NCBI GenBank assembly: GCA_033065855.1
Contig: JAVXUO010002070.1
Coordinates: 1-64,000, forward strand
Origin: Escallonia rubra
Lineage: Eukaryota; Streptophyta; Magnoliopsida; Escalloniales; Escalloniaceae
DNA length: 64,000 nt
Reading direction: 5' to 3'
Shown here in pieces: positions 1 to 64,000 of the stretch. The position numbers and the translations under genes are program-made. Under the pieces are notes generated by a model. That model had not been told where the DNA came from. It saw nothing but the letters and a program-made list of their open reading frames with translations, and searched no databases. Within the stretch, counting starts at the first letter, position 1. Each line of letters starts with the position of its first letter.

Positions 1-1783
1 GGTCGAGGTCCGAATTTTGAGGTGCCTGATGCCTTGAATTTGCTGAGCGACGAGGTGCAACAGTGGAATACTTGGCAAGAAACGTATGGTAGCCTTGTAT
101 CGCTCAAGGACGACGGCACCAGTACTGAGGATTACCTGTGTGGTTTCTCAAGGTGACGCGCACGAGGGTGAATCGCCCTTCCCAAGTGAGGAAGACATCG
201 TACGCGCCACGTGAGGTCTATGACCAGTTCTGGGCATTGAGCATTGTAAGTCAACTCTAGTGTTGTTTCAATATTTAATTTTGCACCTTCCCGACCATGC
301 TTGAAATGATGACGGTGATTTTTTTATGCATTTTTTTAGGTTGACCAGGGCACTAAGGTGTTCAAGCAGTTTGACTGGTATGTCGCGCATGCGCCTGACA
401 GTCTCAAGAGCTCCATTGAGAGGTACAAGACTGATCTTCACAACTTTAGTCTTGCGTACCGGGGTTACCAAGGGGAGCCGTCTAGTGGCTTGCCTCCTGA
501 CGCGTACGGCTCTCACCAGCCAGAGTCATGTGTGGGAGCCGTCTAGTGGCTTGCCTCCTGACGCGTACGGCTCTCAGCCCGAGAGTCAGGTGTGGGAGCC
601 GTCTAGTGGCTTGCCTCCTGACGCGTACGGGTTTCAGCCCCAGAGTCAGGTGTGGGAGCCGTTTAGTCGCTTGCCTCCTGACACGTACGACTTTGTGCCC
701 CAGAGTGAATTCTGGGAGCTGTCTAGTCGCTTGCCTCCTGACGCGTCTTTGCCCCAGAGGGAATTCTGGGAGCCGTCTAGTCGCTTGCCTCCTGACACGT
801 ACGACTCTCAGCGCCAGAGTCAGGTGACCCAAGTAGGAATCCAGGCCTCGCGCCCAAGCAACCGGTCGGATAAAGGACAAGCGACAAAGCCATTGAGGCG
901 ATGGAAGCGGGATTGGATCGACCGGCACTACTTCGGGCCTGAGCCTGTCGATTCAACAGACTTTCCTCTTGGAACATTGCTAGGTCACACGGATGTGAGA
1001 ATGTTGGCACCGGAGACAGATATTTCAAATTTTGTCATGAACGCTTATATAGATCTGCTCCGGATTAGAGAGCTACGTTATAACAAGTGCGAAGATTTGA
1101 AGCTTAACATGTATCCCACTTATCTTGTCCCATTAATGGTGACCAGCATGAGGGAGTTCACAGAATCGAGGAGGCGAGGGGCAGGCATGGGTAAGTGGAA
1201 ACCAGCTGGAAACTTGTTAGCTCTGTTGACCGCAGACTATCAATGTCACGCTGCTCATGCGAACCTTGTCATGATACCTTGCCATCATGAACACCACTGG
1301 TTCCTATTAGTTCTCTATCCAGCGAACAGAGCGGTCAACATATACGATAGCCTACGGGAGGACTCTCACTTTCGGTCGCTGGCACAGATATATAGCGAGT
1401 ACATCACTGCAGTGGTTAGTTTTTATCGGTTCACCTTGGCTCATAGTATATTCTTATTGTAACATATATTGATGACCTTTTTTTATTGTTGGATGCAGAC
1501 TACTATCTTCTCGCTAGCGTGCCGAGATTATTCGGGGGAATCCATCACCAGGAATTTGACGGTAGAGCCTTGGACGGTCGAGATGATACAGGACCGACCA
1601 AAGCAATATAACAGTCATGATTGCGGGATTTACGTCCTCAAGTACATGGACTACATTGCTCGGTCGGAGGTGCTCAAATATAAATGGTGGACTAGGAAGG
1701 CTGCCTTGACGTTTAGGTATAGGATAGCCTGGGAGCTGAAAAAGAATGAAGCTAGACGCCTTAATTACCATTATCCTAACTAG
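1..1783 (+). pseudogene. Ulp1-type (C48) cysteine peptidase gene carried by a Mutator-like element; 5' truncated by window, frameshifted
   Basis: Catalytic part of a Ulp1/SENP-like SUMO-protease-fold peptidase. Exons inferred from splice signals and phase: coding before 245, then 340-1414 and 1499-1783; the introns are 246-339 and 1415-1498 (84 bp, phase 0). The peptidase triad is visible: His in HHEHHWFLLVLY, Asp in IYDSL, then after the intron Gln in RPKQYNSHDCG and Cys in HDCGIYVLKYMDY. A proline-rich spacer made of 20-residue repeats precedes the domain. Two frame problems exist: one near position 150 and one inside the first repeat (unit of 61 instead of 60 bp), so the gene is probably non-functional as it stands. 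It converges on the MULE transposase at 2631-4937. Plant MULEs that captured Ulp1-like genes (Kaonashi/KI-MULE type) are known, and this arrangement fits them. The domain assignment is firm; that both genes belong to one element is inferred. Confidence 0.85.
475..829 (+). repeat. Coding minisatellite, 60-bp unit, six copies
   Basis: Units begin at about 475, 536, 596, 656, 716 and 770. Spacings are 61, 60, 60, 60 and 54 bp. Each unit encodes about 20 residues of the type WEPSSGLPPDAYGSQPESQV. The 61-bp first unit shifts the reading frame; the 54-bp unit keeps it. Confidence 0.9.
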
Positions 1784-1784
1784 A

Positions 1785-2500
1785 GTGGCTAAGGTGCAAT
1801 GAGCAAAGAACCCCTGAAAAAAATGTACATAATTTTTTTATTGTTGCTATGAATTTGGCGATACAGTGTGCACGAATATTAATACATTATAGGATTTTCA
1901 AAAAAATTATTTGTCTCGATTTTCGCCGAAATTCATATATATGGCCTACTAGCGTGCCTGAGGTGCAATGAGCAAAAAAGAAATGACAAAAAAAATTACG
2001 AGATTTTTCGGAAGCTATGAATTGGGCCCTAAAGTGTGCCCGAATAGGCCTTCCATAGGAAAACCCAAAAAATAACGTGTCTCGTATCTTGCCGAAATTC
2101 TTACGAATGGGCTAACTACCGTGCCTGAGGTGCAATGAACAAAAAAGAAATGACAAAAAAAATTACGAGATTTTTCGGAAGCTATGAATTGGGCCCTAAA
2201 GTGTGCCCGAATAGGCCTTCCATAGGAAAACCCAAAAAATAACGTGTCTCGTATCTTGCCGAAATTCTTACGAATGGGCTAACTAGCGTGCCTGAGGTGC
2301 AATGAACAAAAAAAAGTGACAAAAAAAATTACGAGATTTTTCGGAAGCTATGAATTGGGCCCTGAAGTGTGCCCGAATAGGCCTTCCATAGGAAAACCCA
2401 AAAAATAACGTGTCTCGTATCTTGCCGAAATTCTTACGAATGGGCTAACTAGCGTGCCTGAGGTGCAATGAACAAAAAAATTTACAAGATTGTTCAGAAG
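1785..2500. repeat. 167-bp tandem array between convergent Ulp1 and transposase genes
   Basis: The motif GTGCCTGAGGTGCAATGA recurs at 1954, 2121, 2288 and 2454, giving a period of 166-167 bp. A diverged first unit starts at 1785, one base after the Ulp1 stop codon. The inner copies are nearly identical and the outer ones are diverged. There is no coding potential. The remaining 130 bases to the transposase stop codon show nothing recognisable. Confidence 0.9.
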
Positions 2501-2630
2501 TATTGACGGCGCGAATAGTCCCTTCCAAAAATATCAATAATCCACAAACCAGATCAGAAATTAAAGATTCAACAAACCAAATCACAAATTTATGCTCATT
2601 ATAAAAGTTATTCGTTATACAACTGAAACA

Positions 2631-4937
2631 TTAACCCCAAAACTCTTCATCATCATCGTCCTCCTCGACCATACTGCCAGGTTCGAGACCTAACACTTTA
2701 TAATGGTTTCTCTTGTCATGATCAGTCATCTTATTACACAACGCACACTTTCGCAATTTTTTTTGAGCCGTTGGTTTTTCAATCGGATTCTTCATGCGTA
2801 TTTCTCGTTTTCGCCCTTTTGTTTGTGCAATAATTGGATCAAAAATGTCGTCCTCCTCACCTTGCATGCTAGTGCCGTCAATGACTGGCTGTTTGGCTCG
2901 ATTGAATCTACCGGCTGGAGTCGTCCGAGTAGTCGGAGTGTCCCGTATTTCTGGATCAGCCATCCTAAACTCCACATGCTTAGCCTTATCCCGTGCGGCT
3001 GCTTCAACTTGATACCTGTACCCATCAAATGTTGACGCTGCATCCATTGATAAACCGTGCATGATGTTACAAAGGTGATTATATCGCAGCGTCTCAGATT
3101 GCTCGAAATCAACTGAAACATTGGGCACGTAAGGAATGTGACCGTGGACTCTATTGGCTTCCTTCGTCCACCGGGCCAAGATATACTGTGGAGGGATTTC
3201 ACGAGCATTCTTGGAGCTCAAAACCCTCAACGCGTGTCGACAAAGTATACCTTTATGCTCAAACAATTGACAGTTGCAATTTACCAACCCGGTGTCCATA
3301 CATTTAGCAACGGTAAAATGTCTTCTGTTCCTCGGAGTCGACGAAGAGCACGGATTGGCGAAATTCGTCACGTTTGTCAAAGCATAAACCTTGAGATCTC
3401 TGGTGGAATACTCGGGCAACTTTGTCATGCCATATTGATTAGACTTTAGTAGTTCATTCTGAAACTGTCTAAACATTTCCTTGGTATAGACTTGAGCCGC
3501 ATGAACCTCCAAAGGTGAAAAGAGTAGTATGGCTCTTTCCCTGTAAACTGTAGCCGCGTCGGCTTCTCTCTCACGGTACAATTGCCTATCAACGGCTTTC
3601 TGCATCTCTAGTACGAACTCCACTATACTTGAAGACTGGCTTACGTACCCATCAAAGAATGAATTCATAGCTTCGCTTCTCGAGGTCGTGGTCATTCCGG
3701 CTGCAAAAAACTTCTTGGTGTAGGCACCGACCCACTGTGTCTTGATCGCATACAACGATTGTAACCAGGCATGATTGTGCAAATTGTAGTCATCCATTAA
3801 CGTGGCCCACCTCTCCTCGAACACGTCTACCGTCAACGATTTCTTCACACATGTATTAAAGTCAGTCTTGAATTCCGGATGGTTTGCATATAGATTGTGA
3901 AGTCGTTCGGGATATTTGTTGCTTATGTGCCACGTGCACAGTCCATGGTGAGTATCTGGAAGGACCTTAGCGATTGCATTTTTCATTGCCAGATCTTGGT
4001 CGGTGATGATGGTCTTTGGAGGAATATGATACATTGCTTGAAGCCACGTTTCAAATAACCACGTAAATGACTCCTCCGTCTCATCCCTAAGCAGGGCAAA
4101 GCCAAACGAGATTGACTGATAGTGGTGGTTCACCCCGGTGAACGGAGCAAAAGGCATAGAGTACTTATTGGTGCGGTATGTGGTGTCAAACGTCACAACA
4201 TCCCCAAAATTTTGGTAAGCAGCTCTAGAACGGGGGTCCAACCAAAATATAGTACTAATGCGGTTCTCATCATCCAGTTGGAGACTGTAGAAAAATCCAG
4301 AATTCTCACTCTGAAGGCACCTGAAGAGATCAAGTGTAGCTTGAGAATCACTCCTACCGAAAGACTCTCTCTTCTGAGCACGAAGTTCATTTCGAAGGTC
4401 TACTTCGTTGAAACTCAACCTGTCAATCCCCCCAGCCTGGCTTGAGAAAACCCCCATCATCTTAGAAGGTGGAATTTTAGCCCCGGCCATTGTAAAAATC
4501 AGTTGTCTGTGTGCCGCGCTAATTTCTCGGTGTTGATGAATTTGACCAATCTTACTGGGGGTCATCAACTGATGATTATGACTCAGATCTACTCCCGTCA
4601 CAACCCAATGGTTTTCTCTTTTCCGGTGTACTGCATACACATGGGCCTTGCAGCCGGTACCCGAAAATGTGTCGCGTTTTCGTTGTCTTGTTGTCCCTTC
4701 GTCACTGATCGGAACGACCGGGGGTACATGCGGTGCCCCTCTATGACACTCAAATAGTCTTGCACAGATTTGATCTGTACTCACCCGTTTTCGACTCGTC
4801 TTAGTTCGAATACCGAAACCCATCGTTTTCGAATATGCTCTGTAGTATGCTTCAATTTCGTCCAGTGTTTGAAAAATTTGACCCAAGTAAGGTGGATCAG
4901 AACCTTCACAAAAATTGCTTCCTCCAGTTGCATCCAT
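2631..4937 (-). CDS. MULE/FAR1-type transposase, apparently full length (768 aa)
   Basis: Transposase of a Mutator-like DNA element, a nuclear enzyme cutting and joining element ends. One uninterrupted reading frame. Domains in order: FAR1-type N-terminal DNA-binding domain about residues 20-125, with Cys and His residues spaced as in that family; MULE transposase domain about 235-430 with the expected acidic triad, Asp251 in FDTTY, Asp313 in IITDQD and a likely Glu422 in SRSEAMNSF, plus the C..H motif GLCTWH (334, 337); SWIM zinc finger at 554-568 (CNCQLFEHKGILCRH); then a C-terminal C-x2-C segment near CALCNKMTDH and a very acidic tail. This is the size and order of MURA-like and FAR1-derived proteins. 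The gene faces Ulp1 at its 3' end and a 311-bp array at its 5' side, so I read it as an element-borne transposase and not a domesticated FAR1/FRS factor. Intactness suggests recent activity. No terminal inverted repeats were identified. Confidence 0.93.
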   Translation of the reverse strand: MDATGGSNFCEGSDPPYLGQIFQTLDEIEAYYRAYSKTMGFGIRTKTSRKRVSTDQICARLFECHRGAPHVPPVVPISDEGTTRQRKRDTFSGTGCKAHVYAVHRKRENHWVVTGVDLSHNHQLMTPSKIGQIHQHREISAAHRQLIFTMAGAKIPPSKMMGVFSSQAGGIDRLSFNEVDLRNELRAQKRESFGRSDSQATLDLFRCLQSENSGFFYSLQLDDENRISTIFWLDPRSRAAYQNFGDVVTFDTTYRTNKYSMPFAPFTGVNHHYQSISFGFALLRDETEESFTWLFETWLQAMYHIPPKTIITDQDLAMKNAIAKVLPDTHHGLCTWHISNKYPERLHNLYANHPEFKTDFNTCVKKSLTVDVFEERWATLMDDYNLHNHAWLQSLYAIKTQWVGAYTKKFFAAGMTTTSRSEAMNSFFDGYVSQSSSIVEFVLEMQKAVDRQLYREREADAATVYRERAILLFSPLEVHAAQVYTKEMFRQFQNELLKSNQYGMTKLPEYSTRDLKVYALTNVTNFANPCSSSTPRNRRHFTVAKCMDTGLVNCNCQLFEHKGILCRHALRVLSSKNAREIPPQYILARWTKEANRVHGHIPYVPNVSVDFEQSETLRYNHLCNIMHGLSMDAASTFDGYRYQVEAAARDKAKHVEFRMADPEIRDTPTTRTTPAGRFNRAKQPVIDGTSMQGEEDDIFDPIIAQTKGRKREIRMKNPIEKPTAQKKLRKCALCNKMTDHDKRNHYKVLGLEPGSMVEEDDDDEEFWG

Positions 4938-5039
4938 ATTTATACTGAAATCTATAAAATAAAAATTATATCATTCTCAACAAGTCAAAGAATTAAGTAA
5001 AAGAAGAATAAAAATTATTTAAATGTAATTCAGTTACAG

Positions 5040-7850
5040 ATTTGTATAATGTAAAATTACCAAAATAGCCCCCGATGAGCTGCCCCCTGGCATCAGAAAA
5101 ACTGAATAGTTTTTTCAAACGACTTTTAAACACACCTCTCATCACAACTTTAAAATAACTTTTCGGGTGTCTCACACCCTTTCCTGAACTAAAAGTCATT
5201 CGGAAAATTTGTATAATGTAAAATAAGGAAAATAGCCCCCGATGAGCGGCAAATTACCGAAATGGCCCGGGGTTCATTATGACCCCAACGCCCAGCGAAT
5301 CGGCTTCAAATCAGCCGTCGCTAGGGTTTGCTTACATTTACGGACTGGAAAGACATTCGAAAATGTTGACAGCGTGAAATTACCAAATTACCCCTCTCGG
5401 GCGGCGAATTACCAAAATGCACCTAGCATCGGGAAAAATCTCAAAAGTGCTTTAAGATGCTATTGTAAGGTTGCTGAGTTCATCCTTGATCTAGAAAGCA
5501 TTTTAGGGATTTTTCGTCAAAAAATCCCGAACCGGTGTCCGGATCGAGCGCTTAAAAGCCCGTTCGGCAAAAAAATTGCTACCGGCTTCGGAATGGCCCG
5601 AATTCGTGGGGAGTAACCCTAGCCGCCTTCGCTAGGGTTTGCTTACATTTACGGACTGGAAAGACGTTCGAAAAAGTTGACAGCGTAAAATTACGAAAAT
5701 ACCCCTCTCGGGCGGCGAAATACCAAAATGCCCCCTGGCATCGGGAAAAATCTCAAAAGTGCTTTAAGACGCTATTCTAAGGATGCTGAGTTCATCCTTG
5801 ATCTAGAAAGCATTTTAGGAAATTTTCGTCAAAAAATCCCGAACCGGTGTCCGGATCAAGCGCTTAAAAGTTGCATAGGCAAAAAATTGCTACCGGCTTT
5901 GGAATGGCCCGAATTCGTGGGGAATGGAATTTTCCAACATCCTTAGGGTTTGCTTACATTTACGGACAGTATTGACGCTCGTAAAAGATGACAGCGTGAA
6001 ATTATGAAAATACCCCTCTCAGCGGCGAATTACCAAAATGCCCCCTGGCATCGGGAAAAATCTCAAACGTACATTAATGCGCTAGTCTAAGGTTTCTGAG
6101 TTCATCCTTGATCTAGAAAGCATTTTAGGGATTTTTCGTCAAAAAATCCCGAACCGGTGTCCGGATCGAGCGCTTAAAAGTTTCATAGGCAAAAAATTGC
6201 TACCGGCTTCGGAATGGCCCGAATTCGTGGGGAATGGAACTTCCCGCCTTCGCTAGGGTTTGCTTACATTTACGGACTGACCAGTCCAGCGAAAAAGTTG
6301 GCAGCATAAAATTACGAAAATGACCCTATCGGGCGACGAATTACCAAAATGCCCCCTGGCATCGGGAAAAATCTCAAAAGTGCTTTAAGACGCTTTTCTA
6401 AGGTTGCTGAGTTCATCCTTGATCTAAAAAGTATTTTAGGGATTTTTCGTCAAAAAATCCCAAACCGGTGTCCGGATCGAGCGCTTAAAAGCCCGTTCGG
6501 CAAAAAGTTGCTACCGGCTTCGGAATGGCCCGAATTCGTGGGGAATGGAACTTTCCAACATCCTTAGGGTTTGCTTACATTTATGGACTAAGCAGTCATT
6601 CAAAAAAGTTGAAAGGGGCAAAATTACGAAAATACCCCTATCGGGCGGCGAATTACCAAAATGCCCCCTGGCATCGGGAAAAATCTCAAAAGTGCTTTAA
6701 GACGCTTTTCTAAGGTTGCTGAGTTCATCCTTGATCTAAAAAGCATTTTAGGGATTTTTCGTCAAAAAATCCCGAACCGGTGTCCGGATCGAGCGCTTAA
6801 AAGCCCGTTCGGCAAAAAGTTGCTACCGGCTTCGGAATGGCCCGAATTCGTGGGGAATGCAACTTTCCAACGTCCTTAGGGGTTCCCTAAATTTATGGAC
6901 TAAGCAGTCATTCAAAAAAGTTGAAAGGGGCAAAATTACGAAAATACCCCTATCGGGCGACGAATTACCAAAATGCCCCTGGCATCGGGAAAAATCTCAA
7001 AAGTGCTTTAAGATGCTTTTCTAAGGTTGCTGAGTTCATCCTTGATCTAGAAAGCATTTTAGGGATTTTTTGTCAAAAAATACAGAACCGGTGTCCGGTA
7101 CGGGCGCTTAAAAGCGCGTTCGGGAAAAAGTTGCTATCGGCTTCGGAATGCCCCGAATTCATGGGGAATGGAACTTTCCAACATCCTTAGGGTTTGCTTA
7201 CATTTATGGACTAAGCAGTCATTCAAAAAAGTTGAAAGGGGCAAAATTACGAAAATACCCCTATCGGGCGGCGAATTACCAAAATGCCCCCTGGCATCGG
7301 GAAAAATTTCAAAAGTGCTTTAAGACGCTATTCTAAGGTTGCTGAGTTCATCCTTGATCTAGAAAGCATTTTAGGGAATTTTCGTCAAAAAATCCCGAAT
7401 CGGTGTCCGGATCGAGCGCTTAAAAGCCCGTTCGGCAAAAAATTGCTACCGGCTTCGGAATGGCCCGAATTCGTGGGGAATGGAACTTCCCGCCTTCGCT
7501 AGGGTTTGCTTACATTTACGGACTGAAAAGGCGCTCGAAAAAGTTGAAAGGGGCAAAATTACGAAAATACCCTTCTCCGGCGGCGAATAACCGAAATGCC
7601 CCCTGGCATCGGGAAAAATCTCAAAAGTGCTTTAAGACGCTATTCTAAGGTTGCTGAGTTCATCCTTGATCTAAAAAGCATTTTAGGAATTTTTCGTCAA
7701 AAAATTCCGAACCGGTGTCCGGATCGAGCGCTTAAAAGCCCGTTCGGCGAAAAATTGCTACCGGCTTCGGAATGGCCCGAATTCCTGGGGAATGGAACTT
7801 TCCAACATCCTAGGGTTCTCAAAAAAGTTTCGCGCGAAATCGCGCTAGCT
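5040..7850. repeat. 311-bp tandem array (eight units) upstream of the MULE transposase
   Basis: The landmark ATGC(C)CCCTGGCATCGGG or its variant recurs at 5417, 5728, 6038, 6349, 6661, 6973, 7284 and 7596 (spacing 310-312). A diverged unit precedes it at about 5040-5240, where an ATTTGTATAATGTAAAAT segment is itself repeated (about 5040 and 5209). Each unit contains AGGGTTTGCTTACATTTA or a variant, which includes a telobox-like AGGGTTT. Open frames of about 72 codons recur in each unit, but the unit is not a steady multiple of three and I do not call them genes. The array lies just 5' of the transposase start and probably belongs to the same element's subterminal region. Confidence 0.9.
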
Positions 7851-8400
7851 TGATATTTTAAATTACACTGCGAAGTTACAAGGTTGCGCGTATCAGTTAA
7901 CCCCTTTCCAGTATTTGGAAAAATCTGAAATTTTTACCTGATACAGATCTTTTAAAAATAACTAGGGTCTATTTTTTGTACTTTGGCAAAATCTAGCTCT
8001 AGATATTTTTTATAAATTCGTGAAAAATCATAATTTTGACGCCCTAAAAAATCGCTATTTTCGAATCTTTCGAATGTAATACCCCGATTTGTAAAAACGT
8101 AATTTTGACGCCCTAAACACGAATTTTAGACTATGGTAAGAACAATTTAAGCGTAACAACAATTTAAATTAACATTGAATTATAAGAAAATTCAAAATAC
8201 TTACTTGTTTTGACTTGAAAAAAATGACGAAGAAATCCACCGATCTTCTTCTAGCGGTTATCCACCGATCTTCTAGCGTAAAAAAAATTTCGCTCGTATT
8301 GTTGTGGAGATTATGTATGTGAGATAGGGAGAATGATGAGAGTGTAAGAAATAATTCGGGGGAAGAGGGTTTTTATAGACAGAAAAGTGAGCCGTGGGAG
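7851..8400. other. Non-coding stretch, probable distal end of the MULE
   Basis: AT-rich, with no gene seen. It contains short direct repeats (ATTTTGACGCCCTAAA at about 8036 and 8103; CCACCGATCTTCT at about 8238 and 8261). Subterminal direct repeats are common in plant DNA elements, but the element end itself could not be fixed because the other end lies outside the window. Confidence 0.4.
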
Positions 8401-8735
8401 GGGGGGGGGCAACTAATGTTTTGCCATGTGTCGAAGAGGGGTGTGGGCCAAGACATGGGAGGAAATTTTGGGAGGAGGAAAAGATGGGGTCTGCCGAAGG
8501 GGGGTGGGGGCCTAGGGAGGAAAAATGACAAGTGGGGAGGGGGGGGAAGAGGGGTGGGGGCCAGGGGGGAGGGGGGTTACTGCCGGGTGGAAATTCGGGT
8601 GAGGGGGGTGGGGGCCGGGGGGGGGAATCTGCCGAGCGGGGTGGGGGCCAAGGGAGGGGGTGGGGACACGTGGGGGGGGGGGAGAGAGATGGGGGCCACG
8701 GGGAGAGGGGTTACTGCCGGGGTAAAGGGTAAAGG
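8400..8735. repeat. G-rich, purine-biased low-complexity tract
   Basis: Many runs of 4-11 consecutive G on the + strand, ending in GTAAAGGGTAAAGGGTAAAGG. It could form G-quadruplexes. It gives spurious long frames on both strands (for example 107 aa + and 137 aa -), which I do not consider genes. Confidence 0.8.
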
Positions 8736-8749
8736 GTAAAGGGCCAGGG

Positions 8750-8935
8750 TAATTGGCCTTGGGCCAATCGCATGAGTGTCCAAAGCCAATCGCCCGAAAG
8801 TCAAGCGATTGGCTTTGGGCCAATCGCGTGAGAATCATGCGATTGGCTTTGGGCCAATCGCTTGACTTTCGGGCGATTGGCTTTGGGCCAATCGCGCGAC
8901 TCTCATGCGATTGGCCCAAGGCCAATCGCCCCTCC
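8750..8935. repeat. Cluster of nested inverted repeats built on GCCAATCGC / GCGATTGGC
   Basis: A perfect 29-bp inverted pair occupies 8785-8813 and 8853-8881. The 39-bp loop contains a second, shorter inverted pair (GCCAATCGC...GCGATTGGC). Further copies of the 9-mer flank both sides, up to AAGGCCAATCGCCC near 8925. The block can fold into stacked hairpins or a cruciform. No protein or known transposon was recognised. Confidence 0.85.
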
Positions 8936-9049
8936 TTTTGGCCAGAAATGGCCCAGTCCAGCTAGCTTTTTTTTTTTTAATGCAATCGCTCGACTTTCTA
9001 GCGATTCAGTGGGAATTTTTTTTTTCCCACCGGTGGGTGTGTATCGAAC

Positions 9050-9052
<3 letters not shown>

Positions 9053-9095
<43 letters not shown>
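9053..9095. repeat. (TA)n(CA)n microsatellite
   Basis: About 16 TA dinucleotides followed by five CA dinucleotides. The flanking bases on both sides show nothing else. Confidence 0.95.
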
Positions 9096-9096
<1 letters not shown>

Positions 9097-10085
9097 TTTT
9101 TCTTTATGCAAAACTCCACATATATGATCGTGGCTCTTTTAGAATTTAGTAGGGTGTTAGACGAAGGAATTAGAACAAGAAAAAAAATAGAAAAAATGAA
9201 TCAGAAATGGAGAAAAACGAAATATGGGTATTATGTATTCTAGATAAGACGATTGCGCAGCGCGTAGGGGACTCTTAAGGTGGCTTTCGGCCATTTTTTT
9301 GGCCAAATTTTTTTAAAATCACAATGATATTCAATTTTAGGATTACTGAGAAATTTTCAAAAAATTTTGAAATCGTTTAATAGTATTTATATTTTGTGCA
9401 AGTTTGATATTTCAAAAGTCTGTTTGGACTATTTAAAATCATTATTTAATTATGACAACTTTTGTGTATTGTTTATATGTTTCTAAGATATTCCCTTAAG
9501 CACAATTAATATGCATTATTCATCAACATTTCAAAACTTGGAAGATTATATTTATTTGGTCATCAATCAAAGAGCCTCTTTTCCTAACCCCCAGTGGTCT
9601 TTTTTTTTTTCTAATAAAAGAGTGGCATACTTATATTTTTTATTAAACTCCAATGATCTCCATGCCACGGATCACCATACACTTGTTCAAGATCAAGCTT
9701 GAACGACCTTTGATCAAGCACTACTTCCTTCAACCTAATATCAAGAGAATCTGGTGGACTTTTCATTGAGAGAATCTGGGGAAGTTTTAACAATCAGGTC
9801 TTTTGGTCTTTTATCCTCAAGATATTAAAGATCGTCATATGACCTCTCTATTTCGTTAAGTGTAAGTCAATGTTTATATCATATCGTTTAACTTTGTTGT
9901 GTATGTTCGAGATACCCAACATTTTAGTCAAGGATGCAGCTTGGTTGGTGATGTTACTACTCCAAGGCAGAATTTTATCCTGATGAGTGATTATCATGAT
10001 GAAGGACCGAGCAATCGTGCCTCTAGTCCGCTAGAAGTCTAAAATGAGGAAAAAAGAAAAAGGAAAGATTAGAGTTGGAATCATT
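9096..10085. other. No recognisable gene
   Basis: AT-rich sequence with short broken frames only. The right part probably belongs to the upstream region of the decayed hAT transposon that becomes recognisable from about 10086, but its terminal repeat was not found. Confidence 0.4.
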
Positions 10086-10375
10086 TTGACTATAATTGGT
10101 GGCATTCAAAAAGCTCAATGTAAGTATTGTGAAAAATTATTTTCGTGTGGTAGTGGAAATGGACATCTTAAATAGGCATTACCCGACATGTGCACATAAT
10201 CTAGGCCATGTCGATTCTACCCAAACGCAATTATCTTTTGATGGTAAGTTATTTATTTATAATTAGTAAGACCAAAGAGATGGTTTGCTGAATTCATTGT
10301 TCACGATGAACAAGCTTTTAATTTTGTTGATAATGATAAGAACTCTAGATATACAAAACGTACGTGCAAACTTTG
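10086..10375 (+). pseudogene. hAT transposase remnant, N-terminal BED-finger part
   Basis: In broken frames one can read KAQCKYCEKLFSCGSGNGHLK followed by a stop, the Cys-x2-Cys half of a BED zinc finger as found at the N terminus of plant hAT transposases. It continues with LAEFIVHDEQAFNFVDND, matching the segment that usually follows the finger. The gene is cut at 10375 by the LTR retrotransposon 10376-17569 and resumes at 17570. Several stops and frameshifts show it is dead. Confidence 0.7.
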
Positions 10376-11911
10376 TGTTGCCGAGGAAAGATGGTATGTT
10401 GCCACTTAGAGGTGCCACAAATGATGCAGTCTAAGTTGGCTTCCAAGTAGATAAAGTGGGAGACAGCAAGGATGGAGTAAGGGCTGAGAGCAAGGCTCCC
10501 CAGGCAGGTCGCGAGGGCTGGCAGCGCCGCGTCAGCAGGGAGACGACGAACAGGGGCGACAGTCAACAACCAACAGTCCACGTCAAGGGTGCAGCGCCAA
10601 TGATCCAACGTCAGGAGGTGGAATGTCTTTCTCTCACTAGAAATCCAGAGAGAATGGGTTTTAGAGAGAGAAAGTGAAAATGCCAAATGAAAGAGAAGTC
10701 ATTGAATAAGATCCTAAGTCCACTATATATAGACACAAATGCGCGCTTGTCATCAGCCGACACATGTCGTCCTCTGGGAGTGACACGTCATCGTCAGAGG
10801 TCCCACAGTATTGATTGTCCGTCGAATTTCCGGTCCCTGAGTTCGTGATGCCCTGCTCTTGCAGAGTCCCTCTGCCTGTCTGAGGAGACTGACCACACCG
10901 CGGTAGCATGGTCAGAGTAGCCCGTTGCCCCAACCTCCAGTCCAAGCCCTTACTGAATCCCACGAGATGCGTCAAGAGACGCGCGGAGATCCTGACAGCG
11001 GTGAAGGTTGCCCATGTAGTCAACTGCCAGGCGGACTAGGCGCGATGCCCTCCGAGGACCTGCTCCCCTCCCGGAGTGACCCGGGGGTCATTGCCCTGGC
11101 GGTGTCGATGATCGATGGCAACATGAGCGTACATGCTCACAGCTCGATACACAGAGTCCGTGGCGAGGGGTCCTCGTGCCGGAGCACTACGAGCGGAGCC
11201 CCTCGTGAGTCCGTCGGGTGATTGTGCCGGTGATGGCCTTAGGGTTGTGAGCCCATCCCTATTGCGAAGGCTGGAGCCTCCGATTGATTGTGACTGCGAG
11301 GGCCGGAGCCCGTCGGTTGATTGTGCCGGCGAGGGCCTTAGGGTTGTTGCGGCAACGATGTGCGGGCGACAACAGGCGTCATGCGACCACTGGTGATGAG
11401 TGAGCATTGCAGAATGCGTTGAGTGAGATGATAGTAGAGGCAAGTAGGTTCCCTCCGCCAAAGATAGGGGTGGCCGACCCCTTCCAATGAGGGTGGCCGA
11501 CCACCTTCCAAGGAGGGTGGCCGACCCCCTTCTAAAGACGGTGGCTGACCCCCCTTCTCAGGGGTGTGGCCGACCCCCCTTCTCAGGGGTGTGGCCGACC
11601 CCCCTTCTTAGGGGTGTGGCCGACCCCCTTCTCAGGGGTGGCCAACCCCCTTCTCAGGGGGGTGGTCGACCCCCTTCTCAAGGGTATGGTCGACCCCCTT
11701 CTTAGGGGGGTGGCCGACCCCTTCTCAAGGGGATGACCGACCCCTCAGGGGAATCTACACTTTGAGTTTGATCGACGTCCTGATGCTCAAGGCACAGAAC
11801 GCTTTGATCGACTAATGATGTTGAGAAATTTTGACTAACAAGCGGGTGACATGTTGTGTAATAGGGGTCCCTTAGAGGGCCCTAGGGTGCGGTCCAAATA
11901 TGTTGTGAACA
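10376..11911 (-). repeat. 3' LTR (left) of the coding-free element
   Basis: 1536 bp and highly similar to 16061-17569. Between 11465 and 11750 it holds a run of about 24-bp GTGGCCGACCCCCTTCTCAG units, about a dozen copies, more than in the other LTR. The outer end carries TG at 10376; the inner end is at 11911. Confidence 0.9.
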
Positions 11912-12299
11912 TAAACCCCATGCGTGCGGGGTGCGCGGAAGGGAAACCCGAGGATGCTGCACACTACGGAGAGTGGGTCGAAGAATGTTCCACGACCAAA
12001 GCAAGGTACGCATGGTGTGGTAAATGAGTGTGGTGCTCGGGGGGCATGTAACATGATTGTGGCGCACGGGTGCAGTGACAACCGTCGCGAGACAATACTT
12101 AGTGCTGGGGCACATATCACGAGAACGGTGCATGAGAGCGGCGACGAGTGTCGCGGGACGATACTTGGTGCGGGGGGGCACATATCATGAGAATTGTGCA
12201 TGAGAGCTGCGACGAGTGTCGCGGGACGATACTTGGTGCCGGGGGCACGTAGTGCGACAGAGAGCCAGGGGGATGGATGTGTCAGTGGCACAGCGCATG

Positions 12300-13149
12300 G
12301 GCACGACGGTGTGTGAGAATGCGGTGCACAGGCGCCGGTGACGAAGGTCGCGGAGATGGCGCAAGGGCGACGAGAGTCCCGGAGGTGTCATGCAGACGCG
12401 GGCGACAAAGGTCGCGGAGATGGTGTGGGGCAACGAGACTTGCGGAGGTGTCATGTGGATACGGGCGACGAAGGTCGCGGAGATGGTGCGCGGGCGACGA
12501 GAGTCGCGGAGGTGTCATGCGGACGCGGGCGACGAAGGTCGCGGAAATGGTGCGTGGGCGTGGCGACGAAGGTCGCAGAGACGAGAGTCGCAGAGCTAGC
12601 GCGCGGACGCGGGCGACGAAGGTCGTGAAAATGGCGCGCGGATGCGGGCGACGAAGGTGGCGGAGATGACACGCGGGCGACGAGAGTCGCAAAGCTGGCG
12701 TGTGTACGCGGGCGATGAAGGTCGCAGAGATGGTGGGCGGGCGACGAGGGTCGCGAAGATGGCACGCAGGCGCGGGCGACGAACGTCACGGAGATGGCGC
12801 GCGGCGACGAAGGTCGTGGGGATGACGCTCGGGCGCGGTGAGGAAGGTCGCAGAGATGGCGCGCGGTGACGAAGGTCGTCGAGATGACGCGCGGGCCCAA
12901 GGAGGAAGGTCGAGGAGATGGTGCGCGACCGCGAACGATGGTAGTCGGTCGTCAAGGTAGGTGGCCGACCCCCTTAAGGGGGAAGGTACACCAAGACTGT
13001 TTCATAAAGGGAAAATGCACGTGACTTAAGCATGCGTCGCTCTGACCGGCTTGTGAGCGTTGAAAAGTTGACCGTTGAATATGCCAAGGTGTCATGAGAA
13101 TTGGGACCCCCAGTGGGCCTATAGGTGTAGCCAAGATAGGATGGGAACA
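12300..13149 (-). repeat. Minisatellite plus nested LTR fragment inside the coding-free element
   Basis: From about 12330 to 12940 the sequence is a degenerate array of CGACGAAGGTCGCGGAGATG-type units. It passes into GGTGGCCGACCCCC and a segment (about 12955-13149) that resembles the LTR end at 42.4-42.56 kb, ending GGGAACA at 13149. What follows (TAAGCCCCCTGCGTG) resembles what follows the left LTR at 11912 (TAAACCCCATGCGTG). An LTR-plus-internal segment therefore seems to be repeated inside the element. Frames of 110-150 codons on both strands here are by-products of the repeat. Confidence 0.65.
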
Positions 13150-15169
13150 TAAGCCCCCTGCGTGTGGCGTGCGCGGAGGGGCAACCCGAGTGGGCGCCGC
13201 ACGCATAAACACATAGCAAGATGTCGATGTTTTTTGGTCGGAGAGTTGTTGACATTGTCTTTGAATGACGAATGGGAAGAGTTTGTGGCTCGAGCGACGA
13301 GGAGAGAATGTCCGGGCGACAGGGGTCGCGAAGACGATGCCCGGGCGATGGCGACGAGCGTCGCGGAGATGTCACCCGGGCGATGGGCGACAAGTGTTGT
13401 CAAAATGGCTCACAGGCGCTGGCGATGAGGGTCGCGGAGACGGCGCCCGGGTGACGGCGACCACGGTCGCTGAGACGTCACCCGGGCGATGGGCAACGAA
13501 CTACAACCGGTGTTGAACAAAGAGCAAGAGGGGTAGGTGGTTCGAGCTGCCTCGCGCACCACCTATGTACCAAGGACTGATGTTGGAGGATGTTGCGATG
13601 GTGGGTCCGACAAGGGTGTGGTGATGGGCACAGGCTAGCGGTCGATGCGAGTTTAGCCAGTTTTGCGAGAAAGAAACTAAGTATGGAAAAAAATTATGAA
13701 ATGGGTGAGGGAGGAGCAACACGAAGGTTGGAGCGCGAGATGCGCGTCATGGCCTCACTACTTTTTTGTTAGCATTGCGAAATGATGGCGATGGTGTTTT
13801 GATGATGGTGAGGTTGTTCGGCCATCAAAGGGTGGACGTGGGTATGAAGGTGGCAGTGTTGGTGCGATGGGTAAGGACCGAAAAGAGTGGCCGAGGGTGT
13901 GGCCTTGAGTGAGGGTGGTCGAAGGTGGGTGAGCCGAAGGGTGGTGTGAGAGATGGTGGCTGTAGAGGGGTGGAGTGTGTGATGGCCGAAGAGGGGGGGT
14001 GAGGTGGTTGGGTCGGCCAAGGGGCGCGGTGGTTGTGAGTGTCGGCCATGTGGCTTGGTGGTGAGAATGGCCAAAATGACGAAGGGTATGGGCTGCCGCG
14101 CGCTGTCGGCGGGCTTACGGGGTCAGGGGGAGAGGAAAGAGAGAGGGGGGGTCGACGGGGTGGAGGGGTCGGCCAAGGGGGTCGGCGGGGAGAGTGGCCG
14201 AAACAACAAGAAAAAAAGCCGAAGGGGAAGAGGGGGTCCTCGGCCATGGCGCCGCAGGGGCTTGCGGGATCGGGGAAGAGGAAGAGAGAGGCCGAGGGGG
14301 GGTCGGCGGGGATGAAGGGTCGGCAGGGGGGGTCGGCGGGGAGAGTGGCCGAAGTAATAAAATGGCAAAGAGGAAGAGGGGTCGGCGGCGGCAATCGCCT
14401 GCCATGGCGCCGTAGGGGCTTGCGGGATCGGGGAAGAGGGAGAGAGAGGCTCCGGGGGGGGTCGGCGGGGATGAGGGGTCGGGGTAGCAGGGGGGTCGGC
14501 GGGGAGAGTGGCCGAAGTTTGAAGAAAAGAGGAGGAAGATGCCGGCGTCGGGGGCCATGGGCTGCCGCGAGTTGGTCGGCGGGGTAGGGGGTCGGGAGGA
14601 GGGAGCTCGGCGGGAGAAGATGCCGATGAGGGGATGCCGGCGGTGGCCAGGTGGGCAGGGAGGCTGAAGGGCCGGCGGCGGTGCAAGGCAGGTGCGGCGC
14701 AAGGAGAAGATGGAGGAGAATAGGGTTTTATGCGGGTTAGGGTTGCTGGGATACGGGTCGGATCGGTCGGGTAAACGGCAGGCGGGTTGACCCGATGGAG
14801 ACTGATGGAAGAGAGGGAAAACGGGGCGGGTCGGGGCCCTCGCGGGTGGGTTCCCACCTAGATGCTGTTGAATTTTTGACTTTAAAAAAGAAAGTGAAAT
14901 ACGAAAAAAAAAATTTTGTTTTTTTTTTAAGCCTATAAAAGGAGCATGAGAGGGGAGGAAAAATTTTGATGAAGAATAATTTTGAAGTGAAAGGGAGAGA
15001 AAGAGGAAGGTCGGGATTGGATGAAAAATTTTGTAGAAAAAAAACCAAGTGTTGGAGAAAGCAACAGAGGGTGAAAAATTTTGTGAAATTTTTTCTAAGT
15101 GTAGAATGAGGATGAGAGGGTGATGATCCGACCACGAGCATATAGGGTACGAGGGAGGTTCGAAAAAAA
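13150..15169. other. GC-rich, purine-biased internal filler of the coding-free element
   Basis: The first part again has GGGCGATGGCGACGAG-type units (about 13300-13500). About 13900-14700 is rich in GGGGGTCGGCGGGGAGAGTGGCCG units. The opposite strand reads as proline/serine-rich open frames of up to 244 codons (14123-14857), which have no recognisable domain. No reverse transcriptase, integrase, protease or capsid motif was found. Confidence 0.6.
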
Positions 15170-15930
15170 TCTAAGTGTTGAGAAATTTTCAAGTGTTGAG
15201 GATTTTGCTAAGTGTTGAGCTGGGGCAAGGGGACTGAGGTAAGCCGCGAGGAGTGATGACCCGACCGCAAAAAATGAAGAAATTTTTTATCAGTGTTGAA
15301 AAGTGAAGAGGGTGCCGAGTGAAGCCGCGGCGGTGATGACATGACCGCGAAAAATGAAGAAAATTTTCTAAGTGTTGAAAAGTGAAGAGGGTGCCGAGTG
15401 AAGCCGCGAGGGTGATGACCCGACCGCAAAAAATGAAGAAATTTTTCTAAGTGTTGAAAAGTGAAGAGGGTGCCGAGTGAAGCCGTGGGGTTGATGACCT
15501 GACCGCGAAAAATGAAGAAAATTTTCTAAGTTTTGAAAAGTGAAGAGGGTGCCGAGTGAAGCCGCGGCGGTGATGACATGACCGCGAAAAATGAAGAAAA
15601 TTTTATAAGTGTTGAAAACTAAAGAGGGTGCCAAGTGAAGCCGCGATGGTGATGACCCGACCGTGAAAAATGAAGAAAATTTCTAAGTGTCGAAAAAGTG
15701 AAGAGGGTGCCGAGTGAAGCCGCGGGGGTGATGACATGACCGTGAAAAATGAAGAAATTTTTCTAAGTGTTGAAAATTGAAGAGGGTGCCGAGTGAAGCC
15801 GCGAGGGTGATGACCCGACCGTGAAAAATTAAGAAAATTTCTAAGTGTTGAAAAGTGAGAGGGTGACGAGTGAAGTCGCGGGGGTGGTGACCTGACCGCG
15901 AAAAATTAAGAAAATTTTCTAAGTCTGGAA
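15170..15930. repeat. 79-bp tandem array
   Basis: About nine units, with GAAGAGGGTGCCGAGTGAAG or close variants at about 15305, 15384, 15463, 15542, 15621, 15700 and 15779. Each unit also contains AAAAATGAAGAAA and TTCTAAGTGTTGAAAA. It directly abuts the short gag-like start at 15906-16001. Confidence 0.85.
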
Positions 15931-16001
15931 GTGACAGCCTCTTGGATGGCTGGGTTAAGGTTGTGAATGGTAGTCCTTGTAGCCATGCGTTGCTGAGGCA
16001 T
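15906..16001 (-). pseudogene. Truncated gag-like start of the coding-free element
   Basis: Thirty-one codons beginning MPQQRMATRTTIHNLNPAIQ and a stop, placed about 60 bases inside the 5' LTR where a gag start is expected. After that the sequence is replaced by the 79-bp array. That it is a gag remnant is inferred from position only. Confidence 0.45.
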
Positions 16002-16037
16002 GGTTGCTTGAGTGTAGCAGACTGCAACACGATGCTC

Positions 16038-16060
16038 ACCTCCCCAGCAGAGTCGCCAAA
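16038..16060 (-). promoter_or_regulatory. Primer-binding-site region of the coding-free LTR element
   Basis: Read on the - strand, TTTGGCGACTCTGCTGGGGA begins directly after the 5' LTR. Sequences of this type sit at the same place in many plant Ty3-gypsy elements and pair with a tRNA 3' end. The exact tRNA was not determined. Confidence 0.7.
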
Positions 16061-17569
16061 CGTTGCCGAGGAAAGAGGGTCTGTTGCCACGTCGAGGTGC
16101 CACACAGGATGCAGTCTGAGTTGGCTTCCAAGTAGACAAAGTGGGAGACAACAAGGATGGAGTAAGGGCTGAGAGCAAGGCTCCCAAGGCAGGTCGCGAG
16201 GGCTGGCAGCGCCGCGTCAGCAGGGAGACGACGAACAGGGGCGACAGTCAACAACCAACAGTCCACGTCAAGGGTGCAGCACCAATGATCCAACGTCAGG
16301 AGGTGGAATGTCTTTCTCTCACTAGAAATCCAGAGAGAATGGGTTTTAGAGAGAGAAAGTGGAAATGTCAAATGAGAGATAAGTCATTGAATATGATCCA
16401 AAGTCCACTATATATAGGCACAAATGCGCGCGTGTCATCAGCCGACACGTGTCGTCCTCCGGGAGTGACACGTCGCCGGAGGGGGTCCCACAATATTGAT
16501 TGTCCGTCGAATTGCCGGTCCCCGAGTTCGTGTCGCCCTACCTTTGCAACATCTTTCTGCCTGTCTGAAGAGACTGACCACACCGCGGTAGCATGGTCAG
16601 AGTAGCCCGTTGCCCCAGCCTCCAGTCCAAGCCCTTACTGAATCCCACGAGATGCGTCAAGAGACGCGCGGAGATCCTGACAGCGGCGAGGGTTGCCCCT
16701 GTAGCCAACTGCCAGGCGGACTAGGCGCGATGCCCTCCGAGGACCTGCTCCCGTCCCGGAGTGACCCGGGGGTCATTGCCCTGGCGGTGTCGATGATCGA
16801 TGGTAACATGAGCGTACATGCTCACAGCTCAATTTTTAGATTCCGTGGCGAGGGGTCCTCGTGCCGGAGCACTACTAGCGGAGCCCCCCGTGAGTCCGTC
16901 AGGTGATTGTGCCGGCGATGGCCTTAGGGTTGTGAGCCCATCCCCGTTGCGAAGGCCGGAGCCTCCGGTTGATTGTGCTGGCGAGGGCCGGAGCCCGTCA
17001 GTTGATTGAACCGGCGAGGGCCGGAGCCCGTCGATTGATTGAGCCGGCGAGGGCCGGAGCCTGTCGGTTGATTGAGCCGGCGAGGGCTTTAGGGTTGTTG
17101 CGGCAACGATGTGCTGGCGACAACAGGCGTCACGCGACCACTGGTGATGAGTGAGCATTGCAGAATGCGTTGAGTGAGATGATAGTAGCGGCAAGCAGGT
17201 TCCCTCCCCCAAAGACTGGGGTGGCCGACCCCCTCCTAAAGAGGGTGGCCGACCCCCCTTCTCAGGGATGTGGCCGACCCCCTTCTCAGGGGTGTGGCCG
17301 ACCCCCTTCTCAGGGGGGTGGCCGACCCCCTTTTCAAGGGTGTGGCCGACCCCTTTCTTAGGGGGGTGGCCGACCCCCTTCTCAAGGGGGTGGCCGACCC
17401 CTCGGGGGGAATCTGCACTTTGAGTTTGATCGACGTCCTGATGCTCGAGGCACGAAGCGCTTTGACCGACTAATGATGTTGAGCAATTTTGACTGACAAG
17501 CGGGTGACGTGTCGTGCAATAGGGGTCCCTTAGCGGGCCCTGGGGTGCGGTCCGAATAGGTTGTGAACA
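16061..17569 (-). repeat. 5' LTR (right) of the coding-free element
   Basis: 1509 bp. Read leftward it begins TGTTCACAACC, has GTGGCCGACCCCC minisatellite units (17219-17405, about eight copies), then a TATATATAG promoter-like box near 16409-16418 and a CT-rich leader ending at 16061. This layout (U3, R, U5) supports the minus orientation. Its first inner base is C where the other LTR has T. Confidence 0.9.
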
Positions 17570-17574
17570 CTTTG

Positions 17575-18105
17575 TATAAAAAGGTTCATAGAAACATTTT
17601 AGGTCTTATGCACTTGGACATTATATTGCTATTAAATGACGCTTGATTGATTATTTTGATAAATTTGATGGTAGAGTTAGTCTTACTTTTGATATTTGAA
17701 AATCTCCTTTTACTTTAGTTAATTACACTTGTGTGACGGCCTATTGGATTGATTCTGATTGGCTAATAAACAACCAGAATCATTGCTTTTGAACTCTTTC
17801 CTTGTCCTCATTATGCTATTAACGTTGCTAATATTATAGTCCAAGTATGTAACACGTTTAAAATAAAGGAAAAGATTATGAGTATCAGTTTTGATAATGC
17901 TTCTAACAATATAGCTGCTGTTGAAGTCTTAACGACGAACCTTAGACCTATACTTGAATGTAAATTATTTTATGTTCCATGTGTTTGCCATAATTTAATT
18001 GGTCAAGATGGTTTAACTGTTGCAGGAGATATTCTTCACAAAATTAGGGGTATTACGGCGTATATTAATTGTTTGGGTCTGAGAATACAACAATTTAAAG
18101 TTGAG
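17575..18105 (+). pseudogene. hAT transposase remnant, central part
   Basis: Continues the gene broken at 10375. Readable pieces, in several frames, include VTAYWIDSDW (the conserved T-x-H-x-ID-x-x-W region) and MSISFDNASNNIAAVEVL with VPCVCHNLIGQDGL, the catalytic D-N-A-S and C-x2-H-x-L-N motifs of hAT transposases. It is interrupted again at 18105 by a small inverted-repeat element. Confidence 0.85.
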
Positions 18106-18864
18106 AAAATTGCGTAAAATACCCCTGTGGTTTGGGGTCATTGCAAAAAGACCCCTCTAGTTGCAAAAATTGCAAAAAGGCACCTAAGGTTGCAAAAGTC
18201 TTGCAATCGTCAAAAAAATCGTTAAAACTAGCGACATGTGATATTCACGCTCCTGAAGAGCGCGTTTGGTAGAAATTAACTTAACAAATGACCAAAATGC
18301 CCTTTCTATCTTCTTCTTCCCCAAATCCTAAGCCCTAAATCGCCGCAGCCCCCTCAAGCCCAAAACCTAGCCACCATTTTCCGGCGATAAAGTAAGAACA
18401 TCAGGCAGTGAAGGAACACAATTTTCATGCATATGGGTTCTACCAAACTTAATCGAACCCTAATCAAACCGATTCGAACCCTAATCGCACAAATTCAGAT
18501 TTAGGGTTTGATCTGAATTTGTGCAATTCGAGTAATGAATCAAATCAATATCTTGCGCCGCTGCGAACCCCATCGATCCATGCTTGCGCCGCCGCGAACC
18601 CGCCGTCGATCCAAGGTAGCTGGCCTTCGTGCATGTCCAGATCCAAGGATTTAGTGGAGAAGAAGAGAATCAGAGGAAAAGAGAAATGGAAAGGGCGTGC
18701 CCTTTTCATTTATATAGAAGGGCAATTTCGACATTTTTACTATTCTGTTACGGAAATTTTACGGTGCAACACCTTTGTAATCACAGGTGTTTTTATGCAA
18801 TTTTTGTAACAAGAGGGGGCTTTTTGCAACTGACCCAAACCATAAGGGTATTTTACGCAATTTT
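18106..18864. mobile_element. Non-autonomous terminal-inverted-repeat element in the hAT pseudogene
   Basis: The ends match in inverted orientation: AAAATTGCGTAAAATACCCC at the left, and the reverse complement of the right end reads AAAATTGCGTAAAATACCCT. Similarity runs for about 50 bp through GTGGTTTGGG and TTGCAAAAAG. The interior shows no transposase. The hAT reading matter resumes on the far side (VVHRWNSTYKCFY). A clean target duplication was not found; flanks TTTAAAGTTGAG and CTTCAAAGTTTT are only partly alike. Family not assigned (Mutator-like is possible). Confidence 0.75.
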
Positions 18865-19915
18865 CCCTTCAAAGTTTTGTGTGTTCAATATAGTTTGTCT
18901 CGTAGGAGATCACTTACAGATGTTGTGCATAGGTGGAACTCCACATACAAATGCTTCTACATGTTATGGTATACAAAAAAGTTTATATTCACTGCCTACT
19001 AACCATGTTCCCACAAGGCTTGCCAAGTCACAGCGAATGGCAGATGACTGCACACCTAATTGAATTTTTGGAGGTATTTTACACGTCTACCATTCTATTA
19101 TCTGATATGTACTATCCCACGTCCCCTCTCACTATAGTAGAAATTCTAAAAATTGCTAACATTTTAGCTAAACTGAGATATATAGAAGCCTTTCAGGGTA
19201 TAGTAGAACAGATGAACATTAAGTTTAATAAATATTAGGTGGAATTGGCTCTTGTTTTTGCTGTCGCCACTTGTTTGAATCCTAGCTTAAAGTTGCATGG
19301 CGCGGATATCTCAATAGTAGAAATATCTGAACAAATGTGCTACATGGAAGCCGCCACAACCAAGCTTATAAAGAAAGTGAGAAAGTCATTTAAAGATCTT
19401 TATAACTTATATCGAAATTCCGCTAATGTGCGCGGGCGAGCTACATCGTCGAGCAGTCAAATATATTATTGATCATACCTTAATGGCCTTGAACATCTAG
19501 TAGCAAAACAAACAACAGGGGAAAGTACTTCTAGTTCTATATGTTCGTCTTCTTTTTCCTCTTTTAATGCAATTGGCTTATATGCAAATATTAATCATTA
19601 TTCTTCATTACCAATGGATGAACAGATAATTTTAATATGTTAACTTTTTGGCAACAAAATGCAAAAAATTATAAAAATTTATTCCAAATTGCTCGGGATG
19701 TACTACTAGTGCAAGCCTTTACAGTTGCTTCAAAGTCGGCATTTTCAGCGAGCGAGATGGTGTTTGATGATAGGATGAGTCATCTTAACCCTGAGTCACT
19801 TGAGTTATGTATATGTTGGAAGGATTATCTTGATGCAAAATACCGGGAGCAAGATAAACCAGTTAATAGGAAGTGCAACAATTTGAGCGTTGAAATTTTT
19901 TTAGATGATTAGGTT
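18865..19915 (+). pseudogene. hAT transposase remnant, C-terminal part with dimerisation domain
   Basis: Contains VVHRWNSTYKCFYM, MNIKFNKY, AVATCLNPSLKLHG and then the hAT C-terminal dimerisation segment (WQQNAKNYKNLFQIARDVLL, VASKSAFSASEMVFDD, ICWKDYLDAK). Multiple frameshifts and stops are present. With the pieces at 10086-10375 and 17575-18105 it makes one decayed hAT gene, the oldest layer of this nest. Confidence 0.88.
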
Positions 19916-20088
19916 ATTTCCTTTTCTCAAGTTTTTAGAATAAATTATTTCTCAAAATATAGTTTCCATTTTTGCCGTGGATTATTTTCAAACAAATTAA
20001 ATGTATTTAAAGAAAACAATGCACATGACAATGTGGCTATTTACAAGCAAAATAGATATTTTTTCTCACTTTTTCTGGAAAATTATTT

Positions 20089-20090
<2 letters not shown>

Positions 20091-20162
<72 letters not shown>

Positions 20163-20171
20163 TTGTGTGTG
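20091..20171. repeat. (TA)n(TG)n microsatellite
   Basis: About 24 TA units followed by about 12 TG units with one interruption. The remaining sequence from 19916 to 20330 shows no gene. Confidence 0.95.
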
Positions 20172-20422
20172 TAATTTCGACTGCTTGTTTATAAGCAGCC
20201 GGTCCAAAGCCCGGATAAAAGGAGGATGACCTATGAACAAATTTATCTTAAATTTAATTTTACCGCAAAACAAAAAAATAAATAAATAAATTCCTAGAAA
20301 GAGAGGCTCATCCTTCTCTCTAACTCAAAGGGCGGGAAAATTGAGAAAGGCTTGCTCAAATGCCGTCGATGGTGTCCTCGCAACGGTCATCTCGACTGTG
20401 CGGCCCCCTTTAAGAGCATACG

Positions 20423-21048
20423 ATGCAGGAGACAGATAAACTAGGTCCTCGAAAAATTGAGCAAAACAATTTGAGTAAACAAAATTCTTCTCCAACACAA
20501 CTTACGGTTGGATTAGGCATGGAGAACTACAGATATGTAAGTGATGTAAGGCCGACGACAATGGCAGATTCTAATTCTGATACAGATGAGGAGGTGGTGT
20601 TGAAAGAGATAATTGAGAAGCTGCAACAACAAAGTGCAGACATGTCGAAAGAGAATCAAGCCTTGCATATGTGCCTGGATAGAACAATTGAAGGTGATCA
20701 CAAGACAAATGAGAAAATCTTGAATTTAGGGGGGTGGGGAGGCGGTTAGTGATAGATTGGGGAAGAACAAGAAATTCCACACTGCACAGAGTCATAATAC
20801 CCACGTGGCATCCATGGTGGCAAATCAGATGCAGTGTAATTTTGAAAATGTACACGCGGGCAAAGAAGATGAATATTCGTCGTTGGTTTTGAACAAAGGG
20901 AATCAAACCAGGATGGAGGGAAACAAAGACAGAGATGTAAAGGTAAATCAAGGGAACTCATATGTGAATGTTGTGTGACCAAACCGAGATTTCTCTAAAG
21001 CCAATCAGTTGAACTGCGTGCCACCGCAGGAAATTTAGGGCAAGAAAG
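20423..21048 (+). pseudogene. LINE ORF1, 5' part
   Basis: An open frame from MQETDKLGPRK runs to 20749 and then a second frame to about 20978. Acidic, low-complexity and with a short helical, Glu/Gln/Lys-rich stretch (EEVVLKEIIEKLQQQSADM) that could form a coiled coil. Assignment to the LINE rests on position: the same transcript unit resumes after the solo LTR. Confidence 0.55.
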
Positions 21049-21053
21049 GTGTA

Positions 21054-22318
21054 TGAAACCAAAAAGATAACCCTAGAGGGGGGGGGGGGGGGAATAGGGT
21101 TTTAAGACTACTTTAAAAATTAACAAACAACAAACCTCAATCTCAATAACTTAAATAAGCAAACAACCAATCTCAACACAAATGTAAAACGATAATGTAA
21201 AGAGAAAAGGGTTTAGAGATACTTGACAAGGAGATTTAAATGGTTCGGCTTGATATACCCTCAAGCCTACGTCCATCCTTTCAAGGAAGTCCCTTAAAAG
21301 GCCCTAGAATCCACTAGTATGATCTTCCTTACGGGTCAAGATTGAACCTCTTACAATCCCTTGATACTATGCCCACATCAAGAACAAGCTTTGACAAACC
21401 CAAAGCTCCAAAGCTTAACAACCCCAAGCTTTGATACAAAAACCTTTAGATGAAGAATTGTGTACAAGATTTCACTCTCAATAAGTAGATGAGTACAAGT
21501 TTAAGCACTAGAACAAGAGAGATGAGTGTATGATGACTTATGAAAGTGTATATCTCTCAAATGTAAGCTCACAATAAATGCTCTCTTGAAATGGATGAGA
21601 AATCAATGAAAAACAAGAGAGATTGAACAATTGCTTTGATCTTTGAGTATATGAAAGATAAGAGAGCTTTGAATGCAATTGATGAATCAAAACTAAGCCC
21701 AAAATGAGTATTTATAGAGTTGGGAATTAATATGACCGTTTGGAGTTAGGTAGGGCATTTATTGCACCAAACGGTAAATACAGTCGACTGTAATGCACCA
21801 TTGCAGTCGACTGTAATCCCAAAGTAGCCGTTGGAAATTCAAATTTCCAACTTGCAGTCGACTGTAATAGGCTACTGGAAGTATTGCAGTCGACTGCATT
21901 CCAATGCAGTCGACTGTAATACCTCACTGCCCAACTTACAGTCGACTGCATTCCAATGCAGTCGACTGCATTCCAGAAAAATGCAGTTTCCTAGTTTTTA
22001 AAGAATGAAAAACTTTTATGCATGCAAGGGAAACCTATGGGCAAGTTCTAGGTATACAGTCATCGTAACGATCATCTCTCTACGTCTAGTTTACAAAGAA
22101 GGAAATAAAGCGTTGTAAAATTCAATCGACGAATTTCTTCTTTGATGCGTTCCGTTGAAAGTCTTTGACCGTGTTGCTCGTCTAATAATCCGTTTGCATG
22201 AGTATGAGATTGTTCTTATTGCTTCATCAACTCAATGCATGTTAGACAACATAAACATCAATGTTGGTTATCATCAAAACCAAATATAATCCTAGGTTAA
22301 ATAATCGTAGGGTTAACA
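21054..22318. mobile_element. Solo LTR, copia-like, inserted in LINE ORF1
   Basis: Starts TGAAACC and ends GTTAACA, flanked by the perfect 5-bp duplication GTGTA (21049-21053 and 22319-22323). Length 1265 bp, with no internal coding region. It contains AACCCTAGAGGGGGGGG near its start, which resembles SIRE/Maximus-type copia LTRs as I remember them. Seven copies of the palindrome CAGTCGACTG lie at 21781-21968. Removing it rejoins the LINE ORF1 sequence. It arose by recombination between the two LTRs of a full element. Confidence 0.88.
21781..21968. repeat. Seven copies of palindrome CAGTCGACTG in the solo LTR
   Basis: Exact copies at 21781, 21804, 21855, 21887, 21907, 21939 and 21959, mostly extended as TGCAGTCGACTG. 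Spacing is irregular (20-51 bp), so this is a cluster of sites and not a simple tandem repeat. Confidence 0.93.
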
Positions 22319-22323
22319 GTGTA

Positions 22324-23000
22324 CAATACTCAGAAGAGGATGTGGCTGCTGAGATCAAGGAATGGGCATACACTTTCGTTACATATGTAATGGAGCAAGA
22401 TCTCCCTTCCATGTCATGAAGGGGTTTTTCGGAAAGAAAGTGGAAACAATTTGGGCATTTTGAGCTAAATTTTGTTAAAATTGGAGTTTTCTTGGTCAAG
22501 TTTGTATCAGCGATGGCACAATAACAGGTATGTGAGCAAGGCCCCTTGTTTTTTGATAATAAGCCATTTATTACTAAACCATGGTCTCCTGATATATCTC
22601 TTGAGAAGGAAGGTTTGAGTTCAATACCTATGTTTCACATTTACATTTGAAAATAGTGAGCACCATTGGTCAACCATCCTCAGTAAAACATGCTCAATAA
22701 AATAGTGAGCATTTTAAAACATGCTCGGTAAATAGTGAGCACCATTGGTCAGCCATTATTTATGGATGCTATGACTGCATCAAAAGAAAGAGTCGGCTAT
22801 GCCAGGGTATGTGTAGAGGTCAATTTGGACAAAATGCTCCCTGAAGTAGTTTCATTATGGGGACCAAATGGAGATATGATTGAACGGAGGATTGAATATG
22901 AATAAGTGCCAGTAAAATATTAGCATTGTAAGGTATTTGGCCGCATGAGTGCTAACTGTTATAGCAAACCAGTGCAGAAGCAAAGCTGGCAGTAGAAAAA
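22324..23000 (+). pseudogene. LINE ORF1, 3' part (DUF4283-like and zinc-knuckle region)
   Basis: Readable pieces: VCEQGPLFFDNKPFITKPW, then GYARVCVEVNLDKMLPEV and IEYE followed by a degenerate knuckle HCKVFGRMSANC. These match the RNA-binding ORF1 of plant L1 elements (DUF4283, then CCHC). Stops at several points. Confidence 0.8.
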
Positions 23001-23284
23001 AGAACAGAGTAAGCAAGTGATAAGTCAAAGAATCAGTACTAGACCTGTGGAGCAACTACACAGAGGTCATTCTTCAAGGGCTTCAACATCTGCTTTAGAT
23101 AATGCAGTGCATGTAAGTAATCGTTTTCAAGTTATAGAATCTCTGATATGATGATAGATGTGGAACTAATGAGGATTGAGCATAAGAATGTGACTGGTAC
23201 AAAAGATTATGCTAATCAGTCAGCCTGGGAAAATCAGAAAGGATTGGGAATGGATATAGCTGTTAGTGGCAGTGGACGAAAATC

Positions 23285-26200
23285 ATGATGCAAACTATTG
23301 CAAGTTAGAATGTGAGGGGTCTGAATGACCCTGTCAGGCAGAGAGATGTCAAGAAAATATTGAAAATAAATAATGTGGAACAAGTAGGTTTAATGGAAAC
23401 TAGGGTAAGAGGAGGCAATATTACTGCCATTATAAGAAAATGGGGACAAGACTGGGAATTTGATTACTCCCTAAATACAAAGGGAGTCTCTAGACTGTGG
23501 ATGAGCTGGAATAAAATGAGGTTTAAAGTGAAAATGATTAATAAATCATCTCAACATCTCACTAGATATGTTACAGATGTGGAAGAATCATACAAATTCT
23601 TTGTGACAGTAGTATATGGCAACAAAAAAGGTGATAAAAAAAAAGCATTATGGGCCAAATTGGAAACATGTGCTGGTATAGGCTGACAACCTTGGAAAGT
23701 GGTTGGGGATTTTAATGTTGTCAGATTTTCATCTGAGAAAAATGGAGCGCTTGGCATTTATGTAAGGGATATCTCAGAGTTTAATAACTGCATTTTCAAC
23801 TTTCAATTGGAGGATGTACACACCATTGGTTTATTCTATACCTGGTGCAATAAAAGGGATGAAGACTTGATAATGTGCAGAATTGACAAGGCACTGCAAA
23901 ATGATGGCTGGATGGAAAGTTTTTCTAATACCATGGTAGAAGCAAGAGCACCTGGAGTATCTGATCATGCCATATTATTGACAAAAGTTAGTATGGAGCA
24001 ATACAAGGGGAATAGGCCATTTAAGTTTTTAAATTTTTGGATGAAGCATCCTAGCTTTGCACATGGTTTAAAGACCCCGTGGAGAGAAACATGTAGTGGA
24101 GATGCATGTCGCCAATTGCAAGTAAAATTCAAAAAACTAAAGCCTTGGCTAGGAAGCTCAATACAATAACATTTATGACAGCTCAATATAATAACATTTC
24201 TGGCAGAACAAGTGCTAAGCTTAAGGAACTCCAGGACATTCAGCTGCAAATTTTGGGAAACCAGAGGATTGATTTGATTCAACAAAAAAAAGATGTGCAA
24301 AGACAATATTATGAAATGACATAGGCTGAAGAAGTTTTTTACTTCTAAAAAGCTAGAATTAAGAAGGTGAAACTGGAGGATTATAACACATCATACTTTC
24401 ACAAGTATATGCAAGTGCACAGAGCCCAAAACAAGATTTCAGGAATACAAGATGAAAATTGGGTGCATATTACAAGTGCTAAGGAGGTCCATCAAGTGGT
24501 CGTAAGGCATTTTGCAAAATTCTTGGGTACACCAGTACGAGCTACACATTTGACTCAAACAAGGCTGGAAGAACTGATAAGTAGTAAAGTAGTAGAGCAA
24601 GACCAATGTATGTCAGCAGCTCCTCTGACAACTGAGAAAATTCAAATTGCCATGTTTTCACTCAAGATAGACAAGGCCCCAGGCCCTGATGGATTTACCT
24701 CTGAATTTTTTCAGGAAAACTGGGATGTGGTGAACAGGGATATGTGGGCTGCTATTATGGAATTTTCCAATAAGGGAAAGGGAGTGCAATTAAAACAACA
24801 CTGAACTCACCTTAATACTTAAGACAGCATGCCCACAGACCATGAAGGATTTCAGGCCAATAGCCAGTTGCAATGTGTTCTACAGATGCATCTCAAAGGT
24901 ATTACGTGACAGAATAAAGAAGGTATTGCCAGGACTAATAAGTAAGAGGCAATCAACCTTTGTAGCAGGGAGGAATATTGCTTATAACATCTTGCTTATG
25001 CAAGAACCGGTAAAAAACTACCATAAGGCTGGGGGCAAACCAAGATGTGTCATGAACATTGATCTATAGAAGGCATATGACTCTGAGTCATGCAGGTAAT
25101 GCTTTTCCCACAAAAGCTCATTGACTGGATAATGAAGTGTGTGAACACTGTCAGGTTCTCAATCAATCTAAATGGGTGCATGGAAGGATATTTTGCAAGA
25201 GCTAAGGGCCTAAGACAAGGGGATCATGTATCCCCATACCCATTTTTGTTGGTTATCGAAACTTTTTCAAGCATCATGAACCATTATGCAACTCAATTTG
25301 AGTTTCTATATCACCTTAAATGCAAAGAGTTACATATCAACCACTTGTGCTTTGTAGATGACATGTTTTTGCTAGCACAAGCTGATCATAGGACTTTGGA
25401 ATTATTGAGACTGCACTTAATGAGATTGAGCAGCTGTCAGGGTGGCTCCTAATATAAGTAAAAGTGCAATTTTCATGGCTGGGGTATAAGAGCAGACTGC
25501 AATATTACTGTATAGTATTATTGGTATTTCTCTTGGCTCATTCCCAGCTACATACCTTGGGGTCCCCCTTATTTCTACAAAATTGAAGTACAAAGACTGT
25601 AAGGTGCTTGTTGACAGAGTGACAAATACGATCTCAAGTTGGACAACAAAGTTCTTGTGTTATGCTGGAAGAATCCAGCTAGCAACCTCAGTACTGCTAA
25701 GTATGCAAGTGTATTGATGCATTATTTTGTCCTACCAAAAAAGATCATCAAGCAAATTGAAGGAAAAATTAGATCATTCATTTGGCATGGACAAGATGTA
25801 AAGTGCAGTGGTGCTAAGATGGCTTGGACTGAACTATGCCTACCAAAAAAGGAAGGGGGGTTGGTGCTAAAGAGATTAGATGAATGGAATAAGGCTGCTA
25901 TATGCAAACACTTATGGGATTTGGCTCACAAAAATGATTCATTGTGGGTGAAATGGTGCCATATGTATATAATAAAAAATAGGCACATTTAAACCACCTA
26001 CTATATTATTATCGACTTAGTGTAAGATACTCAAACTCGGGAGGCAGATGCAGGCCATATGTACTTATAAAATTGAGGATGGGAGAAGTACATGGTTGTG
26101 GATGGACAGATCGCTACATGGAGAGAGCATAATAAATAAATATGGTTCAAGACTGATATATGACTCAAGTATGCCAAGGGATGCTAGAGTATCTAATATA

Positions 26201-26940
26201 CTGGAGGGTGGAAGATGGAGACTACCCCCTAGCAGGTGACAAGCACTAAGGGATGTGAACAACTCAATCAATTTACAATACAACCAGAAAATGTATAGGA
26301 TAGAGTAATATGGGATCTGACCTCAAGTGGGAAATTCACTATCAATAGTGCATGGAATTTGATGAGAACTAAAGCACAGGTAGTACCTTGGTCAAAATTA
26401 CTGTGGTTTAGTGGACATATTCTCAAATGTTCCTTTATATGCTGGATACTATGTAAAAAGGGAATGAGGACTAAAGATAGACTGAAGAAATGGACCTTGG
26501 TTAAGGATGATATACGCAGCTTATGTGCTATGTAGCTGGAGACATGTGATCATTTGTTTATCCAATGTCAGTATGCACAAGCAATATGCAGGATGGTATG
26601 TGGTAGAGTTGGAATTGCGGTCCCTTCTGATGGATGGAATCAATGCCTACAAAAGATGTCTACAGAGTGCAGAGGCAAGAGTTTCAGGGCAAAACTTAGG
26701 AAGCTAGCAATCACAGTCATAGTTTATGGAATGTGGAGAGAAAGATATGCAAGAGTTTTTTAGCACAAACATGCACCTCTAGAAGAGTGCTTTTATATGA
26801 TACTAAAATGGATACAATATAGGGTGTTGAGTTGGGAGCATGTTGTAGATACTACTCAAAACAGAGGCCTGTGTACAACTTCGGAAGTTGACCAACAACT
26901 ACTGGAAATGAAGCCTAGAGGATAGACTGCAAATGCAAGA
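23285..26940 (+). pseudogene. LINE ORF2: AP endonuclease and reverse transcriptase, inactivated
   Basis: Starts MMQTIAS at 23285. The conserved W of the WNVRGLN motif is a TAG stop (23306-23308). The endonuclease domain continues to about 24000 (WKVVGDFNVV, ARAPGVSDHAILL). The reverse transcriptase follows in broken frames: KAPGPDGFTSEFFQENWD near 24675, DFRPIASCNVFY at about 24848, a stop inside the DL-KAYD motif near 25068, GLRQGDHVSPYPFLL near 25210, and FVDDM in place of the usual F/YADD near 25350. A zinc-binding RT-associated region lies at about 26300-26600 (CLETCDHLFIQCQYA). At least four stops and several frameshifts are present. Confidence 0.88.
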
Positions 26941-27064
26941 TAAAGGGAAACTGAAATTGTTTTGTATAAACCTTGTAAACAAAAGATAGGAAATGTGTAC
27001 ACCCAACATGTAACATTACTATACACAATTTGTGAATACGTGGAATAAAAAGAATTTTAAAAAA

Positions 27065-30000
27065 TTATTTTTTTATTTATGCACGGACCTGGCTCAAGCC
27101 TGGCCCTAAATGTTGGGCCAAGGGCTTGGACTTGGACCAGGCCCTGATATCCTTCAAGTGGCCCGGCCCAGGTCCCGACCAGGGTTCCTTACGGCCCACA
27201 GCTTGACCTGGCCCATTTCCACGCCAGGCTCTTCAGGCATCTGGGCCGGGTACGGGTAAAACCCGGGTATACCCATCGGGTACGGGTAAAACGGGTATAC
27301 CCGCCGGGTACGGGTAAAACCCGGTCGGGTACGGGTAAAAACGGGTCGGATATAATTTACCCAAATTTTTTCGAGTAGGATTTTTCTGAAACCGTACCCT
27401 ACCCTTATGGGTAAGGTATTACCCGCGGGTAATTTATTTATTTATTAACAGATAATCACTATTCTTTCTCTTATTTCTGATTACTAAAACAGCAATAACT
27501 TTCGATTTAATTTATTTTTACACAATTCACTTTGAAAATAATTGAATTTTTTGCTGTAGTTGGAGGTTCAGTACTTCTCAAATAAATCCTCAAACCAACA
27601 CAAATCACTCCAAATCTCCAAACACAATAAGCACAATATCTAACACAAAACTTGAAAATCACCTACAAAATATTTCCTACCTCTAAGGTAATAAAATACT
27701 TAGATAAATAAAACAAACAAACACAAATAACACTGATCAAAGACGGTGGCGGCGGATCCATAGCGGATCTGATCGGAGACGGTGGCGGCAGATCTGACGG
27801 TGGAGCGTGATAGCTTGGTCGTTGATGGATCTGGCTAGTGGTGAGTAGAGATGTCAATGGGCCAGGCTTGGGCCGGCCCAGCAGGCCTCCAACGAAATCG
27901 GGCCAGAAGAAGTGAAAACCGGGTCGGGCCTGAAAACTGGTATACTTGGGCCCAGTCCAAGCCCTGGCCCTAGGCCCAATATTTTAGGGCCGGGCTTGGG
28001 CCGGCCCAGGCCCAAATTTTTTTCCCCCTATTCTTAACTCCTTGTTATTCACATTTATAAATTAAATGGTTGGAGACTTGGAGCAACATCAAAAGCCTTA
28101 ATCGCCAAATCAAACTAGTGTAAGAGGTTCCCAACTGACGTTGTAGTACAGTTCACGTTACACAAGACGGGCACTAGCAGTTAAACATGAGTGACTCTCT
28201 CATTAGTTTGTCTACTTCCTCCTTTTCTATACACATCCTTATCTTTATTGTAAAACCATGACCACTACAAAGAGGTTGCAATCGTCGGAATCATTAACTC
28301 ATATTAAAAATCTCAAAACATTATTATCTACAATATTAACATCATGTTTTTTTATTTTTCTGATCACTAACATTTTGTCTAGTCATCGAGCCATTGTCAT
28401 TTGTCAGACGAAGCCTCTTTTCAAATCATGGCCGCAACTAGGATTTTAATTTGGCAAAACATATAGACAAGGGGAAGGGGAAGATATACTTGAACTCATT
28501 TTCATCATTAAATAAATGTTCCAGATTTTGCTACATGGCGCCAATAAAAGTTTATAGTTCATTCGTCCAGGAACGAATGGTTGTGGTGGTGCTTGGATTG
28601 GTGTTCGTGATGGCCGTGGTGGTGGTGCTTGACCTGGTGGTGGTGTTTTTCGTGATGATGATCAACGCCTGAATTTCTTTAGTAGTCCAGACATATTTGA
28701 CGCTAAACTTTTTTACTAGATTGAAAAAATTAAACTAGAGCAGTAATAAGTAATTAGAAATAACAATTAAAAAGAATTGAAGAGTAACTAGGGAATAAGA
28801 GTAATTAGTAATTCAAAATTGGCTGGAGTTAGTAATTAAAAATAACTTTGTAATAGTAATTAATAAATACGAATTCACTAATTACTAATTAGTAAACAAA
28901 ATAATTAGAGAGTAACAAATGAATAGGATGAATAGTTAGTAATTAGAATTTAACACGAGCAGTAATTAGTAAACATAAGTAGTAATTAGCAAAAGTACTA
29001 ATTAATAAACAAGAGTAGTAATTGGAGAGAAAAATAGTAGCAAAGCTTGTAGAAATGTAGAATATTTAGATAAGAGAGAGTAAGAAGATTTGTGTGAAAA
29101 ATTAGAAAGGAAGGGTGTGAATTTATAGATTTTTCAAAGTTCACAAAAGACCAAAATACCCTTAACAACTAGCCGTTTATAGTTGTTGGGGAGGGTAAAA
29201 GTGTAAAAAACCTTAAAAGATTTAAAAAAGTTAACTTGGACCAAAATACCCCCCAAACTTGCCGTTATATAGTTGTTGGGGAGGGGGGGTAAAAGTGAAA
29301 TTTTTTGAATTAGTGGGGAATATAGCCGAGTTTGGGCCAATTTAGGGCCATCCGGGCCAAAACAAGGCCAATTTTGGGCATGTTTCGGGGCTAGGCTTTT
29401 TTCGGGCCGGGCCATTTTTTCTGAAATCTTGGCCTAGTCCAAGGCCCTAAAATTTCGGGCCTACATTGTTCATAACAGGGCCGGGCTTTTTTTGGGCCGG
29501 GTCGGGCTGGGCCGCGGGCCGCCCGGCCCGTTTGACATCTCTAGTGGTGAGAGAGAGCGACGGCGTGAGATAGAAGTGAATCTGACTGGTGGTGAGAGAG
29601 GGCGCCGTCGTGAAAGAGCGACGTCAACCGTCGTGCGAAGTCGACCATCGTGCACCGTCGACCGTTGTGAGAGAGAGAGAGCACCGTCGATTGTCGTGAG
29701 AGAGAGAGTCGCGAGAGAGTTCAGAGAAGGGAAAAAGCGGCGCACGAAAAGGTAAGAGAATAATGAATTAGTGAGAGGAAGAAACCCTAGCAGTGTTTAT
29801 ATAGTAAAAAATTATGGGTAGACGGGTAAACCGTATCCGACCCGAATTTACCCGAAAATTACGGGTCGGTTCGGGTACGGGTCCGTTTTTAGCGGGTCTT
29901 CAAAATAAGTACCCGTGCCCAGGTTTTTTGGCCGGGTACGGATGGACCCGCGGGTCCGGCCAGGTCTACCTCTAAGTGGTTGCGGGCCAACTCCTCACAA
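27065..30000. mobile_element. Outer repeat with CGGGTA tracts, host of a younger hAT element
   Basis: A block of GGGTACGGGTAAAAC units (27250-27350) and a related, partly inverted block (29815-29985, ending GGTCTACCTCTAA) bracket this region. Its interior, on either side of the younger hAT, has GACGGTGGCGGCGGATC-type and GAGAGAGAG-rich sequence. I regard it as an old hAT-like element or repeat; its own terminal repeats and target duplication could not be matched. Confidence 0.4.
27846..29543. mobile_element. Non-autonomous hAT element, 1698 bp
   Basis: Starts TAGAGATGTCAATGGGCC; the right end is its inverted match, GGCCCGTTTGACATCTCTA. Flanked by a perfect 8-bp duplication GTGGTGAG (27838-27845 and 29544-29551), the hAT signature length. 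Subterminal regions are rich in GGGCC motifs. The interior has AGTAATTAGTAATTAGAA-type low-complexity sequence (28740-29030) and no transposase frame. Confidence 0.93.
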
Positions 30001-30819
30001 TACTGGGTCAAATGGCTTACAACGGGTAGGTTGTTTTGGTCCTTAGATAGGCAAGATCTATTGGTTTAGTGGTCAACTAGCCATGCCGGGATAGAGTCGT
30101 ATGACTCACTTTACCAAAACATCGGTCATAAAGCAGCATTCCACTCCTTAACAAGGGAGGAACCAAGTGTTCTTTGTTCAGTTCTAGTGACTGATCATTC
30201 GTAATCTTGTCCAGTTTCATTAGATGAATAGGCGCCGCAGGACCACATGAGACCCGGAAAAAACCGAACAGCTTCCATTTAGTTGCTATTTGATCATAAG
30301 TTGCTCATACTTCATTGCTTGGGCCCATTGCTTTACTTTCTAAAGTAAGGGCTTTTATTATCACTTGGCTTATCTGCTTCATATTCTTATGCTCAACTTC
30401 ATTGTAATTGCTTATGTATACATTAGCAGGAGATTTTCTTTGATGCATTAGTTTGTTAGTAAAGGTGGTATCGTTACTTGCATGTATGCTTACTTGTTGG
30501 TTGCACTCCCAACACTTCAACATATTGCACATTGTGGTAACAGGAGCTCTGAAAGTGCCAAATTCCGCAGCTGCGTACATACAATCTGATATGGAACCAG
30601 TGCTTGTTCAGGTACAAGATGCAACTCTCATCTGATTTTGGCTTTATAAGAGCCAAAAGCTCGTTTGCTGTGTCATCAATGTGCTGAACGTGCTTCATAA
30701 CCTTCATTCTACGACGGTCTTTGATCCCCCATCTCAAGTTTCATGACCCACTACGCTGGGAACTGTTAAATTCTTCAGATGGTAGGGTAGCTAACGCCAA
30801 GACTGTTGTGAAAAGCGTC
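30001..30819. other. 3' flank of the CCR4-like gene, no gene recognised
   Basis: Includes the probable 3' UTR of the gene ending at 30820. Open frames of 87-91 codons on the - strand (30305-30737) have no recognisable domain. Confidence 0.4.
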
Positions 30820-33800
30820 CTATTGTTGGTTTTGCACTCCCATGATGTGCTGCACGAAGGCATACTCAGAAACCAAGGCCAAGTGATCACTGCCTAATTT
30901 CTGCATGCATACGAAAAGAAGTTGTTAGGAACACACGACGCATATCAACATGCAGCAGTCGCAATCTGTTAAAGCAAATGAGCAGTTCCTTTGACAAAAT
31001 AATTATACACGTTTACAGGAAATCCTTTACGATTTGGTTCCGAAGTTCAAATGACGGAACACGGCGCATACAGAATGATCAGGAAGATATCAAGGTTGGT
31101 CTCTTTCCCATGTGTACGACACGAGAGCAAATTGGAAGCGGGCAGAAAGTTTTACGGTGACTTATGTGAAATCACAGGTTTGCAACATAAAAGATGAAAG
31201 GTTCAGGATGAAGATGAAGGGTTCAGGATAGTCACTTAATTTCTTTTGTGTTTATAGAAGTAACTAAGAATGACACTCTATCCCTAATGGCCTTACTAAT
31301 AAAGGAATCATATAATTGATCGGCCTGTATATCATCTATCCTCTATCCACCGGTCTATTGTTCCCACATTCTGTCTTAAAGTACTTATGGCCGTGATCGT
31401 CAAAATTTATTCTCGTACCTTCAAACTCTACTCAAAACAACTACTAGATGTTGGAGATTCTTTATTTAACATAACCAGAGAAACCTCACCTTCACACCAC
31501 AAAAAAGAACGGCAAAAGAGAGAGGATTAGTTATAGATGTCTATATCACTATTGTCCTTGATTTTCAAAGTTTTCATCGACTGATGTAGCAAAGTAGCCA
31601 GCAAAAAAAATAAAATGAAGCCTCTGGATTACAGGGTAGAAATAGTCATCACTACCAATTTTAATCACCACCCTTAGAAGTTTTCACCGCTTATATGACA
31701 ATGTAGCCAGCAAAGACAGCTAATCATGAAGAAATAACTCGGGAAGAAGCCTGCAATTTTATTCGACTCCTCTTATTCTGAACTGAGAAAAAATCAGGAT
31801 TTGTCATCATACACCTAGCCACTTTGCTTGCTTGGGTCGCTTGGGTTTCGTTATTCAAGTAAGAAATATCTAGCAAAAGATTGGCAATAACATCGAATAA
31901 GTCACATCTTGGACCCCTGTAAGTTTATTTAGTACCTCTAATCTGGAATAAAGGGAAGGGAGAAACCGGCATCAATACTGCTACTCTTTTTCTTTGGTAA
32001 TCATCAATACTTCAATTGCAAATTGAGAGCACTATTTTGAGTTGCAGAAAGAGAGAAACCTTTGCTGAACCGAGATATTGCCAAAGGTATCCATGAGAAA
32101 AAGTTAAGTTTTACCTACTCCTTACCCTTTACCTCTTACCTATCAATAAGTTCATTCAGGCACACACGAGTGGAAAGAAAGTTGAAAGCACATTCCTTGT
32201 TATTTGGTCCGAGTCCGTTGATATACTTGTTCACTTCTCCTTTCCTTTTCCTTCCTTTTCTTTGTTGTTTTTTAGTGGATTGCTCTTCATGTAATCATAT
32301 AGCTAGCAGCTATAAAACCGTGTCCCTCTATTGTTAGCAACCTTCAAAAAAGTTTTTATCTAATCTCCCACCCCCACCCCCCCCCGCCACCCCGGCAACA
32401 AGCAAAAGGGCTAAAGAGAAATGTATATTTTGGGAATTATAATCATCCGACGAAAGAAAAGCCTTCCAGTCTGCTGCATGATTAAACGCAAAAATCTTCA
32501 TACCTTGCATGGAATACCACCTGTCTTTTGGAGAATATCAAGGGGAATAGTGTCCAGAACCCTTGTAGGTACAAGACCACCATTTGAGTACCTGCATCAA
32601 AATCACGGGGATGTCTTTAGCTATCATTATTAAAGCCACACCATTGTCACCACCAAGAATATGAGCCATATTGCCACTAACTCCTTACCACAGATAGTCA
32701 ACAGTTCCGAGGAATTTTGACAGGTAGGAAGTGGCCAAAGGTTCACCGTGAGAACCCCTTGTTCTTGTAGATCCCTAAGAAATGCAGCAGAACAAATAAA
32801 TAGAATACGGTGAATGGGAAGAATGAACTGCCTGTGGATGGGACACGAAATCTCAGCACCTTCAGCATGGCGTAGGAGCTATTTAGCTTCAAAGGGTGCA
32901 CAACTACTCGGCACTCGGTGCTTCCAGTTGCAACTTTAATCTCTTCATCAGTCCAGCAATTATTTAAAGATCTGAAATGAAGTGCATCCATGCATATAAT
33001 GTCTAAGTTTTTGATAAGGAAGAAAATTGTTTGACGAAGGAGACCGCATATATGCAAAAGTTAGGGCCTCTCTCTACCCTCCTAAGTTTTCCTTACTTAC
33101 CCATTTTTGACTTCCTACTTTTTATTTTTATTTCTTTGGTATCTGTTATACAGTCTTGTTGGTTTGTGTTGTTTCTCAGATATAAAGTTAAGTAAAACGG
33201 AAGCTATAAAATGCAAAGGCTAAACTTCTGGTGCAACCCACGTCTCAGTAGATCATCAGGCATTACCACGTTGAAGCAAGGCATAAGACAACCATATGTT
33301 CCACTTTGATATGCCTTTAAAAAACAGAAAGAAATTGGCCGTGGTCAATTATTGTTTCTGAAAATGATTTGAGGAAACTAAAAACACAAAGGGGAGACAA
33401 GCATGTTTATACAATCTTATTGTAAACAACAGTGTCAACAGAAACAGAAAATGTAAAGGGCATAACCAGGATGAGAAGCAATCTTCAACAACTTACCATG
33501 GCATAGGCCCACTGAATGCAGTACTCATGCCACTTGGATAAGCCTTAAATAGGCATGAGTAACAATGTCATAAACTTACAGAAAAAGTTGTACAGATGAC
33601 TTGTGACACCTTAAAGGTTTAGCTAAAAATGCGTCAAAATGGACCGTCCCACACTAGCACTCCTAGATCAGATTCATTTTTGTCTATCATGGTTTTTCAG
33701 GTCTAAGAAGAAAATGGTCCAATTCTTTCGGTACCAAGAGAACATTATAACGAAGGTAGAGCATACAGCAGATCCTAGCATTTACCAACTGCTATAGCCT

Positions 33801-36800
33801 CTAATAACTTAATGAACGTTTCAGAAACCAACATTCTCTCATGTAAAGAAAAAAACTTAAATGATGATATCTTCAACTAAGAGCGTCCTGCTAAAGCAAT
33901 GAACAGTGTACCACATGCTTCTATTGTTGTACTACCCTTAACTAACAAACACATTTGATAATCGGCCTATCTTGCCAAATTGAAGCAAATAAATGAGAAG
34001 GATAGGAGCTAATCGTTATGCCTCGAGTGCTCATGAACTGTTCCTCCCAAAACCACTAGCACTCTTCAATTGACACATACAAGGTGTTATATTTGGCAGA
34101 ATGAGATTGGTATGAAGATTTCTGATAGATCTGTATCTGCCAATAATCATGGCAAAGTTAATAAAACATGAAAAACCAATAAAGAAATGTGACCTCATAT
34201 TGCCATCACTAATTCTGAAGGCATGCAATAATATGACACTAAGCCACGCCAAATCCACTTCCATAGTAACAGTAAACTTCAGTACCAAACATGATTTCCA
34301 GCCTGGTTATGGGTGTTAGATATTCATATTGGTAAAAGAAAGTTTCACATTTTCTTACCTGTCTACCCACTTGAGCAGATTACCACTTTCTCTGTTGACA
34401 CCAAGAACTTGTGATGGACGGCAATTTTTCTGACCTGATAACTCCTTCCTGTTGTGTAGCATGATATTCAGCTGCAAGGAAAAAAAACCTCGCACATCCT
34501 TAAGAGATAACTTTGGAGATGAAGCCTTCAGTTGAGTCTTTGACCTAAAAACAGTGCATCTAGTGTTGGGACTGAAATTATGAGCTTTTACAAACAAGAT
34601 TTTATTACCTTGGACGATGACAAGAACTCGTAAATTGCACTCTGCCATGGAGTAGACATTAGGTTAATGACACATCAAGAAGCATAATCCTGTGAAATGC
34701 AATGGAAAAGCAAATAGTTTAGAAAATCATACCTGAGGAGTGCTGTTATAATCACCACCAAGCAGAACAGGTATATTACCCCACTTTTCAGATAGGATAT
34801 GTGCCCTTGATAATAGGGAACGAACCTGAACAGAAGAACTTAAAACTAAAGCTTAAAAGCATTAAGAACATCATGGTGCTCACTGGAAAGCGCAATCAAA
34901 ACGGGCTGGAAAATGTTAAAGCATGATAGACATTGTTGGGCACATTCTCTGAAGCAAATTGTAACTTAGCATGGTATCAAAGATCTGGTTTCTCAATATT
35001 GTGCGTTCCCAAATCCATAATCAATCAGCATTTATGGACTTACTTGACCCAGTTTAACATCACCTCGGTTCGGGTTATAGAGCACATGAATGTTCCCAAC
35101 CAGTATTCTTCTTGACTCAGCTTTACACATCTACCTGGATCAGATGAAGTAAGATATAGCAATGATACAAACGCTTACACGATACAGCACATCCAAGAGA
35201 ATTTACAGTGGCATAGAAGTTTATATGCTTGACTTTAATAAGATGTAGATTCAGGAGTACAACTACGACCAACCATAGCCAATATGTTGCAGAAATAACT
35301 AATGACACCAAGAATTGTAAGCTAGTTACAGGAATGGTGTGGAAGTAGTCGGAAAAATGGAAGATACTGTTCTGTATATATCTCGGTTAAAATAGCTACC
35401 TCAAATACAGAGAGTTGAGCAACATTATCACCAAGACCATATTGCTTAAATTCAATGCTCTCGCCATCCAACAACCGAAATCTGACATATTCAAGTAAGC
35501 ATATGCTCAATATAAACCAATGCAACATTTGACAAAAAGATAGAATGTAGTATAAAAGGTGGCTACAAAAATTCTTACTTATCGGCTTTCCAAAACATAG
35601 CACAACCATCAACAGCATCTCCGGTGCGCATCTATTAAAGTAAATGATCTACAACTCTTTAAACAACATAAAGCAAAGGTATAATGTCTCATGTATGAAA
35701 ACTCAGGACAGTATAAACCTAAGAGAAATATCGACCTTATAAGAACCAAGATATCCCGCTTCCCTCATAGTCCTTGAAATGTCAAAATACTTGTCCACCT
35801 CCTAAGCAAATCCAAGCAATGCCTATAAGTTTCAATTTATGCTCAAAATATTTGATTACAGTACCATATTCTTATTTTGCTGTCACCCAGAAAAAAGAAA
35901 GGAGTAAGAAAATAGCGCCAGATTAAAGAGGAACCTAAACAGTTGCAACAGTCAAAATATAGAAAGGTATAGGCAAAAAATAAAAAAGAAACAGAAAAAC
36001 TTACTTGTAAACAAACTATATCTGGCTTCCAGCCCATAAGTTCTTCGCATATAACCCTCTTGCGACGGTCCCACTTCATGTAAATTGAAGGCACATTGGG
36101 GTACAAGTCTCTGTGCTTAGAAGCATTTTTGTCCCCCAATATGTTATATGATACAACCGAAAATCTTTCTGCAGGGAGCAGAATGCAGAACGCTACATTA
36201 AGCTGTGCCAAATTCTGATACTATACATTATTCATCGATAAAATAAATCTCCATTATAACCAAAGATCAAGCAATCCTTTTATGGTTGGGTTCGGAATGC
36301 AAATGACCTAAGCCTCTCATGATCAGGCTCGACAATTGGCTTGTCTAGGGCTTGGCTTCTTAATATACGAACAGAACTTGATCCAAAAGTTAGGGCCTGT
36401 TTAACAACCGAGTTGAGCTTGAACATACTTGGTTATGAGCAAGCTCATGATCACACTCACTTAGATGCATATATGATATGTAAAACAGAATTCAATCCAA
36501 TTCAAAGGAATCCTAAGACTAAAGCAAGAGGATGTAATCATAACATACCCAAACAACTATGAATCAGATGAATTTGGCTTATATGAGCAATGATGCCTAG
36601 ATTTACGAGCAATCGTCTTGCACTGCTGCCTCTCAAACATACTGAACAATGATGCCTAAATTTTGAACTTAGTCAAAAGCTTCACAAAACCAAAATAAGG
36701 CAGGATCTCTCTAGCTCGATACTGGGCAGAGCTTAATACTTTTGCAAGCTTCACAAAACCAAAATAAGGCAGGATGTCTATAGCTCGATACTGGACAGAG

Positions 36801-39800
36801 CTTAATACCTTTGCAAGCTTCACAAAATCCAAAACAAGGCAGGATGTCTCTAGCTCGATACTGGGCGGAGCTTAAAATCTTGGCCAGAGATTACACAAAC
36901 TATCAGGATTTCCAGGTTGATTGAGTGATTGTCTTTCGGATGCAAAGGTGTTGCAGAATTTACTTGAGAAAGAATAATTACACAACTTCTTATTAGAACT
37001 GAACATGGACTAGGGTATGATCAAATTAGAGGGCAATTGCGCAAGTACTTGATCGCGGTCCAACACCTACCATGAGACACATTTGAACATCATCATTATG
37101 ATCATCATCAAAGCCTTTGTCACAATCTAGTTGGAGTCGGCTACACGAATCGAGTTTTCCATTTTCCCCATCACAGCACATATTCTTTGATAAATTCCTA
37201 GCAATCAAGTCTTTTCTGACTACTGCTCCCCAGGATATCCTCAGTCTATCTGTATCTCATGGTCCTCATCTAATCGTCTTGCCCCCATCAACTTGACACA
37301 AATCACTTCTCCTTAGTGGGGCATCTGAAGGCCTAAGTCGGATATGACCAAATTATCTCAAGCGGTGTTTCCTCATCTTTTCCTCTATTGGCATTAACAA
37401 CCCCCCCTAACAACTTTCTTGCCAATATCCTCAATTATGGCGGACGTATTTAGTTGCAAGAAACTCCCTATATGGCAATGTTTGTCTTTGAGAACCACGC
37501 TTTTGCAATCCCAAGTTAGGAGCTTCATCGAAATTCATTCCAAGCTAACATGGGAACTGGATCCCATATGTCAAAACAGAGGCACATCAACAAGTAAGAT
37601 AGTACCTTAAAATCAAGCCCTTTGTCAACTCCCTTGCCATAACAAATGCACGTAAAATTCAGAAATAATAGACAATGGTGCCAAATTAATATAATGAAAA
37701 AACCAAGGCTTTAGACGCGGGTAAATGCTTCTCACAGATAGTTGAAGCCTCTCTCACGTGCAAATGGAAGACTACTTTGGCAGCTATATATTCGTGAATC
37801 AAGTGTAGATTCAAGAGAGTTGCATGTCTCTAGAATCGATCGTGTATCCATCCCCAACCGGTCAAACATAAGTATGAAACAAGTTTTAGTTCAAAACTTC
37901 TGCTCAAGAGAAGATAGTGCATCCAGTACCAAACTTCCAACTATTTACCCCTTTATTTAGTTAGCAAGAAATGGATGTTCTTGAACCATACCAAATCGAG
38001 ATTTATGAATAAATTGAACTAAAAGAGGGGCGAATCTTATCCACAAATTCTAGGAATATACATGAAACTAAGTTTTTAAAAAATGGTACCTTTTTGGTTT
38101 GAACCACTGTCTCGTTAAGTATTCATTGATTCATCTAGGTTTTAACAGACAAAGCCTTGAATTGATAACCACGTCAACAAGTTAAAAATGCATTTCATAT
38201 AAATCTGTTTCAGAGATGAAATATTGAAGCCCGACATGTGGGAGCCTTGTATCTTGATCCTAACACTCTGAGTGCTCTAAAGATTTTAAAACCTTAAAAA
38301 ATCCTGTAAGAAGCAGCCAAAATCATTGCCTAGTGAAGTATTCATCGATTCATTTAGGAATTTAATAAACAAAGCCTTGAATTAATAATTACGTCTACAA
38401 ATAAAAAATACATCACAAACTATTCTTTTTCGGAGATGAAGTACTAAAGCCCGACACACTGTGGCCATGTGTCTTGATCCTAATACTCTGAGTGCTCTAA
38501 GGATTTTAAGACCTCAAAAACCTATGAGAAGCGGCCACACTTCCACTCCTAAGTGGTGAATCCATCAAGGGTGACCTTGCACACCCCAGCGCAAAGTTTA
38601 TGGATTCATTAAGAGAACTAGATCTCAATCTCCACTTTAGCAAGATCATTAAGGTGAGTTTATCAAGAGCTATCCTACCAGCCCCAACCAAAATCCATTG
38701 ATCTCTAGATTCATTAACAGAGGCAATCTTAACCTGTATCTCAAGTAAGAAATGCACATACATACTAGGGAGGGCAAAGTTATTTCATTAATGTGCATCA
38801 CTAGTAGTTACATCACTTGTTTTTCCCATTTTAAAACCCAGTAGAATATCGACTGGGGTAGGGTATCCATGATGTACAACTTATAAATCAATAGGCTTTA
38901 AACCCATCCCCCTCGATGTCTCAGACACTAAGGCTCTGTTTGATTTTTCCAGTTTTGTAAACTAGAGAAAAAAAACGCGTTTGGCACACAGTTTTCATTT
39001 TTTTTTTCTTTCAGTTTTGAAAACAAGTTTTTAAAACAGGGTTATTTTTGAAAACTCCCATTTATGAGTTTTGGGTTTTCAGTTTTGGTTTTTATTTTGA
39101 GACCACCACCACCCTCCTCCCACCGCCACAGCCACCGCCCACGGCTGGTGGCCACCGCAACCCGCCTGCTGGCCACTGCCTCCCACCGACCTCTGCCGCC
39201 GACTACCGGCAGCCACCGGCCACCCCACGCCCCCACCACCACCACCGCAAACCACCACCGAAGAAAAAACTCAAAAATTTGGGTAATCAAACACCCATTT
39301 ATTTTTGTAAAAACTAAACTGGTTTTGTTTTTTTGGAAACAGAAAACCAAAACTGGAAGTGATTTCAAACGCTACCTAAGTTTCTTCCCAAACCCTTTGA
39401 CAAAGGATCCACCAAATACAAACTTGATTTCACATGTTGAATGGACATGATTCCATCACTTAGGATCATCCTCACATGATTGTGTTTTAGACGAACTAGT
39501 TTAGATTCATCAACGTAGCACTCGTTACATGCCAAAAGCAAATCTTAGTGGCTGGCATTGTCATTGCTACCTCGCGTCCCGCAGGACCGGCCACCAGTTT
39601 TACACACTGATGGTACGTTGAGGGAACAACTTTGTTGATATGAATCCACGGTCGGCCAAGTAAGAGATGAAATGCGGGCTCATTATCTATTACATGGAAT
39701 GTAGTGTCGCGCCGGACGGTTCCGACCATGAGGTCGACGGTGATATGGCCGAGAGTTGCTTGAGGACCCTGCCCGAAGCCAATGATCTTGATTGGGTCAC

Positions 39801-42800
39801 GTATGATCTTTCTCGCGGGGATACCAGCCCTTTGTAGAGTGACGAGGGGTATGATATTGACTGAGGCCCCGCAGTCTACCAAGGCACGACGGAAGCCCAT
39901 GCCATTAATGGTACATTCCAGGAACAACGGCCGGTTATGATGTTCAACCGGCGGCAAGTCTTCGTCCGAGAAAAGCGATATAGTGGATGGGATGTGTCGT
40001 AGTTCGGCTTCAGTAGCGAAGCATTTGAGATCGAGGCCGGTGGTGACCTCGATCAGGCAGTTGGATAGATAGCTTTTGGCGGCGGGTGAAAACCCCATTT
40101 GATTAAAGAAACCTTTGATCTTCGTCATTTGCCCGAATGAGGATGTCGGCTGACTAGCTGAAGGTGCACAAGGTGTGACCGTGGGGATGGCCTCCGTAAA
40201 GGCTGCCGTGATGATAGGCTCGACTTGGTTAGTGATGGCCATGAGCACCTGATGCTCCCTGTTGTTGTTGCCATGCGAGGGATAATGGTGCCCACGGACA
40301 TCATTGTTCTTTCGTAGTTTGAGGTCGCCTACAACGACCTTTCTTGCAAAAAATCTCTCGTAGCCCGATGCAATGCTTGAGGTGATGTCCGACGGCTCGG
40401 TGGTAGTAGGGGCAGTAATTGGGCTTGGCTTTATCCGCTTCGGTGATGTTGGTCCTCATCGGTGGCAATCGGAAGTTAGTGTCATGTTCTACCCAATTTG
40501 CCAGAAGGTCTTTCACTGTATTTAAGTCACATGGGTAGTCAGGGGCAGGCTCTCGCAGCCTTCGCTTGTTAGGGCGTCGGTCCCCTTCTTGGAACTGACG
40601 CTTGTAGCCACTGTAAATTTTTGTGGCTGTTGTTGTTGTTCCGAGTGTTGGATGCCTCTGCCGTGGCAAGGAGTGCATTCTGCGGGCGAGGCTTCCATGG
40701 CTTGACGGGACCGTCCGACTCGTAAGTGCGGTGGGCTGTCTCTTTGCGGTGACCCCATGACCTCAACTGCAAGTTCTCAATATGCACCCGGTATACATCA
40801 CTCATGTTCTTGATGCATATTGGAACCAATGTCTCATCTTTGCTGAAGTCCGTACACTCGAGACACTTGAGATGGAAGCGGTGCACGTATTTGTTCAAGT
40901 CCTCCCCCGGATTCTAGCGAACGCTGGCAATATCAACAATAGTGACCCGTTCAGCTTCGTAATGGAACTTGTCCAAGAACAGTTGGACCATGTCACTCCA
41001 TGAATGGACAGTTCCCGCAGGGATCTGGTGGTACCAAGTATAAGCCAAGCCTGTGAGGGACTTGTGAAACTCTCGCAACTTCAAACTGTCCCCCAAACCA
41101 TACTGCTCCAACGAGCCTGCAAATCTTGTCAAGTGCTCACGGGCGTTGCCCTCACGTTCGTTGAAGAGCACAAAGGTTGGTTGCTTGTACTTGAGGGGGT
41201 AGGGTGTGATGGCTATGTCATTGGCGTACGGGGCATGGCATGTCAGCCTGGCTGAAGAGTCAGGTGCAGAGTTTTGTGACAGGCGGTGGATAAGTGCTTC
41301 CAAGTCTGATCGGGTGACGTAGTTGGGTGATGGTTCCTCGTGGCCAGCCAAGGGAAGGTGACTGGCTGGGGCGCCGCGAGCCCCCAAATGGGGCAACGTG
41401 GTGAGCGGGAGCAATGGAGGGTTGATACATGATAGGGGCTGGTGGTGGCAATTGTATATGGGCATAGGTGGGCGGGCGAGACATGTCCACCACCTGGCTG
41501 GTGGTTTGGTGTTGTTCTGTTGGGTAAGGGTTAGGCTCCATCTCAATAGAGTCGTGGGTTTCAGAGGAGCTTCGGGTTGGCATATGTTGGGGTACGACAA
41601 CAGGGAGTATCTATTGCAACACCGGTCCGATGTCTGCTTGTGGTCTGCGGGATGGCACCGTAGAAGGAGGTGCGTCAGCTACAGGTGGTGAGGATGTCGC
41701 AAGTCCAAGGGTCTGGATGATCAAGGCGGCAGTGGTCGCGACACTTGGGCCTGAGCGGCGTCAAGAGCTGGCCCAGGTCCTGAAGGCTGGACTGGTGGAA
41801 TGGATTGTTGCGAGGCCAACGCCTGTATGGATCTTTGCATTTCCATGATGGCGGCCATCAGAGTGGTTTGAGAGTCTTGCAGGGTTGGCTATGGTGGGAG
41901 TAAGCTAATGTATTGATTATGGCGCATGGGCGCGATGCCAACGGCATGAGACATGATTGATTGTGGCACATGGGCGCAGTGCCTATAGCACGAGAAATGA
42001 TTTTGGCGCATGGGCGCGGCGACGAGGGTCGCTAAGTCGGCGTGTGACGGTGCGCGGCCGCGAGCGACAGTTGTCGTGGCGTCGGCAGTGACAACGGGCG
42101 ACGTATGGTCGCGGGTGATGAGTGAACATTGCGGACCATAGTGTGTTTGAATGAGTTAAGCAAGCAAAGTGTCAAAAGCCCCCCGCGCTTGGGGTGGCCG
42201 ACCCCCCCCCCCCATGTACGAGGTGGCCAACCCCCTGTAAAGGAGGTAGCCCCCCCCCCCCCCGTATGAACAAGGTGGCCGACCCCCCCTTAAAGGGAGG
42301 TGGTCGACCCCTTGAGGTTGGAGGTGCGCTAAGTCCATTTTGTATATTTTCTAAGGAAAGTGGAGCCAAAGTCGCTACGTTGGCGATAGAAATACTTTTA
42401 GTTACGCGAAAAGTCAATGAAAAATGAACGTGACTTGAGTGTGCGCATTTTGACCAGTTGATAGGGTTGAAAAATTGACCGTTGAATGTGTGACGTGTCA
42501 CGCAAAATGGGACCCCAACTGGGCTTTTGGGTGCGACCAGAATGGGTTGGGAACAGGTAGTATACAGGTAATCCAAGGAAAGTCACTAGAATGCTGAATG
42601 ATGAGTTTTGAGGTACAAGAAGGATACGATAAGCTATGGTCTGCATTAGGGTAGCTTCCCGACAGTTATTACGAGCTATAGCGGTGCCACTTAGCGCTGC
42701 TCCTACAACCACATCTATTGCTACTACTTTGTCATAACGTGCATGTTGAGGCATCTAAAGTTTGATCCTGGTAATTTTACCGGATTGGTTGATCTATATT

Positions 42801-43369
42801 TGTCACTTAAGCTCAAATGCATGAGTTATGTCCAATCTGTAATGTTTTTTCTTTATAGTCCTTATCAATTCGGCAAGAACATCCGAACTACGATGTGAAA
42901 AGCTTCGGACCTTCAAGCCATTTAGCATTGATATTTCCATTTCATTCATGAAGTGTAATTTGTTGCGTGTGACTAAGCATGCTATCGAAAACATACTTCC
43001 CTTTGATTAGAAAAAATTGTAAGTTAAGCTGGGTTAAAGTGGACCTTGGGATAGAATGGGTAAAATCTCGGTTTGGGCTTCAATCCAGTGGCGAACAATC
43101 TCCGGTGACTCGCTGGGCCTGAGGGGATTGCTCCACCGAGAGCTCAAAGAGCCACCAGTTGATGAGGAAGATGATGAGGTGGAATCAACGGGGCCCTTGA
43201 TGCAGCAGAAGATGGTGGCGGGCTTGAAAGCTTTGAAGGGATTGACGACGGCAGCGAGGGGTGGGCGTGGGCTGAGCCAGCATGCTGGGTCCGTGCAGAA
43301 GCCCATTGAGTTTGAACAAGACGGGGGTGGAGTGAGGAAGGAGGAGCCGAAAGCCGAAAAGCCAACCAT
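30820..43369 (-). CDS. CCR4-3: CCR4-like 3'-5' poly(A) exonuclease, plant CCR4 homolog 3 type; 13 exons, 460 aa
   Basis: Mg-dependent nuclease of the endonuclease/exonuclease/phosphatase fold; CCR4 proteins shorten mRNA poly(A) tails. Exons on the - strand: 43369-43045, 36168-36005, 35801-35736, 35631-35579, 35481-35400, 35130-35044, 34825-34733, 34641-34609, 34471-34359, 32971-32860, 32774-32689, 32591-32504, 30900-30820. All borders are GT..AG; phases join without a stop over 1383 bases. Catalytic motifs: SYNILG (Asn117), CLQEVD (Glu164, across an intron), GNIHVLYNP, GGDYNSTP (Asp284, Asn286), SDHLAL (Asp439, His440). The N-terminal 108 residues are Ser/Pro-rich and possibly disordered or a targeting region. 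Closest family by remembered similarity is Arabidopsis CCR4 homolog 3. Intron 1 is 6.9 kb and holds several transposons; the intron before the last exon is 1.6 kb. It diverges from CLPS1 at 44556. Start chosen as the only in-frame ATG in exon 1 upstream of the domain. Confidence 0.92.
36680..36885. repeat. 69-bp tandem repeat, three copies, in intron 1 of the CCR4-like gene
   Basis: CTTCACAAAACCAAAATAAG or its variant recurs at 36680, 36749 and 36818. Each unit also has TAGCTCGATACTGG and GAGCTTAATA. Confidence 0.9.
38000..39500 (-). mobile_element. Ty1-copia remnant (RNase H C terminus and downstream) in intron 1
   Basis: On the - strand, from about 39480, one reads LVRLKHNHVRMILSDGIMSI, then QHVKSSLYLVDPLSKGLGRN; after removal of the MITE at 38932-39376 it continues VSETSRGMGLKPIDL and a stop near 38895. 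This is the characteristic end of a plant copia polyprotein (RNase H). Downstream, probable 3' untranslated or LTR sequence contains a direct duplication of about 219 bp (AAGTATTCAT at 38117 and 38336). The upstream part is lost at the gypsy fragment. Confidence 0.8.
38932..39376. mobile_element. Harbinger-type MITE with CCA/CCG core, inserted in the copia remnant
   Basis: 445 bp flanked by the 3-bp duplication TAA (38929-38931 and 39377-39379), typical of PIF/Harbinger. Ends GGCTCTGTTTGA and, inverted, GGTAGCGTTTGA. Inner arms carry TTCCAGTTTTGG-like sequence. The core 39102-39255 is CCACC-rich and follows TTTTGAGAC. Removing it rejoins the copia frame, which confirms the boundaries. Confidence 0.88.
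39496..40248 (-). pseudogene. Ty3-gypsy aspartic protease region, fragment
   Basis: 250-codon frame with ALVDCGASVNIIP, the D-C-G-A active-site form common in plant gypsy proteases, followed by VIDNEPAFHLLLGRPWIH, the conserved flap-side LLGRPW motif. Upstream of it lies the gag region. No reverse transcriptase or integrase follows: the sequence passes into the copia remnant near 39496, so the element is truncated. Confidence 0.88.
40301..41871 (-). pseudogene. Ty3-gypsy gag, frameshifted
   Basis: Retrotransposon gag domain readable in 41600-40914 (REHLTRFAGSLEQYGLGDSL, KLREFHKSLTGLAYTWYHQI, WSDMVQLFLDKFH). It continues in shifted frames (NKYVHRFHLKCLECTDFSKD; then NYCPYYHRAVGHHLKHC, a zinc-knuckle-like motif). 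The N-terminal part (DSQTTLMAAIMEMQRSIQAL) reaches about 41871 but contains a stop. At least two frameshifts; not functional. Confidence 0.85.
41880..42556 (-). repeat. 5' LTR fragment of the gypsy element
   Basis: Read leftward from 42556 it starts TGTTCCCAACC. It contains GGTGGCCGACCCCC units (42190-42310), ATGAGTGAACATTGCGGA (compare ATGAGTGAGCATTGCAGA in the coding-free element) and CGACGAGGGTCGC units. It is shorter than the 1.5-kb LTRs at 10-17 kb, and no primer-binding site is visible before gag, so a deletion is likely. It links this protein-coding fragment to the coding-free element at 10376-17569. Confidence 0.75.
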
Positions 43370-44555
43370 CCGAACTACCTGAAATGGGGTTCGCGGTCAC
43401 TGTGGCTCCACCGCTGCAAGCCTCTGATTGAGGTTATTAGCCGTTGAATTGTTGGGCCCCACGTCATTTTATCACTGAATTTGAAAGGTGGGGGAACCAA
43501 AAAATTAAAGAATTTTGAAAAAAAAGTTGAGGACTGCAACCACGAGTTGTTAATTTATTTTCTAACCAATAGTCAAACTCGTGAGGTCATGATTTTTAAG
43601 CCAGGTATCAATTTCGGAAATAAATACCGTCTTGTCTTTATTAAAGTATTTAACTATAACATTACTTTACTCAAGAAAAAACACATGAACCTCTAGAAAT
43701 TTATCAACTTTATAAATTTTCTTTTCAAGCCTTCTTGGTAGAGGATACAAAAGAATTTGTTTAATTCTTTGAGTCTACTTTTGTTTGTCTAAAAAATTAA
43801 ACTTAGCACGATATATCATTGTACTTAGTACGTTATGACAAGTTTGGTATGTTTATCACCTTACTCTAAAACATATTTTCAAAGCATATATATATATATA
43901 ATTACCTCAAAATATGTATTGCTTTCACAGATATTGAAATTGATTTGGCATTAGAACTAGTCAAAAAATTACACGTCTGACACATCCATTTCTATGAAAT
44001 TTATCTTAAAAGTATACTCTCTGAGATTCGTGGATGAGGGCATAAAAACTAGTTTTGTAACCTAATACAGTGATCCACGTATTATCTGTCCGTCAAACTT
44101 AATACTATATGACAAGCTAACTTTGATATCACCGTTTCAGAGAAAAAAAGATAAATGTAAGCTACACACATTCATCAATTGATCTTTTCTTAACAAACAA
44201 ATGCTTTCTTTTTTCCTTTTCCAATTTAAAATTTTCAAGCACCTTAACAAAATAATAATGAAAATCAACAGTTGAGATTAGAGTACTGAGGTGGGGTCCA
44301 GAGTCATGGGGTGGTGTGGTCTGCACAACACGGTAAAAAAGCTCCACGCGAACCCAAACCACTCGTGTGTTTCCATCTCATGAATCTCCTCTTTTCAATC
44401 ATCAACACCAAAAAAAGAAACAAAATCAGAAAGAGTGGAGAATATACCCAGAGCCATACAATAAATACAATTACATCAAGCAGAAATTCCCACTATTGTG
44501 TGTGTGTGTGTGTGTGTGTGTCTCCACTGGTGCAGAGAGAGAGAGAGAGAGAGCC
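43370..44555. promoter_or_regulatory. Shared upstream region between the divergent CCR4-like and CLPS1 genes
   Basis: 1186 bases between the two start codons, AT-rich in the middle. Near CLPS1 there is a (TG)n run (about 44499-44521) and a (GA)n run (about 44535-44552) ending just before the ATG, typical of plant 5' leaders. A TATA-like TATATATATATA lies at about 43890-43901, but no initiation site can be fixed from sequence. No transposon was recognised here. Confidence 0.6.
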
Positions 44556-47500
44556 ATGGACACTGCTATTTGCAGTCGGGTCCCTCTTTCCCCTAATCAT
44601 GTCCTCCACCCCAAACCAGGTACCCCCCTCTCTCTCTGCATCTATGTATTAATATGCATGTACATGTCTATTTCTTCGCCTTCGTATGTTTGTTCATGGT
44701 CGTTAAAAGGTACACTCAAATTCTTTCTAAAACGTCCGGTATTTTCACAATATTGCACTTATTAGCTATTAATAAGGTCGTGGAACTAGGCGCTCCTGTA
44801 TCAATATTTTTATGTGGTATTGATCATCTTAGCATTCATCTTCTTATGAATCCTAGAATTTGTGTTGTAATTGCAAATTTAGCTGTGATTAATAGATTGG
44901 AGATAGAATTTGCCTCGAGTACGACTCTTGTTTGAGAGTTACTATGCCTGATTTTTGTCTGCTAAGTTTGGTAGCTCAAGTTTAACTCAATACGTATGGT
45001 ATCTATTGTTTGACTCTATATATATATATATATGAAATACTGGTAGTGATATATCTGAGTTGGTCAAAAAATCAAGTAGTGATTGCTAAGCTTGTCAGAT
45101 GGTTGGCCCTGATATTACCCAGTTTGAGAAAGGCCGTTAAAGCAGTGGTGTGCGGGTTGCATGATTAAGTAGCATAGATGTAGACTCACGCACTCAAGCA
45201 CCGTATGTTTCTGAACAAAGAAGTTTTCTTGGTAGAAAAACACTGTATGTAGACATATTTTTGTCTCGTTATCGAATTGGCAGCCTGCAATGAATTATTC
45301 GCCAACTTTGGTAGCTTGTTTCCGTGAGGATAACAAAGCATATAATTCAATTTTAATAGCATGACACCAGAATTGAAAAAAAGATACCACCAACCTAATC
45401 ATGCTTTTCAATTTTTACCATAGGTATGTTACTAAACATGGTATACTTCCATTTCAATATCTCTAGAATTGGTTGTCGGAATTATCGAATTATAAAGTCT
45501 CAATTACCAGAACCATTGGGAGTTGGAGTTCAGCTTGTTGATCCACACAGCATGGGTATTTTGCCATTTTAGTCGGATTACTGACAAGAAGTGGTGTGTC
45601 AAATTTCAAGTATTCCTAGAGTAGCTTCATTAAAAAATATTTCGGTCATACGCTCGTCCAGAAGTCACAACGCACTCTCTTTTCTTCTGGTATGAAGACC
45701 AATACACAAAGTGTTACTTCAAAAGCCAACAACACTATTGTCTTATACTTCCATGTTTGCATCACAAACTTTCTTTACTTCATTTGTATCTTTGCGGTAC
45801 TCTTCTTTCTCTCCTGTAGCTGTGAAGTTATTTCCGTTGGCCTGCCCAACTTTTAAGGATGAGGATGTTTTTTCATCTTCGCATGAAGTCCATGAAGTGA
45901 GATTGGAACTCTCAGCTTCCACTGTAGGTAATAGGCAGAATTATGTGGTGTGCATAGTTAGATGTTGAAGATCTGAGATGGAACATGGTGAAATGGACTG
46001 AATAGTGACTGGTGCTTCTCACACTTCAGCTGGTAATTCATGATTGTCTAAGTGGTCCGAACTGATCAGTTGGTTTGGAGCACCTAATGGATGTATAACT
46101 TTAGCAATTAGTCCTGCTAACATTTGCGCTTAGCGTTATAGTATACCTTCTTCGGGCACATGTCAGCACAAGAATAAACCTGTAAGTAGTATTGCTATCC
46201 TCCTGGCCTTTGAAGTTGTGTTTATGCACATTAATCTTTTACAACACTGTTTACAAGGTGTTGACCCTGTTTACAGTGTCGTGTTAATCATTGACAATGT
46301 AGTATAACTACTTACAGCGTCCTGCAATTTCTACTTAACATGTGACCAATGGCCACAACTTTGCATTTTGTGCTTACTATGAACTCTTTATAGGCGTTGA
46401 AGTTTAAATAGGAAATACTTATTGAAATAGATAAGTCTGATTTTCAGATGATTTGGAGCCTCTGAGTGCTGGTCTCATCTCCAGTATCAAGCTAAATTCG
46501 GTTAGTAACAGGAAAAATTTAATCTTGAAGTATATACAATTCTGGCAGTAGGTGCTTAAAGAATTCCCAGCAATCATGGGGATGTGTTCAATTCTGTAGA
46601 TTTAAGGTTTAGGTGTAATGGACCTTTTGAGGTGGTTGTAGTTGCCTCCTAAACCAATTTCTCAAATTTATCCACCTGTTAGGTAATAGGCTGTTGCTTT
46701 TGTGGCTGATAGGAGCGGGGCGAAGCTAAAAAATGATTCTGCCACTAGAAGTGGCTTACACGCTGAACAGAATATTAGCTTACTACTTCCATCAGACTGT
46801 TCCATTATGCCAATGATTGTGTTTAAAATGTACTGGAGAGGTAAGGATCTTTCCAGCATAGGTGTAGATCAACTATTTACGTAATACTTTTGGAAGTTTA
46901 TGAAATGAGAAACTAAAGCAGTTACGCACTTGTATGTGAATAATGTCTGAAAAGCGTATTCATTTCATGACGATTCCAATTTAAATGTGTTATACGCGTC
47001 AGAAGCTCTTTTCCCAAATTGTATACTTGATCTTCTTATCAAGTAAAGACTCTTGCTCCTTCATAATCCTGAACCAGCCCTTAAGAGTGACTGGCATCTG
47101 GATGATGATATGTGTTTCTCTATTCTGATTTCCCACTGATGGTGTACCCAATGGTGAAGATGAAAGCTTTTCTATTTATCAGGATGCAGATGAATGAACC
47201 CTTTTTTATTTTTAAGTTTGTTAAAATCTTACCATTGACCCCATAAACTTGGAAAAAGATATATCCACTGTGTTGAATACATTTATGCTTTGTCTGCATG
47301 AGGGTGGGCCTTGGGGAATAATAACGTTGTTGGGTTTGACACGGTAACCGTCTCTTGCGCATAGTGGGGGAAGGCTGCATAGATCAATAATCCCTAGACC
47401 CGACAGTGGTCAGAGCCTGGTGCAGCGGGGCAACCTTTTGTGGGCAATAAAGATAAACTTTGTTTTGTTATGTATATTGTAATGGTATCCCCCTTTATAT

Positions 47501-50360
47501 TTCACTCTCCGCCCCCCCAACCCACCCCACCCCCAAACCCCACACTGTCACCACTTCCTCTCCATTTAGACTAGCTTAAGTCTGGCTGCTAATTCCTAAT
47601 ATGATTATGATTTTACACAGGAGAGAAATACACTCTTCACAAACAATGCACAAACCGGAGCATTTTAATGACTATGTCAGCCAGAGGACAAGGGAAGGGA
47701 GGAGGTGTTTTGGAGAAGCCAGTCATAGAGAGAACAACTCCTGGACGTGAATCTGAGTTTGACTTGAGGTATGTCTAGGAAAGTGGTGGCTTGCTTGCTT
47801 CCTTTTGTTGCATGTAAGTCTATCTCACTTTGCAAAAATAAGTGCCTTTATTGAAGAAAACAAAACATATATCGAATTAGTAGTTTTGAAATATTGAATT
47901 CTTGTAAAGATCATTTTAAGCTTTATATTATGTGAAGGAAAAAAAAATGCCTGTGGAAATCCAAGACCTATTTCTTATTCTAATAATTGACATGGTACCT
48001 CCGTACCAAATACCTAACGACAAGAAGTTAAAGAAAGAAATCACAACATTTTTATCTTTTTTTTTTTTATCTGCCAGTTGCTGCGACTGTTTCTCTACAC
48101 CTTCAGATTGCCCCTTGATGAGGCTCGAGCTGTCACTTGATAAGGCTCACATGTTTTTGACGCTCTGAAATAAAGAGATGCATTTTACTGGTTACAGGTC
48201 ACCAATTTGTTTGTTATCCTGTCTTAGGTTTGTAGGGATTTGTTTTTATCTCCTTGGTTCCAGAGTTTTCTCCTAGGGTTCAAGTTACTGGTGGATAAGT
48301 TTCATTTGCTAGATATTAAGATTCAGTTTGCTTCGCTAGTCTTTAGACCATTTTGGGGAAGTGGTACCGACGATTTGGGCAGGCTTGCTCTAAACCAAGA
48401 GGTTATTTTTAAGCAGAAATACAAGCAACACTTTATGTTTCTTCATAGGGTGGTGAATGCGCAAAGTAGAGGAACCAATTGTGCAGAAAAGTTACTGGAG
48501 AGAGGATTCTGCAGTTAGAGGTCGAAATCAATGCACTGCTGTGAATTTCCTACTCATTTGTACTTGAAGGATGAGTGGTGGAGGCCAGGCTTGATGAATC
48601 TCAGTTACTTTTGCCGGGTTGAAAGGTCGGAAGTGGTTGGAAAGGTCATTGATAAAGGAAAAAGTTGTCGGAGCTCTTGGACCTGCAACGGAGATGATTC
48701 ATCTTGTCCTCGGGGTTTCTATTTTTCTCATATTACCAATCAAATTTGGAAAGTGAAGAAGATGGGAGAGATGAGAAAACAGATATCGTACACATTGTCG
48801 TAGGTAGTATGACAGGGAAAGGTAGGGAGTGTTTCAGCTGTAGTGGCAGTTTTCTGGGGTGAATTACTATGCATCCATTTCAAGGATCAAGTATAGTTTA
48901 GGGGTAGTAGATGAAATTAAAATGGCTTTTCTGTAGGATAGAAAGAGAGCACATTGTGTCATTCGTTAGCATAAAAGATTTAGTAATGGCTCTATGGATG
49001 TCAAACAATTTACTATGGGTTCAAGCAGGCCCAAGCAAATGGAGCTTCAAGGAATCGTATCAAGCTTACATGGAGATATTTTTTCAAGCATAACATTGTT
49101 GGTCTTTCATTTCAATTTTCACTGTACAAAAGGGCCAGGAGTTTTGCACAGACTAGGGTGTGTCTATCAACAAAAGTAAAAGAAACATAAAGAGTGAAGA
49201 ATTATAAAAGGGCAAAGACTACTCATCGCAAAAGAAGGATAAGTCTTGCTGGCCTCATGGATTGTACTGCAGTAATATGAGCATAGTGCTCTGGCTATGT
49301 TTCTGCGTGGCCAACTGACCCCTTCCCCCGAGCTTGGTGAGGATCGGAAGCTAATACAGTGAGTTGATAATGGAAGCTAATACAGTGCAGCATAAATTGA
49401 GCCAATGCTATTAAGCTCTAATCTATCTCTCTAAAAAATGATCAATTCATATTTGTGGGTCGCCTATATCGACCCTAACCAAAATTAAGTTGATATTGTG
49501 TGTGATGCCAAATTCCTAAGAGCCATGGCTAATTTACTTATTAAAGTCCTACCGACAAACTTGAAAGAGCCTCTCTTGGGGCATTTATCTAGAAAAAGTC
49601 AATTGCTGTTAAATATCAAGTTGTGCGCCATCATAAATGTGCCTAGAAGGGAATGGCCATTACTATAGCCATTCATATTACAACTAAGTGGACATACAAG
49701 TGTTCTTTTGCATCATTAATTCATCAGCACCCAAAATGAAGCTGAGTGACTTTCTCCAGTTGTTGCTATTTCTTGCTGGCTTGAATAATGACACCTTTGC
49801 TCCATGTATCATTTTTTCCCCATTGACTAACTTTCCAGGCGCCTGGTACTTTGGTGGTTTACAAAGACATTAATAGAATTTCAATGTCCAGGAGCCGGAA
49901 CCCTCTCATCATATTGATTCGTGAAATTTGTTGATTTACAAACTCAAACAATTTCTGAAATACTATGTTGCTAACTTATATTCGTAATATTTCCTATGCG
50001 CCGTTAGTTTATGTCGGTTCTCTTACTTCTATGGATTTTTATATGATCTAATGGCTTAAAGTACATGACGACCAACTTCAACTTCTTTTGTACTTCAGGA
50101 AATCAAAGAAAATGGCCCCACCTTATCGCGTGATGTTGCACAACGACAACTACAACAAGAGGGAGTATGTCGTTCAAGTGCTAATGAAGGTTATTCCTGG
50201 AATGACAGTGGACACTGCTGTTAATATTATGCAAGAGGCGCACTACAATGGCCTTGCCGTGGTGATTATCTGTGCTCAAGCAGATGCAGAAGAGCACTGC
50301 ATGCAGCTGAGAGGCAACGGTCTTCTGAGCTCGATTGAGCCTGCAAGTGGAGGCTGTTGA
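44556..50360 (+). CDS. CLPS1: CLPS1, chloroplast ClpS-type adaptor of the Clp protease; 3 exons, 157 aa
   Basis: ClpS binds substrates bearing N-degrons and hands them to the ClpC chaperone of the stromal Clp protease. Exons 44556-44619, 47621-47768 and 50099-50360; introns of 3001 and 2330 bases with GT..AG borders and matching phases (1 and 2). The first 45-60 residues are basic, Ser/Thr-containing and fit a chloroplast transit peptide (MDTAICSRVPLSPNHVLHPK). The ClpS core begins near residue 75: APPYRVMLHNDNYNKREYVV, with the substrate-pocket Asn-Asp (residues 86-87) and the helix motif MQEAHYNGLAVV. It ends LLSSIEPASGGC. Length agrees with the plant family (about 160). Exon 1 is only 64 bases, so the gene is easily missed. 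It shares its upstream region with the divergent CCR4-like gene. Confidence 0.95.
47283..47460 (+). mobile_element. SINE-like element in intron 1 of CLPS1
   Basis: Contains GGGTTTGACACGG (position of an RNA polymerase III B box), then CTTGCGCATAGTGG, GAAGGCTGCATAGATC and GAGCCTGGTGCAGCGGGGCA. This order matches the common plant tRNA-derived SINE consensus (GGGTAAGGCTGCGTAC..., GTGCACCGGGCTGCCC) as I remember it. The left end and target duplication were not fixed. Confidence 0.65.
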
Positions 50361-52034
50361 GCACTTGGAGAACCATTTTGGCTCAAGTAACCATTGCCCA
50401 TGGCATTTTAAGTACTAGGATTATTATGGTTATATATATAGATGAGAACAAACCATAAGAATCTTGAATGCCACTTTTCCTATAGATGAGAAACAACATT
50501 AGTACAAGTTACCACCTTTGTACAGTGAACTGTCATAGTGTGCGTCTTTTTATTGTTCATTGCCCGTGCTGCTATGCTGTCTTTGGATCCCTTCTTCTTC
50601 TTGTTATTGCATCAACCATAAACCTTCGCATCGTGCAGACCAGAGAAAAAATATGCTCTACCCGATTTTGCACCTTCGTAGTCACTAAAGGTGGACACCT
50701 TCTTGGTCGTCGACAGTTGCTCTCACGAGTCCCTAGTGCTTTGATGTCCGAGTTTGCAACTATCCTTTCCACAATTTGACCAAGGTTCCATCATCTGTTT
50801 TGGGTTATGGTTAGTTGAAAGCCATGGGTTTTAAGTTACATTCATCCCTCCCCTAAAGCTTCAAGGTTGAAATTTAACTTGCGAAGTTCGTTACTTACAA
50901 ACAATATTGAATCCGTTTAACAAGTACCACCATTAACCTATGAGGCATTAGGTAGTTAAGAATAAGTTAGTAGCCAATTCTCTGAAAAAGACCAAGAGAT
51001 AATCATGCACGGAGTAGATTCATGATTTTTTTATTTTTATTTTTTTATGTTTTTCCATAGATCATTAGGTTATTACAAGCCCCAAAAAGCCTTCTTTCGT
51101 TTGAAGTCTTTCCTTGTCAAACTCGCAAGGATAATTGACCATGCTTCCTTTTTCATTAATTGAGCTAATTTTTTTTAATTTTTTTGTAGAATAGGAGAAT
51201 TGCATTAATAATTAAGATCACAAAGTTGTTTCAGGTCGCTCTAGGTCAGAGCTAACAGACATCAGATCACGATCTTCTCGTAATTCTGTATACATGACCG
51301 CAATGGTCGAAAATTAACAAATTACCTAATAAGACCCGTACACAATGCAATCAAGCTAAAGTAGAGCATGTCCTGCATATTAGCTCAACTTAAAGCAACA
51401 TGTTAAGTTTAAAGGTGGTGCTTGAAGATAATCAGAATCTTATCTACGACATCAAGAAATGGATAACAAGTCAAGGAAGAAAAAGATGCCAAAAGCTACA
51501 AAAAAAAGGTCTAGATTAAGGATTTGGTACAACAAAGTTTCAAGAAAGCAAGAGAAGGTTCAAGAAGAGTTGCTTCAAGATGGAACTCTTGGATAACCAT
51601 GTAGACATATTGTGCAAGATTATTATAGATGGAAACACAATTAATATGCTCAACATGGTGAAAACTAAAGAGTATTCTAAGCATTAATCCATAAGTTGCC
51701 AAAACATGAGTCAACTTTGAAGCTATATCTGCAATTCTGTAGGATGAATTAGAGAGAAAGCTGTATACCAACGGTAACATGCCTATGTTACCTTTCTAAC
51801 GCAAAAATGGTGCATCAATCCAATATAGCTGAAGAGAGAAAGACCAAAGTATGAAAGGTTTGCCGGCTAGAAAGTTGATATCAGCTCCATAGGTTTCTAC
51901 CAAACTTCCTACCTGAGTTGTTACCGGTAACCCAATAGAAGATGCCAGTTGTAGCCTATCCACAACTGGTGGCAACCGGTGAAAGAGCCGTTGGACACCA
52001 AAAGTTATATGTTTTAAAGGCAAGAATTACCATT
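50361..52034. other. 3' flank of CLPS1 and unassigned sequence
   Basis: The first few hundred bases are probably the CLPS1 3' UTR. From 51511 to 52030 the - strand has short frames (75-89 codons) adjoining the copia fragment, with no recognisable domain. Nothing else seen. Confidence 0.4.
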
Positions 52035-52616
52035 TTAGTGCACTAGACAGGAGCTCCTGTTTAGGAGACAGGAGCTCCGATCTTCATAATCATCAAGCAG
52101 ACTCATCAAAAACTGACGGAGTTGCTTACTGTCACGAGCATGAGAGTAGTGCACTAGACAAGATGTACACTGAGAGGGATGTATCTGCTTATCCCAAAGG
52201 ATTGCTAACTGGCTGTAATAGTCTTGAATGGATTGACCAGGAACTTGTCGAAGACGATGGAGATCCAGATCAATCTGATACTGAGAGGCTAAGTCAGACA
52301 CAGTGTTGGTTGCAGCCAAATAATCCCAAACTTCCTTTACAGTGTCAAACGGTCCAAACAGTTGGTTGATCTTCGGCAGAGAGGTGTTGGAGAACCAACT
52401 AATAATTTTTGAATTTTCTGTAACCCAATCAGCCTCTTTCTCCTCAAAAGCGGCATCGGTGGTAGAGGAAGCCTTGATACTGCCACTGACATAGACCCAA
52501 AGACGATGTCCCTGAAGAAAACGACGCATCTGTTGTGCCCAATGAAGATAGTTTGCATCATCAAGAATAAGTTGAATAGGACGCAAAATATCAGTACTAT
52601 CTTTTTGGGCAGCCAT
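52035..52616 (-). pseudogene. Ty1-copia gag fragment (UBN2-like), truncated
   Basis: 193-codon frame from MAAQKDSTDIL. It contains LDDANYLHWAQQMRRFLQGH and later AILWDKQIHPS and QLRQFLMSLLDDYE, the order of copia gag (UBN2) proteins. It ends prematurely in a rearranged segment: TAGTGCACTAGACA occurs at 52036-52049 and again at 52147-52160, and ACAGGAGCTCCTGT (52047-52060) is a perfect palindrome. No zinc knuckle, integrase or reverse transcriptase follows. Confidence 0.85.
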
Positions 52617-52958
52617 GGAATTTTATTTATTTATTTATTATTATTATTATTTTTTTGGAACCTGGTCGGCTGAACTGGGAAGGAGCTGAACCTGATGCCC
52701 GCGCGTGTACGCGTAAGAAGCAGCAGATTAGCGCGAGGCGAGTGCGGCACGTGGGCGCGTTGGCACGTGTGAAGCGTGTTGTAGGAGAGATGCGTTGGCG
52801 CACTGTCTACGGTGACGCGTGGGGGGCATGCGGCAGTGTGAGAGCTTGAAATAAAGTGGAAGAATAATAAGAATGTACGGCGGCGTGGCGGCGATATATG
52901 ACAGCAGCGTTGGTACTATGAGAAAAGGGTGGGGAGAGAGAAAAAAAGATCCCAGAAG

Positions 52959-53097
52959 GGCTCTGATACTAAGTTGAAACAGAAAATATCTGTATATTTC
53001 TGTATGTTTAAGAGTACATCGGAGGATTACAGTTGACCTAGCAATTAATACAATGAATAAATTAAGAATTGACAAGATACAACAAGATTGATATGAC
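52959..53097 (-). repeat. Copia primer-binding site and LTR end
   Basis: On the - strand, ACTTAGTATCAGAGCC (about 52959-52974) matches the initiator-tRNA(Met) binding motif TGGTATCAGAGC of copia elements. The adjoining LTR, read leftward, would run from about 53097 (TGTCATATC) to 52975 (CTGTTTCA). About 340 bases of leader separate it from the gag start at 52616. The LTR start is uncertain. Confidence 0.6.
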
Positions 53098-54540
53098 AGA
53101 TTGATACGATCATGAGTAAATTAAGGAGATTCATTAATTTACGACGTTGACTCTAATAAAATCTAAGCATGCGAAAAATGTAGAATTACTTGGGCAACAT
53201 TTTTAAATACCTTACATGATTTTGACATATCCATCCTCTCGTCTCTTTACACATACACACGTCAAGCATACGATGAAGAATCATTTAAAGAAGAGCTTTC
53301 ATCATTTGTCATTCTTCATTGTAAAATCATTCAAAAGAGAGAGAGCAAGTCATTGTAGCAGGCTCTAATGTGTAAATTATTCCTTGAAGAATGTATCCAA
53401 ATCCACTGGGCTGTAATTACTGGCTTGCGTTGGGAAGGCAAGCAGGTGGCTAAATGCCTAAGAACACCCTACGTTGACTTGTGTCATGATAAAGACAAGC
53501 ATGGTAGCAAAGTGCCATTATAAGTTTCATAGGCTTGCCGAAGGGCCTTTAAATTTGGCGGATTGACAGTACTAAATGAGTACCGGATCTAGGAAAGCAA
53601 AGGGGGCGCACATCTGCAAGCGAGGTCGAATCGCAAGACCAAATCATCGTGTTCTTTGTGGTTTGCATTTTGCCACGAGTATTAGCACTTTATTTTTAAG
53701 CCAACAATGCATTTCATAATTAGATGAGAAATGGCCAAAGCAAAATGATGGCAAGGCTGGCAAATGTTTTGGAAAGCCATTTGTGATGGGAGATTTCTCT
53801 AATTCTTATAGATACTAAGGTGCAAGTGAGTTTAGAAAACTTTTCGATATATTAGATTTAGGTATGAAACACCCACTTTGGATTTGCGAGTCACACCACC
53901 GTTTATTCTGTTATATGACTTACAAATTAGCATGATTTATTTGTCGTTTTGCACCAGAAAGTTCATTTGATAAAACAATGATATTATGGCCAAACTTCAT
54001 ACGTAATATTTAGTCTGCTGAATAAAGTTTCTCTAATGCAGCAGAATGCCACTCAATTGGTTATGGCTGTTTGCAATGCCATCGATAGTGAAAAATACTC
54101 ACTTTGAACGATTCAAGATTATCGATAGTGAAAAATGCTTTCACTTTGAAGAGTGTGAGACTTCGGTAGCGATATGTTTTTAGTTTGAAGATTGCAAGGC
54201 TATCAACAGTGAAAAAATATATTCGTTTAATACAGTCCAATGTTATTTTGATACTGGTACATGCAAAATGACGATGGTGCGGCTAAAGGCAATCTATGAC
54301 TAATCAATAGTAAAAAACGCTTTCACTGTGAATGGAGCAAGGCTATTCATAGTTAACAAATGCCTTCCTTTGGAAAGATATTGTGAGGCCACAGTCCTAA
54401 ATAACTTCTGATCATTTTATGAATTTTAAACACATTTAAATTTGATTGAAATACTATATTTGTGTTATATTAGTTGTCTAAATAAAATTAAGCCTATCTT
54501 ATAATTTTTGCGATTTAGAATGCTAATAGATGTATTAACT
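53098..54540. other. Intergenic, with a degenerate repeat
   Basis: No gene seen. At about 54075-54360 a degenerate unit of roughly 55-60 bases recurs four to five times (ATCGATAGTGAAAAATGCTT with variants ATCAACAGTG and TCAATAGTAAAAAACGCT). Confidence 0.5.
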
Positions 54541-54544
54541 GTTC

Positions 54545-54890
54545 TGTTTGGGGGGGTGGGGGGGGTGTGTGTGTATGTGTCTGTGCTGTTTGGAGGAGGG
54601 GGGGTGGGGGGGTGTTCATTTGTGTGTCTTATGTGTGTGGGGTTGAGGGAGTTTGTGTGTGACAGTGTGTGTGAGACGGAGAGAAAAAGAAGAGACTGAG
54701 CAGGAAAGAGAGAAGGAATAGGGGAAGAATAGTTGTGTTTGTGTATATGTATGTGCGCGTGTGAGTGAGTGGTCTTTTGTGTGTTGTTTGTGTGATAGTG
54801 TGTGAGACAGAGAGGGAAAGTTAAGAGAGAGACGGGGGAAGGGGGGAAGAGAGAGAAAATGGAAAGAGAGGAAGAAGACGATAAACAAAT
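54545..54890. repeat. G/GT-rich and GA-rich microsatellite tract (duplication copy A)
   Basis: GGGGGGTGGG, GTGTGTGTGT and GAGAGAGAAAA runs. The corresponding tract in copy B is at about 57420-57775. Frames of 60-130 codons here are spurious. Confidence 0.8.
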
Positions 54891-57080
54891 GGATATATCC
54901 TTAATTAAATGGACTTATCGGGGCAGCGGCAAGGATAATTTGATGGAGTGACCTGATTGAATCGAATTTCAGAATTTAGTGATCCAAATCGATATCCATT
55001 TACCAAAGTTGAATATTTCTAATAGAACAGTGGTCAACTGAGTAATTAACTCGAAAGAAAATATGATCAATTTTTTTGGAACAAAATGAGCATTAACTTT
55101 TATTATTATTTGTGAAAAGGAGATGATGATCGATTCAAATTTGGAAGGTATTTTTTCATGTGAAGAAACTTAGAGTGTGTTTGGAACCATAGAATTGACG
55201 GAATTTCATTTCAAATACTCAAATTTTGTATTTGGAACATTAAAGAAGGAATTGGAATTGGATTTCATGAGATTTGACTGGATTTGTTTCTATAGTGTGA
55301 AATCCGATGAAAAATGGTCGGATTTCATGGGATTTCGATTTACTTGAATTAAAAGTAATTATTTACCTATCTTACCATTTTTTCTGGATCTCTCTAACAA
55401 TGAATCAACAACCACCATCTTCATTGCCGCTACCGCCACACCACTCTTACTACCGCCTTCGGCACCACTACTGCCACCACCACTACCACCGGCACCACTA
55501 CTACCGCCATTACTACCACCACCACCACCACCACTATTGTCGCCACCACCACCACCACTGCCACCACCAAGCCGCCAGCATCACCACTACCATTGTCGCT
55601 ACAACCACCGCTAACACTATCGCCACCGCCACCACCTCAGCCACCACTATAACCACCACCGCCGCCACCACTACCGTCACCGCCAACACCTCTAGTAGTG
55701 CCACAACTATCACTGTCGTTGTCACTACTGCCACTACATCCCCCACAACTACTGACACCGCCACTGCCACCACCGCCAGTACTGTCACAAACTACCACCG
55801 ACACCGCCACTACTGCCACAATTACCACCGTCGCCACCACTACTGCCACCACCGCCACCACCGCTGTCGCCGCCACAGCCACCATAACCACCACTACTTT
55901 CACCACCACCACCACGGTCGACGCCACTACTGCCACCACCATAATCACCACTGCCACAATTATTGCCACCACTGCTACTGCCGCCACTACTGCCACCACT
56001 GCCACAATTATTGCCACCACTGCTACTGCCGCCACTACTGCCACCACTGCCGCCGCGACCACCACCATCACTACGGCCGCTGCCGCCGCCGCCACTATTG
56101 TCACCACCGCCACCACAGCTGCCACCGGCATCACTATTGGCATCAGTTGACTACCACCAGTTACACCTCAATACCACCACTACCATCACTTGACCACCCC
56201 ACCACTTCCACTGTCAATGTTGCTATCCCCTTGCAGTGCTGCTGCCGCCACCACCACCACCATGTGGTGGCACTAGCACACTTGAAACCACTTATCGTAA
56301 TTTATTTTTCATTGTAAGTCAAGGATATAATTGTCTAAAAATTTATTACATTTTCATTTCTTCTGTTCTCCAAACACAAAATTGGAATTCCGTGATTTGA
56401 ATTCCCTTTCGTTCCAAATAAAAAAAATGAATTGAATGTCAAATCCAATTCCAAATCTGAAATCCAAAGCCTAAAAGAATTTGTTCCAAACGAACCGTTA
56501 GTTCAATGTGTTAATATTTTCGAGAGGGTAGTTACCCATTTACAACTAAGAGATGTTATTTTCTAAGTGATAGTAGTTATTTTCTAAATGGATTGTTTAT
56601 ATTTGTGTGGTAGTTATTTTTTATTGTAGGAAGACTCAAAGAAACACAACTCAACCCGTCGAAACAAAACATGACTTGATTTCAAGTCTTTTTTCTTTGC
56701 ATTTGGATACTTTGCTATAAACCGTTAACAGTTCTCAGTTCCATTTCACTGTGTAAGCTCGTGCCATTAGTTCAAAAAATTTCTTTGTCTCTATTAGGGT
56801 GTCTTCTATTTTTCAATTTCGTTGTTTTGTTTTCAAAAAAGTTCTCGTCAAGAGGAACAAACAAACTCACTGATAAATTGAGAGTTTGCCCGCAAAACGC
56901 AAACAGTAATGAAAGAGATAAGGGATACACAACGGTCGAAATTAAGAGGGAGGAGAGAGAAATTTGAGCAAAGTTGAAAGAGAAGATTTCTTATAGCATA
57001 ATGGGAAAATGAGGAGAGAGAAAAAAAGTTGGAAAGGGGAATAAAAGAAAAGCTGATGATAAATTGGGAAAAATATCAAC
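54890..57080. repeat. Segmental duplication, copy A (interrupted by a Harbinger-like element)
   Basis: 54890-55172 matches 57775-58055 (for example TGACCTGATTGAATCGAATT, AGAATTTAGTGATCCAAAT), and 56501-57080 matches about 58060-58700 (TTCAATGTGTTAATATTTTC, GAGAGGGTAGTTACCCATTT). The insertion at 55173-56497 is absent from copy B. No gene recognised in either copy. Confidence 0.85.
55173..56497. mobile_element. Harbinger-like element with a very long CCA-type core
   Basis: Flanked by TTA (55170-55172 and 56498-56500). Ends GAGTGTGTTTGGAAC and, inverted, CGGTTCGTTTGGAAC. Its absence from the duplicate at 58050-58065 gives an approximate empty site. About 55400-56290 consists of CCACCACTACCGCCACTGCC-type trinucleotide repeats, including a nested direct duplication of about 54 bp near 55965-56050. 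A 336-codon His/Tyr/Thr-rich frame (55307-56317) is a product of this repeat, not a gene. Confidence 0.85.
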
Positions 57081-57419
57081 AAAAGGAAAAATAACATGAC
57101 TTGTTGAATTTCTTAAATATATTCTCCAGTATAGTCAAATTAAAGAGCTCGACAAGATGAGTCTAACGCAATTTGAATCAGCTCAAAATCGAACATCAGA
57201 TGACGCACCACATGGCAGCACCGTAGCACCACGTGGTACAACCACCAGCTCTTCTCTTCTTATTTTTATCCGGTGTGCTTATGCTCTTTGAAGCCTATTT
57301 CAATAACCAATGAGAATCCATTCTCTTTAATAGTGTTAAAAGTAGCCAATCATATCCGTTAGTCTTGATTATCTTTGGTAAGCCTATAACACTTAATCAC
57401 TCTCATCTTACGTGGGACA

Positions 57420-58705
57420 GTGAGTGTGGATGTGTGTGCGCGCGCTGGCGCTCGTTATTGTGTATGTTTTTGTGTGTGACTGTGTTGGTTGGGGGGGTTC
57501 TTTTGTGTGTGATGTGTTTGTGGGGTGAGAGAGTTTGTGTGTGACAGTGTGTGTGAGACGGAGAGGAAAAAAAGAGAGAGGGAAAGAGAGAAAGAAGAGG
57601 CGTGTTCGTGTATGTGTCTGTGCGTGTGTGAGTGAGTGGGTCTTTTGTGTGTTGTTTGTGTGGGGGTTGGGGGGTTTGTGTGTGACAGTGTGTGAGACAG
57701 ATAGGGAAAGAAAAGAGAGAGACAGGGGAGAAAGAGAGAATATGGAAAGAAAGAAAGAAGACGGTAAAGAAACGGATATACCCTTGATTAAATGGACTTA
57801 ACAAAGCGACGTCAATGATAATTTGACGGAGTGACCTGATTGAATCGAATTTCAGAATTTAGTGATCCAAATTAATATCTATTGATCAAAGTTAAATTTG
57901 CCTGATAGTATAGTGGTCAACCGAGTAGTTAACTCGAAAGAAAATATGATCAATTTTTTTAGAACAGAAGGAGTATTAACTTTTATTATTATTTGTGAGA
58001 AGGAGATGATGGATTCAAATCTGGAAGTTATTTTTTCATGTGAAGAAACTAAACTTAATTCAATGTGTTAATATTTTCGAGAGGGTAGTTACCCATTTAC
58101 GATTAAGAGATGTTATTTTTTATGTGATAGTAGTTATTTTCTAAATGGATTGTTTATCTTTTTGTGGTAATTATTTTCTATTTTTGTTTGTACTATGAGT
58201 ACTTGTAGGAAGACTCAAAGAAACACAACTCAACCCTCCAAAACAAAACATGACTTGATTTCAAGTCATTTTTCATTTTTTCTTTGCTTTGGGATACTTT
58301 GTTATTAACCGGTAACAGTTCTCATTTCCATTTCACTGTGCAAGCTCATGCCATTAGTTCAAAGATTTTCTGTGTCTCTATTGGACACGCAGTCTTCTAT
58401 TTTTCAATTTAGTTGTTCTGTTTTCAGAAAAGTCCTCGTCAAGAGGAACAAACGAACTCACTGATAAATTGAGAGTTTGCTGCAAAACACAAACAGTAAT
58501 GAAGGAGAGAAGGGATACACAAGGGTCGAAATTAAGAGGAGGGAGGAGAGAAATTTGAGCAAAGAGGAAAGAGAAGATTTCTTATAGCAGAATGGGAAAA
58601 TGAGGAAGAGAAAGAAAGTTGGAAAGGGGAGTAAAAGAAAAACTGATGATAAATTAGGAAAACTATCAATTATTTTAATCCATCCCAAAAATAAAAGGAA
58701 AAATA
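57420..58705. repeat. Segmental duplication, copy B
   Basis: Uninterrupted partner of 54545-57080. Diverged by substitutions and small indels, so the duplication is not recent. It includes a GT/GA-rich tract (57420-57775). Confidence 0.8.
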
Positions 58706-59801
58706 TCAATTATGCAACCCCCACCCGCCGGGGGGGACACCCTTATATCTCTATGCCTATCCAAACACCAGTGCCCATCAAACATGCACACACAAACCTG
58801 CGTACTACCCGCACATCACATCCACACCCCCACACATCGACGAATACCTTCAGCCCATCCCTCACACACCCCAGCAACCACCTTCGGCCAATCTCTCACT
58901 CACGCGCACAGACCCAACCACTCCCCATCATCACTGCTGTTGAACCCCACTTTTTGCCCGTCAACACCGTCACCTGCAATCGTTGTTGTCACCATCGACG
59001 TATGCCCCTTAACCCCCCACCCCGTCCAAAGGGTGGATGTCGTGGTAATGGGTTTCAACAATTGTGCGGTCTATGACGGTAGTAAGGGATCTAAAATGCA
59101 ACAATGCTTGGTTTTTGGGAACTGCCATGGTAGGGGAGGAGACGATGGTTTTGTATTCAGCGGTTCATGTTATTCTAGGATGGTGGCGGGGTCTGTTATG
59201 GAGGTGGTGGTGGACTTTCGGATGTGCGGTGGTGGGGGAAGTGGCAGTGTTGGGTGGTCTATGATGTAATGGGTTGGTAGGATAACTTTATTTTTGTTAT
59301 GAGGGGTATTACCGTCTTTTTATTAATTCTATTGACTCTGCGAACTGAAAACTAGAAGTGTAGCTTAGTATAATCTCAATAGATAGCAATAGCTGCGTAT
59401 AATAAACGGAAACCTCAGGAGTGTGGAGTGTAATTATCCCATACAATTTCTATGCATTTTCTAGTTTCAAGTCATTCCAGTAGAGAGCAAATACACCTAT
59501 CATGGTTCTCGTACATAAAAGCAGGTCACTGTCAACTCTAAACGCACAAATACTTGGCCGCAGAATCACAGGATGGACACAATAAAGATAAGTAGACAGT
59601 TAATCAGAATTAATTAGAGCATATTTACGGTGTGAAGGTCTATTAAGTAGCTGTCGCATGAATGATATAACGAATCTGGACTTCCCTCATGCAGTAGAAT
59701 CAGATGAGGGCATGTTAGCAGCTTCAAAAGCCAAGTAAAACCTTTCTACCAGAATCTTAGGGTCACACAGAACCTGATCATCTACTCAGCAACATGGCAA
59801 G
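58706..59801. other. Intergenic, no supported gene
   Basis: Begins with a C-rich, pyrimidine-biased part (58712-58940) and then GT/GGTGG-rich sequence. Frames of 158 and 185 codons overlap in different frames and have no domain. The right part, from about 59600, may be 3' UTR of ARP4. Confidence 0.4.
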
Positions 59802-61959
59802 TTAAGGGCATTTTCTTTGAATATAAGCAGCCCCATGCTCTTCATACCTGTTATTAGCACACGTGGAATAGTGTAGTCAGAAACACGACCCAACTGGAAA
59901 TATTTGTGAAGGATGGGGGAGAGGGAGAGGATCAGCACTTTAAGAAAGCTTATGCTTAAAATAATAATAACTCAATCGCTTACTGAAAGGCCAGGGCATA
60001 AAGTAAACTTACTCAGACTTGGAAAACCACATTTGCTGAAAGGAACCAAGAGATGCCAATATACTTCCTCCTATCCAAACACTGCACATAAATACATGAA
60101 CAACGAGGGTCAAGCGAGGGTGGGGGAGGGGGGTGGGTGGGTGTTAAGCTACATTACATTTATCCAACTGAAGGAAAAGAGACAAGAAGAAATGAGGGGG
60201 GAGTATGATTGACTTTTAACCTACGTGGAAGCGGGAAGTGTACTTCTTGTTCAAAGTGAAACATTAATGGCTAAGCTCATAACCATTGGAGGATTTGCTA
60301 ATTCCTCTTACTATACTACCTAGGGAGTCGGTCAAATAAGTACACTTCACTCTCCAAAGTTCTTTTTTTGGTCCATTTAGACCTGTCCCAAAGCATGATA
60401 ACTACTAACAGAAACATCCTCACAGAAGTATGACTATTATATAACTTATGAATTGCTTTATATTGTATCACCCATAAGGAATTAATGGTGTGTTTGGATA
60501 TGAGATTTTGAAATAGTGGGTATTTCTAAATGCCCTCATTTCGAAATCCCTTGATTTACAAATTCTATCATTTTGAAATATCTTGTTTGGAAGAAAGGAA
60601 GCAAAAGATTGTTAAAAAAGGTGGGAGGCAAGATTCCTAAAAAATAGGGAACTAGTTATTGTGGGTTTGCAAATTACTGATTGGAGTGGATTTGACAAAT
60701 AACTAGTTCAAACTAGTGATTTGAACTGTGGATTTGGGGTCTCCATAGTTCAAATCATTCCGAAATTTCAAAAATTCCCTTTTGAACTATCCAAACAAGA
60801 TATTTTGTCCAAGCGATTTACAAATACCCTACCAAAGTCAAATCCCCAGTTCAAATCCTATATCCAAACACACCCTAAAGGAAATTAACAATCCTACTCC
60901 ACTGAACCAAACCACTCCATCCTGTCTCACATGAATGGTGCCAGTTTAGAGTGGCTACTTCTCTATGGAACTTGGGAGTGGGATCATCATCTCATGGATC
61001 CAAACTGCCTAGAGTTCACATAAACGAGGAACAAATTCTTTAAGATCACGTGTTCCAAGATATAAACTCAACAAATTGGAGTAAGATGATAACAAGAGCT
61101 TGAAAGCAGCGTGAAGGCCCTATATGTGTATATAGATTAATGGGCTAAAGAGAGTGCTTTGAGAAAGAAGAGTGAGCAAGCAAGGTTATCCAACCTGAAT
61201 CTCCTTTCCGTCGCATTCCCACTTGCCAAAACTTTAACTCTAGCTGCTTGAGGAGACTCCTGGAATTTGTGACCAAAACTCAAAATCAGATACATTAAAA
61301 CTTAAGGACTTAGACTGTGTACTAAGAACCGACATCCCCTTTTAATTCAGCTTATGATCATATTCAGCCAGTAAAAACTAAACTCATCTAGTTCCAACAC
61401 TAGTCATGATCATTAATTTAGTGATATCTTAAAGACATAAAAAGCATATCATGGATATTCAATCAGAAGAGAAGCTGACATCATCTAAAGTCTTATGCAA
61501 ACCCCCAATCTACATTTAAGAGCTCCTTAGCCTTTCTCTAATCAATTTCGGAACACGAGATAGATATGTTTTAGGAGGTCCTTAATTTCAATCGTCCCCA
61601 ATCTCCCAAACAATGTTAGGGGTAAAAATAACTCCTATAAAATGTAAAGATGGGTAACCAACCAACTTTCATATCATATAATAGATGTGCATTATAATGA
61701 GCCCGAATAGTAATTGGAAAGAAAACCTAGTACCAAAAGTAATCTCTTGTATATGAGATCCATGCACTTCCAATAAAAATCTCATCACAATAATACTGGA
61801 CTCTATATCTTGGTAACTTTATCAATGTTAACTGCGTATAAACAAGGCAACAAATACTACAACTGGAGCAATGCCATGTTAAGTGCAAAACTATACCTCT
61901 AGCAAATCTTTCTCTAGACGTTCTTTCAGTTGTTGCATTGACGCCGTACCACCAGCAAG
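59802..61959 (-). CDS. ARP4: ARP4 (actin-related protein 4), last four exons; gene continues beyond the right edge or is interrupted
   Basis: Nuclear actin-related protein, a subunit of SWR1/INO80 and NuA4-type chromatin complexes. Exons on the - strand: 61959-61897 ([20 protein letters not shown]), 61259-61195 ([20 protein letters not shown]), 60081-60013 ([20 protein letters not shown]), 59847-59802 ([14 protein letters not shown] and stop). Splice borders are GT..AG and phases join without interruption (exon ends AG|T giving Ser, GA|G giving Glu). These segments form the actin-fold C terminus; the ending E-x-G-A-x-Y-I-x-R-K-C-P is specific to ARP4. No upstream ARP4 exon was found in 61960-64000, so either the next intron exceeds 2 kb or the copy is truncated. 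A Harbinger-type MITE sits in one intron (60486-60875). The four exons show no damage. Confidence 0.9.
60486..60875. mobile_element. Harbinger/Tourist-type MITE in an ARP4 intron
   Basis: 390 bp flanked by TAA (60483-60485 and 60876-60878). Ends TGGTGTGTTTGGATATGAG and, inverted, GGGTGTGTTTGGATATAGG, with similarity continuing for about 25 bp. No coding capacity; no CCN core. Confidence 0.9.
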
Positions 61960-62777
61960 CTGTAGAAAGGGAATATGTTAAAATGACAATGTGGCCACTA
62001 TTATTGCCATTTTCCACGAGAGAAAAGAGAGAATTTGGTAGAAAAATATGTGATGCTAATGTAAATATCGCCCAGTGTAATCTATTAAGACAACGATTTC
62101 CTAATTTAACCAGTGTTAATACAAGCTAATCTGAATGTTCATTGTTAGACAAAAGAAAAAACCTAAAAGAGTTTCTGCCAGTGGGAAAAGGAGATTAAAT
62201 ACGAGGACCATTTGTTTTGGCTCAGCAAGAAGCACACGTGGTCGATTGTCCATGCTGGAATTTTTGAAAGAGTTCTCAGCAACAGCATAGTTGCTTCTTC
62301 TTCTTCTTCTTCTTTTTTTAATTTTTTTTATATGGAATTTTTTTTATATGTAACTAAAGTTTCCTTCAAACTGCATTTCCTTTTGCTCACCCTACTCATT
62401 TCATCAGGTAACTATGCATTGCGCATCAAAAGATCCAGCCAAGGAAATCAACCTTGGCCAACACCGTCCTTCGAAGCAAGAGGGAACCTGCTCAATAAAG
62501 ACAATCAAACAAGAGACCTCTAAACCGGGCCAAGCTCTTATAATGAACGAGTACTTCGGAGGATTGGTTGGTGCGAATTGAATTACCTGGTGGTACTCTT
62601 TTTAATTAAGTATGGGATTCATCATTCAAGGGGAAGTAGACTACTCAAGAATTTTCGAAATCAAGTTGTAGTGACCGAAGGAAGGCAGCTACGGTATTGG
62701 TGTTGAAAGAACGAGGAGGCAATCCCACAATTCCTCAAATACTTGCTGCACTTCCCAAGAAAGAAAAGAAGTCGTCA
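61960..62777. other. Probable ARP4 intron sequence, no exon recognised
   Basis: AT-rich with a (TTC)n run near 62299-62313. I searched the - strand for the ARP4 segment that should precede LAGGTASM and did not find it. Confidence 0.5.
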
Positions 62778-63216
62778 GGGGTCTGTTTGAAATAACTTCC
62801 AGTTTTGGTTTTTTGTTTCCAAAAAAACAAAAACCAAAACCAATTTAGTTTTCTTTTTTACAACAACAAATATGTGTTTGATTACCCAGTTTTTATTTTG
62901 AGTTATTTCTTTTGGGTGTTTGAGTACGCAGTTTTTATTTTGAGTTTTTTCTTTGATGATGGTAGCGGTGGCAGTGGTGGGGGTGGCCGACGGTGGTGCC
63001 GCCGGGTGGACGACGGCGGCGATGGCGGTTGGGGAGGGGGGGGGGGGGGGGGTAGTCTCAAAATGGAAACCCAAAACTCCAAAATGGGAGTTTTCAAAAC
63101 AGTCCTGTTTTAAAAACTGGTTTCCAAAACTGAAGGGGAAAAAAAACGAAAACTGTGTGCTAAACGCGTTTTTTTTTTCTCGTGTACAAAACTGGGGAAA
63201 AAACTGGAAACTTAGA
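62778..63216. mobile_element. MITE related to 38932-39376, in reverse orientation, with CCN core
   Basis: Left end GGGGTCTGTTTGAAATAAC with CTTCCAGTTTTGG; right end, inverted, GGCCTCTAAGTTTCCAG. Both inner arms are close to the MITE at 38932 (AACGCGTTT, AACAGTCCTGTTTTAAAAAC). The core is GGTGG-rich (62955-63050), ending in a long G run before TAGTCTCAAAA. A target duplication was not resolved because another element abuts on the right. Confidence 0.7.
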
Positions 63217-63280
63217 GGCCGTTTGACACGGTTTTTTTTTTGCTCTTTTTTTTTCAATTTTAAAAATTGGAAAAAATAGG

Positions 63281-63587
63281 AGTGTTTGGTAACACTTTTT
63301 TTTCAATTTAAAAAGTGACTTTTTAAATTGTAGAGTAAAAAAAAGAGGCAAAAGCTCTTTTTGTTCACTTAAATTTTTTTTTTTTGAGACCTCCACCACA
63401 ACTCACCCACCCCGGCAGCCACCGACAGCCACCACCGGGCGGCGGTGGGCGGTGGCCACCACCACTGGCCGGAGGCCACCTTCGGCCACCACCGCCGGCA
63501 GCCACCACCGTCGACCACCGCTACACCCCACCACCGCAAACCACCACAAAAAAAAAGTCAAAATAAAAAGGGTTACCAAACACCAAA
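63281..63587. mobile_element. MITE-like element with CCACCG core
   Basis: Left GGAGTGTTTGGTAACACTTT and right, inverted, GGTGTTTGGTAACCCTTTT. The core 63388-63545 is CCACCACCGGGCGG-type and follows TTTTTGAGACC, the same junction as in the MITEs at 38932 and 62778. The target duplication is obscured by A runs. Confidence 0.65.
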
Positions 63588-63595
63588 AAAAAAAA

Positions 63596-64000
63596 GGTTA
63601 ATTACACTTATGTCCCTGAGGTTTAGGTGTAATTACACGCGTGGCATAAGTTTGAAAAATAGGCACTTATATCCTCTGACCTGACGGAATACCCAAATAC
63701 ATAATGGAATTGTCGAAATGACCATATTGCTCATGATCTCTATTCAAATTTTCAAAAGCCAACCATCTCTTCAAATTAGGGTTTTAAATTTTCCAAATTA
63801 GGGTTTCAAAACCCTAATTTGACAAATTAGAGGTTTCGAAGCCCTAATTTGGAAAATTAGAGTTTCAAAATTAGGTTTTACAAACCCTAATTTGACAAAT
63901 TAGGGATTTCAAAGCCATAATCTTTCAAATTAGGGTACATTTGTTCAATTTAGGGTTTTAGGGAAACACTGATTGAATCTCCCCCTTCCCTTCCCCCAAC
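63596..64000. mobile_element. Start of another repeat element, cut by the window end
   Basis: Begins GGTTAATTACACTTATGTCC followed by CTGAGGTTTAGGTGTAATTA, in style like the end of the element at 18106 (AAATACCCCTGTGGTTTGGG). At 63765-63965 the 21-base theme ACCCTAATTTGACAAATTAG recurs in both orientations, giving a set of overlapping palindromes. Right end not in the window. Confidence 0.4.

Follow-up and report, generated by a model that had tools for sequence, protein, structure and literature searches.

The genes of maize MuDR are convergent and read inward from promoters in the terminal inverted repeats (TIRs), which are short and lack arrays such as those described below; its mudrB is not a gene that joins a plant mobile domain (PMD) to an Ulp1 peptidase. 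Other MULEs show other traits. Insertion into TA microsatellites marks MuTAnT and AutoMuTAnT of Medicago and the SaTar-type MULEs of guayule and rice, including Micron, and the AutoMuTAnT transposase is Jittery-like (PMC4486113, PMC5907723). Ulp1 domains are carried by KIU/Kaonashi and by other MULEs, among them Arabidopsis VANDALs and elements of melon, rice and grapevine (PMC2528002, PMC13317346), although what the domain does there is, for plant MULEs, stated to be unknown (PMC13317346). VANC proteins combine DUF1985 with tandem peptide motifs and act on tandem repeats, located upstream of VANA and within the VANB and VANC introns (PMC5735166). PMDs are borne by the PMD-C MULEs of grasses and Amborella, whereas the genic PMD proteins MAIN and MAIL1 act in transposon silencing, and an anti-silencing role for MULE-captured PMDs has already been suggested (PMC5418596).

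Here we describe a MULE of Escallonia rubra that has two genes, as does MuDR (PMC4486113), and in which such traits meet: each is known separately, from MuTAnT, KIU/VANDAL and PMD-bearing MULEs, and the literature searches made returned no record of the combination. The window—the whole stretch of 64,000 bp analysed—starts at the tip of contig JAVXUO010002070.1 and holds the right two thirds of the element at 1–9052, as delimited by an allele match, the inverted-repeat ends and a terminal motif; the first-pass annotation had placed the element at 1–8400, short of this right end. Contig C1449, which probably carries the allele of this copy, contains a complete MULE of 13,588 bp, including about 4.5 kb beyond the window's left edge. 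Alignment of the flanks, the check that had been proposed, uncovered long TIRs around the two genes: window positions 5944–9086 match C1449 positions 5107–8275 (oriented coordinates) in inverted orientation at 90% identity, and the inverted repeats in C1449 span about 3.1–3.7 kb, with arrays on either side. No inverted repeats of the element were evident in the window searched alone (longest 25 of 76 pairs inspected), because the left end falls outside it. Other copies have the same order of parts as C1449 over the readable extent of each. Between long array-bearing inverted repeats the element very probably holds a gene for a FAR1-type transposase and, convergent with it, one for a PMD–repeat–Ulp1 fusion (Table 1), which bears out the initial view of an Ulp1-bearing MULE with convergent genes; both arrays belong to the element in the 11 copies read.

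Table 1. Features of the element and its target site in the window
Feature	Position	Strand	Basis or remark
PMD–Ulp1 exon 2, end	1..245	+	Exon structure taken from C1449
PMD–Ulp1 exon 3, encoding the 20-aa repeats and the start of C48	340..1414	+	
Coding tandem array, 60 bp × 6.0, 20-aa peptide repeats, within exon 3	473..826	+	
PMD–Ulp1 exon 4, remaining C48 domain and stop codon	1499..1783	+	
167-bp array separating the 3′ ends of the genes	1776..2479	.	Degenerate first unit overlaps Ulp1 stop codon
MULE transposase, 768 aa, FAR1, MULE and SWIM domains	2631..4937	-	Single open frame, Pfam
Transposase 5′ leader intron, predicted, holds 312-bp array	4945..8204	-	Donor 8204; acceptor 4945 or 4952
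312-bp tandem array, inside inverted repeat	5321..7817	.	8.0 copies, 90% matches
Leader intron start, conserved	7818..8204	-	15 further inverted-repeat matches, one cut by contig end, are 91–100% identical to window
Untranslated leader exon, predicted, common to both genes via inverted repeats	8205..8347	-	Start inferred from TATA box
TATA box (TATAAAA)	8371..8377	-	Aligned inverted-repeat stretches
34-bp palindromic tandem repeat, outer inverted repeat	8785..8929	.	
Terminal motif of inverted repeat	9026..9052	+	Exact pattern search of genome
(TA)17 target microsatellite adjoining element	9053..9086	.	

This anatomy departs from each of its closest relatives. AutoMuTAnT is 4.9 kb long with one ORF, compared with 13.6 kb here, and the text covered mentions neither a second gene nor TIR arrays. 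KIU is classed among the non-TIR MULEs, and VANDALs have degenerate TIRs (PMC10398659), whereas the present element has long TIRs, a clear N-terminal PMD match and a TA target; a trait in common is the opposite orientation, for which a figure legend on the grapevine Ulp1 MULEs also allows (PMC2528002, PMC13317346). In PMD-C the PMD is fused to the transposase, whereas here it lies in a separate gene, fused to Ulp1 (PMC5418596).

The transposase is, as first annotated, an uninterrupted frame of 768 codons, with matches to the MULE/DDE domain (PF10551, E = 6.9 × 10^-33, over the cut-off), FAR1 (E = 1.2 × 10^-14), the type of DNA-binding domain looked for in Jittery-type MULEs, and SWIM. The frame is open in 43 of 58 loci scored (some of them alleles), which are 95–100% identical, and dN/dS between copies is 0.50. 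The partner gene had been taken for a captured Ulp1. A C48 peptidase is indeed present, but as the end of a larger gene, and the Ulp1-only reading was dropped once the C1449 gene revealed a PMD and repeats upstream: the product is a 911-aa fusion of PMD (E = 6.5 × 10^-71), 20-aa tandem repeats and C48 peptidase (E = 3.7 × 10^-17). Any homology to VANC amounts at best to a weak DUF1985 match (27.9 bits, where the cut-off is 35.1); the clear match is to PMD. The intron-containing structure and full catalytic set claimed for Ulp1 were both recovered: the domain is encoded by exons 3 and 4 of the window copy, and H, D, Q and C positions of the C1449 protein, which we take to be the catalytic residues of C48 peptidases, align with those of human SENP2 and SENP5. 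Between copies, dN/dS is 0.36 for PMD and 0.29 for C48, and exon 3 varies in length. The frame is open through to the stop in four of the eight copies with all exon landmarks (ten fetched). In the window copy it is broken at two places relative to C1449; as the window starts at a contig tip, and the alignment has 15 gap columns in the first kilobase and none in 1–5 kb, assembly error is possible.

The family is young and many-copy, resides in TA microsatellites and is probably still mobile. The terminal motif has 268 exact matches in the genome, compared with none for a reversed control pattern, and these ends start GGGGTT, as does the MuTAnT search mask (PMC4486113, PMC5907723). A perfect TA heptamer abuts 234 of the 268 (103 + 131), and in two sets read the ends were TA-rich in 15 of 15 and 20 of 20 cases, one per set being imperfect or weak. 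The two ends are in opposite phase in 32 of 39 elements (P = 2.4 × 10^-5 against independence) and in the same phase in seven, C1449 included. Opposite phases imply a target duplication of odd length; the duplication itself, 8–11 bp in MULEs and initially expected here at 9–11 bp, is masked by (TA)n and was not seen directly. A search for an empty site at one locus, with the C1116 flanks joined across the TA run, found none: the matches were the C1116 locus and the occupied C818 locus, its probable allele, and the other 38 of 41 rows covered a portion of the right flank at 74–79% identity. The shortest pairs of element ends span 1.7–2.7 kb.

An array had been reported upstream of the transposase with a 311-bp unit; it lies there as described, but its period is 312 bp and it occurs in both inverted repeats rather than on one side, in mirror orientation. 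In all 11 copies read (the window and ten fetched) the genes are separated by a 167-bp array and flanked on one or both sides by 312-bp units; every side scored has two or more of these, with a range of 2–13. Each inverted repeat presents, in order, a TATA promoter, a short leader, a splice-donor sequence and the 312-bp array, beyond which follows the start codon of the gene. In the aligned inverted-repeat stretches the TATA box and donor never vary (15 of 15), and sequence outside the TATA box varies between subfamilies. Both genes are likely to be read inward from near-identical TIR promoters, with the array in the predicted first intron of each. In VANDAL21 and VANDAL6, too, tandem repeats precede the transposase and occupy introns, the second protein has tandem peptide motifs that vary, and repeat number changes between copies (PMC5735166). 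The VANC system is further marked by a bound motif in its intronic, upstream and intergenic repeats and by DNA methylation that is lost in a sequence-specific manner; the repeats of the present element lie in corresponding places.

We propose that the 312-bp arrays in the TIRs would serve a protein encoded by the element as a landing platform with many closely spaced sites, a reading to which the sequences lend about an even chance. The likeliest binder would be the PMD–repeat–Ulp1 protein, with its own variable tandem peptide repeats; once bound, it would hold the promoters unsilenced, as VANC does on VANDAL tandem repeats, and would perhaps strip SUMO from silencing factors. By analogy, such VANC-like anti-silencing is a tentative possibility, somewhat short of evenly balanced. 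Slightly more doubtful is that it represents a second, independently assembled anti-silencing system, in which a protein made of PMD, peptide repeats and SUMO peptidase would recognise arrays in leader introns and the protein and DNA repeats would co-evolve. Taken whole, from anatomy to proposed function, this best explanation could equally prove right or wrong. We counted for anti-silencing the fixed places of the arrays, the invariant TATA box and donor, the PMD, C48 and weak DUF1985 matches, the dN/dS values and the published work on VANC, MAIN/MAIL1 and captured PMDs. Against it we counted the short words common to the 312-bp and 167-bp units, which fall short of showing one binder for both arrays, the trivially explained enrichment of the array motif, the DUF1985 score under the curated cut-off, the derivative C1968 described below, and the PMD–Ulp1 frame, open in four of eight copies and interrupted in the window. 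Moreover, siRNAs are said to arise from, and silencing to be directed at, the tandem repeats and long TIRs of MULEs (PMC10398659), so that the arrays might just as well burden the element.

If instead the TIR arrays were multiplied binding sites for the FAR1-type transposase, aiding synapsis of the ends with Ulp1 incidental, their presence in both inverted repeats and mirror orientation would be expected, as would a similar distance from the ends: the outermost unit lies 1029–1341 bp inside an exact element end in 21 of the 41 clusters listed, those that could be paired with an end. A helping role of tandem TIRs in MULE amplification has been discussed (PMC3310237), and both derivatives read, each missing one or other gene, keep 312-bp units at both ends. 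The arrays nevertheless lie 1.0–1.3 kb inside the ends, past promoter and leader, and range from 2 to 13 copies per side, and we consider this alternative improbable, at perhaps a one-in-four level. A little less improbable is that replication slippage or gap repair produced the arrays as neutral by-products, tolerated in introns and 3′ UTR. Their non-coding positions and freely varying copy number (2–13 for the 312-bp unit; 2–9 for the 167-bp unit, with about 36 in C1401) fit this, as does the excess of mismatches between window and C1449 inside the 312-bp array (48 in 5500–7500, compared with 14 in 1000–5000); constant positions in 11 of 11 copies speak against it, although recent common origin could explain these too.

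The anti-silencing proposal is testable, since a known system of this kind in transposons resembles the present element in its second gene and in the arrangement of repeats. PMD and Ulp1 domains are here united in one compact, young, many-copy family with arrays at fixed places, and its natural series of array copy numbers, together with derivatives missing either gene, provides a set for testing joint anti-silencing by arrays and second gene. Derivative C1968 has a partial transposase and has lost PMD–Ulp1 and the 167-bp array while retaining inverted repeats and their 312-bp arrays, which implies that neither lost part is needed in cis. Transposase copies without both arrays, which would have spoken against the initial annotation, did not occur among the 11 copies read. 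In derivative L050 no transposase match remains, yet the 167-bp array is retained.

The 167-bp array lies between the two 3′ ends, as first reported for its regular part (1901–2479; 3.5 copies, 95% matches), and starts earlier, with a degenerate unit that begins at 1776 within the final Ulp1 codons. Because this unit overlaps the stop codon, the sequence indicates that the 167-bp unit arose from the last codons and 3′ UTR of the Ulp1 gene; the locus illustrates the birth of a satellite whose source copy still adjoins it. Copies read have 2–9 full-length units. As a multiplied 3′ UTR, the array would buffer convergent transcription. That it acts as a terminator or insulator between the genes is possible but doubtful: the unit includes the stop codon of Ulp1 together with its 3′ UTR, and in 19 of 25 loci (among rows listed) exactly 222 bp separate the transposase stop from the end of the array, whereas the VANDAL precedent is protein binding rather than termination and L050 keeps its array with no transposase match.

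Seeding of free genomic satellites by the element is very improbable. The array of C1401, at about 36 units, and the 20 of 41 listed 312-bp clusters without a paired exact element end would suit it. Against this, the other 21 show the typical spacing from an element end, the transposase adjoins the 167-bp array on 25 of 39 contigs listed, and no clear free array was identified among the candidates scored (40 of 1,496 and 40 of 807 matches). For ten of the 20 unpaired clusters the listing of exact ends on the contig is complete, and one of these ten, in C1116, proved on reading to have a near-exact element end.

The two arrays had been called unrelated, and they share no more than short words: the consensus units have 12 8-mers in common, whereas shuffles average 4.06 and reach 12 in 2 of 300 cases. 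This is a weak signal and the only one for a motif common to both arrays, a candidate that we rejected. The stretch 7818–8420 shows a slight 8-mer excess, sharing 22 8-mers with the 312-bp array (13.7 expected from shuffles; reached by 10 of 200) and 14 with the 167-bp array (7.6; 13 of 200), with no excess of 10–11-base words. The motif AATTAC[GC][AG]AAAT occurs 14 times in window positions 1–9052 and nowhere in the remaining 54,948 bp, its enrichment within the 312-bp array being a trivial consequence of tandem duplication. Mean identity of 312-bp units is 0.936 within an array, 0.935 to the opposite TIR and 0.923 to other copies, near-equal values that argue against strong concerted evolution inside arrays.

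The window begins at base 1 of its contig (it is the first 64,000 bases of C270, in a 566-Mb assembly), which leaves it without the element's left part. A second contig, C1449, matches the window copy at 99%, and because this match extends into approximately 1.2 kb of right flank, the two copies are probably alleles. Left of its Ulp1 gene, C1449 carries an inverted match (90%) to window positions 9086–5944; the leftward extension proposed by the first-pass annotation, followed through this contig, thereby yields terminal inverted repeats (TIRs), to which the 312-bp array therefore belongs. The C1449 element spans 13,588 bp, with terminal-pattern matches at contig positions 1273 and 14860. Both arrays of that annotation were recovered by TRF (the upstream one with a period of 312 bp), its uninterrupted 768-codon transposase was confirmed, and a 60-bp array was found in addition. 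The transposase has FAR1, MULE and SWIM domains, each above the Pfam cut-off, and the Ulp1 exons in the window give a Pfam match to Peptidase_C48.

Features of the window element and of the plant mobile domain (PMD)-Ulp1 protein encoded in C1449
Feature	Position	Strand	Copies	Remarks
60-bp tandem array	473–826		6.0	TRF
167-bp tandem array	1901–2479		3.5	TRF
MULE transposase	2631–4937	-		Single frame, 768 aa
312-bp tandem array	5321–7817		8.0	TRF
34-bp palindromic tandem repeat, GCCAATCGC units	8785–8929			Outer inverted repeat
Plant mobile domain	C1449 protein, residues 72–421			E = 6.5e-71
20-aa repeats	C1449 protein			Listed between PMD and C48
C48 peptidase domain	C1449 protein, residues 691–894			E = 3.7e-17

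The 34-bp repeat can fold back on itself, and similar sequence occurs in further copies. Window and C1449 differ at 48 positions in 2 kb of the 312-bp array (5500–7500) versus 14 in 4 kb outside it (1000–5000), an excess attributable either to fast array change or to an assembly effect.

Probing with element pieces covered the window and ten other copies (10 of 17 other scored loci). These share one order: TIR end, leader, conserved segment, inverted 312-bp array and PMD-Ulp1 gene with its 60-bp array, followed by the 167-bp array, the transposase on the minus strand, 312-bp array, conserved segment, leader and TIR end, with the scope that C1654 has no right TIR within the stretch read, the left TIR of C2824 (which contains a run of N) was not seen, C95, C1899, C474 and C2694 are each truncated on one side by the contig end, and several TIR-end probes fell under the length threshold. 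Of the 11 copies (window included), 10 have an unbroken transposase frame, and in C474 the frame is cut short by an early stop. On C2694 (locus L028), a second, apparently deleted copy lies downstream of the first and faces it across a single TA run, with a TIR end, one 312-bp unit and PMD-Ulp1 pieces, and no transposase probe match within the stretch.

In C1449 the PMD-Ulp1 gene comprises four exons (732, 630, 1,089 and 285 nt) with GT-AG introns and 911 codons ahead of the stop; DUF7745 also scores above its cut-off and DUF1985 below. Eight of the ten copies other than the window retain the complete set of exon landmarks, and the frame is open up to the stop in four (C1449, C95, C1654, C474) and not in the other four (C1116, C16, C1899, C2694). 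Ratios of mean dN to mean dS (NG86), which are pulled down because mostly intact copies were chosen, are 0.50 across 45 transposase pairs (C474 excluded), 0.36 across 10 PMD pairs from five copies and 0.29 across 6 C48 pairs from four copies.

The 167-bp satellite is an amplified 3′ end of Ulp1, because the first unit match overlaps the gene: a degenerate copy starts at 1776, seven bases ahead of the final Ulp1 base, and 1700–1900 aligns to the unit with a score of 65 (maximum of 500 shuffles, 25). In all 11 copies this match begins 6–7 bases ahead of the Ulp1 end.

The first-pass annotation asked whether both arrays travel with the two genes; they do in the copies sharing the common order, and the association is broken in the two shorter derivatives read. 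All 58 transposase loci scored (of 4,678 candidates) are near full length and 95–100% identical, and 43 are stop-free; they represent fewer than 58 independent insertions, because some contigs are probably alleles (C270/C1449, C1116/C818). For the 167-bp unit (40 of 807 candidates scored), the transposase adjoins the array on 25 of the 39 contigs among the matches listed, at exactly 222 bp in 19; of the remaining 14, 8 also carry listed 312-bp units. For the 312-bp unit (40 of 1,496 scored), 21 of the 41 listed clusters (contig plus strand) pair with an exact element end, 1,029–1,341 bp inside it. For ten of the 20 unpaired clusters the list of exact ends on the contig is complete and has none in place; one of these, C1116, has a near-exact end upon reading. 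Of two derivatives of 5–7 kb that were read, L049 (C1968) has 312-bp units at each end and 1.66 kb of transposase and is matched neither by the Ulp1 probes nor by the 167-bp unit, and L050 (C159) retains short TIR arrays, PMD-Ulp1 pieces and the 167-bp array, with no transposase match. Within the copies read, it is the TIR arrays that persist throughout, and the 167-bp array accompanies the interior. On C1401 (15440–21416), listed 167-bp units span room for about 36 units (6 kb), adjoining a transposase with one stop.

A 27-place terminal pattern has 268 exact genome matches (reversed control, 0), of which 234 are followed by a TA heptamer (TATATAT 103, ATATATA 131). Of the first 15 ends read, 14 adjoin TA runs and C474 an imperfect TA-rich stretch; the next 20, the first in list order without TATATAT after the end, are all TA-rich, L039 weakly so. 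Within (TA)n, ends read outward share a phase after an even duplication or none and have opposite phases after an odd one. Pairing within a set made up of the listed ends up to C2208 (87 of 103 and 98 of 131) plus 15 other exact ends on contigs up to C1119 gave 45 pairs, possibly including a few wrong ones because ends without a heptamer are unlisted past C1119. Among the 39 pairs with a perfect heptamer at each end, 32 are opposite-phase and 7 same-phase, versus 49% opposite expected for independent ends (P = 2.4e-5). As to the 9–11-bp target duplication that the first-pass annotation would look for, the phases fit the usual 9-bp MULE duplication; against it, the two ends share a phase in C1449 (the probable allele of the window copy) and in C1116 (outside the 39). 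Element sizes across the 45 pairs are 1.7–2.7 kb (3), 4.4–7.6 kb (27), 10.2–13.7 kb (12) and 17–21 kb (3). Another repeat, ending in GGGAGCTGATC with small variants, adjoins the far side of the same TA runs (in the left flank of C1449, in the right flank of C2824 and at L032, L041 and L044) and is perhaps a second TA-targeting family clustering with the present element, like SaTar arrays.

TATAAAA and the donor GTAAGT are constant in all 15 aligned inverted-repeat stretches (8 right, 7 left), with differing sequence outside the TATA box in C1590, C474, C1899 and C2694, and a splice-acceptor sequence directly precedes each start codon. On the simplest reading, one kind of TIR promoter would drive both genes, with the 312-bp array inside a predicted first intron. 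VANC21 is enriched in introns, intergenic and terminal non-coding regions of VANDAL21, and VANC proteins have variable tandem peptide motifs (PMC5735166). The present repeats lie in matching places: both predicted leader introns, between the 3′ ends and in the second protein. The PMD is also what characterizes MAIN/MAIL1, proteins with a role in transposable-element silencing, and anti-silencing by MULE-captured PMDs is called a tempting speculation by the authors (PMC5418596); protease-fused genic PMDs are mentioned elsewhere (PMC7156037). Because of the matching array positions, the shared domain and this published speculation, we rank first the proposal, possible rather than probable, that the PMD-Ulp1 protein acts on the TIR arrays in anti-silencing. 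Rival readings are that the transposase binds the TIR arrays, that the arrays are a neutral by-product or, for the 167-bp array, that it serves in termination.

TA-targeting MULEs (PMC4486113, PMC5907723), Ulp1-bearing MULEs (PMC2528002, PMC13317346), MULE-carried PMDs (PMC5418596) and MULEs with multiplied TIRs (PMC3310237) are already known. Our search, in which subscription journals were thinly covered, found no paper on the combination among those listed, and none of 13 listed papers contains both 'plant mobile domain' and 'Ulp1', which is weak evidence of absence. The anatomy turns the anti-silencing idea into a concrete, testable hypothesis.

Elsewhere in the window, 10377–11911 and 16062–17569 form a direct repeat pair (87.6–89.5% identical, ~5.7 kb apart) enclosing GC-rich tandem repeats, an arrangement resembling the LTRs of an LTR element.
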